Shown here in pieces: positions 1-64,000 of a DNA stretch of 64,000 bases. The stretch covers positions 62,001 through 126,000 of the forward strand of contig JABSOZ010000013.1 in NCBI GenBank assembly GCA_013215295.1, given 5' to 3'. Origin of the DNA: Colwellia sp. Its GTDB lineage: Bacteria > Pseudomonadota > Gammaproteobacteria > Enterobacterales > Alteromonadaceae. How positions within the stretch are numbered: position 1 is the first letter of the stretch; every line of letters begins with the position of its first letter. The notes below the pieces were generated by a model. It did not search any database and was not told the origin of the DNA. It worked only from the letters and a program-made list of their open reading frames with translations. The translations under genes were made by a program, and so were the position numbers.

Positions 1-981
1 TATCTTAATGTTGAAGTGATGCTTATTGCTTCACAAGAAGGGCTGGATATAGATACGGTGACTATCGGAAATATTGCATTATCAGGGGATCTGTTGATTA
101 ATAGTGCGGAATGGCTGGCCAATATTTATGTTAAAGATGAGTTTGGTACTGAGTTATTGAGTATGATAAAAAGTGTCGATATTACTTCAAAGCAACTCTC
201 TGTGGGTGTTGTATTATCTGAAAACTTAAAAAACGATCCATTAAACAACAAAAACAGTCTATTTGCTTTACGTGACAAACTGGCTTTGTATGGTGACGTT
301 GAAGTTATTCGCTTTTATCATCAAAGCCTTGTTGAAACGATTGAACAGTCAGAGAATAGGACGCTTTCATTCGCTGAATATATCGGCATTACTTTTGGTT
401 TAGTTAAACAACGTAACTTAGCTGGAATAACTGAATCACATGCTGAAGAAAATCGAGCGGCTTTAATGGCCTTGGTACTCTATTTTGGTACCAATGAGTT
501 TGAATTACTTGTTGGTGACATTTCAATGTTATCAGCCAAACAACTTCAGCAGCGAAATACACTTAGAGCTCAGGTAAAATTACGTCAGAGAGTTGATATC
601 CAAAAACATTTTATTTACTCGGTCGCTCTGCAATTATTTGGAACAAGTACAGCAAGTAATGCAATAGGTGAATTAAAAGAATTTTTAGATTCAAAAAACG
701 GTGGCAGTGGTTTTAGTTTTGCTGATTTGATGGCTGACCGAGCAGGTACTCGCTTATCGATGCTTGCAACAGATTCTGATGAAAGTGCATTAAAAGTACA
801 AGAGCATTTAGCTGATATTACCGATGAGGCTTTACTATTACCTGAATTAACCGGTTTACCAGAAGGTATATCACAACAAGCCTTTGAGTTTTACTATCGT
901 GATATTAATTCTAAAATATATCGCGAAATGTTAAAGAGTATTGATGAACAATTACAGACAATACCTGTTTATAAAGATTAG
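1..981 (+). CDS. Conserved protein of unknown function, 5'-truncated by the window edge
   Basis: The reading frame is open from base 1 and ends at TAG 979-981, so this is the last ~326 residues of a longer protein; the GTG and ATG at 16-21 are internal. No catalytic motif is visible. The sequence is rich in helix-forming residues, and near the C-terminus it has a segment beginning FADLMADRAGTRLS followed by an acidic stretch, which looks like a soluble or periplasmic domain. I do not recognise the family. The gene ends 35 nt before a strong bidirectional terminator that it shares with the convergent proS. The base composition matches the core genes, so it is probably chromosomal rather than acquired. 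Confidence 0.75.
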   Translation, partial: YLNVEVMLIASQEGLDIDTVTIGNIALSGDLLINSAEWLANIYVKDEFGTELLSMIKSVDITSKQLSVGVVLSENLKNDPLNNKNSLFALRDKLALYGDVEVIRFYHQSLVETIEQSENRTLSFAEYIGITFGLVKQRNLAGITESHAEENRAALMALVLYFGTNEFELLVGDISMLSAKQLQQRNTLRAQVKLRQRVDIQKHFIYSVALQLFGTSTASNAIGELKEFLDSKNGGSGFSFADLMADRAGTRLSMLATDSDESALKVQEHLADITDEALLLPELTGLPEGISQQAFEFYYRDINSKIYREMLKSIDEQLQTIPVYKD

Positions 982-1015
982 TATCATAAAGCTTTAAGTT
1001 ACTAACCTTTAAACG

Positions 1016-1043
1016 AAAAACGCGACTATTACGTCGCGTTTTT
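1016..1043. terminator. Bidirectional rho-independent terminator between the first gene and proS
   Basis: The arms are AAAAACGCGAC at 1016-1026 and GTCGCGTTTTT at 1033-1043, separated by a 6-nt loop. The pairing is perfect and gives T-runs on both strands, so it can end the rightward gene as well as leftward transcription from proS. Confidence 0.85.
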
Positions 1044-1201
1044 ATGTTCAGGATGAACGGTATGTCGAGATGCCATGGATGGCAATGAACGACGATGTTC
1101 AGGATGAACGGTCATGACCTTTCTCAGACATCCTGTCTTTCAAGGCATTAGTGCATCCTTGCACGTCGATGGCAATGAACGACGATGTTCAGGATGAACG
1201 G
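1042..1201. repeat. Interspersed repeat, three copies of GATGTTCAGGATGAACGG-type unit
   Basis: TGTTCAGGATGAACGG occurs at about 1045-1060, 1096-1111 and 1186-1201. The last two sit in a longer identical 34-nt unit (1078-1111 and 1168-1201, 90 bp apart) that starts GATGGCAATGAACGACGATG. A further copy, TTCAGGATGAACGGT, lies just after the terminator at 60132-60164. Both locations lie directly behind a terminator, which is typical of short intergenic repeats. The unit contains TTCAGGATGAA, which has dyad character (TTCA...TGAA). Confidence 0.75.
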
Positions 1202-1213
1202 CAATGAAGTATA

Positions 1214-2911
1214 TTATGTAAATAAAGACATAATATCACTGATAGCCATAAGTGACTTATCACCGGTAATGCGATTTTTCACTTCAATATTTTTTTCATC
1301 AAGATTACGTTCACCAATAATTAATAAAATAGGTGTACCAATTAATTCATGATCAGCAAACATTACACCAGGGCGTTCTTTACGATCGTCGAATATTACT
1401 TCAATACCAGCCTGTTGTAATTGTTCGTATAAGGCTTCAGCCGTTTCTTTAACTCGAGCAGATTTTGCCATGTTCATAGGCACAATAGCGACTTGAAATG
1501 GAGCAATAGCTGCGGGCCATTTTATCCCATATTTATCATGATTTTGTTCAATAGCAGCGGCAACAATACGTGAAACACCAATACCGTAACAACCCATGGT
1601 TAAAATTTGATTTTTACCATTTTCAGTTAATACGCCACATTTCATTGCTTGTGCATATTTGTCACCAAGCTGAAAAATATGGCCGACTTCAATACCGCGT
1701 TTAATAACGATATTACCACTGCCACATGGGCTAGGATCGCCTTCTATTACGTTACGGATATCTTGTATGTTGATTTCGCCACAATCACGCTCCCAGTTTA
1801 CCCCAGTGTAAGATTGACCATTTACGTTGGCACCACAGACAAAGTCGCTTAAATGAGCGGCGCTACGATCTACAATTACTTCAATATTTAAGCCTTTAGG
1901 GCCTAGTGAAGTGATATGGCAGTTAGCAATTGCAGACACTTGCTCATCAGTTGCATAAGTTAAAGGTGAGGCTACACCTGCTAAGTTTTCAACTTTAACT
2001 TCATTTAGTTGATGATCGCCGCGAAGCACTAGTGCAATAATTTTTTCTGGCTCACCTTTAGTTGAAGAACCAAGTACTAATAGCGTTTTAACGGTAGTTT
2101 TTAAATCTAAGTTCGAGGTTTTTATTAAACGTTCAAGTTTTAATTCTTCAGTGCTAATTTCTTGAGTTGGCTCTGCTCGTTCACCTTGTGGTGCTAAGGC
2201 TTCCGCTTTTTCAACGTTAGCAGCAAAATCGCTGTTGTCACTGAAGGCAATTTCGTCTTCGCCAGAGTCTGCTAGTACATGGAACTCATGAGAAGCTTCA
2301 CCGCCAATTGAGCCCGTGTCAGCAATTACTGGACGATAATCTAAACCTAAACGATCGAAAATACGACAATAAGCGTCAAACATTTTTTGATAGGTTTTCT
2401 TTAAACATTCTTCACCTAAGTGGAATGAGTACGCATCTTTCATCAAAAATTCACGGCCACGCATCACACCGAAACGAGGGCGTATTTCGTCACGGAATTT
2501 TGTTTGAATTTGAAAAACGTTAAGCGGTAGTTGTTTATAGCTATTTATTTCATTAGCGACGAGCTTAGTAATCACTTCTTCGTGAGTTGGCCCTAATACG
2601 AATGCTCGGTTATGGCGATCATTTAAACGTAATAATTCAGGTCCATAATCTTCCCAGCGACCTGACTCTTCCCATAAGTCAGCGGGTTGAACCATAGGCA
2701 TTAATACTTCAATGGCATTTGCTCGTTCCATTTCTTCGCGAACAATATTTTCAACCTTTCTTAATACTTTAAGGCCGGTAGGTAACCAAGTATATAAACC
2801 AGAAGCAAGGTTACGAACAAGGCCTGCACGTAACATTAATTGATGGCTAATAACTTCGGCGCTGGCGGGTGTTTCTTTTAAGGTGGAAAGCAAGTATTGA
2901 CTAGTACGCAT
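1214..2911 (-). CDS. proS: Prolyl-tRNA synthetase, bacterial type with editing insertion
   Basis: Class II aminoacyl-tRNA synthetase that charges tRNA-Pro in the cytoplasm. At 565 aa it has the length of the bacterial (ProS type 1) enzymes. Motif 2 is seen around residues 145-165 ([18 protein letters not shown]) and motif 3 near residue 450 ([17 protein letters not shown]). Between them lies the ~180-residue INS editing domain that removes mischarged Ala-tRNA. The C-terminal anticodon-binding domain includes a [15 protein letters not shown] segment. It starts at ATG. It stands alone, convergent with the gene at 1-981. Identification is secure from length and motifs. Confidence 0.97.
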
Positions 2912-3220
2912 TGACTAAAGGTTCCGTAAATATCGAGTAATTAATTGTCAGTTATTCTATCAGGGCGGGGCGGCAGGAAAAAGGAAAATATAAAGTGAAA
3001 GAGAGATAATTTAGCGGGCCTTTATTTTCATCAATGACAAGTTAAAGTGTTGGTTGTTTTTACAATCGATCTGCAAGTAAATGGCGGTAACGAAATAGAT
3101 GAAACTATTAGACTTATAAAAATGAGCAGTTTGAATGTTTATGGGTATAGGTTTGTAAAAATCTATCAACTGGATAATGAACTTTCAATTTTATGCTTTA
3201 TGATAAAGTAGCGTTTTTCG
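2912..3220. other. Non-coding gap upstream of proS
   Basis: About 310 nt of AT-rich sequence holding the proS promoter region and the 3' flank of the next leftward gene. I see no further gene, repeat or clear hairpin here. Confidence 0.5.
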
Positions 3221-3658
3221 CTAGTTTGAGTTCTCTATCTTGCTAATATCTTGCATATAAAGTCGTTTAGCGCTGATTATCTCTGATTTGAACTCAGTAA
3301 TCTCAAGTACCGAAAGATTAAAACTATCTCGCCATAATTTAAGGAATCCTTTCCAATTATTTTCAAAGCTACCTTTGTACTGGCGCTCAATCTTTTTTTG
3401 TTTTCCGTTAACTGAAAATTGAAGTTGAAAAGTTGGCTTATTTGTTTTTTTATAAGTTCGAACTCGCAGACCAACCAACCTACCGCAAACACTAAACAGT
3501 GTAGGCATGCGAAGACTTTTAGCAACTTGGCTTTTTTTGTCTAACATAGCTTGAAGGCTTGCAGCTGCTTTTCTATCAAAAGAGTAAAGTTGATACTCTA
3601 CGCCTCCGATTTTTTTATAAGCTCTAAATCCGCCAGTTTTGTGCTGCTGTATGGCCAT
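3221..3658 (-). CDS. Small basic protein with AP2-like DNA-binding repeats (putative)
   Basis: 145 aa, strongly basic. The N-terminus (HKTGGFRAYKKIGGVEYQLYS) and a second segment near residue 65 (GLRVRTYKKTNKPTFQLQFS, followed by a KKIERQYKG strand) both look like the three-stranded AP2-like fold found in the arm-binding domains of phage integrases and in small mobile-element proteins. No recombinase catalytic domain is present, so at most this is a DNA-binding protein. It is the first gene of the accessory region and stands alone, with more than 300 nt on both sides. The fold assignment is inference; that the ORF is a gene is likely from codon use and its clean ATG start. Confidence 0.5.
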   Translation of the reverse strand: MAIQQHKTGGFRAYKKIGGVEYQLYSFDRKAAASLQAMLDKKSQVAKSLRMPTLFSVCGRLVGLRVRTYKKTNKPTFQLQFSVNGKQKKIERQYKGSFENNWKGFLKLWRDSFNLSVLEITEFKSEIISAKRLYMQDISKIENSN

Positions 3659-4484
3659 AATATTTTACCAGTATTAATGAACGATTTATAAATTAAAGTT
3701 AGTTGGCTATTGGGTAATTCTCGCTATATATGCAAGAGTACAAAAGACTTCTAGGGTGTTGAGTATAACATCATGGGTACTAAGGCTTAAGGGATATTTG
3801 CGATACACTAAACGGATATTGTAATATTTTATGAAGGTATGTAAGAAAGATGTTGGTGTTGTGTTAACGAATCATTTTCTTCACAAATGTTCTCGTCTTT
3901 TTCACATGTTTCCTATATTGCCCACTGCTAATGATCACTCATGCCACTTTTTTGACGTTAGCTTTTTGTGAGGGAAAAACTACCATTGTTCATTGTTCTA
4001 AGGTCACTAGTTGCCACAAACGAGCCTTTATCTATTGCACTAAATAAGCATCAAAATGGTCTGCTTAGATACGATATAGTCCATTGATATTTTTGATAAA
4101 GGGACTTCTCTGTGAGCATTGCAGACATTATTTTTTGAAAAACTTAATCTATTCGTTGACTAAATCAGCATACATTTCAGTGTTTACGAATTGGGAGCGC
4201 TTTGTGATTAACGGTGAACATTACCCTTTCTACACCAAACCGTTAAGCTTTAATCGTACTATTAATGCTGAAATATAAGCATTGAGGACATCAATTTCTA
4301 TATGGAAACAATGATAATTGTATGATGCACATAAGACTTAAGATATTATAATATAGTGCTAATGAATACGACCATATTTAATGGCCGTATTCATCAACTT
4401 TCAGGAGCACTTTGTTGGAAAAGCAGCCTTGAAGTTCTAGGTATAATCTTCACTGAGACTATTATGATTCAAAACTATTCGCTT
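3659..4484. other. Long non-coding stretch with first copy of the dispersed repeat
   Basis: 826 nt without a convincing gene. It contains repeat copy 1 (3908-3949), whose tail AGATACGATATAGT is at 4067-4080. A hairpin at 4364-4392 has 12-nt arms with a single mismatch and reads GAATACG...CGTATTC at its base; lacking a T-run, it is at best a weak terminator for the leftward lipoprotein gene. A 64-aa ORF at 4084-4278 has no ribosome site and is not called. Confidence 0.5.
3908..4080. repeat. Dispersed accessory-region repeat, copy 1
   Basis: Core gtttcctatattgcccac with the extension tgctaatgatcactcatg at 3908-3949, then a diverged middle that includes CTAAGGTCACTAGTTGCCAC, and a tail agatacgatatag at 4067-4079. 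The same blocks recur at 6311, 9071, 10386, 11836-11932 and 13060. Confidence 0.7.
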
Positions 4485-4742
4485 TTAGAGTCCATGGTTT
4501 GAAAAAGTAACCGCGGCATCACCGATAAAGAGTACCTTTATATGTTTATCTTCTTCATCTCCCCAAATGCAAGTCAAAGTTCCCATGCTTTTAGAGCAAT
4601 TGTCGGATGAACCTATAACTTCGCTAACTTCATTTTGATTCATACCAACTTCAAGTTTTTCGTAATTAACTTTAGTTAGTTTTGAACATCCAGTCAAAAA
4701 CATAACAAGCGTTAGAATAAATACACTTTTTTTAAATCCCAC
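4485..4742 (-). CDS. Small outer-membrane-type lipoprotein with BamE/SmpA-like fold
   Basis: 85 aa. A lipoprotein signal peptide ends in the lipobox FLTGC (Cys19), so the protein should be exported and lipidated. The mature part (VNYEKLEVGMNQNEVSEVIG) matches the opening helix-turn of the SmpA/OmlA (BamE) fold used in DUF3862-type proteins. Two more cysteines could form a disulfide. The start is GTG at 4742-4740 with a good GAGGAG ribosome site 6 nt away. It is probably not BamE itself, because it lies in an accessory region and lacks a BamE-type C-terminus. Its role is unknown. Confidence 0.7.
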   Translation of the reverse strand: MGFKKSVFILTLVMFLTGCSKLTKVNYEKLEVGMNQNEVSEVIGSSDNCSKSMGTLTCIWGDEEDKHIKVLFIGDAAVTFSNHGL

Positions 4743-4916
4743 CTTTGCTCCTCATTAGGTACTGTACTTTAGTAATGGTTATTATATTTTTTTCATAAGC
4801 TTAGAAACTGCTTACTTTGAAAAGAGTATCGTTAGAGGTCACAAAGTTGTTTTTATTATTAACTTAAGCAAGCTTGTAAGTTATTAAAAAATATAAAATA
4901 ATAAAGAACCTAGTGT

Positions 4917-5480
4917 TTAATTCAGTTCTTTATCCTGCCAAAATTTAGTACCTTTAACGGTAGCCTGAAGTGCTAAACCACTTTCAGTAAAAGTGTATAC
5001 TGTGACATCACCATAATACATTTCGCCTTCAACTGATGCGCCTTTATCACCAGCTTTTGCAGAAGCATCAACATTACCACCAAAAGTCCAACCTATGTTA
5101 ATAAAGTTTTTCATTGCGCTTACTGTATGAAATACCATCACAAGACGGTAGTCTTTCACTCCAAGTCCCAAGCCGACTCCCCCCTCAGCCATATTCATAT
5201 AGGTATATTTACTTGTACGCATATCTTTCACAACGCCGTATCCCGTTCCCGCAGCTATGAATATCAAATTGATATTCGCATTAGAAAATACTGCGTAACC
5301 AGAAGCCGAATTTATTTGTGCACGTGTGTAGGGTTTTGTAGCAAAAAGCTGAGTTAATACTGCGTCTCTCATTGTCAGAATTTCTTGTTGTTTCTCTGCT
5401 TTAGTGCCTGTCCCTAATGAAGCACATGCGGCTAAGTTAAAACAAAAGACTAAACATACTAAATTTCTTATCGAGAACAT
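4917..5480 (-). CDS. YSC84/SYLF-domain lipoprotein
   Basis: 187 aa with a lipoprotein signal peptide ending LAAC (Cys19). The rest is a SYLF (YSC84-related) domain, seen in the segments ASGYAVFSNANINLIFIAAG, GTGYGVVKD, GGVGLGLGVKDYRLVMVFH and FGGNVDASAKAGDKGAS. Family members bind lipids in eukaryotes; bacterial ones are periplasmic or outer-membrane lipoproteins of unclear role. AAGGAAAAAAT precedes the ATG. The gene follows the BamE-like lipoprotein in the same direction at 174 nt, so both could share transcription, although the gap is long. Confidence 0.85.
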   Translation of the reverse strand: MFSIRNLVCLVFCFNLAACASLGTGTKAEKQQEILTMRDAVLTQLFATKPYTRAQINSASGYAVFSNANINLIFIAAGTGYGVVKDMRTSKYTYMNMAEGGVGLGLGVKDYRLVMVFHTVSAMKNFINIGWTFGGNVDASAKAGDKGASVEGEMYYGDVTVYTFTESGLALQATVKGTKFWQDKELN

Positions 5481-5558
5481 ATTTTTTCCTTTTCCATTAA
5501 AGTGTCTATAGCTTAGAGCAGTGTTTCTTTTTTGTAAAAATATTTTGTTATATTTTGT

Positions 5559-6226
5559 TTATGAATTCAATTGGTTTTCGGTGAAATTTGACACTAACTC
5601 AACGTTAGCATTAATAGTAACACTATACTGTTGAACGCTAGGATTCGAAATGGTTATACCGTCATACTCCACAGAATCATCACCTACAGCACTACACGAA
5701 AATGCAACGGTATAACTTCCAGTAGGAAGGTGTGCAAAAGCGTGCTGTGTATATCTGTATCGGTATCAAAAGAAATTGAATCTGATGCATAAGGCATAAC
5801 AACATTATCGGGAATTTCATTTAGAGCTTCATCTGGGTCAAATTCATCACCCATCAAAGCATCTAGGGCAATAACACCTTGATATAAAGAGACAACCTTG
5901 CCGTGTTCAGTATCTTCTTCAAAAACCTTTTCGCATTTGTCACCTGATGTTAATAGATTGACATCAGCTATGCCAGTTAGTGAACCAACTCCGGCTCTAT
6001 TAACGATGCGAATTCCGTGATATTTTAGGTTATATGATGCACCTGCCGCAGTATTCGTCATTGATGAAAGTAAGTTGAACTCAATGGTATAAGCTTGTTC
6101 AGATTCAGTTGAAACACTAACTTCGCCTAACTTGAGTGTATATAAAAGGCCTGTTTTTTGGCAGTAGTTAGCATTTTGAATGCTTCCATAAACTTCTGTT
6201 TTACTTCTAACTGCGGAAGTTTGACT
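5559..6226 (-). pseudogene. Remnant of a DUF4382-type lipoprotein (5'-truncated and frameshifted)
   Basis: A frame of 125 codons (5684-6061) continues upstream in frame to about 6226 (IQNANYCQKTGLLYTLKLG, AYTIEFNLLSS) but then meets a TAA without any start or signal peptide. At its 3' side, around 5740, the frame shifts: the downstream frame reads AFAHLPTGSYTVAFSC, SAVGDDSVEYDGITI and ends at TAA 5561-5559. The joined text matches the C-terminal two thirds of DUF4382 lipoproteins of Alteromonadales as I remember them (YNL..GIRIV, PYA, GSYTVAFSC, DD.VEYDG). The missing N-terminus and the frameshift both argue that it is dead. Its 5' end abuts a copy of the dispersed repeat. Confidence 0.7.
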
Positions 6227-6250
6227 TTAATTGCTTGTGAATTCCGCTTT

Positions 6251-6345
6251 GCGCACTTTGTTGTCAGTTCAAAGTTTCCCTATATTAAGAATATTGTTCT
6301 TCAGCCCAAAGTTTCCTATATTGCCCACTGCTAAAGATCACTCAT
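6251..6345. repeat. Dispersed accessory-region repeat, copy 2 (double core)
   Basis: GCGCACTTTGTTGTCAGTTC at 6251-6270, a first core AAGTTTCCCTATATT, then a second core gtttcctatattgcccac at 6311-6328 followed by tgctaaagatcactcatt. The 5' extension corresponds to the gcgcacagagaagtcagttc block of copies 3 to 5. Confidence 0.65.
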
Positions 6346-6599
6346 TGGAGTATTAATCATAGACTATGACTGCTTTATGAAATAAAGCTGACATTTATCG
6401 ACTCTCCTTTATTGGTAATAATCACTGTAGGCTAATTTTGAAAGAACATGCGTTCGGGTACTGTTTCTTTTTATATGCCGAGCCAGCCTATGAATATATC
6501 AATTTATGCTAAACTTATAAGTAGTAAATACGGAACTCGATGTGAGGATTCTCATATTATCAACCGTGACAATCAATTACTAAATAAAGGTGGGTTATA

Positions 6600-7457
6600 A
6601 TGAAAATCAAACACTTAATATCTATTTTGATAGTGATCATTGGTACTGTCGCTATATCATTCTCAGTCAATGCGACCCATGAATGGGCAGACCACCACTG
6701 GGCTCGTACTTCAAACCCACTTCCGCTTCAGATTGTTAGGAGTATAACTGTAGACTGGGAAAACGAATTTTCTCTAAGCACAGAATATCCCTCTAACGCA
6801 CAGAGTTGGGCCTATTCAGCGGTGCTTGAACTAGATGTAGTGGACGGAGACACCGGCGGAAAACTTCGCAAACAGTGTCCCATGATTCTAGGCAAAATAC
6901 GTGTGTGTAATGCACGCTACGGCGGAGCTTGGTTGGGGATGGCAACAATTGGCCTCGATACTAACGGTCATATCGATCAAGGGACGGCGCAAGTGAACGA
7001 CTTCTTTTCGAATTACTGGAATTCCAAGCCTCAAGAAAAATATCATGTCATGTGTCAGGAGATAGGTCATTTGTTTGGCCTAGGACATACCAGTGTAAAT
7101 GGCACAAGCCAAGGGACCTGCATGGACTACTCCGACAGCTCCCAATACAATGAAAGTCAGTACCCTAACATTCATGATTTTGGAATGCTTGCAGGTATCT
7201 ACTCCCACATGGATTCATACGACAGTTATGATGACGATAGTGGTACTGATGGCGGAGGCAACAGCGATAAGAAGCCTTGCAACGCGCCTCAGGGAAAGGG
7301 GTGCAATCAGTTTGGAGGAGCCAAACCCGGCACAAATCCTATGGGGTTCTTAATTCAACGTAGCGAGAATTTTGAGGTTTGGGTCGCACCCCGTGGAGAT
7401 GGTGGTATGTGGATTCGTCATGTCCGATTGCCACCTAGAGAGTACCGCCGCAGATAG
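6600..7457 (+). CDS. Secreted matrixin-like metalloprotease homologue with Gln in place of the first zinc His
   Basis: 285 aa, with a signal peptide (hydrophobic 6-22, cleavage near SVNA). The zinc-binding region reads CQEIGHLFGLGH at residues 152-163, followed by a Met-turn-like CMDYS at 174-178. The spacing is exactly that of the metzincin motif HExxHxxGxxH, but residue 153 is Gln (codon CAG at 7056-7058) where the first zinc ligand His is expected; His157 and His163 are present. From memory, a bacterial family with CQExGH and a following TCMDY is common, so Gln may be a family feature and not a lesion. The C-terminal ~70 residues are Asp/Gly-rich and then basic. RBS AAAGGTGGG precedes the ATG. 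It stands alone between two repeat copies. Confidence 0.7.
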   Translation: MKIKHLISILIVIIGTVAISFSVNATHEWADHHWARTSNPLPLQIVRSITVDWENEFSLSTEYPSNAQSWAYSAVLELDVVDGDTGGKLRKQCPMILGKIRVCNARYGGAWLGMATIGLDTNGHIDQGTAQVNDFFSNYWNSKPQEKYHVMCQEIGHLFGLGHTSVNGTSQGTCMDYSDSSQYNESQYPNIHDFGMLAGIYSHMDSYDSYDDDSGTDGGGNSDKKPCNAPQGKGCNQFGGAKPGTNPMGFLIQRSENFEVWVAPRGDGGMWIRHVRLPPREYRRR

Positions 7458-8031
7458 CTGCAGCTAACGTTGCGTCTATAAAAAGCGACAGCAGTAATGC
7501 CCACTCTGGGTCTAAGCCGTGTAAAAGCACAAGTGTTTATGGTAGGACGAGGTTGGCTGTGATGGGTCAAAGTAAAACACTTCATCACAGCAGCTAGTCG
7601 GCCTCATAATACACCGTTCACTGGTCATTAAACACTTCTTTCAGAGGCTGCTGCTTCACCCTAAATCACTGTATGGGCTCATTAGAACACTACAATGATC
7701 GTTTAACGATAACCTTCAGATCAAATTTAGAGCACGTCTTCACTTCTTTCCTTAAGATCCAACCTATGAACAAGCATTAGTCACTTTTCTGCTAACGTCA
7801 ACTTACGAGACTATACCCGACAGTTAAATATTCTAGTATTAGTGAATGCTTTATTCCGCTTAGCGCACAGAGAAGTCATTTCAATTTCCCAATATCGAAC
7901 CTCAACTGCAGCTTCGCCAAAAACCATGAATGCACAGTGTCACCAAGTTCATTTTTTATTTTATCTATATTGTGCGTATGTTTATCTGTGTCATATACTA
8001 ATAGCTAGATTCACTGCTTTTTTATCCAATA
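7458..8031. other. Non-coding stretch with a hairpin and repeat copy 3
   Basis: 574 nt. A hairpin with arms GCTGTGATG (7556-7564) and CATCACAGC (7583-7591) may end transcription of the protease gene. A diverged copy of the dispersed repeat, gcgcacagagaagtcattt, lies at 7862-7897. An 86-aa ORF at 7842-8102 overlaps the next gene and is judged a chance frame. Confidence 0.5.
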
Positions 8032-8781
8032 ATGAAAAATACAATTTTCAAATACAACCTACTATTACTCAGTACAATGCTAACTACTTTTGCAGAGGCT
8101 AAAGAAGTTTTAATGGCGTTTAGCCAAGAAATCCCACCTTACATTTTTCAGAAACATAATAAAGGCATTGAAATAGATATCATTTCGGCTGCTTTAGCAT
8201 ATAAAGGTCATACGCTAAAACCTTTGTATTTTCCATTAGGTCGAATTCCTATCGCCTTTACTAATAAATTAGTCGACGCAGCAATGGGAGACATGGGAGT
8301 AAACCTAAAAACAAGCGGAGGATTTTATGCTGATCCAGCGGTAATTTATAACAACGTTTTTATTACGCTGAAGAGCAAAAATATCTCCATAGAAAAACCT
8401 AGTGATTTAGACTTATTTAAAGTCGTATCCTTTCAAGGAGCTGAAAAACGATATCCAAATTGGCTGAAAAAAGTGAAAGAAGAAAAACGGTTTTATGGTA
8501 TTAGCGATCAAGTAACCCAAGTAAAATTACTGCACTTTGGGCGATATGATGTTGTGTTAAGCGACCGTTATATTTTCAAATACTTTGTTAAACAAATGAT
8601 GTTAGTGAACACTCTAGAAGTAAGTGATGTAGATGAACATACATTTACCACTGTTAATCCCGATGATTACCGCCCGGTTTTTAGAGACAAAAAAGTTCGA
8701 GATGATTTTAATCTAGGTTTAAAAAAAATAAAGGAAACCGGGAAGTTCCAGAAAATATATAAAAAGTACATGGAATTGTAA
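8032..8781 (+). CDS. Orphan periplasmic solute-binding protein (SBP family 3-like)
   Basis: 249 aa with a signal peptide (LLLLSTMLTTFAEA, cleavage before KEV). The mature part follows the amino-acid ABC transporter substrate-binding fold: an N-terminal strand EVLMAFSQEIPPYIF, then KGIEIDIISAALAYKGH, a middle lobe with FKVVSFQGAEKRYPNW and a C-terminal helix ending KKIKETGKFQKIYKKYMEL. No permease or ATPase gene is adjacent, so the ligand is unknown; related stand-alone proteins often act as sensors or lost their transporter. No good ribosome site is seen before the ATG (TTATCCAATA). It lies between repeat copies 3 and 4. Confidence 0.75.
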   Translation: MKNTIFKYNLLLLSTMLTTFAEAKEVLMAFSQEIPPYIFQKHNKGIEIDIISAALAYKGHTLKPLYFPLGRIPIAFTNKLVDAAMGDMGVNLKTSGGFYADPAVIYNNVFITLKSKNISIEKPSDLDLFKVVSFQGAEKRYPNWLKKVKEEKRFYGISDQVTQVKLLHFGRYDVVLSDRYIFKYFVKQMMLVNTLEVSDVDEHTFTTVNPDDYRPVFRDKKVRDDFNLGLKKIKETGKFQKIYKKYMEL

Positions 8782-9023
8782 CTTTAGTGCTTTATATTGA
8801 ATATTAATCAATGGGTAATATTTATTTGTAAACCTGATAGGATTTTATGAACGATCTTTGGTCGCATAGCCGTTGAAATAACTAGCTCGTTACTGTCCTT
8901 AAATCCATTGTACTTAATGTCCGTTCTGTCGGATCAGGAGTCATAAGGGGATCATTGATATTAATGACCGCTGTATGTCTGGGAGCTGTCGTTAGTAAAG
9001 CAAACGCTACCGTCAACTATAAA

Positions 9024-9110
9024 GCGCACAGAGAAGTCAGTTCAAGTTTCCTATATTAATTAATTTCAAATTTCCATATTGCCCACTGCTAATGATCACT
9101 TTTACCACTT
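9024..9110. repeat. Dispersed accessory-region repeat, copy 4 (double core)
   Basis: gcgcacagagaagtcagttc followed by aagtttcctatatt (9024-9058), then a second, slightly changed core TTTCCATATTGCCCACTGCT at 9071-9090 followed by aatgatcact and a CCACTT end. The tandem double core resembles copy 2. Confidence 0.7.
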
Positions 9111-9190
9111 AGCGGAAGTTAACTTTAAGTAAAATTTAGCGATATTTTTGTCGGCTATCGAATAAAAGCAGACTTAACAAAGGCAAAGAC

Positions 9191-9222
9191 AAAAAAAGCA
9201 CCTGTCAAACTGGCAGATGCTT
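9191..9222 (-). terminator. Terminator of the PEP-CTERM gene
   Basis: Read on the minus strand: a stem AGCATCTG...CAGGTGCT with a ~9-nt loop, followed by a run of seven T. It lies about 90 nt beyond the stop codon at 9310. Confidence 0.65.
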
Positions 9223-9309
9223 CTTGATGATTATCGACAACATTGGGTTACATGGGTTTATTCAGGCATACCGTCGTCGATACTAGATTTATACTGTGAA
9301 TCTAACTTT

Positions 9310-9954
9310 CTAAGATTGTTTCTTAAATCGACGAGATGCTAATCCCATTATACCTAGTGCAAAAATTGCAAGTGTTGAAGGTTCTGGTACTGTACTAGTT
9401 GGACCGGTTGTGTTGTAACTTATGTTGTCTGTATACATGGTGGTTGCGCTACCACTATTACTACTCCAGCTGACAGAATTAAACGCTATATCGGATATAA
9501 CACCAAAGAAATTATACTCTTGTCCTCCTGCGTGCTCCATTAAAAACTGCTCGCCACTACTTAACGTAAATGTAACAGTATCAGGGTGGTGGACCCCAAA
9601 ATCGAGTCCAAATGTTTTGATAGCCTCTGAGAACCTGATAGTGTGGCCCGCGCCTGATCCTAGTAAGAAATCCGAACCTAAAGTGTGCCAGGGGTTATTA
9701 ACAGCTAACAGATTTTCATAATCACCATGATATTGGTAATCAAAAGTCGGTGTGATGACTGCATTGCCTTCGACGTAGTTGGTGTTATAGTTCCAAGAAT
9801 CCGTCCCATTATCCTCAAAATCGATCGTTGTAAGTACATCCGTTACCGCTTCGAAACTCGCTCGGTCAGAGAATTCAATCAAACCAGCATTAGCAAAGCC
9901 ACTCACCGATAAAACTAATCCAGCTACAGCGCTTTTTATATATTTTACTTTCAT
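9310..9954 (-). CDS. PEP-CTERM sorted exported protein
   Basis: 214 aa from the ATG at 9954, chosen because AAAGGGTGAG precedes it and a signal peptide (AVAGLVLSVSGFANA) starts there; the frame is open further upstream without a good start. The mature part is beta-rich (IDFEDNG...WNYNTNYVEG, TFGLDFGVHHPDTVTFTL). The C-terminus is a classic PEP-CTERM signal: VPEPST, a hydrophobic helix (LAIFALGIMGLA) and a basic tail SRRFKKQS. Such proteins are processed by an exosortase and end up on the surface or in the exopolysaccharide matrix. No exosortase is visible in this window. It has its own terminator at 9191-9222. Confidence 0.85.
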   Translation of the reverse strand: MKVKYIKSAVAGLVLSVSGFANAGLIEFSDRASFEAVTDVLTTIDFEDNGTDSWNYNTNYVEGNAVITPTFDYQYHGDYENLLAVNNPWHTLGSDFLLGSGAGHTIRFSEAIKTFGLDFGVHHPDTVTFTLSSGEQFLMEHAGGQEYNFFGVISDIAFNSVSWSSNSGSATTMYTDNISYNTTGPTSTVPEPSTLAIFALGIMGLASRRFKKQS

Positions 9955-10868
9955 GTACTCACCCTTTAATCCATTGCCATTAGAAATGAATAAGTTATTG
10001 GTATTATTAATATTATTCAACGAGCGGTGGATGCATAAAACACACCAGCTCAAAATAACGCTTACTTTTCATGTAGTTCAAATCTCGTCCAATCATTTGG
10101 TGTTCACAAGTGTAAAAAAAACTGACACTGATTGATGAGTATATATATGATTTTGTTATGGTTTAATTATAAATATGTGGTAAATGAAGTGTTTGATATA
10201 AATTAACTACTAAGAGCAGTGTTTATATAGGTATGAAATAGAGCGTGATAAAGAAGTTAGCACCCAAACGGCAAACGTATTAGGCAATTATTTAGCTTTA
10301 ACCAACGACCGCTTCTCAGCTCTAAGCAGACCTTAATATTTTCAAAGTATTACGTCAACTAAGCGCACAGAGAAGTCAGTTCAAGTTTCCTATATTGCCC
10401 ACTACTAATGATCACTCATGCCACTAAGTGAGCCTTATTCATCAACGTTTGAGCGGCTGTTGATCACCGGTCTTCGCCTAAACTCTGATCCGCTCAGCAG
10501 ATACTCGCCGCACAGAAGTCAACAAACAGGCTCCAGCAAAATTAACTTGTTCGCAATTTTTCCTCCAAAAAATCCGGCAACCATTCGGCACACCGGCAAT
10601 CGACGCCTTTCCATACATAGCTAGGACTATGGCGACGAAAGGTGTGAATCGGCACGGCTTTTTTCCGTCAGGAGCGATGGTTGGAAACGAAATTTAGGTC
10701 AAATAAATCATAAAAATCGAAGTATCTGTTAACACCCTCTAGTGATACTTGTCGCTTACGCTATGAATTAGATAATATATATTCCATTACCCGATATGCT
10801 TTTTAGTTGTACATTCATTTGAATTAGTTAAACTCGGTCTAACAATCATACTGAAATGAGGAATAACA
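9955..10868. other. Long non-coding stretch with repeat copy 5
   Basis: 914 nt. It holds repeat copy 5 (10363-10426) and, at about 10590-10660, a locally GC-richer piece with CGCCTTTCC and GGAAAGG-type complementary segments around a CTATG...CATAG pairing, possibly the remains of a terminator or insertion. A 68-aa frame at 10418-10624 begins inside the repeat and is not called. The sequence just upstream of 10869 should hold the promoter of the next gene. Confidence 0.45.
10363..10426. repeat. Dispersed accessory-region repeat, copy 5 (most complete)
   Basis: gcgcacagagaagtcagttc, then aagtttcctatattgcccac, then tactaatgatcactcatgcc. It combines the 5' block shared with copies 2 to 4 and the 3' block shared with copies 1, 2, 4 and 6, so it is the best reference copy. 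A weaker echo (gccgcacagaagtcaac) follows at about 10509. Confidence 0.75.
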
Positions 10869-11738
10869 ATGACACTAAACGTAATTAAGGTTCTGATTTT
10901 TATATTTTTAACATTTTTTTCAACGGCCTCACTTTCTTCTGAATTAATGGCTTTATCCGCACATTCAACAATACAACAATTGGCGAAAGAGTTTATTAAA
11001 GTAAAACCTGGGCAATTTTTCATGGGCTCTAATAAAGGCAGAGATAACGAACAACCTGAACATTCTGTCAAAATAACCCAACCCTATGAATTAGCAAAGT
11101 ATGAAGTTACACAAGCTTTATGGTTAGAGGTCATGGGTAAAACTGTGGCAGATCAACTAGAAATTATGCGTAAAGCCATAGGTAAACCTAATCATCAAAA
11201 TTTGCGCGGCGTCGGTGACGACAATCCCGTCTATCTGGTTTCATGGAACGAAACGCAAGTATTCTTATCCAGAATTAATGCGATTGATAAAATCTACTTT
11301 TACCGTCTGCCATCAGAAGCTGAATGGGAATACGCTGCTAAGGCTGGTACAAATACATTGTATTCATTTGGCAATGATAAGACAAAACTCCATGAGTATG
11401 CCTGGTATATAGAAAATGGTGAATATCTCACACATCCAGTAGGATTAAAGAAACCTAATCCTTGGGGTTTTCATGATATGCACGGAAATGTCTCTGAATG
11501 GGTTCAAGATCGAGCAGACGACTATAGTAGCCGTTTACAAATCGACCCAAGAGGACCCAGTGCAACTGAAGATAATCGCACCCAATTCAAAGATGGTGAT
11601 AATGGCCCTGATAGAATCATGAAAGGTGGAAGTTGGGGTAATCCAGCACATAGTAGTCACTCATCCAGAAGAACTATGAATAATCCTAATTCCCGTAGTC
11701 GTGGGCTTGGCTTACGATTAGTTAGATACGAGAAATGA
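10869..11738 (+). CDS. Exported SUMF1/formylglycine-generating-enzyme-fold protein, no cysteines
   Basis: 289 aa with an N-terminal signal peptide (LIFIFLTFFSTASLSS). The SUMF1 (FGE-sulfatase) fold is evident: VKPGQFFMGSN at residue 45, YEVTQALWLEVMG, NPVYLVSWNETQVFLSRIN, FYRLPSEAEWEYAAKAG, NPWGFHDMHGNVSEWV, IMKGGSWGN and the C-terminal GLGLRLVRYEK. True formylglycine-generating enzymes use a Cys pair near the C-terminus. This protein contains no cysteine at all, so sulfatase activation is unlikely and a ligand-binding role or another role within the family is more plausible. ATGAGGAATAACA precedes the start. It stands alone in the accessory region. Confidence 0.85.
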   Translation: MTLNVIKVLIFIFLTFFSTASLSSELMALSAHSTIQQLAKEFIKVKPGQFFMGSNKGRDNEQPEHSVKITQPYELAKYEVTQALWLEVMGKTVADQLEIMRKAIGKPNHQNLRGVGDDNPVYLVSWNETQVFLSRINAIDKIYFYRLPSEAEWEYAAKAGTNTLYSFGNDKTKLHEYAWYIENGEYLTHPVGLKKPNPWGFHDMHGNVSEWVQDRADDYSSRLQIDPRGPSATEDNRTQFKDGDNGPDRIMKGGSWGNPAHSSHSSRRTMNNPNSRSRGLGLRLVRYEK

Positions 11739-12216
11739 AAAAGTTGACTCGTGGCATGGCCTTCCCATACCGGCCGTAGAACAGGCTGAAAGCAGCGGCT
11801 CCGAGGAACTTGGGGAAAGCCTGAATTGGTAGTTAATGACGAGCTAAGGATCACAGTCGCCACAAAAGAGACCCTTTTGTTAACGAAAATTCGACCTCGA
11901 AATAGTCAGCAAAGATACGATATAGTTTCCTATTAGATTAATTGTTAAAATTAAGCAATAAGAAGAGGGAGTTATAAAAAAGGTAAGTATTTAAATCCTT
12001 ACCTTTTTTAAAACTACAATAAATTACAGTACTGATTAAAAAAGAATTAAGCTGGGTTCGCCCCGTCCATCACTAAATCTTTTTTATATTTTACAGATTC
12101 GAGGATTTTTGCCCTTATTGAGTTCGCAAATAACAAAATCATCATTTACACCATCAATACTTAATAATTAAAACTTTCTTTTTATTGATTAATCGCCCGC
12201 AATCAATCGATATTTA
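11739..12216. other. Non-coding stretch with a GC-rich patch, repeat tail and terminator
   Basis: 478 nt. About 11745-11835 is clearly more GC-rich than its surroundings and one frame reads GLPIPAVEQAESSGSEELG before a stop, so it may be a fragment of foreign DNA. At 11836-11932 the tail of the dispersed repeat appears (CTAAGGATCACAGTCGCCAC, agatacgatatag, tttcctat). A terminator follows at 11976-12009. Confidence 0.5.
11976..12009. terminator. Bidirectional terminator hairpin
   Basis: Arms AAAAAAGGTAAG (11976-11987) and CTTACCTTTTTT (11998-12009) pair perfectly around a 10-nt loop. It lies between the SUMF1-fold gene (rightward) and the DUF6289-like gene (leftward) and may serve both. Confidence 0.75.
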
Positions 12217-12522
12217 TTAAGGATTAGGAACAGGATTACCTTTTGGAAACGTATACTTACAGCTAGAATCATATGGATAATAATCACAGAATTTACCAGG
12301 TTCACTACTTGCACAATCAGTGTGTGTAGCGGTGAAATAAGGAGTTACTTCACCTTCTTGCAGAGTCATCGATGTTGAACATGAACTTTGACTAAAGCCT
12401 ACAGGGGTAGTCTTTGACGCATCCGAATAATATTGATAATAGTGGCTTTGATAAACTGTAGCAGAGACACCTATTGATAAAATACAAAAAGCTGTTCCTA
12501 AAATTGTTTTATTAAATTTCAA
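12217..12522 (-). CDS. Small exported protein, DUF6289-like
   Basis: 101 aa with a signal peptide (TILGTAFCILSIGVSA). The mature part (YYQYYSDASKTTPVGFSQSSC, followed by CASSEPGKFCDYYPYDSSCKY) is aromatic- and Cys-containing, with five cysteines after the signal. The YYSDA..TTPVG pattern resembles small DUF6289 proteins, which have no known function. The best start is TTG at 12522-12520, with AAGGAAG about 10 nt upstream. It stands alone. Confidence 0.6.
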   Translation of the reverse strand: MKFNKTILGTAFCILSIGVSATVYQSHYYQYYSDASKTTPVGFSQSSCSTSMTLQEGEVTPYFTATHTDCASSEPGKFCDYYPYDSSCKYTFPKGNPVPNP

Positions 12523-12845
12523 AATGATACTTCCTTATTGTTAGCTTATTCATAAGTGTATAAAATCATTTTATACACCATAAATAAGTTAACAAAGCGT
12601 TAAGGTAAGGTCAACAAAACGATAACACAATATTTTGGTTGACCTTTTAAAATGATGAATTAATTTCTGACAGAGACTTCTCCGTAATATGGCTCGAATA
12701 ATTTGTGGCGAATGTCTTCAATACGAAAAACGGTATTATTCCATACTTGTTGATTTCGGTATTAAAAAGCTATTTATTAGGTGCTTTATGCTGCTTTAGT
12801 AATATGGCAAGTAGAAAAGACAAAAATACTTTACCCCCCCGTTTC
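12523..12845. other. Non-coding gap
   Basis: 323 nt. It contains a run of seven C at 12835-12841 and the short motif gtttcctatt at 12841-12850, which echoes the dispersed repeat and touches the end of the next gene. Nothing else is seen. Confidence 0.4.
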
Positions 12846-13058
12846 CTATTGTTCGTTATCTTCATACCAAGAGATTTCAGCCACCTGATCATCAACCACG
12901 ACTGCGCCTTTAGTATCACAAATTTCAGACTGACAACATCGAGCTTCGTCGTCCTCAAAGTAGATGTTTTTTTCTTGTGAGTCTGTGCATATTTCAGCGT
13001 CATCACCGCATCTAGGGCAGCTTGCAAAATCGACTAATACCCATCTTTTCATGTTCAA
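12846..13058 (-). CDS. Small zinc-ribbon-like protein whose start lies in repeat copy 6
   Basis: 70 aa and acidic, with a knuckle-like CPRCG at residues 14-18 and further cysteines in CTDS and CCQSEIC, enough for one or two zinc sites. It ends WYEDNEQ. The start codon (ATG 13058, or the in-frame ATG at 13052) sits at the edge of repeat copy 6, and the ATAGGAAAC of the reverse-complemented repeat provides the only ribosome site. The other end of the gene also touches a gtttcctatt motif at 12841. The function is unknown; a cytoplasmic metal-binding protein is the safest description. Confidence 0.55.
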   Translation of the reverse strand: MNMKRWVLVDFASCPRCGDDAEICTDSQEKNIYFEDDEARCCQSEICDTKGAVVVDDQVAEISWYEDNEQ

Positions 13059-13142
13059 AGTTTCCTATATTGCCCATTGCTGATGATCACTCATGGCTAA
13101 CTGAAGAAATCACTGGTTTGAGGTTAACAAAGATACGAATAT
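13054..13142. repeat. Dispersed accessory-region repeat, copy 6
   Basis: ttcaaagtttcctatattgc, then ccattgctgatgatcactca (13054-13095), then a short middle, then the tail agatacgaatatag at 13131-13144. Here core and tail lie only 71 nt apart, compared with 159 nt in copy 1, so the middle is variable. Confidence 0.7.
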
Positions 13143-13288
13143 AGTCCTTCAGTCTGAATAAACCTATAATTAGGGTGTTCAGATCATGTGCCTATTTCAT
13201 ACGAATATTGATACGATATCATTCTGATGGTCACCGGTTTACTTTCGATGTTATAGGTACGCCTTAGCTTAAAAACGAATACTCAGCA

Positions 13289-13417
13289 ATGACAGGTAAA
13301 AAGGCCGGTATTGTTTTGATTGTTAACCCTAAAACTAAAGATCGTTATTTAAAACGACTCAATAAGGCTATCGAGTCGCATGATTCAAATATTGATGTTT
13401 GGACTATAAATGAGTAA
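13289..13417 (+). CDS. Possible 42-aa protein or gene remnant
   Basis: ATG 13289 to TAA 13415-13417 encodes a basic peptide that opens MTGKKAGIVLIVNPKTKDRY and ends in DVWTINE. It has a compact strand-helix look and good codon use. No ribosome site is visible, an in-frame TAG lies 22 nt upstream, and the 3' end overlaps the stop of the convergent 65-aa gene by 14 nt. It may be the C-terminal scrap of a larger lost gene. Confidence 0.25.
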   Translation: MTGKKAGIVLIVNPKTKDRYLKRLNKAIESHDSNIDVWTINE

Positions 13418-13601
13418 TTTTAAACTTTATATCTTCTGATACTGATTCGTTAACTTTCTTTATTAAATGTTCAGGTCCCATAAGGTATGGAACCTTGTCC
13501 CTGTCTACGACTCTGACCAATTCCGCCTCTTCAGCTGATAACACTTTAGATATGTATGGACTCCAGGCACTCGTTTCGTTCGATAAAATATATTCTTTCA
13601 T
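13404..13601 (-). CDS. 65-aa protein downstream of the recombinase, unknown function
   Basis: Start ATG at 13601, chosen over the longer open frame because AAAAGGAGAAAACT stands directly before it. The protein (MKEYILSNETSAWSPYISKV, later LMGPEHLIKKVNESVSEDIK) is mixed-charge with no membrane segment or Cys. It lies 61 nt downstream of the tyrosine recombinase gene in the same direction, so the two are probably co-transcribed, and it may be an accessory factor. I do not recognise the family. Confidence 0.55.
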   Translation of the reverse strand: MKEYILSNETSAWSPYISKVLSAEEAELVRVVDRDKVPYLMGPEHLIKKVNESVSEDIKFKITHL

Positions 13602-13662
13602 AAGTTTTCTCCTTTTAATTGATGTATTAACCCTAACGTTGCTTGAGTGCTTGTAGTACCAA

Positions 13663-14373
13663 TTAAATTTGAAATCGTCTGCGTTTCTTAAATGATTCAA
13701 GATGCCTTTGCTTAGTCTCTTTACGTTTAACGAACCATTCTGCAATAGGGCTATAAGCGGTATAGTCCATTATTAAAATCTTGCTGATAGAATCATCACT
13801 AAAGCCCGTTAATATGGATATTTCAGTTGTACTCATACCTTGTCGATAAGAATCAATAACACACGTTCTAACCAGTGATAAGCGTCTTATTCCACAATCC
13901 CACAAATCCGCATTTTTAATAAACTGATCAAGCAATTTATTCATAGCATTAGGGCTAGTTTTTTCGCCTCTGTTTTGCACTGTGAACGGTTTTAAATCAT
14001 CATTAACAAATAGTGGGGAATTAGGGTTTAACCCTAAGTAATGCTTGTTTGGCATTGTATTAATGCCTGATTCAATAAGCCATTTAATATATTGTTCAAA
14101 TGCTGCCTTAACTTCTTCGTGAGAAAGTACAATAGGCCGCTCGGTGCCACTTCTGGTTATTGAGTCGGGTAATACAACAAATTCATTAAATTCACCCGTT
14201 GGTGATATGAATAAATCTATTGTGATCAAGGTTAACTCTATCTCTCTTAAACCAAGTACTCCCGCAAACAAAAGCAATAGCTTGTTTCTATGTTTTAAGT
14301 CTGAATTTCTGCCACAGTTTCTACTTATAAGCAGTTCGTAAAACTCATTATCAACTAAAGGTCTACCATCCAT
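13663..14373 (-). CDS. Small tyrosine recombinase, catalytic domain only
   Basis: About 236 aa from ATG 14373 (239 aa if the TTG at 14382 is used). No N-terminal core-binding or arm-binding domain is present, and an in-frame stop lies just upstream. The catalytic fold is recognisable: LLLLFAGVLGLREIEL carries the box I Arg, and CGIRRLSLVRTC corresponds to the HxLRH region of box II, with Cys or Gly where the His is usual. TGFSDDSISKIL and MDYTAYSP match the GHxxxxxT...Y region, with two candidate nucleophilic tyrosines. It belongs to the phage-integrase superfamily, but activity is uncertain because of the missing His. The ribosome site is weak. Next to it lies the duplicated non-coding element at 14443-16240. 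Confidence 0.7.
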   Translation of the reverse strand: MDGRPLVDNEFYELLISRNCGRNSDLKHRNKLLLLFAGVLGLREIELTLITIDLFISPTGEFNEFVVLPDSITRSGTERPIVLSHEEVKAAFEQYIKWLIESGINTMPNKHYLGLNPNSPLFVNDDLKPFTVQNRGEKTSPNAMNKLLDQFIKNADLWDCGIRRLSLVRTCVIDSYRQGMSTTEISILTGFSDDSISKILIMDYTAYSPIAEWFVKRKETKQRHLESFKKRRRFQI

Positions 14374-14442
14374 AAAGCGCAATTCTAGTTATACATTTGC
14401 GTTCATAGTGTCAGTTAATTAATTTTATGACAAGGGATTTAA

Positions 14443-15397
14443 TAAAAAGGCCACTGAATAAGCGGCCTGTAGGTATGCAATATAGGAAACGTGCTAAAGG
14501 CAAACATAAAAAAACCACCCGAAGGTGGCCTTATTTACCTTACATTATCCAAAATTGGATGATGTAAAATATGCTTGGTATTTTGATTTTGATTTTTATG
14601 TTAATCAATAGCATATATTTCCCCTTTTACTTCAAAACGTAAAGATAAGAAGTAATCGAAAGAAGACGATTCAATAGAATTTTTATTGAATCAGCACCCC
14701 TAAAAATATATAGTGGCTTTGCAAACCTATGTCATCTTCCGAATTACTTCGGCTTGTGCTGACTACGAACCCTTGGATATCTCGACAATATTTGAGGGTT
14801 TTTTCTTGCCTGAAAATCAGCCTAACTCCCTTACTAACTACAGTGTGAGGATGTTTTATGTTTTTTGCAACAGTTAGTTACCGCCCGTATTCATTAACTT
14901 TCTTGAGTGGGAAAGGTAAGTTAGTAGCTACTAACTTAGTGGTGCTTTTTAATTTTGATTGTACAAAAACGCAACGCTTTTTTTTAATTGATTTTCAAGC
15001 CATTAAAATTTTAAAAAAACTGTATAATTTTTAGGGGCTTGCACGTAAAAAAATCAATATGCAGTTAAAACAACATCTTATCACTTTATGAACAGGTTGA
15101 TTACTAAACAATCAATTAAAAACAAGTCGGTTTGATAGGCTTTTTTCGTACGTTAAGGTGCTTTGTTAGTTGTAAACCCGAAACAACCAAACTTTTGAGC
15201 GGTTGAATATATTACTTAATATTACCGGTGAAATACTCTTTAAAAAAATTAATGAGGGGTCAATCTTAGGCAAGTAAAAGTGGTACGAAAACTGCCTTGT
15301 TTGGCAACGCCATTTATCGTATTCCAAAATATAATGTTAAATCCAAAAATGCAGAGCTTTTTTTTGCGTAATATTGAAATAAGTCACAGGTAATAAA
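14443..15397. repeat. Duplicated non-coding element, unit 1
   Basis: The unit begins with a hairpin (AGGCC...GGCCT, about 14444-14467), then ggaaacgtgctaaa (14485-14498) and a second hairpin CCACCCGAAGGTGG. The 211-nt core follows (14623-14833), then a variable part with the palindrome AAGTTAGTAGCTACTAACTT and TTTTGATTGTACAAAAACGC, and a long diverged tail (GAACAGGTTGATTACTAAA, CGTACGTTAAG, AAATACTCTTTAAAAAAATTAA). All these blocks recur in unit 2 at a constant offset of 956 to 960 nt. There is no ORF with coding character. Confidence 0.85.
14623..14951 (+). ncRNA. Putative structured RNA, copy 1
   Basis: The first 211 nt (14623-14833) are identical in both units while the flanks have diverged. 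On the plus strand a hairpin (14668-14676 with 14684-14692, 9 bp) stands first. Two long-range pairings, gaagtaat 14649-14656 with attacttc 14743-14750, and tcagcac 14691-14697 with gtgctga 14756-14762, would interleave as an H-type pseudoknot. A palindromic hairpin and T-run near 14915-14951 could terminate it. This is inference from reading by eye; strand and ends are uncertain. Confidence 0.35.
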
Positions 15398-16240
15398 AAA
15401 CCGACTGCAGAGAGTCGGTTTTTAGGAAGGTTGTGGGGTGGGAAACGTGCTAAACGCAAACATAAAAAAAACCACCCGAAGGTGGCCTTATTTACATTAC
15501 ATTATCCAAAACTGAATGATGTAAAATATGCTTGGTATTTTGATTTTGATTTTTACATCAATGGTCAGCATAAATATTTCCTTTTACTTCAAAACGTAAA
15601 GATAAGAAGTAATCGAAAGAAGACGATTCAATAGAATTTTTATTGAATCAGCACCCCTAAAAATATATAGTGGCTTTGCAAACCTATGTCATCTTCCGAA
15701 TTACTTCGGCTTGTGCTGACTACGAACCCTTGGATATCTCGACAATATTTGAGGGTTTTTTCTTGCCTGAAAATCAGCCTAACTCCCTTAGTGATTACAG
15801 TTTGCTGCGGTTTGATGGTTTTTGCAAGTGATAAAAAACGACTGTTTTTAATAACTTTCTTGAGTGGAAAAGATAAGTTAGTGACAACTAACTAAGTGAT
15901 GCTTTTTAATTTTGATTGTACAAAAACGCAACGCTTTTTTTTAATTAATTTTCGTCTCAAAAATATTTCAAAATAAATTTTTTAAATTTTACACTCTATT
16001 TGTAAGCTAAACGTTAATATTCAATAAAAACAATACTTTGTTGTTTTACGAACAGGACGATTACTAAATGAACGATAATAGCTATCCTACTGTTTTGTAC
16101 GTTAAGCTAGAAGAAGGTTGTAGGGTAAACACTCAATTTAAGTTTATATTCTTACGATAACTGCTGTAGATTTTATACTCTGAGGCCTATTTAGTTTGTA
16201 AAATACTCTTTCAAAAAATTAAGCAATAATCTGAGTTTTA
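15398..16240. repeat. Duplicated non-coding element, unit 2
   Basis: It opens with hairpin AAACCGACT (15398-15406) / AGTCGGTTT (15413-15421), then ggaaacgtgctaaa at 15441, the hairpin CCACCCGAAGGTGG, the identical core at 15580-15790 and the tail blocks GAACAGGACGATTACTAAA, TGTACGTTAAG and AAATACTCTTTCAAAAAATTAA. The tail is shorter than in unit 1. The start hairpin differs in sequence from that of unit 1 but occupies the same place. Confidence 0.85.
15580..15909 (+). ncRNA. Putative structured RNA, copy 2
   Basis: Same 211-nt core as copy 1 without a single difference (15580-15790). Downstream, the terminator-like stem is kept with a changed loop (AGTTAGT-GACA-ACTAACT here, AGTTAGT-AGCT-ACTAACT in copy 1), followed by GCTTTTTAATTTT. 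A 69-codon frame at 15686-15895 crosses the core, but its copy 1 counterpart stops after about 40 codons, which argues against a protein. Confidence 0.35.
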
Positions 16241-16273
16241 TGGAGTTACCCAGGCATGAACGGCGGTGACAAG

Positions 16274-16297
16274 AAAAAAAGCCACCCAAAAGGTGGC
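16274..16297 (-). terminator. Terminator of the three-gene leftward operon
   Basis: Read on the minus strand: GCCACC TTTTG GGTGGC followed by seven T. It lies 17 nt beyond the stop codon at 16314. Confidence 0.8.
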
Positions 16298-16313
16298 TGA
16301 AGTATGAATAGTG

Positions 16314-16985
16314 CTAGATGCGGATCTTACGAAGCAGGGCAAATCCTTCAGGGCAAAGCTTGTTCATGTCGGCAGAGCTGCCGACATAATCTATTGTGCG
16401 AAAACACACTTTTCGGTCGATATGGACATAAAAACCATCTGCAGGAGAGTAGTTATCTTTTTTTGTTAAGCTTGTTGTTGGTTTAGCCTGAACGATCTTT
16501 GCGGGTTTTTCTTTGATCAGCACCATGTCATAACCGAGGTGACTTGCAAACATTGCCGCGCCTATTGCCGCTCCAGCAATGAATATTGTGGTTAAGGTTC
16601 TAAATAATAAGAACCTTAGTTTTGAATACCAATCGTGCCGAACCTCTTGTTTTATAACATCTCTAAAGTCATTGTTTTCATTTATAGCATTACGAAAAAG
16701 CTGACTGTATTCTTCAAACACACTGATGTTTTGATGGTTGTCTGTTTCTAAATGCTTAGATACACTTGGCCAAACCCACGCTTTGAATTCCTCTTCATTA
16801 TTAAATTGTTTTCCTTTGGTCATTTGGTAGATATCTGAAACAGTATTTTCAAGAATGTCTTTACCTTTATTATCTATCTGTTTCTTAAAGTCCTCATAAT
16901 TTTCTATTTTGTTATTTGATCCCGAATACTTTTTTATAACATTTTCAATTTTTGTTTTTATTTTTGTAGAAAAATCGCCATTCAT
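16314..16985 (-). CDS. Single-pass membrane protein of unknown function
   Basis: 223 aa. A hydrophilic, Lys/Asn/Glu-rich helical N-terminal part of ~125 residues is followed by one transmembrane segment (LLFRTLTTIFIAGAAIGAAMFA, about residues 126-147) and a C-terminal part with two cysteines (KVCFRTI and KLCPEG) that could form a disulfide if outside the membrane. It has no recognised domain. AAGGAA lies before the ATG. It is the last gene of an operon with the helix-turn-helix gene (18 nt gap) and the HsdS-like gene, inside the decayed mobile element. Confidence 0.6.
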   Translation of the reverse strand: MNGDFSTKIKTKIENVIKKYSGSNNKIENYEDFKKQIDNKGKDILENTVSDIYQMTKGKQFNNEEEFKAWVWPSVSKHLETDNHQNISVFEEYSQLFRNAINENNDFRDVIKQEVRHDWYSKLRFLLFRTLTTIFIAGAAIGAAMFASHLGYDMVLIKEKPAKIVQAKPTTSLTKKDNYSPADGFYVHIDRKVCFRTIDYVGSSADMNKLCPEGFALLRKIRI

Positions 16986-17003
16986 ATTTATGTTCCTTTA
17001 AAT

Positions 17004-17429
17004 TTATCCAGCGGTAAAGCACATGACTTTTATTATTTTTTGGGGAGCTCGTCCGGTGATCACTAAAAATTTACGCCATACATCATAAGGTACTTTTCGC
17101 GTGCCTTGCTTAAATTCACGTATACGCCTGTCGCTACTTAAACCCAGTAAAAAAGCTAATTTTTTATCAGTATCGTAATCATTAAAGATGTTTTGGAAGT
17201 GCCTGAAATAGGCCCCTACAATATCAGCATGTGGCGCTTGCCAGGTGCTTTTATTATCAACTAAATGTTGGTTGCAATAATCACCTTCATTTATTTCACT
17301 TTGCCCGGGTATTACTTTTGCTTTTAAATTTTCTTTGAGCTGTTTTATACCTTCCAAGGTGCTCTGCTCAAAAACAATGGTTTGCTGTGCTGCAATATTG
17401 GGTAGTTCAATGTCGGGTATTTCAATCAT
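17004..17429 (-). CDS. Helix-turn-helix-like protein of a mobile element
   Basis: 141 aa. The C-terminal part (KKLAFLLGLSSDRRIREFKQG, then TRKVPYDVWRKFLVITGRAPQ) has the layout of a phage-type helix-turn-helix in which a recognition helix is followed by a VPYxxWRxFL helix, as in small regulators of integrative elements. The N-terminal 60 residues are unrelated and acidic. AAGGCT precedes the ATG. It is the middle gene of the leftward operon, 18 nt upstream of the membrane protein gene. It could be an autoregulator acting at the inverted repeat at 17850-17864; that link is inference. Confidence 0.55.
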   Translation of the reverse strand: MIEIPDIELPNIAAQQTIVFEQSTLEGIKQLKENLKAKVIPGQSEINEGDYCNQHLVDNKSTWQAPHADIVGAYFRHFQNIFNDYDTDKKLAFLLGLSSDRRIREFKQGTRKVPYDVWRKFLVITGRAPQKIIKVMCFTAG

Positions 17430-17485
17430 TTTATAGCCTTATTAGTTAACGGTGATTAAGTAATAAGGGGCTTTCGCCCCTTCTC

Positions 17486-17773
17486 TTACTTAGGTGACAT
17501 TCTAATGCTTCGAACGTCTGAAACCTTAATGTTTACCAGCTTCAATGTTCCGTTGGCTAACTGTTCCCATACCTTGGTGCTGTGTATGTGCATGAACCAG
17601 TAATAAAGATAGTCAGGTAACAATAAATCGTTTCTTTCAATCTTTATGCCTATATGTTCGGGGTTGTATTCTCGAACAGGCTGACCAACTTTGTGCATTG
17701 AACCTCGGCGTATTAACCAAAAATCTGCGTCTTTAAAGTGCGTTTTAATGGTTGTAACATCAGATAGTTTCAT
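17486..17773 (-). CDS. HsdS-like half-TRD protein
   Basis: 95 aa. The text (TTIKTHFKDADFWLIRRGS, VGQPVREYNPEHIGIKI, LLLPDYLYYWFMHIHSTKVWEQ, LANGTLKLVNIKVSDVRSI) follows one target-recognition unit of type I restriction specificity subunits: the LxPxYLYYWF and G(T/S)xxLVNIxVxDVxxI segments are typical. No methylase or restriction gene is nearby, so this is a stand-alone mini-S protein. GGAAACGAG precedes the ATG. It is the first gene of the leftward operon and is divergent from umuD. Confidence 0.6.
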   Translation of the reverse strand: MKLSDVTTIKTHFKDADFWLIRRGSMHKVGQPVREYNPEHIGIKIERNDLLLPDYLYYWFMHIHSTKVWEQLANGTLKLVNIKVSDVRSIRMSPK

Positions 17774-17849
17774 CTCGTTTCCACAGTGGCAGCAACTAGC
17801 CCCCTCTTAAAACGAGTGGCTTTCTGTGTGCCACCTTTAAATATATATT

Positions 17850-17864
17850 AGGCGCATTGCGCCT
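17850..17864. promoter_or_regulatory. Operator-like inverted repeat between the operon and umuD
   Basis: AGGCGCA-T-TGCGCCT, perfect 7-bp arms around one base, in the 182-nt gap before the leftward operon and next to an AT-rich TTTAAATATATATTA block that could be its promoter. The binding protein is unknown. Confidence 0.5.
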
Positions 17865-17913
17865 ATGTGTCAAGTGGGGAATTAAACTAATTTGTAAATA
17901 ATGTGAGGAATAA

Positions 17914-17938
17914 AAAACGACTGCAGGGCGTCGGTTTT
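17914..17938. terminator. Hairpin like the one that opens duplicated unit 2
   Basis: AAAAACGAC...GTCGGTTTTT, with GCAGG between, nearly the same as the hairpin at 15398-15421. It is followed after 12 nt by ggaaatgtgttaaa, a variant of the ggaaacgtgctaaa that follows the hairpins at 14444 and 15398. Confidence 0.6.
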
Positions 17939-18020
17939 TCAGAGAAGTAGGAAATGTGTTAAAGAATGATCAGGGGTGCGCACCCCTCAATATTAAACAT
18001 ACATTTAATATTAATTTAAC

Positions 18021-18044
18021 TATAATGACTGTATTTATGTACAG
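18021..18044 (+). promoter_or_regulatory. -10 box and LexA (SOS) box of umuD
   Basis: CTGTATTTATGTACAG at 18029-18044 is a perfect CTGT-N8-ACAG LexA site. TATAAT at 18021-18026 directly precedes it, so LexA would cover the transcription start. The umuD start codon follows 11 nt after the box. Confidence 0.85.
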
Positions 18045-18054
18045 GTGTTTTATT

Positions 18055-18465
18055 ATGAAAATCATCCCAATTTTTGCCAGTTGTGGCATAACAGGTTTCG
18101 AATCTCCTGCAGCAGAATATAAAGAGATGGGTTTATCATTAGATCAGTTGTTGATATCGCACCCGAACGCTACATTCATCGGAAAAGCTTCAGGTGACTC
18201 AATGCAAGGTGTTGGCATTTTTGACGGTGATTTGCTTCTAGTGGATAGAGCCGAAACATTTTGTAGTGGAGATGTGATCATTGCTAATTTTAATGGTGAG
18301 TTTATTTGTAAGATATTTAATAAAAATAAACGAGAGCTTTTATCAGCAAATAAAAATAATGCACCAATAAAAATAAAGGAAGAAGATCACATTCAAGTTG
18401 AGGGTGTTGTTACTCGCAGTATTCGAATGCACAAACCATCACCAGAACTACTAAATAACCTATAA
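18055..18465 (+). CDS. umuD: UmuD-like S24 serine peptidase, orphan
   Basis: 136 aa from ATG 18055, which lies just behind the LexA box; the open frame further upstream crosses the promoter and is not coding. The self-cleavage site Cys10-Gly11 (ASCGITGFESPAAEY), the nucleophile Ser49 (GDSMQGVGIFDGD) and Lys86 (ICKIF) are all present, and Ser and Lys are 37 residues apart as in E. coli UmuD (60/97). In E. coli UmuD' joins UmuC as DNA polymerase V. Here no umuC follows: the next sequence is the repeat-rich junction. It may serve another UmuC in trans or be a relic of a mobile element that carried SOS genes. Confidence 0.88.
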   Translation: MKIIPIFASCGITGFESPAAEYKEMGLSLDQLLISHPNATFIGKASGDSMQGVGIFDGDLLLVDRAETFCSGDVIIANFNGEFICKIFNKNKRELLSANKNNAPIKIKEEDHIQVEGVVTRSIRMHKPSPELLNNL

Positions 18466-18468
18466 ATC

Positions 18469-18597
18469 ATCGGTGCCAGATCGGTGCCAAATCGGGGGCA
18501 TAAACTTTTTGCTTCTGTATAAATGATCATTATGATCATACGATCAGTTTTATATGATCAAAGCCTTTAGAAATGCATCGGTGCCATATCGGTGCCA
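18469..18597. repeat. Four ATCGGTGCCA repeats, integrase-arm-like
   Basis: Copies start at 18469, 18480, 18577 and 18588, in two pairs each with 11-bp spacing, one helical turn. Such paired direct repeats next to an attachment core are typical arm sites of tyrosine integrases. Between the pairs lies an ATGATCAT-rich stretch (about 18523-18540). Confidence 0.6.
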
Positions 18598-18644
18598 TAT
18601 CAAATGTAGTTTCAGCGTAGTTACAGTGCGTCTTAATAGAAAAA

Positions 18645-18674
18645 ACCCAGTGAAAACAAGCGCTTTCACTGGGT
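18645..18674. terminator. Hairpin beside the junction
   Basis: ACCCAGTGAAA (18645-18655) pairs with TTTCACTGGGT (18664-18674); A-run before and short T content after. It probably terminates umuD or faces leftward transcription from the right. Confidence 0.6.
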
Positions 18675-18680
18675 TATGTG

Positions 18681-18710
18681 TGGTGGAGCGGGGGGGAATC
18701 GAACCACCCG
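18681..18710 (-). other. tRNA/tmRNA 3'-end fragment, attachment-site-like
   Basis: The minus strand reads GGTTCGATTCCCCC...CGCTCCACCA: a T-loop, the 3' T-stem, an acceptor 3' strand and an encoded CCA, but no tRNA body precedes it. The 5' T-stem does not pair well. GCTCCACCA is the 3' end of tRNA-Ala and of tmRNA, and tmRNA (ssrA) is a common integration site. Two TGTGTACC repeats follow at 18780-18787 and 18792-18799. Confidence 0.6.
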
Positions 18711-18859
18711 ACTAATTACTTGATTGAAAGTACAAAATCATCAAGAGTTTTTTAGCTTTCCTATTAGTAAAAATCAATGTGTGTACCTAGATGTGTACCA
18801 AAAATTTCAACTTTAATTTTATCTTTTGTTAAGTTATTGTTATTTATATTTGTTGTTGC

Positions 18860-19843
18860 TCAACGAGTCATTTTCTTAACAAATACCACTACAAACAGTG
18901 CAATCGTAAAGCTACCGGTAAATGCTTCTATAGCAGCAATTGCTCGTGATATTCCAATTGGGGTGAAATCGCCATAACCTAAAGTCGTAAATGTAACTAC
19001 TGAGTAATATAAACTTGAAAGAAAAAAATCAAAGTTTTCGATGGACGTTTGATTTGAGCTATAGACAAGGTATTCTCCCTGATAATTCAAACCCGTAAAA
19101 GTATATAATATCGCGCAAATGAATATCAATAACATAGATATCCCGACAATACGAAGTGGAGCTTCTCCATAACCACAAAATAAATCTACAACTTTTGAGG
19201 TTATTCGCTTAACACTTAATTTGGGCATTTGCATGCGCCGCATTGTAAGCTCTTTTTTAATGAGGTCGCCGGATAGCGTAAAAATACCTGCTTGCTCTGA
19301 GTGTTTTCTTAAATCACGATAAACTTCTTCAGCTTGTTCATAGTAATCAATAGCTTGTTCGGTATTGTTTTCTTTAATTGATTTTTTTGCTAATACTTCT
19401 TGGCTAAGTTGTTTTCCTATTTTAATTTTTTCTATTTTACAGCCTTTCCATCTTACGCCTAAGAGATTGGTTTGTTCTAGGTTGGCGCAGTTTAACTTGG
19501 CACTTCTCAAGTCAGCCTTCATTAAACTGGCTCTACTGAATGTTATGTTAAAGAGATGAGCGCCAGATAAATTTGCTCGATATAAATCAGCGTAAGAAAA
19601 GTCGTATCCTTTTTGATCGTGGTGATTAACCAGATCAATATGGCTTAAATCGGCATGTTTTAAACAAATACCGCGGGTTAACCCTCCGGAATCTGCGTAA
19701 TCAACAAGGGCTTGTTTAACTTCACTGCCCGTTTTGTCGATAGAATGATCATGCCAATAACAAAAATCACTGTTATTAGTTTCCCCTTGGCAAACATAGC
19801 CTTCAGGATCTTTATATTGGCAGAGGTTATTTAGCTTTTTCAT
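18860..19843 (-). CDS. Pentapeptide-repeat potassium channel
   Basis: 327 aa from ATG 19843 (a GTG lies one codon earlier). Order: a Cys/His motif near the N-terminus (CQYKDPEGYVCQG, FCYWHDH), which may bind metal; pentapeptide repeats at about residues 60-130 (ADLSHIDL, ADLYRANLSGAHL, ASLMKADLRSAKL, ANLEQTNL), forming a right-handed beta-helix; a helical linker; and then two transmembrane helices around a pore loop with the selectivity filter TLGYGD (SVVTFTTLGYGDFTP). This makes a two-TM tetrameric K+ channel with a cytoplasmic N-terminal sensor. The ligand is unknown. It stands next to the mobile-element junction, and the start lacks a good ribosome site. Confidence 0.85.
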   Translation of the reverse strand: MKKLNNLCQYKDPEGYVCQGETNNSDFCYWHDHSIDKTGSEVKQALVDYADSGGLTRGICLKHADLSHIDLVNHHDQKGYDFSYADLYRANLSGAHLFNITFSRASLMKADLRSAKLNCANLEQTNLLGVRWKGCKIEKIKIGKQLSQEVLAKKSIKENNTEQAIDYYEQAEEVYRDLRKHSEQAGIFTLSGDLIKKELTMRRMQMPKLSVKRITSKVVDLFCGYGEAPLRIVGISMLLIFICAILYTFTGLNYQGEYLVYSSNQTSIENFDFFLSSLYYSVVTFTTLGYGDFTPIGISRAIAAIEAFTGSFTIALFVVVFVKKMTR

Positions 19844-19926
19844 CACTAAAGTATAGTAGGGTGACTTAAAGTTTCCACAATTTTAATATTATTTATTGTG
19901 GAAATTATATGAAATTTAGACGATAA

Positions 19927-20304
19927 CTAAAATGAAATAGGTTTTCTTTTCGGGCGTTCAAAAACGGGTTCTATAAATTTCTCATCTGACATTGCAGGAG
20001 CAGTATTTTTAACCTTACTCTTTTTTGAAGGGCTTTTCGGTAAAGATGGTGTAGGTTTAGCTGATTTTGATGAGTTCTTGTGTGGTTTATAAGCCACTTG
20101 AATAATTTCCCCATCAAATTGTACAATATCACCATGACGAATTTTTTTACGTTTTTGAAACTCAACTTCATCGTTAACGACAACATACCCTTCACTAATC
20201 ACTATTTTTGCTTCGCCACCACCACCGACCATATTGGCAATTTTTAGTAACTTACAAAGCTCGATAGGTTCAACTGAAATATCAATAATAGTGTGTGAGG
20301 ACAT
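19927..20304 (-). CDS. S4-like RNA-binding protein, YbcJ family, with basic tail
   Basis: 125 aa from ATG 20304. Residues 1-75 match the YbcJ fold (VEPIELCKLLKIANMVGGGG, EAKIVISEGYVVVNDEVEF, KRKKIRHGDIVQFDGEIIQV), an S4-related RNA-binding domain of ~70 aa in E. coli. The remaining ~50 residues are a Lys/Pro/Ser-rich tail (SSKSAKPTPSLPKSPSKKSK) that E. coli YbcJ lacks and that could add RNA contacts. The longer open frame upstream has no better start. It is probably a small cytoplasmic RNA-binding protein. Confidence 0.8.
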   Translation of the reverse strand: MSSHTIIDISVEPIELCKLLKIANMVGGGGEAKIVISEGYVVVNDEVEFQKRKKIRHGDIVQFDGEIIQVAYKPHKNSSKSAKPTPSLPKSPSKKSKVKNTAPAMSDEKFIEPVFERPKRKPISF

Positions 20305-20382
20305 GAAAAAGTAACCTGATAGCAGTAAATTTAATAGGAAAAATTGTAACATAAATAATGGCTGCAAAGATAAAGTAAAATA

Positions 20383-20904
20383 CTATTTAATATTAAACTC
20401 TAAGAAAGGCGTTTTACAGAAAAGCGGAAATGTGGTTAAGTTATCTTCTTCAAAATTAAAACTATTTTTCTTTAACTGAAGTTGATAATTACCTTGGGTA
20501 AATACGTAAACCAAAGATAAATTTAGCGTTATAGATGATATTTCATTTGCTGATAGAGATAAATAATCTTCAATTTGTGGTTGTAGGCGTTTCACCATCG
20601 GACCTTGGTAGTTTAATTGCTCCCCTGTATCGCTATTCGTAATAATAAATAAATCTGAAAAAAAACCTTCAAATGGTGTATACCAGATTAATAATCTCAT
20701 ATTTTTATCGTAAGGATTTTGAAGGCTAAAGTTGAGACTTACTTGGTCTGTTGAAAGTAGTGTCGAATTAATAGACATTGAACAATACTGTATGGGTAGT
20801 TCCATATTTGCTAAAGCCTTATGTGAGGTTATCGAGCTATAAGAAATGAATAAGACTAGAGGGATAAAGGTTTTTTTTATCCATAAATAGTGGATTGAAA
20901 ACAT
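20383..20904 (-). CDS. Exported paralogue of the N-terminal domain of the neighbouring M35 protease
   Basis: 173 aa with a signal peptide (TFIPLVLFISYSSITSHKALA). The mature part aligns by eye with residues 25-130 of the protein encoded at 20992-22065: VSLNFSLQN with NVNATLNITN, LLIWYTPFEG with ILGWYTDLNE, LNYQGPMVKRLQPQIEDYL with VDFFGPHYKRQAPTDKDFI, and NYQLQLKK with NYEVSYDV. It lacks the catalytic domain. In M35-type proteases this N-terminal domain resembles a propeptide, so the gene could encode an inhibitor, a chaperone or a remnant of duplication. AAGGTC precedes the ATG. It lies 87 nt downstream of the protease gene, same strand. Confidence 0.75.
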   Translation of the reverse strand: MFSIHYLWIKKTFIPLVLFISYSSITSHKALANMELPIQYCSMSINSTLLSTDQVSLNFSLQNPYDKNMRLLIWYTPFEGFFSDLFIITNSDTGEQLNYQGPMVKRLQPQIEDYLSLSANEISSITLNLSLVYVFTQGNYQLQLKKNSFNFEEDNLTTFPLFCKTPFLEFNIK

Positions 20905-20991
20905 TATTTGACCTTATGAAAAATAAACAGACCCAATAAGTTTATGTTATATCCGGTCTGTTTGGGTTACTTTTAATTTAATATAAAACTA

Positions 20992-22065
20992 TTAATTTTG
21001 GTTCGGCGTATTTTCAGCAAAGTATTCATGACTGTCAGCATTATTTAGTGCTTGATCAGGGTTTGATGTTGCTAAACTTTGTGCACCAGATTGGCCATAA
21101 ACTACATCGTCAGTACCGGCAACGGCATTAAAATGACTTAGTTCATGAACAATAGTACCAGCGCGAGAATCAGTACCTAGCTCGTTAGCATTCCAAAAAG
21201 CACGACAAAGGTAAACTTTGTAAGGTTGTGTTGGATATACGTAAGCAAAGTAAGATTTTTTACAGCTACAATCAAAAGTAACCGGCTGGTTATCAATAGC
21301 ATCATTGATAGCATCAAAGTGATCTACGGCTGTGTTGTAACGAGCTGATGTTGCATCACCAAACCAAGTATTGTAACGAGCCGAAGTATTATTGGCTGCA
21401 TGACTACTTAAGTAAGATACTGAGTTGTTGGTTATTTGATCCGCTGCAGCAAGTGCACTAATTATTTCTGTTTTTTGGCCGTTATCACAACGCCCAGTAA
21501 AACAAGTACCACCGATGCAATCACCAGCACCACCGCCACCGCCTGGTTTACCTTTATTAGCCGAACCTTTTGATTCAATACCATCAAGCCAGATAACAGA
21601 AACAGCTGATGACAATTGTTCAACAGCTAATCTTTCTGTTTTTTTCTGCTGACCTTTATTGCTGTATAAGTGCATTGATTTTACATCGTAACTTACTTCA
21701 TAGTTACCGGTTGTGCTCATATCGTATAACGCTGAAAGTTCAAATGTTTTTGTTAACGATTGACCAGACTTTAATTTGATAAAATCTTTATCTGTAGGAG
21801 CTTGACGTTTGTAATGAGGGCCGAAAAAATCAACCTCAACACCATCTTTTTTAACACTAAAAATATGTTCTTCATTTAGATCTGTATACCAGCCTAATAT
21901 CTTTTGTTGGCCGTTGCCATTATTGGTAATGTTTAATGTTGCATTAACATTACCATTATCCGCTTTAGCTACAGAAACTTGGACATCTAATTGAGCCTTT
22001 GCTGCATTCGCTTGCAAGGAAATGATTGCTGTAATAGCTATCATTAATTTTACTAAGTGTTTCAT
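20992..22065 (-). CDS. Secreted M35 (aspzincin) metalloendopeptidase
   Basis: 357 aa from ATG 22065, preceded by AGAAGG; the signal peptide is LMIAITAIISLQANA. Residues ~25-140 form the beta-rich N-terminal domain of deuterolysin-like proteases. The catalytic domain carries HELSH (307-311) and the third ligand Asp in GTDD (319-320), the aspzincin signature of family M35 (peptidyl-Lys metalloendopeptidases and related enzymes). Cysteines in CIGGTCFTGRC and CSCKK probably make disulfides. A Gly-rich linker (KPGGGGGAGDC) separates the domains. It should act outside the cell in protein degradation. A paralogue of its N-terminal domain follows. Confidence 0.88.
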   Translation of the reverse strand: MKHLVKLMIAITAIISLQANAAKAQLDVQVSVAKADNGNVNATLNITNNGNGQQKILGWYTDLNEEHIFSVKKDGVEVDFFGPHYKRQAPTDKDFIKLKSGQSLTKTFELSALYDMSTTGNYEVSYDVKSMHLYSNKGQQKKTERLAVEQLSSAVSVIWLDGIESKGSANKGKPGGGGGAGDCIGGTCFTGRCDNGQKTEIISALAAADQITNNSVSYLSSHAANNTSARYNTWFGDATSARYNTAVDHFDAINDAIDNQPVTFDCSCKKSYFAYVYPTQPYKVYLCRAFWNANELGTDSRAGTIVHELSHFNAVAGTDDVVYGQSGAQSLATSNPDQALNNADSHEYFAENTPNQN

Positions 22066-22388
22066 AGATATGTACCTTCTTGTTATTAATAATTTACAGT
22101 ACAACCAATCGTATTACTTCACGCTAAGTTGATGATAATACTTTGATTCTTTATTCGTTGAAGTCATAGCAAAATAGCGGCAATTTTTATTAAAAAAACG
22201 ACAAAAGGAGGACAGATAGGTTCTGTTTTAGAATTTTAAGCAAGATAAAGAGGGTTGTTATAAATATTTTTGGAAAATATTATCTGAAACTAGAGTTATG
22301 AGTTTTTTATATGACAAGTTTGTGGAGTTAATAACAAATTGTTTTTATAAGTGAAGGTAAATTATTTAGGTTATATTGAAAAATAAGA

Positions 22389-22464
22389 TGGTGGACGATA
22401 CTGGGCTTGAACCAGTGACCCCCGCCTTGTAAGGGCGGTGCTCTCCCAACTGAGCTAATCGTCC
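22389..22464 (-). tRNA. tRNA-Val (anticodon UAC)
   Basis: 76 nt with encoded CCA. The acceptor GGACGAT pairs with ATCGTCC; the anticodon stem-loop GCCCTTACAAGGC gives UAC; the T-loop is TTCAAGC. It lies 34 nt from an almost identical copy. Confidence 0.95.
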
Positions 22465-22498
22465 ATATAGATAATTCTATATGATAGGTAAGTAATTA

Positions 22499-22574
22499 TG
22501 GTGGGCGATACTGGGCTTGAACCAGTGACCCCCGCCTTGTAAGGGCGGTGCTCTCCCAACTGAGCTAATCGCCC
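22499..22574 (-). tRNA. tRNA-Val (anticodon UAC), second copy
   Basis: 76 nt with encoded CCA. It is identical to the first copy except for a compensated acceptor pair: GGGCGAT/ATCGCCC here against GGACGAT/ATCGTCC there. Both are read leftward, this copy first. Confidence 0.95.
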
Positions 22575-22918
22575 AATCTTAAATTTCCTGAGTCGTTAAC
22601 TGTCTAATTAATAATAAGACTGTCTGCGTTTCAGTGGGGCGTATTATAGGGAGATGAGGAAAGCTGTCAACATAAAACAAAGCTTTTTTTGATTTTTTTT
22701 TAGTTTTTTTCATATAACGAATTTACTTGCTGTAAAATTCAACACCTTGATTGTTTTATCCTCTTTTCTTTGTTTCTTTTCTTTGTTTCTTTCGTCAAAT
22801 GATGTTTTCCTTATCTATGACTGATAAAATATCGACAATTTTTATCGTACCAATTATAAACTTGAAGTAATGTCTCAAAACATAAGCTTTGAGTTATAAA
22901 ATTTATAGTGAGATTTTT
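22575..22918. other. Divergent promoter region of tRNA-Val genes and gltX
   Basis: 344 nt, very T-rich on the plus strand (T8 and longer runs around 22685-22710). It must hold the promoters of the leftward tRNAs and of gltX. No gene or clear regulatory fold is visible. Confidence 0.4.
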
Positions 22919-24331
22919 ATGAGCTTAACAACTCGATTTGCGCCAAGCCCTACTGGTTATTTACACGTTGGTGGAGCACGAACTGCCCTTTATAGTTGGT
23001 TATATGCCAAGAAAAATGGTGGTGATTTTGTTCTTCGTATAGAAGACACTGATTTAGAACGTTCAAGTCAAGCATCAGTTGATGCAATTATGGACGGTAT
23101 GAACTGGTTAAATCTTGAATGGACACATGGGCCATATTTTCAAACTAAACGTTTTGATCGCTATAAAGAAGTTATTGACCAATTACTTGAGTCAGGCAAT
23201 GCCTACCGCTGTTACTCTACAAGTGATGAAGTTGAAGCAATGCGCGAACTTGCACGTGAAACTGGCGCAAAAGAAAAGTATAACGGCTTGTGGCGTGACC
23301 GCACAGATTATCCAACGGATAAGCCTTTTGTTATTCGTTTTAAAAACCCACTTGATGGCGACGTTGTTATCAAGGATATGGTTAAAGGCGATATTACAAT
23401 TTCGAACGAAGAGTTAGACGATTTAATTATTGCGCGTAGCGATGGTACACCCACGTATAACTTAACGGTTGTAGTTGATGACTGGGACATGAAAATTACC
23501 CATGTTGTTCGTGGTGATGATCATATTAGCAATACGCCAAAACAAATTAATATTTTGATGGCACTAGGTGCGACGCTTCCTGAATATGCACATATCCCGA
23601 TGATTTTAGGTGACGATGGTAAACGTTTATCAAAGCGTCATGGCGCTGTAGGTGTCATGCAATATCGTGATGACGGTTATTTACCTGAAGCACTGCTTAA
23701 TTATTTAGTACGTTTAGGTTGGTCACATGGCGATAAAGAGATTTTCTCTCGTGATGAAATGATTGAATTATTTGACTTAAAAGACTGTAATCGTGCAGCT
23801 TCTGGTTTTAATACTGATAAGTTAATTTGGGTAAACCAACATTACATGAAAACGATGGAGCCAAGTCATGTTGCAAAACACTTAGCATGGCACATGAACG
23901 AGCAAGGTATTAACACTGAAAATGGTCCTGCGCTTGAAGAAATTGTTAAAATTCAAGCGGACCGTGTAAAAACTTTAAAAGAAATGGCGCAAATTTCTCG
24001 TTATTTTTACGAAGACTTTAGCGAGCTAGATGCCGCTGCGGTTAAAAAGCATTTACGTCCGGTTGTAAAAGCCCCGCTTATTTTAGTGAAAGCTAAACTT
24101 GCTGCGTTAAGCGAATGGTCTCCTGAACTTATTCATGCTGCCATTAATGATACAGCGACAGAGCTTGAAGTAGGCATGGGTAAAGTGGGTATGCCATTAC
24201 GTGTTGCTGCTACCGGTGCGGGAAATTCGCCTTCTTTAGATATTACTTTAGCTTTATTAGATAAAGAAAAAGTACTTACGCGCATTGACCACGCGATTGA
24301 AGTCGTTGAAGCAAGAATAGCGGCGAGCTAA
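22919..24331 (+). CDS. gltX: Glutamyl-tRNA synthetase
   Basis: 470 aa from ATG 22919. An earlier in-frame start at 22889 is rejected because the enzyme family begins directly before TRFAPSPTG. It is a class I synthetase that charges tRNA-Glu. The HIGH-type motif is at residues 7-19 ([12 protein letters not shown]), and the KMSKS-type motif near residue 240 ([10 protein letters not shown]). A tRNA-contacting domain (RADNIALGTD-like region absent; [21 protein letters not shown] present) and a helical anticodon-binding C-terminus are complete. It is monocistronic and ends at a strong terminator. Confidence 0.97.
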
Positions 24332-24359
24332 TTCAATAATAACAAATTTTAATAAGGGT

Positions 24360-24390
24360 AAGGTCGTTGATAGTTTCTATCAGCGACCTT
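24360..24390 (+). terminator. gltX terminator
   Basis: AAGGTCGTTGATA (24360-24372) pairs with TATCAGCGACCTT (24378-24390), including one G-T pair, followed by CTTGT. It is 29 nt beyond the gltX stop. Confidence 0.7.
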
Positions 24391-24416
24391 CTTGTATCAA
24401 AAGAGTCATATTAAAG

Positions 24417-24956
24417 ATGAACCACACAGAACTATTGAACAAACTAAAAGCTTTTGACCATAAAGAAGTGTTTTTTGGCCCACAAGGTTTTCAAGTCATG
24501 ACTAAAACGGCTGAATTAAATAAGGCGCAGATTGGTTACTCTATTGATAAAAACGGCACAAGTTTAGTTAATAGTGGCAGTGATACTGAAAATAAGATTG
24601 GCAACTGGCAAAGTTCTTGGGTTGTTATCGCGAAAGACACAGAATTAGGTGATCCTTACTTTATCGATGTAAATGATGAACACCTAGCGGTTTATACCGC
24701 GCTTGCTGAAGAAGAAAATCAATGGCAACGAACACTCGTAAGCTCAACCCTAGAAGGGTTTTCAAAATGTTTAACGGCTATTCATCAACAATGTCAGCAA
24801 AAGTCAGCAATGTATTTGCCAGATGAAAATTGTATTTTTGATTTAGAAGTTTTAGAAACTTTTGGCAAACAGCTTGTTGAACTTGCGCAAACTAATGATT
24901 TTTGGCAAAACTTTTTTGTTGGTTACGTTGACTGGCTACGAGATGAATATGTTTAG
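24417..24956 (+). CDS. SMI1/KNR4-like (SUKH) small protein
   Basis: 179 aa, soluble and acidic. The middle (IGNWQSSWVVIAKDTELGDPYFIDV, then AVYTALAEEENQWQRTLVSS, then LEGFSKCLTAI) has the pattern of the SMI1/KNR4 superfamily: a strand with W.VIA, the G(D)PYF.D motif and a trailing helix. Family members include contact-toxin immunity proteins, but many chromosomal members are uncharacterised and no toxin lies nearby. It starts at ATG with a weak AAAG ribosome site, 26 nt after the gltX terminator. Confidence 0.6.
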   Translation: MNHTELLNKLKAFDHKEVFFGPQGFQVMTKTAELNKAQIGYSIDKNGTSLVNSGSDTENKIGNWQSSWVVIAKDTELGDPYFIDVNDEHLAVYTALAEEENQWQRTLVSSTLEGFSKCLTAIHQQCQQKSAMYLPDENCIFDLEVLETFGKQLVELAQTNDFWQNFFVGYVDWLRDEYV

Positions 24957-25030
24957 CTTGTTTTAAATTTAATTCTCACCTGCTGGTTCCTAGTGTCTTA
25001 TATAATCCTATAGGTGAGCGTTTATATTTA

Positions 25031-25516
25031 CTATTTCTCTTCTGCTTTATGGTGTTTAATAAATTTTTCACAATCACCCGTAAAGGTATTGTCCATTAAA
25101 TAATGAATTTTCCATACTGCTTGTTGTTTAATGAGCTGAAAGCTATTCACACCACAATGACTTAACTTACCGTCAAGATAGAAAGCAAATGGCACCCAAG
25201 CACTGGCTAAATTACCGCTTTGATTGATTTTTATATTAAATATTTTCTCATCTAAATGTTTAGATGTTTCCTTAATAAAAATCGAAAACTTATTAAGATC
25301 TGATACCTCAACGTTATTTTCTTTATTAGCCCGTTCTAAAATAGCTTTCTCAGTAAACTGAGCAATAAACATTTCACCATCATGCTGACGCATAGCATCA
25401 AACATATTATTAATAGGCATGATAACTGAAGTGGATGGGTGGTCAGGATTATTAGCATGAGACTGAGAAGTTAAACACAGTAAAGTTGTGAATAAGGTTG
25501 TTGTTATTTTATTCAT
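25031..25516 (-). CDS. Exported NTF2-like protein
   Basis: 161 aa from ATG 25516 (an in-frame TTG lies 7 codons upstream). The signal peptide (TLFTTLLCLTSQSHA) is followed by an NTF2/SnoaL-like cone fold: a first helix (INNMFDAMRQHDGEMFIAQF), the strand NLASAWVPFAFYLDGKLSHCG, and the strand NSFQLIKQQAVWKIHYLMDN. Such lumazine-binding-like periplasmic proteins have no settled function. It is convergent with the SUKH gene and divergent from the helicase gene. Confidence 0.7.
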   Translation of the reverse strand: MNKITTTLFTTLLCLTSQSHANNPDHPSTSVIMPINNMFDAMRQHDGEMFIAQFTEKAILERANKENNVEVSDLNKFSIFIKETSKHLDEKIFNIKINQSGNLASAWVPFAFYLDGKLSHCGVNSFQLIKQQAVWKIHYLMDNTFTGDCEKFIKHHKAEEK

Positions 25517-25616
25517 ACTTTTCACTTTTTTTATCAATGATAGAAATACTATACGTCATTCTTTGTAGACCTAGGTATAATAGAGATGTATTTATTGATC
25601 TTTTTTGGAGTGTAGT

Positions 25617-26960
25617 TTGCAGTTTACAGATTTTGGTTTAGACAGTCGTTTAATGTCAATGGTTGATCATTTAGGTTTTACAGAGCCAACAGAAATTCAG
25701 CAGCAAGCTATTCCTGCTGCAATGGCTGGGCATGACTTAATAGCGTCGTCAAAAACTGGCTCAGGTAAAACATTAGCGTTTATCATTCCTGCAATGGAAC
25801 GATTAATTAGAAACCGAGCGTTGTCTAAACGTGATCCTCGTGTACTTATCCTTATGCCAACACGAGAGCTAGCTAAACAAGTTTTTACTCAACTGCGTTT
25901 GTTCACCACGGGATCGCAATTTAAAGCTGTGCTGGTACTTGGCGGTGAAAACTTTAATGACCAAGTAAAAACATTAGAAAAAGACCCTCATTTTATTGTT
26001 GCTACACCGGGTAGATTGGCTGATCATTTATCCCAAGGTCATTTTTATCTAAAGGGCTTAGAGCTACTTATTCTTGACGAAGCCGATCGAATGTTAGATT
26101 TAGGCTTTTCAAAGCAATTAAAACAAATTAACGATGCTGCGGATCATAGAAAACGCCAAACCTTGATGTTTTCAGCAACATTAGATCACGCACAAGTGAA
26201 TGAATTCGCACTCGCGTTATTAAAGAAACCTAAACGCATTGCAATAGGCTCAGCACACACAGAGCATAAAGACATCACTAAAAGATTTTATTTATGTGAC
26301 AATTTAGACCATAAGCAAGATTTACTTGAGCACTTTTTGAAAACAGAAAAGTATCAGCAAGTTATTATTTTTACTGCCACGCGAAGTGATACTGACCGTT
26401 TGTCAAAATTACTCACTGAACAAGGATTAAGCACTGTCGCATTAAGTGGAGACCTAAACCAAGGTCAGCGTAATCAAATAATGGATGGTTTCAGTAAAGG
26501 TCATCAAAAAATATTGATTACTACTGATTTGGCTTCTCGAGGTTTAGATTTAGTTAACGTATCTCACGTGTTTAATTTTGATATGCCAAAGCATACAGAA
26601 GAATTTGTTCATCGTATTGGACGAACAGGCCGAGCGGGTAGTACGGGTGATGCAATTTCATTTGTTGGACCTAAAGATTGGATCAGTTTCAAGAATGTTG
26701 AAGGCTTTTTACAACAAACCTTTATTTTCGATGTTGTTGATGGTTTAAAAGCTACATTCAAAGGTATTAAACCGAAAAAAGCAAAAGCAGTAATTAAGGC
26801 AAAATCTTCGTCGAAAGTGAATAGTAAAGCGAAAAGAACTCAACCTAAAAAAGTGGTGAAAAGAGTTTTTGTTGCACAAGATGTAGGTGAACTACCTGTT
26901 TTACGTAAAAAATCTGTTTTACCTGTAAGTGAAATAGATAACGATTTAGAAATTGATTAA
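25617..26960 (+). CDS. DEAD-box ATP-dependent RNA helicase
   Basis: 447 aa from TTG 25617, chosen because GGAG stands 6 nt before it and because the protein then begins MQFTDFGLDSRL like its family. All DEAD-box motifs are visible: the Q motif (GFTEPTEIQQQAIP), I (SSKTGSGKT), Ia (PTRELA), Ib (TPGR), II (DEAD in LILDEADRMLD), III (SAT), IV (VIIFTATR), V (TDLASRGLD) and VI (HRIGRTGRAG). The C-terminal ~70 residues are Lys-rich (KPKKAKAVIKAKSSSK), suitable for RNA binding. It is related to SrmB/RhlE-type helicases in ribosome assembly or cold adaptation; the exact orthologue is not decided. Confidence 0.9.
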   Translation: MQFTDFGLDSRLMSMVDHLGFTEPTEIQQQAIPAAMAGHDLIASSKTGSGKTLAFIIPAMERLIRNRALSKRDPRVLILMPTRELAKQVFTQLRLFTTGSQFKAVLVLGGENFNDQVKTLEKDPHFIVATPGRLADHLSQGHFYLKGLELLILDEADRMLDLGFSKQLKQINDAADHRKRQTLMFSATLDHAQVNEFALALLKKPKRIAIGSAHTEHKDITKRFYLCDNLDHKQDLLEHFLKTEKYQQVIIFTATRSDTDRLSKLLTEQGLSTVALSGDLNQGQRNQIMDGFSKGHQKILITTDLASRGLDLVNVSHVFNFDMPKHTEEFVHRIGRTGRAGSTGDAISFVGPKDWISFKNVEGFLQQTFIFDVVDGLKATFKGIKPKKAKAVIKAKSSSKVNSKAKRTQPKKVVKRVFVAQDVGELPVLRKKSVLPVSEIDNDLEID

Positions 26961-26987
26961 TTCACATCGTGGCAAGGCAGTAATAAA

Positions 26988-27758
26988 ATGAAGTATGCCA
27001 TTTGGGTTTTTAGTTTTATATTTTGTCTAACGTTACAAGCTCAGGTTATGCCAGAGCTACAGGTAGAGCCAAGAGTTAAAAGTTTCAATATTGCAGCACC
27101 TGAAATTCGTCCTTTTATCTATTTAAATGATAAAGGTGAAAATGACGGTCTATTAATTGAAACAATTCAAAAGCTAAATGAGAGTGGAAAGTTTAACGTA
27201 TCTGTTAAAATCATGCCGTGGGCTAGGGCACTCAAAGAAGTTAAAGATGGTCGCTTTGATGCTTTAATGCCAACTGTTTATTCTGCAGAACGTGCTGTTT
27301 TCTTGAGTTTTCCTAAAAAACCTTTGATCAATTTCTATGGCTCTGAAATATTCAAAAGAGTCGATGATACTTTTGATTATCAAACTATAGCTTTGATTGA
27401 TAAAAATAAAACGCTTGTCAAAGTGCGCTCAACAAGTGTTGGTCAAGAATCCGAAAAAGCATTTCGCGACGCATCAACAACATTTGTAGAAGTCACTCGT
27501 TTAGAAGATGCTTTTAATATGCTTATTTATGGTCATGCTGATTTACTCGTAGCAGACAGTGTTATAGCAAAGACGACAATTAATCAAATGGGGATCAATG
27601 ACTCTGTTTTAGGGTTCCTATTGAGTAATACAGAGGATTCATCATTTCTTGCCTTTTCAAATAACTACGCCCAATCTGAAAACATCAATACGTTGATGGA
27701 CGAAATAAACTTGATAAATAACCCTGAAAGTTATCATCATTTAAGTCAAAAAAAGTGA
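26988..27758 (+). CDS. Periplasmic solute-binding-like protein
   Basis: 256 aa with a signal peptide (MKYAIWVFSFIFCLTLQAQ). The fold of SBP family 3 is seen in APEIRPFIYLNDKGENDGLL, VKIMPWARALKEVKDGRFDA, the hinge LMPTVYSAERAVFLSFP, and ADLLVADSVIAKTTI. The PWARAL segment is typical of the Alteromonadales proteins of this group that stand without a transporter. It lies 27 nt after the helicase gene and 9 nt before the desaturase gene, so all three may be co-transcribed. The ligand is unknown. Confidence 0.75.
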   Translation: MKYAIWVFSFIFCLTLQAQVMPELQVEPRVKSFNIAAPEIRPFIYLNDKGENDGLLIETIQKLNESGKFNVSVKIMPWARALKEVKDGRFDALMPTVYSAERAVFLSFPKKPLINFYGSEIFKRVDDTFDYQTIALIDKNKTLVKVRSTSVGQESEKAFRDASTTFVEVTRLEDAFNMLIYGHADLLVADSVIAKTTINQMGINDSVLGFLLSNTEDSSFLAFSNNYAQSENINTLMDEINLINNPESYHHLSQKK

Positions 27759-27767
27759 TCTTTTAAA

Positions 27768-28763
27768 ATGAATTTGCCTGCCGACGCTCAAAAAATTAAA
27801 AATATTGTCTTAAGTGTTAAAGCGGAAGAAGACCGTTTACGAGACAAATTCTCGTTTTTAAATAAACAAGATAGTATAGGTTTATTCATGCTGGCTTTTT
27901 CATTTTTAGGCATGATCTCGAGTGCCTTTTTATATTATTATGCCTTTATTCCTGCGTGGATTTGTATCATTATCACGGCTTTTTTTGCATCAATATCTCA
28001 TGAATTAGAGCATGACTTAATTCATAAGCTTTATTTTCGTAATAACGCTTTCATGCATAATTTTATGATGACAATTGTTTGGTTAATGCGCCCAAGTACT
28101 ATTAACCCTTGGTATCGTCGAAAAATTCATTTATTACATCATAAAACGTCTGGAACAGAACAAGATCTTGAAGAAAGACTTGTAGGCAATGGGATTGCAA
28201 ATATATTTGTACGCTTCATGGTAATGTTTGATGGTTTAATAGGTTTGCTTTTACAGAGAAAACTATTGAATAAGGAAGTGAAAGTTTTTAAATTTTTCAC
28301 TGTTTTTAATGCCGGATTTCCATTAACCATATTTTATTATATCTTTGGATATGGCTTTCTTATATTCCACAGTATTGATCTATTTATGCCCAGTGAATAT
28401 GTTTATCCTGATTTTTTACTCACCTTCGTTGGATTGAGTAATTTGATTATGGTTATTCTAGTTGCCCCTAATTTTTTGCGTTCTGGATGTCTCAACTTAG
28501 TGACTTCATACCTTCATTATTATAAAGGCGTTGATAGCGTATTACAGCAAACACAGGTCTTTAAAGGTTTGTTCATCTGGCCACTTAACCTTTTTACCTT
28601 TAACTTTGCTGGCACGCATGCCATTCACCATTTTGTCGTACAACAGCCGTTTTATTTAAGACAAATTTTGGCCAGTAAAGCACATCAAGTGATGAGAGAA
28701 AATGGTGTTAGGTTTAATGACTTTAGCACGTTAACTCAAGCAAATAGATATAGAACTTTATAA
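27768..28763 (+). CDS. Membrane fatty-acid desaturase-like protein
   Basis: 331 aa with about four hydrophobic helices (for example FMLAFSFLGMISSAFLYYY and AWICIIITAFFASI). The three histidine boxes of the membrane desaturase/hydroxylase superfamily are present: HELEHDLIH near residue 75, HLLHH near residue 120 and HAIHH near residue 285, which together bind the di-iron centre. The substrate cannot be told; phospholipid acyl chains are usual, and desaturation would suit a cold marine organism. It starts 9 nt after the solute-binding gene. Confidence 0.8.
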   Translation: MNLPADAQKIKNIVLSVKAEEDRLRDKFSFLNKQDSIGLFMLAFSFLGMISSAFLYYYAFIPAWICIIITAFFASISHELEHDLIHKLYFRNNAFMHNFMMTIVWLMRPSTINPWYRRKIHLLHHKTSGTEQDLEERLVGNGIANIFVRFMVMFDGLIGLLLQRKLLNKEVKVFKFFTVFNAGFPLTIFYYIFGYGFLIFHSIDLFMPSEYVYPDFLLTFVGLSNLIMVILVAPNFLRSGCLNLVTSYLHYYKGVDSVLQQTQVFKGLFIWPLNLFTFNFAGTHAIHHFVVQQPFYLRQILASKAHQVMRENGVRFNDFSTLTQANRYRTL

Positions 28764-28815
28764 CTGCCTGTTGTGCGAATAGCTCAATAAATTATTATCG
28801 AGCTATTGAGTATGA

Positions 28816-29667
28816 TTATTCTTCGATTAATTTCTCTAACGTGAAAGTCGATTGATCTTCGCCTAGTTTTGCTTTCAAATAAGGCAAAATTTCAGACAAT
28901 TGGTTTTCTAATTGCCATGGTGGATTAACAATAAATAAACCTGTTCCAGTCATGCCATATTCTTCACTGTCAGCTTGTAAACAAAATTCAACTTTTAGTA
29001 AGTTTTTTACATCGCTACGTGAAAAGTCCTTCTCCATGGCGTTAATGCGCTCGCGAGTCACGACTGGGTACCAAAGTATGTAAGTGCCAGAGGTGAACTT
29101 TTTATACGCTTTTACGATTGTCTTAACCGCTTTAACGTAATCTTCTTTCAATTCGTACGGCGGGTCGATAAGCACTACACCACGCCTACTCGGTGGCGGG
29201 ATTAAGCCAAGTATACCTTTATAGCCATCAGACTGTTTCACATGTGATTTATTCCAACGAGCACAAAACTCTGTTAAGTGTTGAATGTCTGTTGGATGCA
29301 ACTCAAACAAATGAGTACTGTCTTGACGACGCATGAATTGTTTAGCAATACCTGGTGAACCAGGATAAATGTCGAGTTCGTCATTTTCATTATTTAATTT
29401 ATGAAGTAATTCAACATAAGGCATTAATGCTTCAGGAAAGTTATCATCGTTTACTGCAGCAAGAATTTTAGCTACGCCGCCTTTATATTCGCCTGTTTTT
29501 TGTGCATATTCGTCATTGAGCGAATACATGCCAGCACCAGAGTGACTATCAATATATGTAAAGCCTTTATCTTTGCGCACCATATATTCAAGTACCAGTG
29601 TTAAAACAGAGTGTTTTAACACATCAGCGAAGTTTCCTGCGTGAAAAGCGTGACGATAACTGAGCAA
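28816..29667 (-). CDS. rlmJ: 23S rRNA (adenine-2030-N6) methyltransferase RlmJ
   Basis: 283 aa, the family's usual length. The N-terminus LSYRHAFHAGNFADVLKH and the SAM-dependent N6-adenine methyltransferase motif DPPY (LIDPPYELKEDYV, near residue 165) are characteristic, as is YIDSHSGAGMY in the SAM site. It methylates A2030 of 23S rRNA. The start is TTG at 29667-29665, preceded by AAGGAAA. It is convergent with the desaturase gene, 52 nt away. Confidence 0.96.
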   Translation of the reverse strand: MLSYRHAFHAGNFADVLKHSVLTLVLEYMVRKDKGFTYIDSHSGAGMYSLNDEYAQKTGEYKGGVAKILAAVNDDNFPEALMPYVELLHKLNNENDELDIYPGSPGIAKQFMRRQDSTHLFELHPTDIQHLTEFCARWNKSHVKQSDGYKGILGLIPPPSRRGVVLIDPPYELKEDYVKAVKTIVKAYKKFTSGTYILWYPVVTRERINAMEKDFSRSDVKNLLKVEFCLQADSEEYGMTGTGLFIVNPPWQLENQLSEILPYLKAKLGEDQSTFTLEKLIEE

Positions 29668-29776
29668 AGGATTTCCTTAAAGATTCAATAGAGAGTTTTA
29701 GTTGGTGGTTGAAAAGTAAAAGATAAAACACGGGCTAATGAGTTCGTGTTTTATCTTTATACATTGAAAGTGATTA

Positions 29777-31369
29777 TTACGCTTGGCTTGCTAAATACTC
29801 ATCATAAGTACCTGCAAAATCAACGTAACCATCTTTGGTTAATTCAATAATGCGAGTCGCTAAGCTAGAAACAAATTCACGGTCATGGCTGACAAACACT
29901 AAAGTACCTTCATAGTTTTCTAAAGCCATGTTAAGTGATTCAATTGACTCCATATCCATGTGGTTAGTCGGTTCGTCCATTACAAGAATATTAGGAAGTT
30001 GCATCATCAACTTGCCAAAAAGCATTCTCCCTTTTTCACCACCTGATAATATTTTAACTGATTTTAAAATGTCGTCAGCTGAAAATAATAATCGTCCCAA
30101 ATAACCACGAACGGCTTGTTCGTCGTCGGTAGGTTGGCGCCACTGGCTCATCCATTCGAATAATGTCATGTCATTCTCAAATTCGAACTCATGGTCTTGT
30201 GCGTAGTAACCAATGTTAGCATTTTCAGACCACGTAAATTCTCCTGAAGTGGTTTCGTAACCGACTTCGCTCAATAATGTGCGTAGAAAGGTTGTTTTGC
30301 CGATACCGTTTTCACCAATTATGGCAATACGTTCACCCACTTCAGCTAAAAGAGAAATGTCTTTTAGAATATGCGCGTCACCAAAATGCTTGTTTAATTT
30401 TTCAATGACTAAAGCATTACGAAATAATTTCTTTTCTTGCTCAAAGCGAATAAAGGGGTTGGTTCGGCTGGACGGTTTGACTTCTTCAAGTTGAATTTTG
30501 TCAATACGTTTTGCACGAGAAGTTGCCTGTTTAGCTTTTGAAGCATTAGCTGAAAATCGTGCAACGAAGGCTTGAAGTTCACCTATTTGAGCTTTTTTCT
30601 TAGCATTGTCAGCAAGTAAATTAGCGCGAGCTTGAGTAGCGGCAAGCATATATTCGTCGTAGTTACCTGCGAAAACTCTAAGTTCACCGTAATCTAAATC
30701 AGCCATGTGTGTACAAACACTGTTTAAAAAATGTCTATCATGCGAAATAATGATCATGGTGGAATCACGGGCATTAAGTGTTTCTTCTAACCATTGAATA
30801 GTGTGAATATCAAGGTTGTTGGTTGGCTCATCCAATAATAAAATATCAGGGTCTGAGAATAATGCTTGTGCGAGTAATATTCGAAGTTTAAAACCGGGGG
30901 CAATTTCGCTCATTAAACCGTAGTGTTGATCAACTGAAATGCCAACACCCATTAATAATTCGCCAGCACGAGACTCTGCACTGTAACCGTCCATTTCAGC
31001 ATATTCAGATTCTAAATCACCAACTTTCATGCCATCGGCTTCACTCATTTCAGGCAAAGCATAAATACGGTCACGTTCTTCTTTTACGGCCCATAATTTA
31101 GTATGTCCCATAATAACAGTATCAATAACGCTGAAGTGTTCAAAAGCGAATTGGTCTTGACTTAACTTACCTAAGCGTTCGTTAGTGTCTAGACTTACAT
31201 TACCTGAAGTTTGTTCTAAATCACCACCTAATATTTTTATTAGCGTCGATTTACCACAACCATTTGCGCCAATTAAACCGTAACGATTACCGCCACCAAA
31301 TTTTTGGGAAATGTTTTCAAAAAGAGGCTTTGCTCCGAATTGATGGGTGATGTTATTTGCTGTAAGTAT
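29777..31369 (-). CDS. ybiT: ABC-F ribosome-associated ATPase, YbiT type, apparently starting at ATA
   Basis: Soluble tandem ATPase without membrane domains, of the ABC-F family that acts on ribosomes. The first Walker A (GANGCGKST) lies upstream of the first ATG at 31111, so that ATG is internal. The frame runs in homologous sequence ([30 protein letters not shown]) up to an in-frame TAG and contains no ATG, GTG or TTG before residue 87. AAGGA followed by 7 nt leads to ATA 31369-31367; from there the protein has 530 aa, the same as E. coli YbiT. It carries two Q-loop/signature sets and the linker [21 protein letters not shown]. The ATA start is inference; ATG mutated to ATA is the alternative. 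Confidence 0.9.
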
Positions 31370-31656
31370 GGGATAATCCTTGGTCGTGCATTTAAGCTGA
31401 TGAATCTAATGCGCGCGATTATACAGAAATATGAAGAGGGTGTGTAATTAATATTTTCAATAAAGGTCGAGGACGCTTAACTCGCTAAAATTTAATATGT
31501 GCTACTCTCATTCAGTATAAATGTAAATAAGATGTAATTATTTCACTGGAAAAGATGATTTCTGGATTGACATGAGATAACAACTCAGACATTATTTTTA
31601 ATTTAATCGATAAATGAATATTCTAATTTAAACAACATCATAAAAAGGAATTTTAT

Positions 31657-31749
31657 ATGTTAAAAATACTAAATATAATTTTAATATCAGTTTCATTATT
31701 CGCCTCTACTGTTTTTGCTGCCTTTGCTTCAAGTATAGTTATTTGCTAA
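31657..31749 (+). CDS. Possible 30-aa hydrophobic small protein
   Basis: ATG 31657 to TAA 31749 encodes a 30-residue hydrophobic peptide (MLKILNIILISVSLFASTVF...) that looks like a signal peptide or a single membrane helix with a C-terminal Cys. AAAAAGGAATTTTAT gives a good ribosome site, 7 nt away. It ends 18 nt before the alkyltransferase-like gene, so it could be a leader peptide for it or an independent small membrane protein. Confidence 0.4.
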   Translation: MLKILNIILISVSLFASTVFAAFASSIVIC

Positions 31750-31767
31750 TCGCAAAAGTGAGTATCA

Positions 31768-32142
31768 ATGTTGAAAAGTCAGAAGCCAGCGGTTAACCCT
31801 AATTACCAACGTATTTGGCAAACAGTACAAGCAATCCCCTATTCAAAAGTTGCTTGTTATGGGCAAATAGCTGATTTAGCAGGTTTACCGGGTAAAGCCA
31901 GATTAGTAGGAAAAGCGTTAGGAAAGGTCCCTGAGGAAGGTTGGCAAGGACAGCAAGTCCCTTGGTATAGAGTGATTAACTCTCAAGGAAAGATTTCATT
32001 TCCGCTAGAAAGCGAATTTTTTGCTCGACAAAGAGATCTGCTACAAGATGAGCAAGTCGTTGTGATTGGAAATAGAATTAAATTGAAAAATTTTCAGTGG
32101 CTTCCTGACTTGGCAGAACTGCTTTTTAAATTAGATTATTAG
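31768..32142 (+). CDS. Alkyltransferase-like protein (ATL), DNA-lesion binder
   Basis: 124 aa with the DNA-binding fold of O6-alkylguanine-DNA alkyltransferases (IPYSKVACYGQIADLAG, ARLVGKALG). The active-site PCHR is replaced by PWYR at residues 65-68, with Trp66 where the reactive Cys would be. That replacement defines ATL proteins (E. coli YbaZ type), which cannot repair but bind O6-alkylguanine and hand it to nucleotide excision repair. Length and motif agree with the family. ATG start. Confidence 0.92.
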   Translation: MLKSQKPAVNPNYQRIWQTVQAIPYSKVACYGQIADLAGLPGKARLVGKALGKVPEEGWQGQQVPWYRVINSQGKISFPLESEFFARQRDLLQDEQVVVIGNRIKLKNFQWLPDLAELLFKLDY

Positions 32143-32342
32143 CGCATACCTCTGAATTTCTTTAATTTATTCGTTCGATAGCCAGTGTTAATTGGTTTCT
32201 CTAAATTTACAGAAAGCATTGGCTTTTACTTTGTTAAAGCCAGTGGTCTCTTATTCAATGGACTTCGTCTTATCCGTCTTTTTTATTCTATTTTTTTGTA
32301 CTAAATTAGCATCGACAAAAATATAATAAATTGGGAACAATA

Positions 32343-34028
32343 ATGAAAAAGTTTGGATTATCTTTATTATGTCTTTCATTATCTACTGCTTATGCATCAG
32401 ATGATCTAGATATGGCCAATAAAATAAGAGCTGAAGGTTTTTACAATTCTGAAGTGATGCATACCTTAGAACAACTTACGGATCAAATAGGACCACGCTT
32501 ATCCGGTTCTCCTCAAATGAAAAAGGCGAATGATTGGACCTTAGAGAAACTTAAAGGATGGGGACTTAAAAATGCTTATTTAGACCCTTTTGAGTTTGGT
32601 CGAGGTTGGTCCCACGATTCAGCATCAATCGATGTATTAAGTCCTCGTGAAGTTTCTTTGCATGGTATTCCTGTTGCTTGGACACCAGGCACTAAAGGTG
32701 AAGTTACCGGTGATGTTGTTATTTTTGATGCTGCTTCAGTTGCTGATTTAGCACAATATAAAGGCAAGCTTAACGGCAAAATTATCATGATGGGGGCAGG
32801 AAAAAATATTGATGCGCCTGAAAATAGCGTATTCAAGCGCTATGATTCTAGTGAACTTTCCAAGTTAAAAGATTTCGATGTAATGCGGTCTCCAAGCCAT
32901 TCACCTTGGGTCTCTGCAGACCGAAGAGATAGTGCAATGCAGCGTTATAACTTTCGTGATGCTTTAAATGTTTTCTTAAAAGAGGAAAAAGTTGCTGGCG
33001 TTATTTATCGAAGCCGACGTCAAGGTGGTCTGATTAATGTCTTTGGTCGTGATCATCGTGTAGGGAAAACCTTCCCAGTGCCAGCACTTATCATTGAAGC
33101 TGAGCATTACAACTCGTTATCTCGTATGATCGACAACGGTAAAACACCTAAGTTATCGCTCAATATTGATGCGCGTTTTCACGACAACGACCGTAATGCG
33201 TACAACACTATCGCCGAAATTCCGGGTACTGAGAAAAACCCTGAAATTGTTATGGTCGGTGGTCATCTAGATTCATGGCACGCCAGCGATGGTGCTGTGG
33301 ATAATGGCGCTGGCGTTGCTGTTTCTATGGAAGCGATGCGAATTCTTCAAGCATTAGATTTTAAACCTAAACGTACTATTAGAATTGCATTATGGTCGGG
33401 TGAAGAACAAGGGTTATTTGGTTCGTCATCTTATGTTGATGAGCACTTTGCTACTCGTCCAAAACCAAGTGATAAGAACGAACGGGCGCTACCAAGTTAT
33501 TTATGGAAAGATCAAGGCTGGCCTATTGAAACAAAAGCAGAACATGAAAAATTCTCAGTTTATTTCAATATGGATAACGGCAGTGGTCGTTTTAGAGGCA
33601 TTTATACCGAAGGTAATGTTGCTGCAAAATCTATATTCGGTGACTGGTTTAGCCCTTATTCAGATTTAAGTACAGGTACTGTTACTAACCAAAGTACCGG
33701 TGGTACGGATCACGAATCTTTTGATGATGTCGGTTTACCAGGCTTTCAGTTTATACAAGATGAATTAGATTACTTTTCTCGTTTACATCATACTCATATT
33801 GATTCGATTGATCATGTAGTCGAAGCTGATTTAAAACAAGCATCTGTAATTCTTGCTGGTTTTTTATATAAAGCTGCAATGGCTGACGAACGTATGCCTC
33901 GTAAACCTATGCCACAAGACATTTCATCATTGCAAAAGAAACAAATGCAGATGAAGTCAGACAAAGCACGTAAAAAACGTGAAAAAGAGGCCAACAAAAA
34001 TTTAGAGATTAATTCAGTAAAAAATTAA
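32343..34028 (+). CDS. Exported M28 family zinc peptidase with PA domain
   Basis: 561 aa from ATG 32343, preceded by GGGA; the signal peptide is FGLSLLCLSLSTAYA. The M28 catalytic domain has the usual ligands: GGHLDSWH (His, Asp), the bridging Asp in GAVDNGAG, the catalytic Glu in WSGEEQGLFGS, Asp in FNMDNGSG and His near HHTHIDSID. A PA-type insertion (about residues 110-220) lies before the catalytic core, as in carboxypeptidase Q-like enzymes. The C-terminus is a charged Lys/Glu tail. It acts in the periplasm or outside as an aminopeptidase or carboxypeptidase. It is followed by a strong terminator. Confidence 0.9.
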   Translation: MKKFGLSLLCLSLSTAYASDDLDMANKIRAEGFYNSEVMHTLEQLTDQIGPRLSGSPQMKKANDWTLEKLKGWGLKNAYLDPFEFGRGWSHDSASIDVLSPREVSLHGIPVAWTPGTKGEVTGDVVIFDAASVADLAQYKGKLNGKIIMMGAGKNIDAPENSVFKRYDSSELSKLKDFDVMRSPSHSPWVSADRRDSAMQRYNFRDALNVFLKEEKVAGVIYRSRRQGGLINVFGRDHRVGKTFPVPALIIEAEHYNSLSRMIDNGKTPKLSLNIDARFHDNDRNAYNTIAEIPGTEKNPEIVMVGGHLDSWHASDGAVDNGAGVAVSMEAMRILQALDFKPKRTIRIALWSGEEQGLFGSSSYVDEHFATRPKPSDKNERALPSYLWKDQGWPIETKAEHEKFSVYFNMDNGSGRFRGIYTEGNVAAKSIFGDWFSPYSDLSTGTVTNQSTGGTDHESFDDVGLPGFQFIQDELDYFSRLHHTHIDSIDHVVEADLKQASVILAGFLYKAAMADERMPRKPMPQDISSLQKKQMQMKSDKARKKREKEANKNLEINSVKN

Positions 34029-34044
34029 TATGTCATTCTAAATT

Positions 34045-34074
34045 AAAAAAAACGCACTATTTAGTGCGTTTTTT
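34045..34074. terminator. Bidirectional terminator between the M28 gene and kynA
   Basis: CGCACT-ATTT-AGTGCG flanked by A8 on the left and T6 on the right. It ends the peptidase gene and, on the minus strand, the kynurenine operon. Confidence 0.85.
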
Positions 34075-34108
34075 ATTTATCGGCAATGTGATAATTGAAT
34101 ATAATTTG

Positions 34109-34975
34109 TTATAAATGTGTTCTCACTTCAAATAATTCAGGGAAAAAACTCACATCTAACGCTTTTTTCAAAAAGCCCACACCAGAAGATCCTCCCGTAC
34201 CTTTCTTATAACCAATAATTCTTTGCACGGTATACATGTGTTTAAAACGCCACTGCTGAAAAGAATCTTCTATATCAACGAGCTTCTCAGCCAGTTCGTA
34301 CAAGTCAAAATATTTCTCAGGCTGCTGATATACTGTCAGCCAAGCTTTAACGACACTATCATTACTCTGATAGGCTTGGGTGACATCTCTATTAAGTACA
34401 CTATCGTCAATATTAAAGCCTGCTTTAACTAATGTGGTAATGACTTCGTCGTATAAACTTGGGCTATTGAGTAATAATTCGAGTTCTTGATGAGCTTCAC
34501 TGTTGTTATTATGCAACTTGAGCATATCGCTATTTTTATTACCTAAAAGGAATTCCAGTTTGCGATAGCCCTGCGACTGAAAACCAGACGAACGTCCCAA
34601 GTCGTCACGAAATTTCAAATAATCGACGGGGGTCAGCGTTGATAAAATATTCCATGACTGCGTTAGCTGAATAAATATTTGTTTAACGCGGGCGATAACT
34701 TTAAACGCGGGGCCAAAATCATTGTCACGTAAACATTGCACCGCTTTTGTTAGCTCATGTCCGGCAAGTTTTAACCAAAGCTCGCTACTTTGGTGAATAA
34801 CAATAAACAACATTTCATCATGTTCGTTCGATAAAGGTTGCTGGGCTGATAATATTTGGTCGAGTTTCAAGTAATCGCCATACGACATTTCATCTTTAAA
34901 ATCGGTATGAATATCTTGCTCTAGTTCTCTTTTGTTTTCAGGAGAACCACTAAAAGGACAGCCGGTATTAGACAT
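34109..34975 (-). CDS. kynA: Tryptophan 2,3-dioxygenase
   Basis: 288 aa haem enzyme that opens L-tryptophan to N-formylkynurenine, the first step of the pathway encoded here. Family motifs are clear: MSYGDYLKLDQIL, DEMLFIVIHQSSELWLKL with the distal His, DYLKFRDDLGRSSGFQS, and RFKHMYTVQRIIGYKKGTGGSSG with the proximal His. The N-terminus carries CPFS. Its start overlaps the 3' end of kmo by 8 nt, so translation is probably coupled. It is the last gene of the operon although it is the first step. Confidence 0.97.
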   Translation of the reverse strand: MSNTGCPFSGSPENKRELEQDIHTDFKDEMSYGDYLKLDQILSAQQPLSNEHDEMLFIVIHQSSELWLKLAGHELTKAVQCLRDNDFGPAFKVIARVKQIFIQLTQSWNILSTLTPVDYLKFRDDLGRSSGFQSQGYRKLEFLLGNKNSDMLKLHNNNSEAHQELELLLNSPSLYDEVITTLVKAGFNIDDSVLNRDVTQAYQSNDSVVKAWLTVYQQPEKYFDLYELAEKLVDIEDSFQQWRFKHMYTVQRIIGYKKGTGGSSGVGFLKKALDVSFFPELFEVRTHL

Positions 34976-36404
34976 TTTTTTCTTCCTCTTTTTTAAAGTG
35001 CTTATGGACTAATTGCTGTAATTTCAGGTAGATGAATTCGTCTTGCCAACAGTTAGCAATATCTGGGATTTGCATTATTTGTGACATAATTATTTTTTGT
35101 TGATCACCAATTTTTAACGCTTGTGAATAAGGTAAATGCGGACAAAAAGTCACCATAGAATATAGTGGTACCCATAGTTCAGGATGTAGTTGATGAAACT
35201 TTGCTTCAATTTTTTTCTGTAATTGAAAGTTACTATCAGCAGATAACTCACTCATTTCAATAAAGTTACGTCTGGCTAATTCAGTTATAGCATCAGCATT
35301 AATTTTCCGTTGTTTTTGATAAGCATGAAAAATATCGGACCAATTGCCTTCATGCTCATCAATAAGTTCACCGAGCTCTCGGCAATCTTCGAAACCACAG
35401 TTCATACCTTGGCCATAAAAAGGCACCATTGCATGGGCTGCATCACCAATAAGTGCGACTTTATTATTGATCACCCAAGGGTCGACTTTAACCAAAAAGA
35501 GCGGATTTGCAGATTTTTCCATAAAGTCATCAATGGGGTTTTCTAGTAATGTCATGGCATCGGCAAAGTTTTCATTGAAAAAGTTAACCACGCTATTACG
35601 ATCTTTTAAGTTGCTAAATGAATGTTCGCCTTTATAGTTACTTTCATAATTTAAAAATAAGGTACAAGTGAAAGTACCATCAGGATTGGGCAGGGCGATC
35701 AGCATAAAGTCTTTTCTTGGCCAGATATGTAAGGCTTCTTTTTCCATCTTAAAGCGAGCGTCGCCCGTTTCGTTTTCATGGGCAGGAATAGACAATTCAA
35801 TATAGGACTGCGGCATGAAAGACTGACTATAACTAAAGCGGGATGTTTCTTGCGCTAGTCGACGCACTTTTGAAAATGCACCATCTGCGCCAAAAATATA
35901 ATCTGCATCAATCTCTATATGACTTTTGCTTTGCGGTGTATCAAAACTGAAAGATGCACCGGCGGTATTAAAATCGACATGGGTAAGTCTTTTCTCAAAG
36001 TGTAACTCTACACTCGCTTCTTTTTCTGCTAAATCCAGTAACTGTTCATTAATACCTGCACGAGAAACTGACCAAATCGCTTGATCGTCTTTGCCGTAAG
36101 CTTGCTCGGTTATTGTGCCGTCAACGGCATGCATAACACGCTTTTTCATGGGAATAGCCGCCTTGCGGACTTGTTCAGCTATGCCGACAGATTCTAGGGC
36201 TAACCAGCCACGATCAGAGAGTGCGATATTAATTGATTTACCTTGATAAATATCATGCTGGCGAGAATCTGGTCGAGATTCGAGTAAGTTGATGTTGTAG
36301 CCTTTACGACCTAGTATAACCGCTAAAAGCGCACCAACAGGACCCGCGCCTGCTATGGTTATTTGGGTTTCACTAGCGGGTTTAATTAAAGGGATTTTGT
36401 TCAT
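34968..36404 (-). CDS. kmo: Kynurenine 3-monooxygenase
   Basis: 478 aa from ATG 36404, 8 nt behind AAAGGAG; the GTG three codons earlier is too close to that site. It is an FAD-dependent aromatic hydroxylase that makes 3-hydroxykynurenine with NADPH. It carries the Rossmann GAGPVGALLAVILGRKG at the N-terminus and GDAAHAMVPFYGQGMNCGFED, the second FAD motif, near residue 310. The C-terminal ~100 residues match the membrane-associated part of KMO. The start overlaps the kynU stop (ATGA), the end overlaps kynA. Confidence 0.96.
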   Translation of the reverse strand: MNKIPLIKPASETQITIAGAGPVGALLAVILGRKGYNINLLESRPDSRQHDIYQGKSINIALSDRGWLALESVGIAEQVRKAAIPMKKRVMHAVDGTITEQAYGKDDQAIWSVSRAGINEQLLDLAEKEASVELHFEKRLTHVDFNTAGASFSFDTPQSKSHIEIDADYIFGADGAFSKVRRLAQETSRFSYSQSFMPQSYIELSIPAHENETGDARFKMEKEALHIWPRKDFMLIALPNPDGTFTCTLFLNYESNYKGEHSFSNLKDRNSVVNFFNENFADAMTLLENPIDDFMEKSANPLFLVKVDPWVINNKVALIGDAAHAMVPFYGQGMNCGFEDCRELGELIDEHEGNWSDIFHAYQKQRKINADAITELARRNFIEMSELSADSNFQLQKKIEAKFHQLHPELWVPLYSMVTFCPHLPYSQALKIGDQQKIIMSQIMQIPDIANCWQDEFIYLKLQQLVHKHFKKEEEKNV

Positions 36405-37711
36405 TGTAAACACTCCTTTAAAAGTCGGACAAAGTGGTAAATATCTTGAAACTGATTGTAAAGTGGCACAGGAGCAACGCGAATTACATTGGGTTCACGC
36501 CAGTCTGTGGTTACGCCATTCTCTTCTAAGGCGTTAAACATCGCTTTACCGTCGAGCCCTTTTACATTAACCATTAAAGACAGTTGGCAGCCTCGTTCGC
36601 TTTCATTACTTGGCGTGATAATGCGAATTTTATCGCCCAATTCACTGTCGATTAACTCAATCATATATTGCGTGAGTTTCAGTGATTTTTTACGAAGCTC
36701 GCTAATACCACCGGCCATTTTTATGGTATCAAGTGAGCCGCGAATCGCGGCTAATGACAATACCGGTGGATTTGATAATTGCCAGCCTTCAGCGGTATCA
36801 ATGGCTTTAAAGTTATTTTCCATTTTAAAACGGGTTGATTTATCGTGACCCCACCAACCAGCAAAACGGTTTACCTGCGTTTCACTATTGGTATTCGTGC
36901 TATGTTTTTTATGCACAAAACATCCGGCAACTGAGCCTGCACCACTGTTTAAATATTTGTAACTACACCAACAGGCAAAGTCGACTTGCCAGTTGTGCAA
37001 CTCCATTTCGATATTGCCAACGGCATGGGCTAAATCGAAACCCACCATTATACCTTTAGCATGTGCTTTTTCGGTGATGGTTTTCATATCAAGCACTTGG
37101 CCCGTGTAATACTGAACTCCCGGTAATAATATCAGTGCTATTTCATCGCCTTGTTGTTCAATAATTTGGTACAAATCATCATAATTTAATAACTCTTCGC
37201 CATCTCTTGGTGTCCAAAGCAACATGTTGTCTTCAACATTTTGGTGATGATGTTTAAGCTGAGATTCCACGGCATAATGATCGGAAGGGAAAGCGTGATC
37301 TTCAATGAGTATCTTTGTCCGTTTGCCACTTGGTTGATAAAAGCTCACCATCATTAAATGCAAATTAGTGGTTAATGAATTCATCGTCACCACTTCTTCA
37401 TTTTTTCCGCCCACCAATAACGCCGATTGCTCTGTTAAAAATTCATGGTAGGGCATCCATGGGAAGTCACCTTCAAAATGACCTTTTACGCCACGTTGCC
37501 CCCAAGAGTCGAGCAACTCAATTACATATTCACGGGCGAGTTTTGGTTGTAAACCCAGAGAGTTTCCGGTGAAATAGTATTCATCTTCACCATTCGCTTG
37601 CTTCGGAATGGCAAACTGGTCGCGTATTCTTGCTAACGGATCATCGAGATCGAGTTGTTGAGCGTATGCTAATGTGCTTTTGTTATTATTTGTTTTATTA
37701 GTAATAGTCAT
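36401..37711 (-). CDS. kynU: Kynureninase
   Basis: 436 aa PLP enzyme of fold type I that cleaves 3-hydroxykynurenine to 3-hydroxyanthranilate and alanine. Visible features: YYFTGNSLGLQP near the N-terminus, VVTMNSLTTNLHLMM, FDLAHAVGN with the PLP-binding Asp, and the Schiff-base Lys in CWCSYKYLNSGAG. FAGWWGHDKSTRF is also typical. The stop codon overlaps the kmo start by 4 nt, and the start is 3 nt from the end of the cyclase gene. Confidence 0.96.
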   Translation of the reverse strand: MTITNKTNNNKSTLAYAQQLDLDDPLARIRDQFAIPKQANGEDEYYFTGNSLGLQPKLAREYVIELLDSWGQRGVKGHFEGDFPWMPYHEFLTEQSALLVGGKNEEVVTMNSLTTNLHLMMVSFYQPSGKRTKILIEDHAFPSDHYAVESQLKHHHQNVEDNMLLWTPRDGEELLNYDDLYQIIEQQGDEIALILLPGVQYYTGQVLDMKTITEKAHAKGIMVGFDLAHAVGNIEMELHNWQVDFACWCSYKYLNSGAGSVAGCFVHKKHSTNTNSETQVNRFAGWWGHDKSTRFKMENNFKAIDTAEGWQLSNPPVLSLAAIRGSLDTIKMAGGISELRKKSLKLTQYMIELIDSELGDKIRIITPSNESERGCQLSLMVNVKGLDGKAMFNALEENGVTTDWREPNVIRVAPVPLYNQFQDIYHFVRLLKECLQ

Positions 37712-37714
37712 AAG

Positions 37715-38644
37715 TTATTTACTCATTTCTTTAGCATTAAATTCTTTTGCTGAAAATAGAACTGGCCGACTTGGCGCAGCGTCATTATGAAAAGCCGGTG
37801 TTTGAATATTGATAAAGTAAAAGTCATCATCGACTTCATCGCCAATAAACGCCATTTCAGTAATCGTCTTGTTGATTAAGCTATTTTCATTTACTTGATG
37901 AGACCCTTCATCAACTTGCCAAAACAGGTGGTGACAAGTCATTAAGCCATCGTCATGTAAACGGTCAATTGAAGGGACATCGACCACTAAGTGTTCTACA
38001 CCTCGCTCATTTAAATACAAAATGGCTTCACGGCTGAAAAATACCGGTTGATTATCACTGTTGTAAGCCTGTTGACGTTTATTGCTAGTATTTGGCAAAG
38101 TGCGGATCACTAAGACTTGCAATTGCTCATCATGATAAGAAGCAAGTGTTTGTTTAAGTGCTGAACAACTGATGATTAAATCATCTACATCAAATTCAGG
38201 GCTGTAATTCTCACCACTTTTTATTGCTAATTTCGGTGTTATTGAAATTACGGCGCAGGGCATCAAAGCGGGTAAGCTAAGTTGCGCTAATGTTAGTGCG
38301 CGACTTTTACACTTTCCAGCTTCTTCTATAATGTTGTCCATGGAATAATCACAAATATGCGCGATAGACTCGGTATGAGTACCATTGCAATGCGGATTAA
38401 TCGTCAATTCATTTACATTACAACTGCCACCTTGTTTGGTATCACCAATAAAGCCACCTGCTTGCATTGGACAAGATAATGCTGCATTTGCAGAGAAGTG
38501 ATTAGGTTGTTGGCTGGGTTGATTAAAGTTTACAGGAATAGCCAATGACCATGACTTTTCCATACTTATTTGATAACTAGCGTTTTGAAGTTCAATGCTT
38601 ATCTTTATCCCGCTATTTTTAACGTTAGTGTTAGTTAAACTCAT
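37715..38644 (-). CDS. Cyclase-family protein, probable kynurenine formamidase
   Basis: 309 aa from ATG 38644. The protein contains the metal-binding motif of the cyclase/KynB family (INPHCNGTHTESIAHI, near residue 80), and later LVVDVPSIDRLHDDG and CHHLFW. The family includes N-formylkynurenine formamidase KynB, and the position between kynU and ACMSD fits that missing step. It is longer than KynB (~210 aa) and clearly diverged, so the assignment rests on context. The ATG overlaps the ACMSD stop (ATGA). The divergent alpha/beta hydrolase at 43484 is a competing candidate for the same step. Confidence 0.75.
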   Translation of the reverse strand: MSLTNTNVKNSGIKISIELQNASYQISMEKSWSLAIPVNFNQPSQQPNHFSANAALSCPMQAGGFIGDTKQGGSCNVNELTINPHCNGTHTESIAHICDYSMDNIIEEAGKCKSRALTLAQLSLPALMPCAVISITPKLAIKSGENYSPEFDVDDLIISCSALKQTLASYHDEQLQVLVIRTLPNTSNKRQQAYNSDNQPVFFSREAILYLNERGVEHLVVDVPSIDRLHDDGLMTCHHLFWQVDEGSHQVNENSLINKTITEMAFIGDEVDDDFYFINIQTPAFHNDAAPSRPVLFSAKEFNAKEMSK

Positions 38645-39648
38645 AAGAATTGCTCTTTTGATAAACCTAACCACTTAAGCGCTGAACCATGCAGTAATTT
38701 TTCTTTAATATCATCAGAAAACTGACTGTTCTCTATCAATTTTCCTGGCTCTAATTCACCCAATGGAAACGGGTAATCAGTGCCAAGGGCAATATTGTCG
38801 GCGCCCATTAAATCGACTAAATATTTCAGTGCTAATTCGTCATGGACTAATGAATCAAGGTAAATTTGTGGCAGAAAATCTCGCGGGTTAATTGGGCAGT
38901 CAACCGCACATAAGTCAGGGCGAACATTAAAACCATGCTCAATACGGCCGATAGTAGACGGAAACGAACCACCACCATGAGCAAAGGCTATTTTAAGTTT
39001 TGGTAAACGTTGTAATACGCCGCCAAAGATCATCGAGCATATGGCTAAGCTTGACTCTGCTGGCATGCCGACAAGCCAGGGTAACCAGTACTTAGGCATT
39101 TTTTCTTTAGCCATCATGTCCCATGGATGAACGAAAACAGCTGCGCCTAAGTCTTGTGCGGCTTCGAAAATTGGGAATAACTCTGCTTGGTCTAAATTCC
39201 ATTCATTAATATGAGAACCAATTTGAATGCCCGCCAAACCAATTTTCATACAACGTTCAAGCTCTTTTATTGCAAGCTCTGGCGATTGCATAGGGAGAGT
39301 GCCTAAACCAATAAAACGTTTCGGGTGGTCGTTAACAATACCGGCAATGTGGTCATTCAAATACATAGATAAATCTAGGGTATCTTTAGGTTTTGCCCAG
39401 TAATTGAACATGACAGGCACAGTTGAAAGTACTTGTACGTCTACCTGATGTTTTTGGCAATCATCAAGGCGAACTTTAGGGTCCCAACAATTGTGGTCTA
39501 TTTCACGAAAAAACTTCTCATCAACCATCATGCGCGCACAGCCACATTTATGATGATCTAAACTAACAAAACCGCCGTAACCGTATTTTTCACGTAAGTT
39601 TGGCCACGTTTTAGGAAGGATGTGAGTATGGATATCTATTTTCAACAT
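38641..39648 (-). CDS. 2-amino-3-carboxymuconate-6-semialdehyde decarboxylase (ACMSD)
   Basis: 335 aa of the amidohydrolase superfamily. Zinc ligands are visible: HTH in MLKIDIHTHILP, His in AAVFVHPWD, and Asp in NIALGTDYPFPLGE. GGGSFPSTIGRIEHGFNVRPDLC is typical for ACMSD. The enzyme decarboxylates ACMS to 2-aminomuconate semialdehyde, sending carbon to catabolism instead of quinolinate and NAD. It starts 3 nt after the HAAO gene and its stop overlaps the cyclase start. Confidence 0.95.
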   Translation of the reverse strand: MLKIDIHTHILPKTWPNLREKYGYGGFVSLDHHKCGCARMMVDEKFFREIDHNCWDPKVRLDDCQKHQVDVQVLSTVPVMFNYWAKPKDTLDLSMYLNDHIAGIVNDHPKRFIGLGTLPMQSPELAIKELERCMKIGLAGIQIGSHINEWNLDQAELFPIFEAAQDLGAAVFVHPWDMMAKEKMPKYWLPWLVGMPAESSLAICSMIFGGVLQRLPKLKIAFAHGGGSFPSTIGRIEHGFNVRPDLCAVDCPINPRDFLPQIYLDSLVHDELALKYLVDLMGADNIALGTDYPFPLGELEPGKLIENSQFSDDIKEKLLHGSALKWLGLSKEQFL

Positions 39649-39651
39649 AAT

Positions 39652-40209
39652 TTAGCCCTTAGTCACTATTGTGCCGCATTGCTGACAAGTGCAGTTGGTA
39701 GGTGTGTCGTAAAAACGAGTGAATACTTTAGGTAGGTCTGTTTCTATATTGTCGAGACAAAAAGCTTCGGTGTAGAGTTGGCTTTTGCAGTCAGGACAAA
39801 ACCAATAAAGTGCATCTTCTTGTTTGTTTGCCCGCTTTTGTTCAACCACTAAACCAACGCTGTTTTCAAAGCGTTGCGGAGAATGCAACATTTTAGGCGG
39901 CAATAAGAATATTTCGCCGGCTTTAATTTTTATATCATGAAAATTCTCAGCATTATGATGGTCATTGTTTTCAACCGTACCATCGATGACTGAAAGTACC
40001 ATTTCGCCTTCGATTTGATAAAACAGTTCAGGTGTTTCGTTATAGTGATAGTCAGTTCTATTATTCGGGCCGCCAACGATCATGACAATAAAGTTGTCTT
40101 GCTCAAAAATTTGCTTATTACAAACGGGAGGTTTAAGTAAATGGCGATGTTCATCAATCCAAGCATGCAAATTAAAAGGCATGGCGATACTATTTTTCAA
40201 CATTGACAT
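39652..40209 (-). CDS. 3-hydroxyanthranilate 3,4-dioxygenase
   Basis: 185 aa cupin that opens 3-hydroxyanthranilate to ACMS. The iron-binding cupin motif is seen in [20 protein letters not shown] and [14 protein letters not shown]. The C-terminal rubredoxin-like site with two CxxC (CPDC and CQQC) is that of bacterial two-iron enzymes. GGGGAATAATA precedes the ATG. It is 2 nt from the deaminase gene and 3 nt from ACMSD, so these three are surely co-transcribed. Confidence 0.96.
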
Positions 40210-40211
40210 TA

Positions 40212-40694
40212 TTATTCCCCTGTCGAATTACTGTGAGTCTTTTGCTGTTGATTAAGCGCAGCGATACATTTAAGTTCTATGGCGATAGGCGTCGGTAATT
40301 TATTAATTTCAACCGTGGTTCGACAAGGTTGGTTATCGGCAAAGTATTCTGCGTAAATACGATTGTAGGCGGCAAAGTCGTCATCCATATTGGTTAAAAA
40401 TACCGTGACATCAACCAAGTCCATCCAGCTAGCATTTGAAGCTTCTAGAATTAAACGAATATTGGTAAAGACACTATGACATTGCGCTTCAATATCGTAA
40501 CTTTTTATTTTGCCTTGCTCGTCAAGTTCAACACCTGGAATGTCTTTGCAGCCCGCTTTTCTTGGGCCAACGCCAGAAAGAAATAATAAGTCGCCTACTT
40601 GTCGGGCGTGAGGGTATAAACCTACTGGCTTTGGCGCTTGTTCCGCGTTGATGATTTTTGGGTTTGTTGACGCTTGAGATTTAACATCGCTCAT
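40212..40694 (-). CDS. RidA-family 2-aminomuconate deaminase
   Basis: 160 aa of the RidA/YjgF fold ([37 protein letters not shown], and [19 protein letters not shown], whose Arg binds the substrate carboxylate). The family member in aminophenol and 3-hydroxyanthranilate pathways (AmnD/NbaF) turns 2-aminomuconate into 4-oxalocrotonate. Its position in this operon makes that role likely. GGATCCC precedes the ATG. A 266-nt gap follows upstream, so a second promoter may lie there. Confidence 0.9.
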
Positions 40695-40960
40695 AAGGGA
40701 TCCGTAATTAACTGTTCATTTTTATAGTGATAAGTGTAGACAAAAATCCATCAAAGACCTTTGTTCTTTACTTATTTGCAAGGTTTGCACTGTATTTGAA
40801 TACAACCTAATAGAGCGGATTTCGACTTATCGAAAACACTCAAAGGTACTCCAAAGGAAGGAGGTTAAATAAGCGTCCATTTGCAGCCTAATGCGCTGGC
40901 AAATATTGCTCCTGAAGATTTGAATTTATGACAAATTTGGTTCATTTTTTTCGGTTAGAC

Positions 40961-42418
40961 CTATGAGTATTTTATACAAACATTTTTGGGTTCAGTAAAA
41001 AACCGCATCGCTTCTAAACCTCCTTCTCGGCCAACACCTGAATGATTCATACCACCAAAAGGGGTACGTAAATCACGTAATAACCAACAGTTGATCCAGA
41101 CAATACCGGTATTTATTTGCTCAGCTAACTGATGCGCTCTATTAATGTTTTGTGTCCATATCGTAGCCGCTAAGCCATACTGGCTTTCGTTTGCAAGGTT
41201 TAATGCCTCTTCGTCGGTATCAAATACTTGTAAAGTGATCACCGGACCAAAAATTTCCTCTTGGTTGCAGCTGGCGTTATTATTTAAGCCTTCAATAATA
41301 GTGGGCTGCAAAAAATAACCTTGTGCACAACGGCCAGACAATTGCACCTGTTCGCCACCAGCTAAAATCGTGCCGCCTTCTTGTTTAGCTAAATCAATGT
41401 AGCCGAGTACTTTTTCTAAATGGTCTTTGGAAACAATAGCGCCCATTTTAGTTTCATTAATCAACGGGTCTTGCGGAACAAGTGCTTGTGCTTTTTCGAC
41501 TAATGCCGCTTTAAATTTTTCATAGATGCCCCGTTGAATATATAAACGAGAGGCACATAAACAAATTTGCCCTTGATTGGCGAAACTAGCGCGAAAAACT
41601 TCTTCAACAGTATTTTCAAAGTCACAGTCATCAAAAATTAATGCCGGGTTTTTTCCGCCTAATTCTAACGATAGCTTTTTAAATTTTGGTGCAAGCTGTG
41701 TCGCAATTGCTGCACCTGTGGCAGAGCCGCCAGTAAATGAAATCGCTTTAACTTTAGGGTGATTACATATGGCAGAGCCAACACTTGCACCTGTACCATG
41801 TAATATATTTAAAACGCCTTTAGGCAAGCCAACTTTTTGACAAATCACGCCAAGCATTGCTGCCGTTTGCGGCGTTATTTCAGAGGGTTTAGCAATCACA
41901 CAATTACCTGCTGCCAGGGCAGGTGCTATTTTCCACGTAAATAAATATAGCGGTAAATTCCAAGGTGAAATACAGCCAACAATACCAACAGGCTGGCGTA
42001 AAGTGTAATTGATAGCCGTATTGGCAATAGCATGAGATTCACTGGCAAATTGTGAACAAGCATGGGCAAAAAATTTAAAATTACTTGCCGCACGTGGAAT
42101 ATCAACCATTCTCGCTAACGCAACAGGTTTGCCATTGTCAGTGGCCTCAGCAAGTGCCAATGGTTCCAGTTGGTTTTCAATTTCTTGTGCAATAGCCAAT
42201 AAATAGTCGGCACGTTGCTCTAAGCCTAAATCACGCCATGCAGGAAGCGCACGTTCAGCTGCGGCTACTGCTTGTTCAACATCAGCACTATTACTGTTAG
42301 GGATTTTTCCGTAAACCAAGCCAGTAGCAGGTTCATAATTATCCAAATAGTGATTACTGAGTGGCGCTTGATATTTACCATCAATAAAATTATCAATGAT
42401 GCTACTTGAACGTGTCAT
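40961..42418 (-). CDS. 2-aminomuconate-6-semialdehyde dehydrogenase
   Basis: 485 aa NAD-dependent aldehyde dehydrogenase. Motifs: NLPLYLFTWKIAPALAAGN, FTGGSATGAAIA, the general-base Glu in LELGGKNPALIF, the nucleophile Cys in NQGQICLCASRLY, and EEIFGPVITL. In this cluster it should oxidise 2-aminomuconate semialdehyde to 2-aminomuconate (AmnC/NbaE role). AGAGGTG precedes the ATG. It follows the SDR gene by 36 nt and is separated from the deaminase gene by 266 nt. Confidence 0.92.
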   Translation of the reverse strand: MTRSSSIIDNFIDGKYQAPLSNHYLDNYEPATGLVYGKIPNSNSADVEQAVAAAERALPAWRDLGLEQRADYLLAIAQEIENQLEPLALAEATDNGKPVALARMVDIPRAASNFKFFAHACSQFASESHAIANTAINYTLRQPVGIVGCISPWNLPLYLFTWKIAPALAAGNCVIAKPSEITPQTAAMLGVICQKVGLPKGVLNILHGTGASVGSAICNHPKVKAISFTGGSATGAAIATQLAPKFKKLSLELGGKNPALIFDDCDFENTVEEVFRASFANQGQICLCASRLYIQRGIYEKFKAALVEKAQALVPQDPLINETKMGAIVSKDHLEKVLGYIDLAKQEGGTILAGGEQVQLSGRCAQGYFLQPTIIEGLNNNASCNQEEIFGPVITLQVFDTDEEALNLANESQYGLAATIWTQNINRAHQLAEQINTGIVWINCWLLRDLRTPFGGMNHSGVGREGGLEAMRFFTEPKNVCIKYS

Positions 42419-42454
42419 GACTACACCTCTTGATGATGTTTGTTAAAGAACATT

Positions 42455-43243
42455 TTATAAACAAGAGGTTCTGCCGCCATCTACCGGTAAGTTAATACCG
42501 GTGATATAACCCGCCGCTGGTGATGCTAAGAAAGCGGCTGCGGCTGCAAACTCTTCTGGTTTGGCAAAGCGGCGCATGGGAATAATCGCTTTCTCATTAA
42601 TCGTGGCTTGTTCAATAGAAATATTCTGCTTCTTTGCTTTACCAGAAATAATTGCGTCTAAACGGGCCGTTGCTGTAGCACCAGGTAATACGTTATTAAC
42701 GGTAATACCAAACTCGCCTAATTCATTGGCTAAGGTTTTAGCCCAGCTTGCCACAGCACCACGAATGGTATTAGAAACACCTAGCCCGTTAAGAGGTTGC
42801 TTAACTGACGTTGATATAACGTTGATGATACGGCCATATTGCTTTTCTTTCATACTTGGAATAAGCGCTTGAACCAAGTGATGATTGGACACTAAATGTA
42901 AATTAAAAGCGTTAATAAATTCTTCAACGCCAGCTACGTTTGCTGGTCCGGGCGCTGGTCCGCCAGTATTATTGATTAAAATATCATAACCACCCGATGC
43001 GTTTACATGCGCATTAATCACTTCTTTGACTTGTTCTGTATTGGAGAAGTCAGCGACTAATACTTGATGCTGTTGACCTTGCTCAGTATTGAGTTCAGAT
43101 TTGACTTGCTCAAGTGCTGTTTGATTACGGGAAAACAGCGTGACATTTGCACCTAAGTTGGCAAGTTCTATTGCGCAAGCTTTACCAATACCTTGACTTG
43201 AACCACAAACCAACGCACTTTTACCTTGAAAATTAATATCCAT
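42455..43243 (-). CDS. SDR-family protein without the usual YxxxK, head of the kynurenine block
   Basis: 262 aa Rossmann protein with an intact NAD(P) site (ALVCGSSQGIGKA and NNTGGP instead of NNAG). The catalytic segment reads NVISTSVKQPLNGLGVSNTIRGAV: Ser is present but the Tyr-x-x-x-Lys is replaced by Ser-Asn-Thr-Ile-Arg. A subgroup of bacterial SDRs has this change, so the activity is uncertain. It is the first gene of the block, and its step in tryptophan degradation is unknown. AAAGAGTC precedes the ATG. Confidence 0.8.
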   Translation of the reverse strand: MDINFQGKSALVCGSSQGIGKACAIELANLGANVTLFSRNQTALEQVKSELNTEQGQQHQVLVADFSNTEQVKEVINAHVNASGGYDILINNTGGPAPGPANVAGVEEFINAFNLHLVSNHHLVQALIPSMKEKQYGRIINVISTSVKQPLNGLGVSNTIRGAVASWAKTLANELGEFGITVNNVLPGATATARLDAIISGKAKKQNISIEQATINEKAIIPMRRFAKPEEFAAAAAFLASPAAGYITGINLPVDGGRTSCL

Positions 43244-43426
43244 GAAGACTCTTTCATATTTTAGTTTTAGTTATTATTTTCACGTTATATTTTGAAACTT
43301 ATATAAATTAATGGCAGTGAAAATTTGAGTGAGTATTTTTTATCACATTAAAATATTTAATGTCAGCAAAAGCTTTAACTTTTATTTTTTTACTTTGTAA
43401 ACTTTTACATGCACTGTCCTTTTATT

Positions 43427-43454
43427 TTGACATTTGTCAGATTAAGCTGATAAT
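43427..43454 (+). promoter_or_regulatory. Promoter with overlapping inverted repeat, before the alpha/beta hydrolase
   Basis: TTGACA at 43427-43432, 16-nt spacer, GATAAT at 43449-43454. The -35 box lies inside a perfect inverted repeat TGACA-TT-TGTCA (43428-43439), which looks like an operator and could be shared with the divergent kynurenine block. Confidence 0.6.
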
Positions 43455-43483
43455 GCTTTTTTATCTCAAAATTAATAGCTGTA

Positions 43484-44269
43484 ATGACCAAAAATAATTT
43501 ACCGAATGGTGTTTATATTTCAGGGCAGGGTACACCTGTTGTACTTCTGCACAGTTCGCTAAGTTCGGCAAAACAATGGCTGCTCTTAGTTAAACTACTT
43601 GAGCCTAACTTTTTAGTGATCAATGTCGATATTTTGGGTTACGGAAATGCAGATAAAGTGTCTGATGAGAAAAATTATAATTTTGATGTTGAAATTGAGC
43701 GTATTGAAAAGGTTCTTGATTGTGTTGCGCCAAATAAACCTCTTCATATAGTTGGGCACTCTTGTGGTGGTGCAATTGCATTAAAACTAGCTGTTGAACA
43801 GCCAGAACGTTTATTAAGCCTATCTTTATATGAGCCTGTCGCTTTTCATTTACTTGAACAAGGTAGTGAAGCTAGAACAATGTCAGACGAATTTGCGCTT
43901 AAGGTAGATATTGACGACAAGTATCTAGCCGCTGAGATATTTACTAATTTTTGGAATAAATCGGGTTTTTTCCGTTCCTTGCCACAAAAAATGCAAGCGT
44001 TAATGGCGAGAGATATGCCCAAGGTTAGCCTTGATTTTAAAGGACTGACCGCCGAAAACTACTCATTGAACGATCTCGGTCAGATTCAGTGCCGCGCATT
44101 AATCATGACGGGGCAGTATAGTCCTGAATTAAGTCATTTATTATCAAGTGAAATTAGGGCGAATTTGCCTAATGTAGAGCATAAAACGTTTCCCACAGGA
44201 CACATGGGTCCAGTAAGTCACAGTGAATTGATTCATTCTGAGATTGTAGAATTCATTCACCAAATTTGA
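43484..44269 (+). CDS. Alpha/beta hydrolase, divergent from the kynurenine block
   Basis: 261 aa with a complete alpha/beta hydrolase core: the oxyanion region VVLLHSSLSS, the nucleophile elbow GHSCGG (Ser near residue 93), an acid after LIMTGQYSPE, and the His in FPTGHMGPVSH. It has no signal peptide, so it is cytoplasmic. The place next to the tryptophan genes suggests a hydrolytic role in that pathway, such as formylkynurenine hydrolysis or a later ring-cleavage product, but this is only context. It ends before a strong terminator. Confidence 0.8.
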   Translation: MTKNNLPNGVYISGQGTPVVLLHSSLSSAKQWLLLVKLLEPNFLVINVDILGYGNADKVSDEKNYNFDVEIERIEKVLDCVAPNKPLHIVGHSCGGAIALKLAVEQPERLLSLSLYEPVAFHLLEQGSEARTMSDEFALKVDIDDKYLAAEIFTNFWNKSGFFRSLPQKMQALMARDMPKVSLDFKGLTAENYSLNDLGQIQCRALIMTGQYSPELSHLLSSEIRANLPNVEHKTFPTGHMGPVSHSELIHSEIVEFIHQI

Positions 44270-44332
44270 TGGGAAAATTATATAACAGCAAATATGCTGC
44301 TGCATTTGCATAATACCGATCGCTCTGAACAT

Positions 44333-44359
44333 AAAAAAGACGCCTAAGCGTCTTTTTTT
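44333..44359. terminator. Bidirectional terminator between the hydrolase gene and cysK
   Basis: AAAAAAGACGC-CTAA-GCGTCTTTTTTT, perfect pairing with T-runs on both strands, serving both convergent genes. Confidence 0.9.
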
Positions 44360-44376
44360 AACACGGAACTTTTACA

Positions 44377-45348
44377 TTACTGTATAAGTTCTTTATCAGA
44401 AAATTCATCACTAAACAAAGCACTTGATAAATAACGCTCTGCTGAGCTTGCTAAAATAACAACGATGTTTTTGCCTTCGTTCTCAGGCTTTTCAGCTAAA
44501 CGTTTTGCGGCAACAACAGCGGCACCTGAAGAGATACCCGCAAGAATACCTTCTTCTTTCATAAGACGGTGGCACATTGCCATCGCTTCATCGTTAGATA
44601 CTTTTTCGACAGCATCAACAAGGCTTAAATCTAAGTTTCCAGGAATAAAGCCGGCACCAATACCTTGGATTTTATGCGGGCCTGGTTTTAATTCTTCACC
44701 AGCCATTGTTTGGCTGATAACAGGGGAGTCAGTTGGCTCAACCGCAACAGACATAATGTTTTTACCTTTGATATTTTTAATATAACGACTAACTCCGGTA
44801 ATTGTTCCACCCGTTCCAACACCTGCTACAAAAATATCAATGTTACCGTCTGTATCTTCCCAAATTTCAGGGCCTGTGGTTTTTTCATGGATCTCAGGAT
44901 TGGCAGGGTTATCGAATTGACCCAATAAAACGTATTTTTCCGGATCTGAATCTTTAATTTCTTGAGCTTTAGCGATTGCGCCATTCATACCTTTAGCGCC
45001 ATCTGTTAATTCAAGCTTAGCGCCTAAAGCGGTTAATAATTTTCTTCGTTCTAAGCTCATGGTATTAGGCATGGTTAAGGTTATGCCATAACCTCGAGCA
45101 GCTGCAACAAAAGCAAGTGCTATACCTGTGTTACCACTTGTAGGCTCAACTATTTCTTTACCTGCAGTTAATAGGCCTTTCTTCTCAGCATCCCAGATCA
45201 TATTTGCGCCGATACGACATTTAACACTAGCACTTGGATTTCTTGATTCTATTTTAGCAAAAACATTACCTTTGGTTACACGGTTAAGTCTTACCAGAGG
45301 CGTTTTGCCGATAGCGGTTGAGTTATCTTCAAATATTGTAGTCATCAT
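44377..45348 (-). CDS. cysK: Cysteine synthase A
   Basis: 323 aa PLP enzyme of fold type II that forms L-cysteine from O-acetylserine and sulfide. The PLP Lys is in [11 protein letters not shown] near residue 44; the substrate loop is [11 protein letters not shown]; the phosphate-binding loop is [11 protein letters not shown]; and [10 protein letters not shown] holds the ring-nitrogen Ser. Length is the family's usual one. AAGGATCT precedes the double ATG. It is monocistronic. Confidence 0.95.
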
Positions 45349-45749
45349 AGATCCTTGGGTGAGCTTTAATTATTTTAATATAACAAGGTTAGCGCTTTAT
45401 AGAATAAAAAAAAGTTATATTTTGTTAATTATTATGCCAAAAAAGAATATAGCCGTGTTTTTTTAATCGTATTAAGCGGTATTTTTGTAACATCACTGTT
45501 TTAGTAGCGATTTAAGTTTTTTAATTTGTAAGATAAGCTTTTGTTTTTCATCGTTAATAAGTATTCCTTTCAGTTATATTACTTGTTAAATAAAGAATAT
45601 GTATTTTCATTATTAATATTATAAATAAATGTCAGTTGGATAAAAAATAGCCATTCACTTATGATTATTCAACTGGTCGAACGTCCGATGAGTTAGCTAT
45701 CAATAATAAAAAATGACGTAACAAAATAATTATAATAATGGGGAAATAA
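45349..45749. other. Non-coding gap
   Basis: About 400 nt, very AT-rich, holding the cysK promoter and that of the next gene. No further gene, repeat or structured element is apparent. TAATGGGGAAATAA before 45750 gives the ribosome site. Confidence 0.4.
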
Positions 45750-46802
45750 ATGAATATAATCAAAAGTGTAGTCGCTATTGCCGTACTCTATTTTACTCTT
45801 TACTCAATGGCTTCACATAGTAAGGAATATAAAATAGTACTCATCCATGGCTTCCAACCACAACAACTCATAGTTGACGGTGATGTTACAGAAAGTGGTC
45901 AAAATTACTGGCAAGGCTACTGGAACAATCGCAGTGATGCCAGAATTGACTGGCCTTCATATGAACGAATAGAAGGTAAAATCGCAACTGACTATGTTTG
46001 GCCAAAGTTAAAGTCGTTTGCTGAAAGTAACTTCTGCTCGCCTGGTTGCATATTTGTCACTCACTCTACTGGAGATTTAGTCGCGCGGTACATTATCGAT
46101 AACCAAGAAAATTGGTTAGAAAATGCGGGGTTACCGCCACTAAACATTGTTGCTACATTTGATATTGCTGGTGCCGGCGGTGGCAGCGAATTAGCTGACT
46201 TAGCCGTAAGCGTTGCTCAAGCTACTGAAACTTGGTCTTTCCTATTAGAAGCTGCATTGGAAGCCTGGCTTGGCGGAGATCTTGGAGATGAAATGGGCGT
46301 TCTCCACGATTTAAAAGTTAATAACGCTAGACAACTCGCCCCGTTACCTGACGCTAGGATCCCTCGCTTACGTTTCGTCGGTGATGCAAGTGAATATTTA
46401 GGCGTTACTAGCCCATTTATTCAAGGAAATGATGATGGTGTCGTTGGCACTCACTCATCTTGTGGTGGCAATCGTCAAGGAAAGTATGGCAGCTGTAGTG
46501 CTAACATTGCTTTTAACGGGAAAATTTCAAATCAAAGCAATGCAGTTTCAGGTTTTATGCCTTACCATTATCCAATGCTTATGGGCGCAGACTATAGTCA
46601 CGGTTCACTTCTTGAGTCGAAACAGCAAGGCAAAGTGACAGCAGCGAGCAACCAGAAAAATCTGTTATCAGGAGAGAGTATTCATTTTGATTTGTATACT
46701 GAAACGACTGGTTGGTGGCTTTGGAAAAGCGATTACCTTTATGTACAAAATTCAAATGAAGAAAGTATGTCAATGCTAATTTATGACGCACTTCCAAACT
46801 AA
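45750..46802 (+). CDS. Secreted lipase-like alpha/beta hydrolase
   Basis: 350 aa with a signal peptide (SVVAIAVLYFTLYSMA). The oxyanion HG is in KIVLIHGFQP; the nucleophile elbow is THSTGD near residue 110, a GxSxG variant with Thr at the first place; then FDIAGAGGGSELADLA; Asp in GNDDGVVG; and His near HYPMLM or SHGSLL. Cys pairs (FCSPGCIF and SSCGGNRQGKYGSCS) suggest disulfides, as expected outside the cytoplasm. The substrate is unknown; esterase or lipase activity is likely. The next gene, 77 nt downstream, encodes a membrane-anchored protein that may work with it. Confidence 0.8.
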   Translation: MNIIKSVVAIAVLYFTLYSMASHSKEYKIVLIHGFQPQQLIVDGDVTESGQNYWQGYWNNRSDARIDWPSYERIEGKIATDYVWPKLKSFAESNFCSPGCIFVTHSTGDLVARYIIDNQENWLENAGLPPLNIVATFDIAGAGGGSELADLAVSVAQATETWSFLLEAALEAWLGGDLGDEMGVLHDLKVNNARQLAPLPDARIPRLRFVGDASEYLGVTSPFIQGNDDGVVGTHSSCGGNRQGKYGSCSANIAFNGKISNQSNAVSGFMPYHYPMLMGADYSHGSLLESKQQGKVTAASNQKNLLSGESIHFDLYTETTGWWLWKSDYLYVQNSNEESMSMLIYDALPN

Positions 46803-46879
46803 ATAACAACATAGGTCTGTTGGTTTTTTGAAATATGTTAAGGAAGACCAACAGTTCCTAAACGGAAAGGTCGCTAGTT

Positions 46880-47932
46880 ATGAAAAGTAATCCATTTTTG
46901 AAGCGAATAATGGCAATCAGTATTATTGCTATTATTATTTGGCTTTTTTGGCCATCAATTCCACATCATTTGACAACTGCAAATGAACAAGTCATTAAGG
47001 TTCAGGAGATAAAACCTATAAACCTGCCAGCCAAAATTATTAATCAGAATACCCCGTTAGCTATTAAAACAAGAACTATCACATCAAACGACTCTGCAAC
47101 CTTAGTTGCTAAAGCGTATGCCGCAGAACTAAACTTTCCACCGTATTCACAACCGTTAACAGAGAGCGATTTTGACCGTTTGAAACCAAACCACTTTAAT
47201 CCACAGTCTATTCCGGTAGATGATAATGGTAATGTCGTTAGCGCGTCATTATCAAAATATCGTTACATCTACCCAGAACCCGTTTTAGCAACGCTTGCCG
47301 GAGAAAACATAGAACATGCTGAACTTGAGCTTGTTGACATATCCACAGGGGAGTTGATTTTAACCCGTATATTTGAAAAGGGAGATGTTAACTGGTATTC
47401 ACAATTTGAAGGTAATAATAATCTCCCAACGCAGCTGCAAGCAAGGATAAAAGCTTATGTTAATGGTAAAAACGTTAGTATTGCTTTAGCGCTTAAATAT
47501 GTCGATTCCGTCGCCACACTGGAAAGTTTTGACCCTGCATTCCATCAAGATGCAGATATGATTTTAACAGCAAATCTCACCACTAGAGAGGCGGGGCTTT
47601 ATCGAATACGCGCAAATATTTTTGATGCGAAACATCAACCTATTGCACACTTAGTAAGCAAAAAGAAGCTGGGTAAGGGGAATAGTCATATGGATTTGAA
47701 AGTCCACCAATCGGTTTTAAAAGAAAAAAAAGCACCTTTTTACTTATCTACTTTTTCCATTGAGTTAATGTCACCGGCTCCTGGAAAAATTACAAAATAC
47801 GGGGATAGTGCAATCAAGGAATATGTCATTAAAAATTTTTCACTCTCTAGTTTAAGTGAAATACCTTATCAATCTTCTGAGCAAGAACAACAGCGGTTGT
47901 TATTACTGCAGAATATGGCTGATGGGAGGTGA
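46880..47932 (+). CDS. Membrane-anchored periplasmic protein, possible partner of the lipase-like enzyme
   Basis: 350 aa with one N-terminal transmembrane helix (IMAISIIAIIIWLFWPSIP, residues 10-28) and a periplasmic remainder. Two beta-rich parts are seen: about residues 100-200 (HAELELVDISTGELILTRIF) and 215-330 (ADMILTANLTTREAGLYRIRANIFD). There is no recognised domain and no Cys. The layout of a lipase-like gene followed by a protein with an N-terminal anchor recalls lipase-specific foldases, but no foldase motif is visible, so this is only a suggestion. GGAAAGG precedes the ATG at a distance. Confidence 0.6.
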   Translation: MKSNPFLKRIMAISIIAIIIWLFWPSIPHHLTTANEQVIKVQEIKPINLPAKIINQNTPLAIKTRTITSNDSATLVAKAYAAELNFPPYSQPLTESDFDRLKPNHFNPQSIPVDDNGNVVSASLSKYRYIYPEPVLATLAGENIEHAELELVDISTGELILTRIFEKGDVNWYSQFEGNNNLPTQLQARIKAYVNGKNVSIALALKYVDSVATLESFDPAFHQDADMILTANLTTREAGLYRIRANIFDAKHQPIAHLVSKKKLGKGNSHMDLKVHQSVLKEKKAPFYLSTFSIELMSPAPGKITKYGDSAIKEYVIKNFSLSSLSEIPYQSSEQEQQRLLLLQNMADGR

Positions 47933-48014
47933 ATAAATAAAGTCACTTACTATTTGCAGTTTATTAAAATTTCATTGATATTATCAAGCAACTCATAAAA
48001 CTTAGGTTCGGTAA

Positions 48015-49211
48015 ATGTTAAAACAGAATGACAAATTGACGGACACTCAATCTCACAATGCTGTGAATATCAGCGATGAAGGTTTTGTTGATAATCCATT
48101 TTTAACAGAAGACGAAACTAAGAAAATACTGACGCCATTCGCTTTTAAAATTGATGAGAGCCTTTTTGGTATTCCTCTAGCTGTGCCTTGGCGTCGAGGT
48201 TTTGCTTTGCTTATTGACTTTATTTTGATTGCTATTCTTAGTAGTGCTCCAGGTGAATTACTCGCAATTGTGGTTGCTATTACTTTTTATCGAATAGGGA
48301 ACGTGAAAAGCCGTAATAAGGTTGGTAAATTAAAGCGACTTAAGCGCATAGCTTTTCAGCTTGTAGGGGCCGTTATTATTTTCGTCCTCTTAATTGATGT
48401 GCTGCCTAGTTTATTTGAAGATTCGCCCTCTGATAGTCTTGTAACCTCTGACACTGTTGTCATTTCTGAGCACGGTGGTGATTCATTAAACTGGACAGAT
48501 GCTATTGCTTTAGCTGCATTATCAACGGGAGCTTTCCAAGAAATAAATGCGAGTTCATGTACAGATATTACCTGTTGGAAGTCTGAATTGTTACCTTTTG
48601 TTGAACAAATTCCAACACTTACCCAAAATGATGAAACAGTAAAGAAATTGGTTGATACTTTGGTGGCAACTGTAGATGAGAGAAATAAACTCAATAAGGG
48701 ATCTAGAGAAGCCTTAGAGCAATACTTTTTTGATGAATATTTAGAAGTTAAAACTAAACTTGTACCTGAAGAGCTACTTGTAAAAGCTGAAAGCACTGAA
48801 AGTATAGATAACCCTGTTCAAATCAAAGATGAAAAACCACAAGTAGATAAAAGCGCCTTTGGGTATAAAGGAGTCGAGTGGATGAAAGGTATTATTGAAG
48901 ATCTAGGGTTGGGTTTTGGCTGGGCTGCATTTTATTTTACGGTATTAACGTCTATCTGGAATGGACAAACGCCGGGTAAGAAGTTTTTTAAGATACGTGT
49001 TGTCCAATTAGATGGCACCAAATTGTCAGTATGGGATAGTTTCGGACGATACGGCGGATATGGTGCAGGATTAGCGACAGGTTTGTTGGGTTTCTTACAA
49101 ATTTACTGGGATCCAAATCGCCAAGCTATTCATGATAAAATTTCATCAACTATTGTTATTGATGTAACAAAGTTTGAGCAAATGAAAAGCGCTGATAATA
49201 ATAAAAACTAA
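48015..49211 (+). CDS. RDD-family membrane protein
   Basis: 398 aa. The RDD domain is split: WRRGFALLIDFILIAILSS (around residue 60, with the Arg and Asp that name the family) and near the C-terminus GQTPGKKFFKIRVVQLDG followed by WDPNRQAIHDKISSTIVI. About four transmembrane helices are predicted by eye. Between helices 2 and 3 lies a ~150-residue soluble insertion with two Cys (CTDITCW). RDD proteins have been linked to ion transport in a few cases; the role here is unknown. It follows the previous gene by 82 nt, same direction. Confidence 0.85.
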   Translation: MLKQNDKLTDTQSHNAVNISDEGFVDNPFLTEDETKKILTPFAFKIDESLFGIPLAVPWRRGFALLIDFILIAILSSAPGELLAIVVAITFYRIGNVKSRNKVGKLKRLKRIAFQLVGAVIIFVLLIDVLPSLFEDSPSDSLVTSDTVVISEHGGDSLNWTDAIALAALSTGAFQEINASSCTDITCWKSELLPFVEQIPTLTQNDETVKKLVDTLVATVDERNKLNKGSREALEQYFFDEYLEVKTKLVPEELLVKAESTESIDNPVQIKDEKPQVDKSAFGYKGVEWMKGIIEDLGLGFGWAAFYFTVLTSIWNGQTPGKKFFKIRVVQLDGTKLSVWDSFGRYGGYGAGLATGLLGFLQIYWDPNRQAIHDKISSTIVIDVTKFEQMKSADNNKN

Positions 49212-49261
49212 GTTTGTTAACATGCATTATCCAACTTAGTTTTTATCTCGGAAAATTAGCT

Positions 49262-51568
49262 TTAAGGCATCCAAGCGTAGCTGATTTTTGTGAATAAAGT
49301 ACGTTCTTCACGCCTTAAGTCATTTAAGTCGTCATCTCGGTAACTGATATCAGAATAACCTAAGAAAAATACCGTTTGCGGGTTGAGTTTATAGCTATAT
49401 ATTAATTGCGTTGATAAATCGCTATTGGTTTTAGAATAGGCAGAAACGTTGTTATCAAGATTTTTATCAACGTCTGAGTAGACAACATTTAATTTCAGGT
49501 AGCTGTTTACGTCAAATTGGTAAGACACTCTCAATTCAATCAAATTAGCATCATAAACATTACCTTCTTTAGCATCGAGGGTTTCATAGGTATAAGAAAA
49601 ATCAATTTCTAAATGGCTAGTAGGGTTAATTCGAGTGTTCGCATAAAACTCTTGGTAGTCAGCAATGCGATTATTTTGATAATCTATTTTTTCACCAAAG
49701 GAAAAATAGAGCTCGCCGTATAAATAGGTTGTAGGCTTTATATTGGTAAATATCGTGACAAGCTTCTCGGTAAAACGATCGGTATTTCCATCAATTGAAT
49801 CATCTAAGGAAAGAGCAGTACTGCCATGAATCAATTCTTTTAATTCACTGTGTCGTAAGCCTATTTTATCAGCATAAATAAACATGATATCAAATGATGA
49901 TAGTTTAGGACCGTCAATGGTAAAACTTGAAGCTAAGCTCTTCTCAAGTAATTCTCCATTTTCATTGTGCTTAATTTGCCATTGACCCGACAACTTTGCT
50001 TCTTGCCAAAAACTGTCGCCTTCACCATAGAAGAAGCGGTCAACTAAAAGTCTTTCATCTTGATAATCAGCTTTTGGCATGTAACCTAAATCAGCACGAA
50101 AATCTTTGCCTATTCTCTGATGTTCTGCGTTTACCGACCAATATTCAGAGTCATGTTCAAAACTTACTTTCATGGCTTGATCAGAAAGTTCATCAGTTTG
50201 TTCTATTGAATAGTCACTATTTGAATGAACAACTTGCGCCAGCACAGCATTTGAGTCATTCATTCTATATTTGGTATTTAAACCCGCAACCGTGTTTTGA
50301 TAATTATCAGACTTTCTTAACGTGCTTATCGCGCCTAAAGAAAAGTCTTCTGAAAAATCGTAACGATACTTAAAAGCACCAGAGTGACTTTCTTCTTTTA
50401 AAAATTTCAAACTTGAGCCAGTATTTCCTGGCACAATATAATTAGTTTCTGTGTCATGACTGATAAAAGCACCGTAAGTATGCTTGTCATTTGTCCCGGT
50501 TAATTTTGCACCATAATCAGGGTCAGCAATGTTTCGTGTATAAACTAAATTAAAATTTGAAGTGAAATAGTCAGAATTTTCTACAAAGAAAGGTCGAGCT
50601 TCTTGATAATATAAAGAATACGTTTTGTTGACATTGAGTTGTCCAGCATCAGATTCTACTGTGGAAAAATCAGGGTTTACCGTCACGTTTAATAACGTGT
50701 TGGCATTGATACCCCAACGTAAATCTACACCAGCTTCTGTCTCGTTATCGTTATGCCATTCATCTTGTGGGTCGTATATATCACGCTTATCATTTTTACT
50801 GGCAACAACAGCAGGGGTTATCATCACGTTGTTACCCGTTTTTGCGTGTTTAAAGCCTTTTGCCTCGGGAATTTGACATAACCAACAGTCATTGTCTCGA
50901 TCGAGTGGCACATGGGATATACGTAGACGAGAATCTCGAGGGTAAAGACGAATAAACTCAATTGCCCATGTTTTCTCTTCATCTGTATCGGCAAAGTTTA
51001 AGGTATGGTATGGCACTGCCATTTCGACTTGATAGCCTGTAGGTGTTCTTTTCCCAAAGGATTGCCACATGCCGTCCCAAGCTGAATTTACATCACCGGT
51101 AAGCTCGTTTCTTATTCGGTCTATTTGCGCACCATGCGGGTTAACAAATAATTCATAACTTAAACGACGATTGTTGTAGGTGTCGAGTTTGATACCGACA
51201 ATATCGTCTTCGATTCTTGTATCTCGGTCTCCTAGATAGGCAATAATTTCTTCTGGATTAGGGTCTTGTGCAATAAAAGAAATATAGATTGTATCGCCAT
51301 TTTCGAAAATTTTAGCGGTAGTCTTTACTGGGCTTGGTTTGTTATTCCAAGGACTGTTAACAATATTGAGTTCTATTGATAATGCATGTGACCATTCAGC
51401 ATCGGTGATGTCGCCATCGATGGTGACTTTTTGGTTCAAATAAGGTATCGATAAATGGTCGATTTCATTGATTTTTTGATCATTAGCATTTTGTTCAGCA
51501 AAACTGTTTTGGCAAACTAGTAAGAATAAACCAGCTACTAGGGCTTTGTAGCTATTTCTTAACAACAT
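49262..51568 (-). CDS. DUF5916 outer-membrane-barrel-like protein with CBM9-like N-terminus (paralogue A)
   Basis: 768 aa from ATG 51568, preceded by TGGAG; the signal peptide is ALVAGLFLLVCQNSFA. Residues ~40-230 form a carbohydrate-binding family 9-like beta-sandwich (VTIDGDITDAEWSHA, FENGDTIYISFIAQDPNPEEI, NRRLSYELFVNPHGAQIDRI). The rest is DUF5916: VDLRWGINANTLLNVTVNPDFSTVESD, YQEARPFFVENSDYF and strands ending in FTKISYAWMP, with the C-terminal aromatic residue pattern of outer-membrane barrels. A surface role in polymer binding or uptake is guessed for the family. It is paralogous to the next gene, same strand. Confidence 0.85.
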   Translation of the reverse strand: MLLRNSYKALVAGLFLLVCQNSFAEQNANDQKINEIDHLSIPYLNQKVTIDGDITDAEWSHALSIELNIVNSPWNNKPSPVKTTAKIFENGDTIYISFIAQDPNPEEIIAYLGDRDTRIEDDIVGIKLDTYNNRRLSYELFVNPHGAQIDRIRNELTGDVNSAWDGMWQSFGKRTPTGYQVEMAVPYHTLNFADTDEEKTWAIEFIRLYPRDSRLRISHVPLDRDNDCWLCQIPEAKGFKHAKTGNNVMITPAVVASKNDKRDIYDPQDEWHNDNETEAGVDLRWGINANTLLNVTVNPDFSTVESDAGQLNVNKTYSLYYQEARPFFVENSDYFTSNFNLVYTRNIADPDYGAKLTGTNDKHTYGAFISHDTETNYIVPGNTGSSLKFLKEESHSGAFKYRYDFSEDFSLGAISTLRKSDNYQNTVAGLNTKYRMNDSNAVLAQVVHSNSDYSIEQTDELSDQAMKVSFEHDSEYWSVNAEHQRIGKDFRADLGYMPKADYQDERLLVDRFFYGEGDSFWQEAKLSGQWQIKHNENGELLEKSLASSFTIDGPKLSSFDIMFIYADKIGLRHSELKELIHGSTALSLDDSIDGNTDRFTEKLVTIFTNIKPTTYLYGELYFSFGEKIDYQNNRIADYQEFYANTRINPTSHLEIDFSYTYETLDAKEGNVYDANLIELRVSYQFDVNSYLKLNVVYSDVDKNLDNNVSAYSKTNSDLSTQLIYSYKLNPQTVFFLGYSDISYRDDDLNDLRREERTLFTKISYAWMP

Positions 51569-51681
51569 TTTATCTCCAGCGATAATATTTATTATTTTTA
51601 TTAAAATTATTCGCGGCAAATTGTGTCAAATAAACGCCGTTAAAACAATCATTAGTTACTTTAGTTTAATGTTTATTTAAC

Positions 51682-51708
51682 AAAAAAAAGTCGCCAGATG
51701 GCGACTTT
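51682..51708. terminator. Terminator between the two DUF5916 genes
   Basis: AAAGTCGCC-AGA-TGGCGACTTT preceded by A-run. It lies just after paralogue B (stop at 51742) and so separates the two transcription units. Confidence 0.75.
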
Positions 51709-51741
51709 ACGTTAAAGTAGATAATTGATTTTCTGTTTATA

Positions 51742-54153
51742 TTATTTTATCCAAGCGTAACTAAATTTCATAAACACACTACGCTGGTTTTGTTCTAAGT
51801 CGCTAAATTCTTCTTCGGTATAACTACTGTCAGAATAACCTAAATAAAACACCGTTTGTGGATTCAACTTATAAGCATACAACAATTCAGTCGAAACGTT
51901 TTTACTGCTCTGTGTGATTTCTTCTGGTTTACTATAAACATAATTAGCCGCATTTCTGCTGGTATTATTATAAATAACACTAAATCGCAGAAAACTTAAC
52001 ACGTCGAACTGATAGGTTGCTCTGAAGTCGGTTAAACGTGCGTTGAAAACATTGTTACTCTTAATATTTATGTTGGGGTTAGTTGCATCTAATTGATTAA
52101 AGACATGCTTTATTTTTAACTCCAAGTGTTCATTTATGTTCCAGTTAATTCTAACTCGCCACTGTTTCGTTCGGCCAAGACGGTTGTTTCTATAATCAAT
52201 AGCATCGCCGTATTTAAAATGACTATTAAGGTATAACCCTAACATTGGTTTAAACTCACCAAAGAGTGAAAATTGGTTTTCTGTGAACAAGGTTGTATTG
52301 CCATCAATCGCTAAATTACTTTTATCGTCTCTTAAGCCAACTAAATCACGATTAGAATAAGAAAAGCGAAAATAAGAGTTCATGCTCGAACTCAGTTGAG
52401 CATTAATATCAAATTCTTTTTCAATGAGCTCATCATTGTCATTGTGCGTAATCTCCCAAGCAGAAAATATTTTAAATCGTGTCCACCAATCGCCAGGTTC
52501 TGCATACCATTTTCTGTCACCACCCACAGAGAAACGATTGTAGTCAACATTCGGAATGAATCCTAAATCTCCACGAAAACCAGCATCTTGCTTGTCATAC
52601 GTTACTCGGTAAAACCAATCTCTGTCATTGTGTACATAACTTGTTTTAAAGGCATTTCCGCTGAACTCATCTTCTTTTGAAGTACGCAAAACCTGTTCAT
52701 TGTAGTCACAATGCTCAAAGCTACAGTCAATGTTTTCTGGTGGAGCTTGGCAATTGTCAGAGTCATTTGAATCCTCAGAGTCATTTGATTCTTCAGGCTC
52801 TTCGGCATTACAAAATTGTTTAAATAAATCATCAGGGTATTCAGTTGTTGAATGCAGAGCTTGAAACTTAAATACGTCAGCAGTTGAAACTCTTATTCGA
52901 GTGTTCACACTGTGAACCACATTTTGATAATCTTCCGCAGTTCGAATAGTACTTACCGTTCCCATCGTAATGTCTTCATTGAAACTATAACGATAACGAA
53001 AGGCACTTGCTTTTGATTCGCCATCAATCGTTGCTATCGAAGATCCTCTGTTACCGGGGATCAAGATATTAGTACTATCATCATCTGTAACAAATAAACC
53101 GAAGGTATGGTTGTTTTCTCGACCCGTTAATTTAGCGCCATAGTTTGGCGCATTAATATTTCGGGTATAAATTAAATTATAATTTGAGTCAAAATAATCA
53201 GCGTTGTCTAAGAAAAAGGGTCTTTTTTCTTGGGTGAAGAGCGCAAAATTATTGTTAATGTTTAACTGAGCGTTATCTGTTTCAACCGTTGAAAAATCAG
53301 GATTTATGGTGACATTCAACAACCAGTCAGGTGTTATGCCCCAACGAACATCTAAACTCGTTTCTGTGTTGTCTTCACTGTGCCATTCATTATTATCTTT
53401 TTCTTCGTTAATACCAGTAACTAATGATGGCGTAATCGTTAAATTATCACCTTGTTTTGCTCCAGCAAATCCTTCAATAGTATGAAGCTGGCAAAGTTCA
53501 CAGCTGTTATCACGTTCGAGCCTGATGTTTGATAAACGGAAAAATTCATTTCGCGGATAAAAGCGCATTAACTCAATGCCCCAATCTTGAACTGATGATT
53601 TTTCAGCGAAATTAAGCATTCGAAGTGGCAAAGCCATTTCTACTATATAACCTTTCTCATTAATTTTTCCGGCACTGTCCCAAATACCATCCCATGAATC
53701 ACTCTCTCTTTTGGTGACTTCATTTTCGACACCATCAATCTGAGAACCCAAAGGATTTACCAGAAATCGATAGGCTGAACGTTGGTCGTTATAAGTATCA
53801 ATTTTTATTCCAACGATATCATCGCCCCAAGATTTGTCTCTATCTCGGTAAAAAGCTCTGATTTGACTTGGATCAGGGTCTTCTGCAATAAAGGCGATAT
53901 AAAAAGTGCCTCCATCTTCCATCAATAGCGCTTCCGTATGAACATGACTTGGAATGTTGTCGTATGGACGAGTAATATTATTAACGAGTATTTTCTTTGC
54001 ATGACGCCATTGCTCTTCGTCCAATTTAGCATCTATGGTTATTTTACCTGAAATTCTCGGGATTTCAGTTGACTGCTGCGCTGTTGCTTTAAAAGTGAAT
54101 GAAAATAATAAAGCGGAAATAGTCAAAATATGGTTGAATTTGACAGTGAACAT
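51742..54153 (-). CDS. DUF5916 outer-membrane-barrel-like protein (paralogue B) with acidic Cys-containing insertion
   Basis: 803 aa from ATG 54153, preceded by TGGAGC; the signal peptide is ILTISALLFSFTFKATA. The same architecture as paralogue A: a CBM9-like sandwich (ITIDAKLDEEQWRHA, FYIAFIAEDPDPSQI, YRFLVNPLGSQIDGVE), then DUF5916 (DVRWGITPDWLLNVTINPDFSTVETD, RPFFLDNADYF) and a barrel end FMKFSYAWIK. It differs by an insertion near residues 445-490 that is rich in Asp, Ser, Asn and Glu and carries five Cys (PEESNDSEDSNDSDNCQ and neighbours), likely an exposed loop. Paralogue A lacks it. Confidence 0.85.
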   Translation of the reverse strand: MFTVKFNHILTISALLFSFTFKATAQQSTEIPRISGKITIDAKLDEEQWRHAKKILVNNITRPYDNIPSHVHTEALLMEDGGTFYIAFIAEDPDPSQIRAFYRDRDKSWGDDIVGIKIDTYNDQRSAYRFLVNPLGSQIDGVENEVTKRESDSWDGIWDSAGKINEKGYIVEMALPLRMLNFAEKSSVQDWGIELMRFYPRNEFFRLSNIRLERDNSCELCQLHTIEGFAGAKQGDNLTITPSLVTGINEEKDNNEWHSEDNTETSLDVRWGITPDWLLNVTINPDFSTVETDNAQLNINNNFALFTQEKRPFFLDNADYFDSNYNLIYTRNINAPNYGAKLTGRENNHTFGLFVTDDDSTNILIPGNRGSSIATIDGESKASAFRYRYSFNEDITMGTVSTIRTAEDYQNVVHSVNTRIRVSTADVFKFQALHSTTEYPDDLFKQFCNAEEPEESNDSEDSNDSDNCQAPPENIDCSFEHCDYNEQVLRTSKEDEFSGNAFKTSYVHNDRDWFYRVTYDKQDAGFRGDLGFIPNVDYNRFSVGGDRKWYAEPGDWWTRFKIFSAWEITHNDNDELIEKEFDINAQLSSSMNSYFRFSYSNRDLVGLRDDKSNLAIDGNTTLFTENQFSLFGEFKPMLGLYLNSHFKYGDAIDYRNNRLGRTKQWRVRINWNINEHLELKIKHVFNQLDATNPNINIKSNNVFNARLTDFRATYQFDVLSFLRFSVIYNNTSRNAANYVYSKPEEITQSSKNVSTELLYAYKLNPQTVFYLGYSDSSYTEEEFSDLEQNQRSVFMKFSYAWIK

Positions 54154-54408
54154 TGGTGCTCCAAAACGACTAAATGTCTGCATAAAACGTATTATACAAT
54201 TTCGATCGTAAACTTATGCTATAAATTTTAACGGCGATGGTGAACAAAGTTACAATATCTGTCAAAGGAATTACGACAACTGGGGTGAGGAATAGGATCA
54301 ATGGTTTTTTCTAACATCTTTGACATGCTTGTAACAAAATAAATTTAACTCGAATCTATAAATATTCTACTGCATAATAGAAAAACCGTTATTTATTTTC
54401 TCACTATT

Positions 54409-55137
54409 ATGCCATTTACGCTACTCGATATTCTTGCTTTTCTGTGTTTTGTCACCTGTTGGACCGGTTACACTTGGTTTGCTCGTGTCAAAGCAAAAAA
54501 CACTAATTGCATTGCCAGATGCTTACATCAACATAGAATTCATTGGATGAACGAGTTGATAACCAGAGATATTCGCGTTGGTGATGCAGCACTGCTTGCC
54601 AATTTAGAACGAAACATCGCTTTTTTTGCTTCAACGACGTTATTGGTTTTAGCTGGTGTTTTAACCTTGTTTGCACAGGTTGACCGTTTAGAAGCGGTGA
54701 TTGCATCAATTCCTTATGCCGATTTCCCTAATCATGCGGCGATTCAATTAAAATTAGGTGTATTAGCGTTCATTTTTGTTATGTCATTCTTTCAATTTAC
54801 TTGGTCTATGCGTCAGTACGGTTTTTTAAACGTTATGATTGGTGCTGCGCCTTATGATCAATCAGGAACAGATGAAAACTTGCGTGCTTATGCGAAAGAA
54901 ATGGCAATCGTACAAGACCAAGCAGCACATTCTTATAACTATGGTTTACGTTCCTATTATTTTTCTATTGCTGCCATGTGCTGGTTTTTTCATCCGCTAT
55001 TATTAATTGTGGCCAGTTTGTTTGTTGTTTACACCTTATTTGACCGTGAGTTTAGATCTAGAGCGGTAAAAGCTATTACGTCAGCTCAAGAGTATCTACG
55101 AATAGATCAAGCAAAAAAATCAGGTCAAAAACATTAA
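54409..55137 (+). CDS. DUF599 membrane protein
   Basis: 242 aa with four hydrophobic segments (LLDILAFLCFVTCWTGYTWF, FFASTTLLVLAGVLTLFA, LGVLAFIFVMSFFQFTWSM, SIAAMCWFFHPLLLIVASLFVVYTLF). HRIHWMNELITRDIRVGDAAL, LLANLERNIAFFASTTL and the NVMIGAAP segment are typical of DUF599. Function unknown. It is the first gene of a four-gene operon; its stop shares one base with the next start. Confidence 0.85.
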   Translation: MPFTLLDILAFLCFVTCWTGYTWFARVKAKNTNCIARCLHQHRIHWMNELITRDIRVGDAALLANLERNIAFFASTTLLVLAGVLTLFAQVDRLEAVIASIPYADFPNHAAIQLKLGVLAFIFVMSFFQFTWSMRQYGFLNVMIGAAPYDQSGTDENLRAYAKEMAIVQDQAAHSYNYGLRSYYFSIAAMCWFFHPLLLIVASLFVVYTLFDREFRSRAVKAITSAQEYLRIDQAKKSGQKH

Positions 55138-55661
55138 TGGTCAAACATAACTATTCAGATTATTCCGTACAAGACTTTGACAATTTTGACTGTTTAAAAG
55201 TATCTAAATGGGTTTATCTATCTTTAGTCTTTATTTTACGGGGGTATGTCGTTTGGTTGATGTCGGTAACCAATATGAAAGACCGTGTTGGTATTATTCA
55301 GTGGATATATCCTGAAACCTCATTATTTTATTTAAGTCTAGGTTCTGGTGCATTTGGGGTGTTTATAGTGCTTGTACTTAGTCTACGTCGCCCTAAAGCC
55401 AATAATTGGATTAAAAGAAGTTGGAGTAATATGAAAGGTATTATTATTTTAGCCTTATTCTTTGATTTGATTATCAGTGTATGTGGATTTTTCTATTGGC
55501 ATTTATTGTCGTTAACCTGGCTAATTACTCAAGCTATTATTGTTGTAGGGCTTATAATAATGCTAAATGTCAGTAAAAGGTTTAGGATTAATATTGCTGA
55601 ATTTCCAGAACCTCTTCCAGAAGTTAAAAGAAAAAAAAGGTTTTTAAATAACAATGAGTGA
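55137..55661 (+). CDS. DUF2919 membrane protein (YfeZ-like)
   Basis: 174 aa. It opens YSVQDFDNFDCLKVSKWVYL and has four hydrophobic helices with the KDRVGIIQWIYPE and SLTWLITQAIIVVGLIIML segments known from DUF2919. The C-terminal 20 residues are charged (PEVKRKKRF). The start overlaps the DUF599 stop by one base and the end overlaps dnaQ by 8 nt. Function unknown; translation is probably coupled to both neighbours. Confidence 0.8.
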   Translation: MVKHNYSDYSVQDFDNFDCLKVSKWVYLSLVFILRGYVVWLMSVTNMKDRVGIIQWIYPETSLFYLSLGSGAFGVFIVLVLSLRRPKANNWIKRSWSNMKGIIILALFFDLIISVCGFFYWHLLSLTWLITQAIIVVGLIIMLNVSKRFRINIAEFPEPLPEVKRKKRFLNNNE

Positions 55662-56379
55662 TGAACAAGTCGTACATCCCGATGAAAGATTAATTATTCT
55701 AGATACAGAAACAACAGGTATCAACCCAAGGGAAGGGCATAGAATTGTTGAAGTAGGTTGCGTTGAGATGATCAACCGCCAGTTAACAGGGCGTAGTTTT
55801 CATGTTTATATTAATCCATTGTTTGAAATGGATCAGGAAGTCATAAATATTCATGGTTTAACCAATGAATTTCTTCGAGATAAACCGCTGTTTGCTCAAG
55901 TCGCTGATGACTTTATTGAATTCATCAAAGGTGCTCGCCTTGTTATCCATAACGCTAAATTCGATATCGGTTTTATGGATAATGAGTTTGCATTATTGAA
56001 GCGTAATATTCCTAAAACTCGAGACATGTGTACGGTCATTGATACTTTACATGTTTCAAAGGATGAATTAGGTTCACCAAAAACACTCGATTACTTAGCG
56101 CGATTTTATCGCGTTGATAAGCTTGTTGACCGTACCTATCATGGTGCATTAATTGATGCTCAACTTTTAGCTTTCGTTTACATTGAGATGACGCGTAAGC
56201 AGTCAGTCTTAAATTTATCAGCAGGGAGTGAATCAGGTGATAGTAATGCAATTCGTCGTATATCTTCTGATAGAAGAAAATTAAAGGTTATTCAAGCTTC
56301 TGCCGATGAACTCATTAAGCATGATGAAAGATTAGCTGTTGTTGCTGATAAAGGGAGCGAGCCAATATGGCCCAAATAG
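55654..56379 (+). CDS. dnaQ: DNA polymerase III epsilon subunit (3'-5' exonuclease)
   Basis: 241 aa. Exo I DTETTG (residues 13-18), Exo II in LVIHNAKFDIGFMDNE, and Exo III in the DEDDh arrangement YHGALIDAQLLAFVY with His and Asp are all present. It proofreads in the replicative polymerase core. The C-terminal ~60 residues would contact the alpha subunit. It lies inside an operon with two membrane-protein genes upstream and the TIGR03503 gene downstream, which starts within dnaQ (13-nt overlap). Confidence 0.95.
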   Translation: MSDEQVVHPDERLIILDTETTGINPREGHRIVEVGCVEMINRQLTGRSFHVYINPLFEMDQEVINIHGLTNEFLRDKPLFAQVADDFIEFIKGARLVIHNAKFDIGFMDNEFALLKRNIPKTRDMCTVIDTLHVSKDELGSPKTLDYLARFYRVDKLVDRTYHGALIDAQLLAFVYIEMTRKQSVLNLSAGSESGDSNAIRRISSDRRKLKVIQASADELIKHDERLAVVADKGSEPIWPK

Positions 56380-57677
56380 GTCAAAGTAAACCTTTTCTAT
56401 TTATAGTTTGTGTTTTCATGTCTATACAAAGTTATGGGCAACAAACGAAAGTGGATTATTACAAGTCAGATAATATTACCAATCAAATACCTTATTTTGA
56501 TAATCGTTTTAAAATAGATGCGATGCTTGAAGAAATAACCCTTTTGTTTTATCGAAAAAGTGGAACACCGCCTATTATACTTGTGAGGCCTGATGGTAGT
56601 AAATTAAAAATTAATAGTTTACCTAAAGATAAAATTACTTGGTTTGATGACCGCACTTTTGACCTCATTACGATTAAAAATCCCATGCCCGGTCCTTGGC
56701 AAGCTATTGGCGACATTGTCGCTGGAAGCCGTATTATGGTGGTCACAGAGGTCACTATTAAAGTGGAACCTCTACCTGAAATTATACTTTCTGGTGAAAC
56801 ATTAAAGGTTGAAGGTCGTTTATTTAATGGTGAACTCGCGATCGATGACCCGCTTTTTCGAGATGTCCTTCATCTAAATGTTGATTTTTACAGTACCAAT
56901 AATTCTGCGTTTGATAACTTTGGCGCTGAGCCAGTTAAAATTGCACAGTTTCGTGACGATGGCCGTGACTTAGATGAATATGCTAAGGATGGATTGTTCA
57001 CTGGAGAGTTTGTGCTTGATTTTGCACCAGGTGAATGGATACCTATTTATTATGTTCAAATGCCTATGGCGACTCGAGAGTTAAGGCAAAAGCCAATTAT
57101 CTTACAGAAAACACCTGTTGTTCTCTCTGTAGAGCCTGTTATCGAAGAAGGAAAGTCACATCGTGTTACTTTCTCTATTGATCCGACTTATGTTGATGTA
57201 GACAGCTTATTATTCCAAGGAAAAGTTATTTTGCCTGATCGTCAGGTCAGTCCATTTTCAATTATGGAAGGTTCGGGCAGCTCACGGGTACTTGAAATAG
57301 AATACACTGAATCAGGAGTTCACCGTGTACAAGTAAATGCCTTTGGTAAAACCATCGAAGGACGAGAGTTTCGTTTGGTATTGCCAGAGTTTACTTTTAA
57401 CGCCGAAAGTAAAGATAACTTATTAATGCCGACACTAGGTGCTAATGGTGAAGTCGTTTTACCTAGTTCAGAAAATGCTATTATTAATCAAATTAAATTA
57501 GCTGAGAAAAATTCTAGGCAATTAGCAATAGAATTAGAAGAAGCTAAAATAGCGCAAGAGATGGAAGCAAAAGAAAAAGAATTTCAAACTTATGTGATTA
57601 TTGGTGCTGCAAACCTAGGAATAATCTTGTTTGCTTTGATATTTTATTTTATATCTCGCCGTAGAAAGAGTAAATAA
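56367..57677 (+). CDS. TIGR03503-family membrane-anchored periplasmic protein
   Basis: 436 aa with an N-terminal signal (FLFIVCVFMSIQSYGQ) and a C-terminal transmembrane anchor (YVIIGAANLGIILFALIFYFIS) followed by RRRKSK. The periplasmic part is beta-rich (LLFYRKSGTPPIILVRPDGS, LITIKNPMPGPWQAIGDI, DDGRDLDEYAKDGLFTGEF), as in the family usually found right after dnaQ in Shewanella and relatives. A Glu/Lys helix precedes the anchor. Function unknown. It overlaps dnaQ by 13 nt. Confidence 0.85.
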   Translation: MAQIGQSKPFLFIVCVFMSIQSYGQQTKVDYYKSDNITNQIPYFDNRFKIDAMLEEITLLFYRKSGTPPIILVRPDGSKLKINSLPKDKITWFDDRTFDLITIKNPMPGPWQAIGDIVAGSRIMVVTEVTIKVEPLPEIILSGETLKVEGRLFNGELAIDDPLFRDVLHLNVDFYSTNNSAFDNFGAEPVKIAQFRDDGRDLDEYAKDGLFTGEFVLDFAPGEWIPIYYVQMPMATRELRQKPIILQKTPVVLSVEPVIEEGKSHRVTFSIDPTYVDVDSLLFQGKVILPDRQVSPFSIMEGSGSSRVLEIEYTESGVHRVQVNAFGKTIEGREFRLVLPEFTFNAESKDNLLMPTLGANGEVVLPSSENAIINQIKLAEKNSRQLAIELEEAKIAQEMEAKEKEFQTYVIIGAANLGIILFALIFYFISRRRKSK

Positions 57678-57847
57678 CAATGAATACTGCAATAAATACA
57701 GCATATTTCGAATGGAATTCCCCCGTATTGTACACCAAACGTGCATACAGTTAATTATATTAAAAAAGTGGTTGACTGCTCATCTTCTTAACCGTATTAT
57801 CTCCGCCGCATTCAACGACTTGTTGTTGTTTGCAGTGATTATGCAGC

Positions 57848-57924
57848 GGAGTGGTAGTTCAGTTGGTTAGAATACCGGCCTGTCACGCCGGGGGTCGCGG
57901 GTTCGAGTCCCGTCCACTCCGCCA
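57848..57924 (+). tRNA. tRNA-Asp (anticodon GUC)
   Basis: 77 nt with encoded CCA. Acceptor GGAGTGG pairs with CCACTCC; the anticodon loop CCTGTCACG gives GUC; the T-arm is GCGGGTTCGAGTCCCGT. Confidence 0.97.
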
Positions 57925-57965
57925 ACATTGTTTTTCACTTTCTGTATATTTCATATATACAGAAA

Positions 57966-58061
57966 AAAACTTCAAAACTTCAAAACTTCAAAACTTCAAA
58001 ACTTCAAAACTTCAAAACTTCAAAACTTCAAAACTTCAAAACTTCAAAACTTCAAAACTTC
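57966..58061. repeat. Perfect 12 x 8-bp tandem repeat (CAAAACTT)
   Basis: Unit TTCAAAAC repeated without interruption for about 96 bp, 42 nt after tRNA-Asp and ~200 nt before the acyl-CoA dehydrogenase gene. Unit length is not a multiple of three and the copies are identical, so slippage is expected. The frames that run through it are not genes. Confidence 0.95.
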
Positions 58062-58258
58062 ACTATTTTCTAGCTTTCATAGCACAAAAATAATATCTGT
58101 AATTTTTATTTATAAAGCTCATTATTGTTCTACGCTTAACTAAATTTTAGTCAGTGATGGTTATATTTGAAAAAAATAGTGGTACGACCAGTTGTTTTTC
58201 TGTTATATTCGAAAGTAGTTAACCATAAATATTATTATAAAAGCGTTGGGAGATAGCC

Positions 58259-60079
58259 ATGCTAAGTTATAAAGCACCGATCACAGACATTAAATTCTTA
58301 TTTGAAGATGTCTTTAATTTCTATGACCATTATCAGCAGTATCCAGAGTTTGAAGAAGCTACACCTGATTTGGTTGACGCTATATTTCAAGAGTGTGCAA
58401 AATTCTGTGAAAATGAATTATTACCATTAAATCAAAGTGGCGACAAAGAAGGTTGTACATTTGATAATGGTAAAGTAACAACGCCTAAAGGCTTTAAAGA
58501 AGCTTATCAGCAATATGTGGATGGTGGATGGCAAAGTCTATCCCACCCAGTAGAACATGGTGGGCAAGGTCTTCCTGCTTCGCTTGGCATGGTTAAATCA
58601 GAAATGATGGGTACAGCTAATTGGTCTTGGGCTATGTATCCTGGTTTAAGCCATGGCGCAATGAATACTGTGCAAGTGCATGGTAGTGAAGAACAAAAAG
58701 AAATATATTTAACTAAGCTTACTGAAGGCACTTGGACTGGCACCATGTGTTTAACTGAACCTCAATGTGGTACAGATTTAGGACAAGTTAAAACGAAAGC
58801 TGAGCCTAATGAAGACGGTACTTTTAACGTCAGCGGTACCAAAATATTTATTTCTGCAGGTGAGCATGATTTAACTGAAAATATTATTCATATTGTTTTA
58901 GCTAGATTACCTAATGCACCTAAAGGAACACGTGGAATATCCTTATTTATCGTTCCTAAAATGGCCGTTGATGAGCAAGGTAATGTGGGCGAAAGCAACA
59001 ATGTTACTTGTGGTTCTATTGAAGACAAAATGGGCATTAAAGCCAATTCTACCGCTGTTCTAAACTTTGATAATGCTAAAGGTGTCTTACTTGGTGAAGA
59101 AAATAAAGGCTTAGAATGTATGTTCACCTTTATGAATACCGCACGTGTTGGTACGGCTTTACAAGGTATTTGTGCTGCTGAACTTGCTTATCAAAATTCA
59201 TTGCTTTATGCAAAAGAACGTTTATCTATGCGTTCATTAACCGGGACTAAGAAACCTGAGTTAGTAGCCGATCCTATTATTGTTCATCCTGATGTTCGAA
59301 AAATGCTAATGACACAAAAAGCCATCACTGAAGGCGGTCGTGCCATGATCTATTATACAGCTAAGATAGTTGATGATATTGAAATGCAAAAAGACGAAAA
59401 ACAGCGACGTAGAGCCGATAATCGCTTAGGTTTTATCACGCCAATTCTAAAAGCATTTTTAACAGAGTTGGGATCAGAAAGCGCAAATCATGGTTTACAA
59501 ATTTTTGGTGGTCATGGCTTCATTAAAGAGTGGGGAATGGAGCAAATCGTCCGCGATACTCGAATTTCGACTTTATATGAAGGCACAACAGGTATTCAAG
59601 CACTTGATTTATTAGGACGTAAAATTTTATTAAATCGTGGTAAGTATTTAAAGCATTTTACTATGGAAATTTTAAGCTTTTGTAAAGACAAAAGTATGAT
59701 TTCGAGCAACCCTCACAAACGTCAAATGAACAAGTTTATTTGGCCATTGAGTAAAGCTGTAGCTAACTGGCAAAAAAATACGATTCGCTTGTCACTGAAA
59801 GCAAGGAAAAATCGCGATGTTGTAGGTTCAGCTTCGGTTGACTACTTAATGTATTCTGGTTATATCACTATGGCTTATTTCTGGGCACAAATGGCACAAG
59901 CCGCTTATGAAAAACTAGCGACAGATGTTGAAAACAGAGATTTCTACCGCGCAAAAATTAAAACGGCAGAGTTTTACTTTGAACGTATGTTGCCAAGAAC
60001 TAAATCGTTGGCGACAACAATGATGGCTGATCCTAAAACGTTAATGCAATTAGATGAAGAGTTGTTATCGTTTTTATAA
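58259..60079 (+). CDS. Acyl-CoA dehydrogenase, ~600-aa DmdC-like type
   Basis: 606 aa flavoenzyme. An N-terminal helical extension typical of the long type (YKAPITDIKFLFEDVFNF), then MCLTEPQCGTDLGQVKTKA with the FAD/substrate loop, TKIFISAGEHD, EDKMGIKANSTAVL, IFGGHGFIKEWGMEQIVRDTRISTLYEGTTGIQALDLLGRK with the catalytic Glu, and a ~130-residue C-terminal domain. This architecture is shared by 3-methylmercaptopropionyl-CoA dehydrogenase DmdC and long-chain paralogues, so the substrate is open. GGGAGATAGCC precedes the ATG. It is followed by a terminator and the TetR gene in convergent orientation. Confidence 0.9.
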   Translation: MLSYKAPITDIKFLFEDVFNFYDHYQQYPEFEEATPDLVDAIFQECAKFCENELLPLNQSGDKEGCTFDNGKVTTPKGFKEAYQQYVDGGWQSLSHPVEHGGQGLPASLGMVKSEMMGTANWSWAMYPGLSHGAMNTVQVHGSEEQKEIYLTKLTEGTWTGTMCLTEPQCGTDLGQVKTKAEPNEDGTFNVSGTKIFISAGEHDLTENIIHIVLARLPNAPKGTRGISLFIVPKMAVDEQGNVGESNNVTCGSIEDKMGIKANSTAVLNFDNAKGVLLGEENKGLECMFTFMNTARVGTALQGICAAELAYQNSLLYAKERLSMRSLTGTKKPELVADPIIVHPDVRKMLMTQKAITEGGRAMIYYTAKIVDDIEMQKDEKQRRRADNRLGFITPILKAFLTELGSESANHGLQIFGGHGFIKEWGMEQIVRDTRISTLYEGTTGIQALDLLGRKILLNRGKYLKHFTMEILSFCKDKSMISSNPHKRQMNKFIWPLSKAVANWQKNTIRLSLKARKNRDVVGSASVDYLMYSGYITMAYFWAQMAQAAYEKLATDVENRDFYRAKIKTAEFYFERMLPRTKSLATTMMADPKTLMQLDEELLSFL

Positions 60080-60131
60080 ACTTAAACTTAAACTTAAACT
60101 TTTGATTTAAACGTTTGCGAAAAAGTTATTA

Positions 60132-60164
60132 AAAAACCTTTTACGGGCATCGTAAAAGGTTTTT
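60132..60164. terminator. Bidirectional terminator after the acyl-CoA dehydrogenase gene
   Basis: AAAAACCTTTTACG-GGCAT-CGTAAAAGGTTTTT, perfect 14-bp stem. A copy of the short repeat TTCAGGATGAACGGT follows at 60168-60182, as behind the terminator at 1016-1043. Confidence 0.85.
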
Positions 60165-60270
60165 ATATTCAGGATGAACGGTGCTTCATACCCTTGGCCT
60201 ATTTAGGTAATATTGCTTCCATAATTTTAGCAACCGCAAATTTTATGTTTCAACTGTCTAAAGGGAAATG

Positions 60271-60939
60271 TCAGCCCTTTAAATTCATCATGTTTCCAAT
60301 GACTCGGTTTACTGTGGCATTAATTTTTTCTAGTAGAAATTCCTTATTGGGCATTGCTACGTTTCGATATTCAAGTTGCGTAAAGACAGTTAACATAATA
60401 TCAGCATCAATTTGCGGGGCACTCGAATTTAAAAGTTCACATAATCGAATATATGGAGCTAATAATGTTGTACGGTGCATCTCGGCTAAAGCGTGTAATT
60501 GTGGACTTACTTGCACTTCAGTGAATAATAATTGCTGAACGCTAAGTTCAACCGGAGAGTCAGTGATACTTTTAACGAGTTGTTGAGTAATCATATCTGA
60601 TAACTTATCGCGGAAGTTTTCTTTATCACTTATTTTGCGTAAATTAGTTTTATTTACACTACTTAATAAATCTATAGCAGGCTGCCAAGCTAAGCTTGTT
60701 TTTGCCGTGACTTGTGAAGAACATAAGGTAAACGCTTGATGAACCAGCTCTTGTATATCTTTAAAGTAGTACGTTGTAAGAGAAAGTTGAATATCAGCAT
60801 GTTTAGCAATTGCACGATGTGTAGTACCTTTTATACCATTTTTTGCTAATACCTCAGTTGCTGATTGCAATATGAGTAACCGAGTTTTTTCACCTTTGCT
60901 CCGTCGTTTTACTGTCGGACTTTCCTTAGTCAAAAACAT
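60271..60939 (-). CDS. TetR/AcrR-family regulator
   Basis: 222 aa. The N-terminal helix-turn-helix is intact: TRLLILQSATEVLAKNGIKG, then TTHRAIAKHADIQLSLTTYYF with the family's T..IA..A and TYYF helix. The C-terminal ligand domain is all-helical. It lies between two acyl-CoA dehydrogenase genes, so an acyl-CoA-responsive control of fatty-acid oxidation is a reasonable guess. The upstream GGCCATATAGTTTAAGTT region may hold its site. The start ATG is preceded by a weak ribosome site. Confidence 0.85.
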   Translation of the reverse strand: MFLTKESPTVKRRSKGEKTRLLILQSATEVLAKNGIKGTTHRAIAKHADIQLSLTTYYFKDIQELVHQAFTLCSSQVTAKTSLAWQPAIDLLSSVNKTNLRKISDKENFRDKLSDMITQQLVKSITDSPVELSVQQLLFTEVQVSPQLHALAEMHRTTLLAPYIRLCELLNSSAPQIDADIMLTVFTQLEYRNVAMPNKEFLLEKINATVNRVIGNMMNLKG

Positions 60940-61260
60940 ATCATTTAGGCCATATAGTTTAAGTTAACATAAATTTAACTTATTTTTTGAGCCAATTCAA
61001 TCAGCAAACGAAGAATATCGTAATATGTCTTTTTTTAAACTAGGACGTTATAGGGCGTTTGTATCGCTTTGGTTTTTTTTAGTGAAAGGATAAATGAGCC
61101 CAATGGTGCTATTAGGCTCATTTATGTTGAGGAATAACGCTTGATTCCTTGCTGAGACATCTATGCCATTTCGAATTCGTTCGTGCTTTTCGTCATTTTT
61201 TGTTACAAAACTCATCAGCACTTACTTTCATGTACAACGATATGACTCACTGGCGATGCC
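60940..61260. other. Gap between the TetR gene and fadE
   Basis: 321 nt. A hairpin AATGAGCC...GGCTCATT (61093-61122) lies about 140 nt after the fadE stop but has no T-run. No gene is visible. Confidence 0.4.
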
Positions 61261-63690
61261 TTAAATAATTGCTTTTTGTGCACATAGCTCTATAGGATCA
61301 AAATCATCAACGTCAATAGCTGCCTTCCTTCCTAATTCAGCTTTGCATAACAATTCGGCTTCTGATTCATTAATAACATGAGCTTCTAAGCCTTTTTTAG
61401 CAACTTCATCAAGGTGATAAAAAGGTAAATCGGCATCAATCGCGTTACAAACTTTATTAAAGATGGGTTCACAAGCAATAATATCGTCTAAAGTTTGCTC
61501 TAGTTGTCCTAAAATATTTTCTGGTTCTCGCGTTAGGTATTGACCTCGTCCTAGACGATCACGAGTTTTACTTGGTGTTTGTAATATTTTTGCAACTTTG
61601 TGATCCGTAAGATCAGACGGCTTTTTTAACCATGTACCCAACGGAAATATCACAGTCCGTAAGAAAATTGCTACCATTTTATTTGGAAAGTTACTCATTA
61701 AAGCATCTATAGCTTGTTGTGTTTCATACAAACTATCTTCAACAGCCCATTGTAATAAGGGGAAATCTTCTGTCTGTCGACCTTCATCATTATAACGTTT
61801 TAAGCAAGCGGATGATAAATATAAATGGCTGAGAACATCACCTAAACGTGCAGAAATTCTTTCTTTTCGTTTTAAATCACCGCCGAGCGTTAACATTGAT
61901 ATGTCTGATAACATCGCTAAGTTACTGCTAAACCGAGTAAGTAATTGGTAATAGCGAGAGGTTTTATCACGAAAAGGTGTTCTTTGTATGCGAGAGCCGG
62001 TTAAAGAAAACCATAGACTACGTACTACATTGCTAATAGCGAAGCCAATATGGCCAAATAAAGCGTGATCAAACTCTTTTAATGCAATGGCATCATCCGT
62101 TTGGTTTGCAGCCTCTAATTCAGCTAAAACGTAAGGGTGACAGCGAATAGCTCCCTGACCATAAATAATTAAACTGCGCGTTAATATGTTGGCACCTTCA
62201 ACGGTTATTGCTATGGGAGCACCCTGATAACCGCGAGCAAGGTAGTTACTTTCACCCATACAAATACCTTTTCCACCATGAATATCCATCGCATCATTCA
62301 CGCAATTTCTCATTTTTTCCGTTAAATGATATTTTGCAATGGCTGAAATAACAGACGGCTTTTCACCTAAATCGATAGCACCCGTCGACATAGTTGTTAC
62401 CGCATCCATTAAGTAAGCATTACCACCAATTCGGGCAAGTGCTTCCTCAATACCTTCCATTTTACCTATAGGTATCTTAAATTGACGGCGAATTCGGCTG
62501 TATGCTCCGGTGGCAAGTGCTAATGATTTTATTCCTCCTGTACTATTTGAGGGAAGTGTAATTGCACGGCCAACCGATAAACATTCTACTAGCATGCGCC
62601 AGCCTTGACCCGCCATTTCAGCGCCACCAATGATGAAATCAAGAGGTACAAATACATCGTTGCCTTGTGTTGGACCATTTTGGAAAGGAACGTTCAGTGG
62701 GAAATGACGACGGCCCGTTATTACACCGTTGATGTTTGTTGGGATAAGTGCGCAAGTAATGCCTAAATCAACAGTGTCCCCGAGTAAGTTGTCAGGGTCT
62801 TTAAGTTTAAAGGCTAAACCAAGAACCGTGGCAATTGGGGCTAAGGTAATGTAACGTTTGTCCCAAGTTAATGACATGCCAAGTACTTCTTTGCCTTCAA
62901 AATTACCGTAACAAATAACGCCTTCATCGGATATTGCACCAGCATCTGAGCCAGCTTCCGGACTTGTGAGAGCAAAACAAGGTATTTCATCACCAACCGC
63001 TAAACGAGGAAGATAGTGGTCTTGTTGTGCTGTTGTTCCATAGAGCTGTAATAATTCCCCTGGACCTAAAGAATTAGGTACGCCGACAGTGCTTGCTAAA
63101 ACAGTGCTCACGCCGGATAATTTTTGTAAAACTCGTGACTGTGCATAAGCACAGAATTCAAGACCGCCATATTTCTTTTTAATGATCATGGCGAAGAATT
63201 TATTATCTTTCAGAAATTGCCAAACTTCAGGTGATAAGTCGGCATCAACATGTGTTGTTTGCCAATCATTCATCATTTTACAAACTTGTTCTACAGGACC
63301 ATTGATAAAATTCTGCTCTTCAACGCTTAAACGGGGAGTTTCATAATTATGCAACTCTTTCCAATCAGGAGAGCCACGAAATAATTCGGCCTCAAACCAT
63401 GTCGTTCCAGCGTCTATTGCTTCTTGTTCCGTTTTAGACATTTGCGGCATTATCGTTCTGAATATTTTAAGCAAAGGGAGACTAATATATTGCTTTCTAA
63501 ATTCGGAAAGATTCAGTGGTAATGCAACAATGGCAAATATGATCCAACTGAAAAATGACAGTGCATCAAATATCGTTCCAATTGCCATTAGTGCAGCAAA
63601 ACTTATGGTGAATGTTGAAAGTGCGGCACGGGTGTATGCCATAAAACCCGTTAAAATAAAGGCATAAATGACCCAAGTAGATTGTTCCAT
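61261..63690 (-). CDS. fadE: Acyl-CoA dehydrogenase FadE
   Basis: 809 aa, the gammaproteobacterial long form (E. coli FadE 814 aa). Two hydrophobic N-terminal stretches ([44 protein letters not shown]) attach it to the membrane. The dehydrogenase core shows [36 protein letters not shown] and [33 protein letters not shown]. The C-terminal ~280 residues are the FadE-specific domain. It does the first step of beta-oxidation. A FadR-like operator lies 46 nt upstream of the start. Confidence 0.95.
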
Positions 63691-63735
63691 TAATTTTTCC
63701 TTATTAAAAAATAAAACCTAAAGATGAAAATAAAG

Positions 63736-63746
63736 AGGTCTGACCA
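63736..63746. promoter_or_regulatory. FadR-like operator upstream of fadE
   Basis: On the minus strand ATGGTCAGACCTCTTT contains TGGTCAGACCT, very close to the FadR core TGGTCNGACCA from E. coli fad genes. Position between the fadE and yafJ-like starts fits repression of fadE relieved by acyl-CoA. Whether this organism has FadR is not shown here. Confidence 0.5.
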
Positions 63747-63848
63747 TAATTTTAGCTTAAATCTATGCTTAATAAAGTACAAATATATTTATCGTTGTTA
63801 CCCTATTTATAGGATAATAAAGTGAATGAATTAAAAGGAAATGAATTT

Positions 63849-64000
63849 ATGTGTGAACTTTTGGCGATGAGTGCAAACGTACCTACTGATATTTGCTTTA
63901 GTTTTAGTGGGTTAATGCAACGAGGAGGTAATACTGGTCCTCATAAAGATGGCTGGGGAATTACTTTTTATGAAGGTAAAGGCTGTCGTAGTTTTAAAGA
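63849..64000 (+). CDS. Class II glutamine amidotransferase, YafJ-like (cut by the window end)
   Basis: 51 codons from ATG 63849, preceded by AAAAGGAAATGAATTT. It begins [20 protein letters not shown] with the N-terminal nucleophile Cys2 of the Ntn-type glutaminase fold and continues [20 protein letters not shown], the YafJ pattern. It is divergent from fadE; in E. coli yafJ also lies near fadE. The acceptor substrate of YafJ is not known. Confidence 0.9.

Follow-up and report, generated by a model that had tools for sequence, protein, structure and literature searches.

The zor/orz system of E. coli is organised as two tandem, highly similar pairs, in which a very short toxin of 29 aa is preceded by a leader that represses its translation (PMC11264685). 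In Helicobacter pylori, aapA/IsoA systems are present in several copies per chromosome and combine a short toxin gene and an antisense RNA that overlaps it in cis over the translation start region; pairings within the leader lie near the Shine-Dalgarno (SD) sequence, and aapA is locked by a 5′–3′ long-distance interaction and activated by 3′ processing (PMC6733600). In tisB/istR the toxin promoter is tied to a genome-maintenance regulator by a LexA site (PMC11264685). With these systems, as presented in the portions of the two articles drawn on here, we compared a repeat locus of Colwellia sp.

The window, that is, the whole 64,000-nt stretch of DNA analysed (contig JABSOZ010000013.1, positions 62,001 to 126,000; G000:C5:62001-126000), belongs to a genome (G000) of 5.77 Mb in 52 contigs. 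Its sequence holds two adjacent units, named w1 (window unit 1) and w2 (window unit 2), with a small ORF under selection, a structured leader and terminator, a flank derived from nrdA and a signal of gene conversion (Table 1). We regard it as probable that a small module resembling type I toxin-antitoxin systems is present here twice, in tandem. On the minus strand, an nrdA-copied promoter region would be followed by a structured leader of ~220 nt, a Shine-Dalgarno sequence, a 24-codon gene for a hydrophobic, mostly cationic peptide, and a terminator. The plus strand would give rise to an RNA of ~185 nt that stops at its own intrinsic terminator. This RNA would cover most of the leader in the complementary sense, roughly as far as the ribosome-binding site, and pair with the peptide mRNA, leading to a block of translation or to decay. 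If the antisense RNA were lost or outnumbered, the peptide would be made and would probably act on the membrane. Transcription of both strands, repression and toxicity are what we infer from the sequence.

Table 1. Features assigned to the two repeat units of the window (positions are those of the window).
Unit	Feature	Position	Strand	Basis
1	predicted 5′ leader of ORF mRNA	14615..14835	-	start inferred from nrdA-type promoter position
2	predicted 5′ leader of ORF mRNA	15572..15792	-	start inferred from nrdA-type promoter position
1	probable antisense RNA opposite ORF leader	14622..14808	+	model R1 match; 5′ end unmapped
2	probable antisense RNA opposite ORF leader	15579..15765	+	model R1 match; 5′ end unmapped
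1	plus-strand RNA terminator hairpin and T-run	14767..14804	+	terminator scan, alignment covariation
2	plus-strand RNA terminator hairpin and T-run	15724..15761	+	terminator scan, alignment covariation
1	small ORF, 24 codons and stop, MLLINIKIKIKIPSIFYIIQFWIM, putative toxin	14540..14614	-	ORF comparison, selection, profile
2	small ORF, 24 codons and stop, MLTIDVKIKIKIPSIFYIIQFWIM, putative toxin	15497..15571	-	ORF comparison, selection, profile
1	Shine-Dalgarno-like AAGGGG	14621..14626	-	position counted from sequence context
2	Shine-Dalgarno-like AAGGAA	15578..15583	-	position counted from sequence context
1	predicted terminator of ORF transcript	14511..14532	-	terminator scan
2	predicted terminator of ORF transcript	15468..15489	-	terminator scan
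1	copy of nrdA upstream region, 76% to own genome's nrdA locus; -10 lost	14850..15108		sequence comparison
1	short match to 3′ end of nrdA-adjacent gene	15224..15252		29 nt, 90%
2	copy of nrdA upstream region, 87% to own genome's nrdA locus; -10 lost	15806..16247		sequence comparison

A preliminary description of this DNA had reported a tandem, gene-free element of ~957 bp with an identical 211-nt core. The repeat itself was confirmed, with an offset of 957 and diverged flanks. A repeat search within the window aligned 14508-14807 with 15465-15764 (300 nt, 95% identity, spacing 957), and other repeat blocks of the two units were spaced by 949-970. The cores at 14623-14833 and 15580-15790 differ at 0 of 211 positions, the flank upstream (14508-14622) is changed relative to its unit 2 counterpart at 14 of 115 positions, and the flank downstream (14834-15020) at 40 of 187. 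The units are not gene-free, as the minus strand has a 24-codon ORF where the upstream flank lies; it was absent from the first ORF list, which had a floor of 60 aa. Nor can the invariance of the core be taken as a sign of constraint, for 16-33% of it is changed between the pairs of genomes compared: w1 and the G025 copy have 33/207 differences in the core and 31/115 upstream, and w1 and the G003 copy 67/209 and 32/115. Scaling the upstream divergence of the two window units by three such comparisons gave 15.2, 18.8 and 27.8 expected core differences, and the Poisson probability of zero is 2.5e-7 to 8e-13. Because none was seen where 15-28 were expected, gene conversion between the two tandem units accounts best for the exact core identity of w1 and w2. 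An identical island within diverged tandem repeats can thus reflect gene conversion and not constraint.

No further copy of the module was found in the home genome at the sensitivity of the DNA search and the peptide profile used. In all, the module was represented by nine copies in seven genomes of three Colwellia-type genera. Among 395 genomes of the family, a DNA search matched seven, of which five were real (G000, G025, G003, G206 and G258); the matches in G263 and G275, only 26 and 29 nt long, were dropped as chance. A covariance model (R1) built from six copies recognised 4 of the 39 genomes of the genus of G258, with G395 and G400 being new, and, under stricter filters, 5 of 395 genomes of the family and, among 345 of the order, solely the window's own. 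The loop motif also occurred in three named contigs, two of Colwellia and one of an uncultured Alteromonadaceae. A peptide profile searched against 295 genomes of the order retrieved the own genome and ten weak matches (E 0.0096-0.09), which could be chance or distant relatives. The pattern of the ORF end was present in 20 of 395 genomes, namely five with the module, four that were inspected and 11 of one other genus. Among the four inspected, only G368 was related: an ORF-end remnant (L050 124-166; profile E 0.006) lies beside the 3′ end of ubiG and without a core, and is likely a scar left by a module since lost. Two loop patterns and one ORF-end pattern had no match in viral contigs, where a peptide-end pattern hit five stretches that by eye were in other frames and a search for related loci gave 48 pattern matches with none confirmed. 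Phage records contained no peptide match, and the DNA matches to phage and plasmid records were only short ones at the A-rich terminator, close to the start of the query.

The settings of the copies vary. Two settings that are common for type I modules are represented, with a prophage copy in G025 and tandem copies in the window and in G206. In G025 the copy adjoins the gene of an S24 peptidase and is part of a P2-like prophage with the domains GPA, Ogr/Delta, portal, terminase and GPO. In G258 and G395 the copies lie between nrdA and ubiG (gene names by eye), where the 3′ end of ubiG recurs in decayed form towards nrdA, and the copies of G003, G206 and G400 occupy other settings than these. 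The window, too, has an S24 (UmuD/LexA-like) peptidase gene at 17956-18465 on the plus strand, of which 18018-18450 is 82% identical to the gene adjoining the module in the G025 prophage. Given this similarity, the region of the window may be prophage-derived, although S24 gene and module follow one another in a different order than in G025. Elsewhere in the window, the minus-strand ORF at 9310-10053 has a VPEPSTLAIFALGIMGLASRR-type tail, presumably a PEP-CTERM sorting signal (by eye). Two adjacent minus-strand ORFs at 20383-20904 and 20992-22104 share by eye a similar N-terminal domain (WYTP..., ...GPxxKR); we take the latter to be a secreted metallopeptidase by its looks, and the former could be a stand-alone propeptide-like partner.

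The minus-strand ORF, which is 24-26 codons long and has an SD-like motif closely 5′ of its ATG, is intact in eight of the nine copies, and all eight peptides end in FW[IM]M-stop; in the ninth copy (G206a) the frame is open at its end and has no in-frame start codon. Pooled over the eight intact ORFs, pS was 0.79 and pN 0.20 (pN/pS 0.26), indicative of purifying selection. Third codon positions were the most variable (15, 6 and 21 of 29 codon columns vary at positions 1, 2 and 3), and when the columns of the 21 gapless codons were shuffled 400 times, 399 of the results contained an in-frame stop. The peptides are hydrophobic (GRAVY 0.84-1.42), below the 60 aa used for the short hydrophobic peptides of type I toxin-antitoxin systems, and seven of eight carry a charge of +1 to +3 (G400, -1). 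In the window, the ORF of each unit would encode a tiny, probably membrane-acting protein. A hairpin with a T-run follows the ORF stop in both window copies (terminator scan) and, by eye, in five more; the G025 hairpin is imperfect, and none is evident in G206a. No curated family model placed the peptide in a named type I toxin family: three peptides had no NCBIfam match at E 1 and four had no Pfam match at E 5, queries so short that a missing match carries little weight, and two peptides compared with PHROG gave one match at E 0.25.

As judged from the alignment and folds, the core is likely the leader of this ORF on the minus strand and an antisense RNA on the plus strand. None of 200 dinucleotide shuffles folded as well as the core on either strand (z -4.82 for plus, -3.03 for minus). 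For single copies (60 shuffles each), z was at most -2.2 on the plus strand in 9/9, with the G400 stretch cut too long at 268 nt, and at most -2.25 on the minus strand in 8/9, with -1.29 for G003. In the conserved structure, 91.1% of 305 cells from nine distinct rows were paired in an alignment that was fitted to the covariance model and so leans toward the structure; none of 500 shuffles reached it on four of five measures, and 55 of 500 did on the fifth. Collection of homologues with a covariation test, as the preliminary description had proposed, gave covariation mostly in the terminator: two-sided changes occur in 8 of 34 pairs, and seven of the eight belong to the plus-strand terminator helix. 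Two elements drawn in that description fared less well. The H-type pseudoknot (UCAGCAC/GUGCUGA) forms 7/7 pairs only in w1 and w2 and 3-6 of 7 in the other seven copies, which is not above shuffles, and the 9-bp hairpin has 9/9 pairs only in the two window copies. No Rfam family reached its gathering cut-off in the repeat region, the only such matches in the window being tRNAs; the best sub-threshold match in the region was Phe_leader (31.3 of 55 bits), over the minus-strand terminator.

Wobble pairs, counted by hand from the alignment, bear on the strand that is constrained. The terminator helix has 14 G-T vs. 2 A-C, which fits a plus-strand RNA, and at least five T follow it in 9/9 rows. The main stem (15 pairs, one with a two-sided change and eight departing only by unpaired cells) has 1 G-T vs. 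9 A-C, which fits a minus-strand RNA. We read the terminator helix as constrained in a plus RNA and the main stem in a minus RNA, a reading made from few events. The two inner helices, with 9 G-T (seven from one pair) vs. 1 A-C, do not fit simply, and wobble direction is not uniform. Main-stem wobbles of this kind, the conservation of both ORF and leader, and plus-strand sigma-70 promoter scores that were not above shuffles in the nine copies (13 to 169 of 200 scored as high) would all agree with a small membrane-peptide gene with a structured 5′ leader that is self-regulating. In that case no antisense RNA would be made, and the hairpin of the plus strand would be only a 5′-terminal stem of the mRNA. 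We consider this unlikely, as the T-run in every row and the terminator wobbles fit a plus transcript. In modelled full-length mRNAs of eight copies, the SD was unpaired with values of 0.11-0.89. For w1 and w2 the models gave a long stem when full-length and an SD-side hairpin when 5′-truncated, and for G003, G206b, G395 and G400 the SD-side hairpin in both states. As the SD-region pairings differ among copies, a two-state SD switch was rejected and no common switch is claimed. Likewise set aside was a hairpin immediately 5′ of the SD, in which 90.3% of 62 cells were paired but covariation was not beyond shuffles. Several observations weigh against the type I reading: the promoter scores of the plus strand, the scant covariation of the main stem, the mixed wobble direction, the SD models that vary between copies, the negative charge of the G400 peptide, and the loss of the nrdA -10 from w1, w2 and G206a.

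The fold and terminator of the plus strand would also suit a structured RNA acting in trans, with the minus-strand ORF incidental; we hold this very improbable, since such an RNA alone leaves unexplained the codon-level conservation of the minus strand (the pN/pS given above and an SD in 8/9 copies). An attachment or recombination site for the neighbouring tyrosine recombinase, as proposed before, is the least credible alternative: the tandem copies, their varied contexts and the integrase-like ORF at 13663-14382 (minus strand; weak phage integrase family match, PHROG 216, E 1.6e-5; none in Pfam) speak for it, but the palindrome-like TTACATTATCC..., discarded as recombination site or operator, is coding and constitutes the last ORF codons (...FWIM stop), no integrase-like ORF is seen by eye beside the other copies listed (two contigs end close by), and the covariation is of an RNA-terminator type. 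The function at the nucleic-acid level suggested earlier is supported by a stem and terminator kept in nine copies, but the gene-free RNA element has given way to a peptide gene with leader and probable antisense RNA. A conserved frame with synonymous changes had been set against an RNA role; such a frame was found, on the opposite strand beside the core, and the RNA function stands.

For the toxin-antitoxin-like module, the source of the promoter region could be traced. The unit 2 alignment to the nrdA upstream region spans 444 nt and includes ~75 bp from the 3′ end of the neighbour gene, which at the native nrdA locus we take to be of LysR type (by eye). All 11 native nrdA regions examined contain TTGCA[AT]-17-TATCTT, the region counted for G258 and G395 being the copy adjoining nrdA. 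Facing the ORF, this nrdA-type promoter is exact in four of the nine copies (G025, G003, G395 and G206b) and altered in two (G258 and G400), and the -10 is lost in three (w1, w2 and G206a). With both window copies lacking the nrdA -10, they may be weakly expressed or depend on another promoter. NrdR boxes are described as 16-bp palindromes, bound as pairs at a spacing of 14-17 or 24-27 bp (PMC12051234), and in P. aeruginosa promoters NrdR box 1 overlaps the -10 (PMC4409342). By eye, the native nrdA loci resemble these NrdR-controlled promoters, as far as the sections of the two articles used here describe them, with one box over the -10 and a second ~16 bp on. In the module copies, by contrast, the first box region is kept and the second is gone at that spacing (by eye), so paired NrdR binding would not be expected.

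We asked which genome each promoter arm came from by means of a tree of eight module arms and 11 native nrdA regions (G400 had no native region in the set). Arms cluster with the region of their own genome in w1+w2 (support 0.983), G025 (0.977), G003 (0.988), G395 (0.995), G258 (0.951) and G206b (0.893). This is expected for G258 and G395, both of which sit at nrdA itself, and the G206 arm, when compared over more of its length, scores higher against G258 (564 and 487 bits) than against the locus of its own genome (418 bits); clear ectopic own-genome arms are those of the window, G025 and G003. The module tree conflicts for G395: the arm there belongs to its own genome, but the module is placed with G003 and the genus of the window (support 0.997 for the larger group). 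This conflict suggests recombination that reassorts module and arm, as well as movement of the module from genus to genus. Unit length equals module plus arm (957 bp in the window, ~1029 bp in G258), which fits gain or loss of units by recombination between the flanking repeats.

Tentatively, these observations may be extended to a mobile type I toxin-antitoxin family that parks repeatedly behind the nrdA promoter of its host. The promoter and the 3′ end of the neighbour gene (up to ~640 bp) would then serve as a homology arm, with which the module would integrate at nrdA as a tandem duplication (cf. G258 and G395). The arm would be homogenised with the resident promoter, and recombination of repeats would free module-plus-arm units of ~1 kb to go elsewhere, including the P2-like prophage of G025. 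Toxin output would track dNTP synthesis and, with the second box gone, escape full NrdR repression.

Literature searches on type I toxin-antitoxin systems with nrdA, NrdR or Colwellia, and on new type I families and type I databases, returned no such system in the titles and abstract openings of the matches listed. If true, the proposed reading would add a toxin-antitoxin family missed by ordinary annotation, the ORF being too short and the RNA belonging to no family, and a module whose promoter is that of an essential host gene and is renewed through recombination. It would also couple a peptide toxin to deoxynucleotide supply and offer a concrete route for very small modules between chromosome and phage.

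Compared with the systems introduced above, the putative Colwellia module would be like tisB/istR in having a toxin promoter tied to genome maintenance; unlike there, the tie is to the promoter of nrdA, in which one half-site region resembling an NrdR box is kept and other sequence stands in place of the second (by eye). With aapA/IsoA it would share the short toxin gene, the antisense RNA over the start region, the multiple chromosomal copies and leader pairings near the SD, but no consistent lock is seen across its copies. With zor/orz it would share the tandem pairs, the very short toxin and the translation-repressing leader; no sequence relation was detected, and unlike in zor/orz the putative antisense RNA is placed entirely opposite the leader, and nrdA is the source of the promoter region. 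By analogy, the tandem zor/orz and the aapA/IsoA systems appear nearest in layout.
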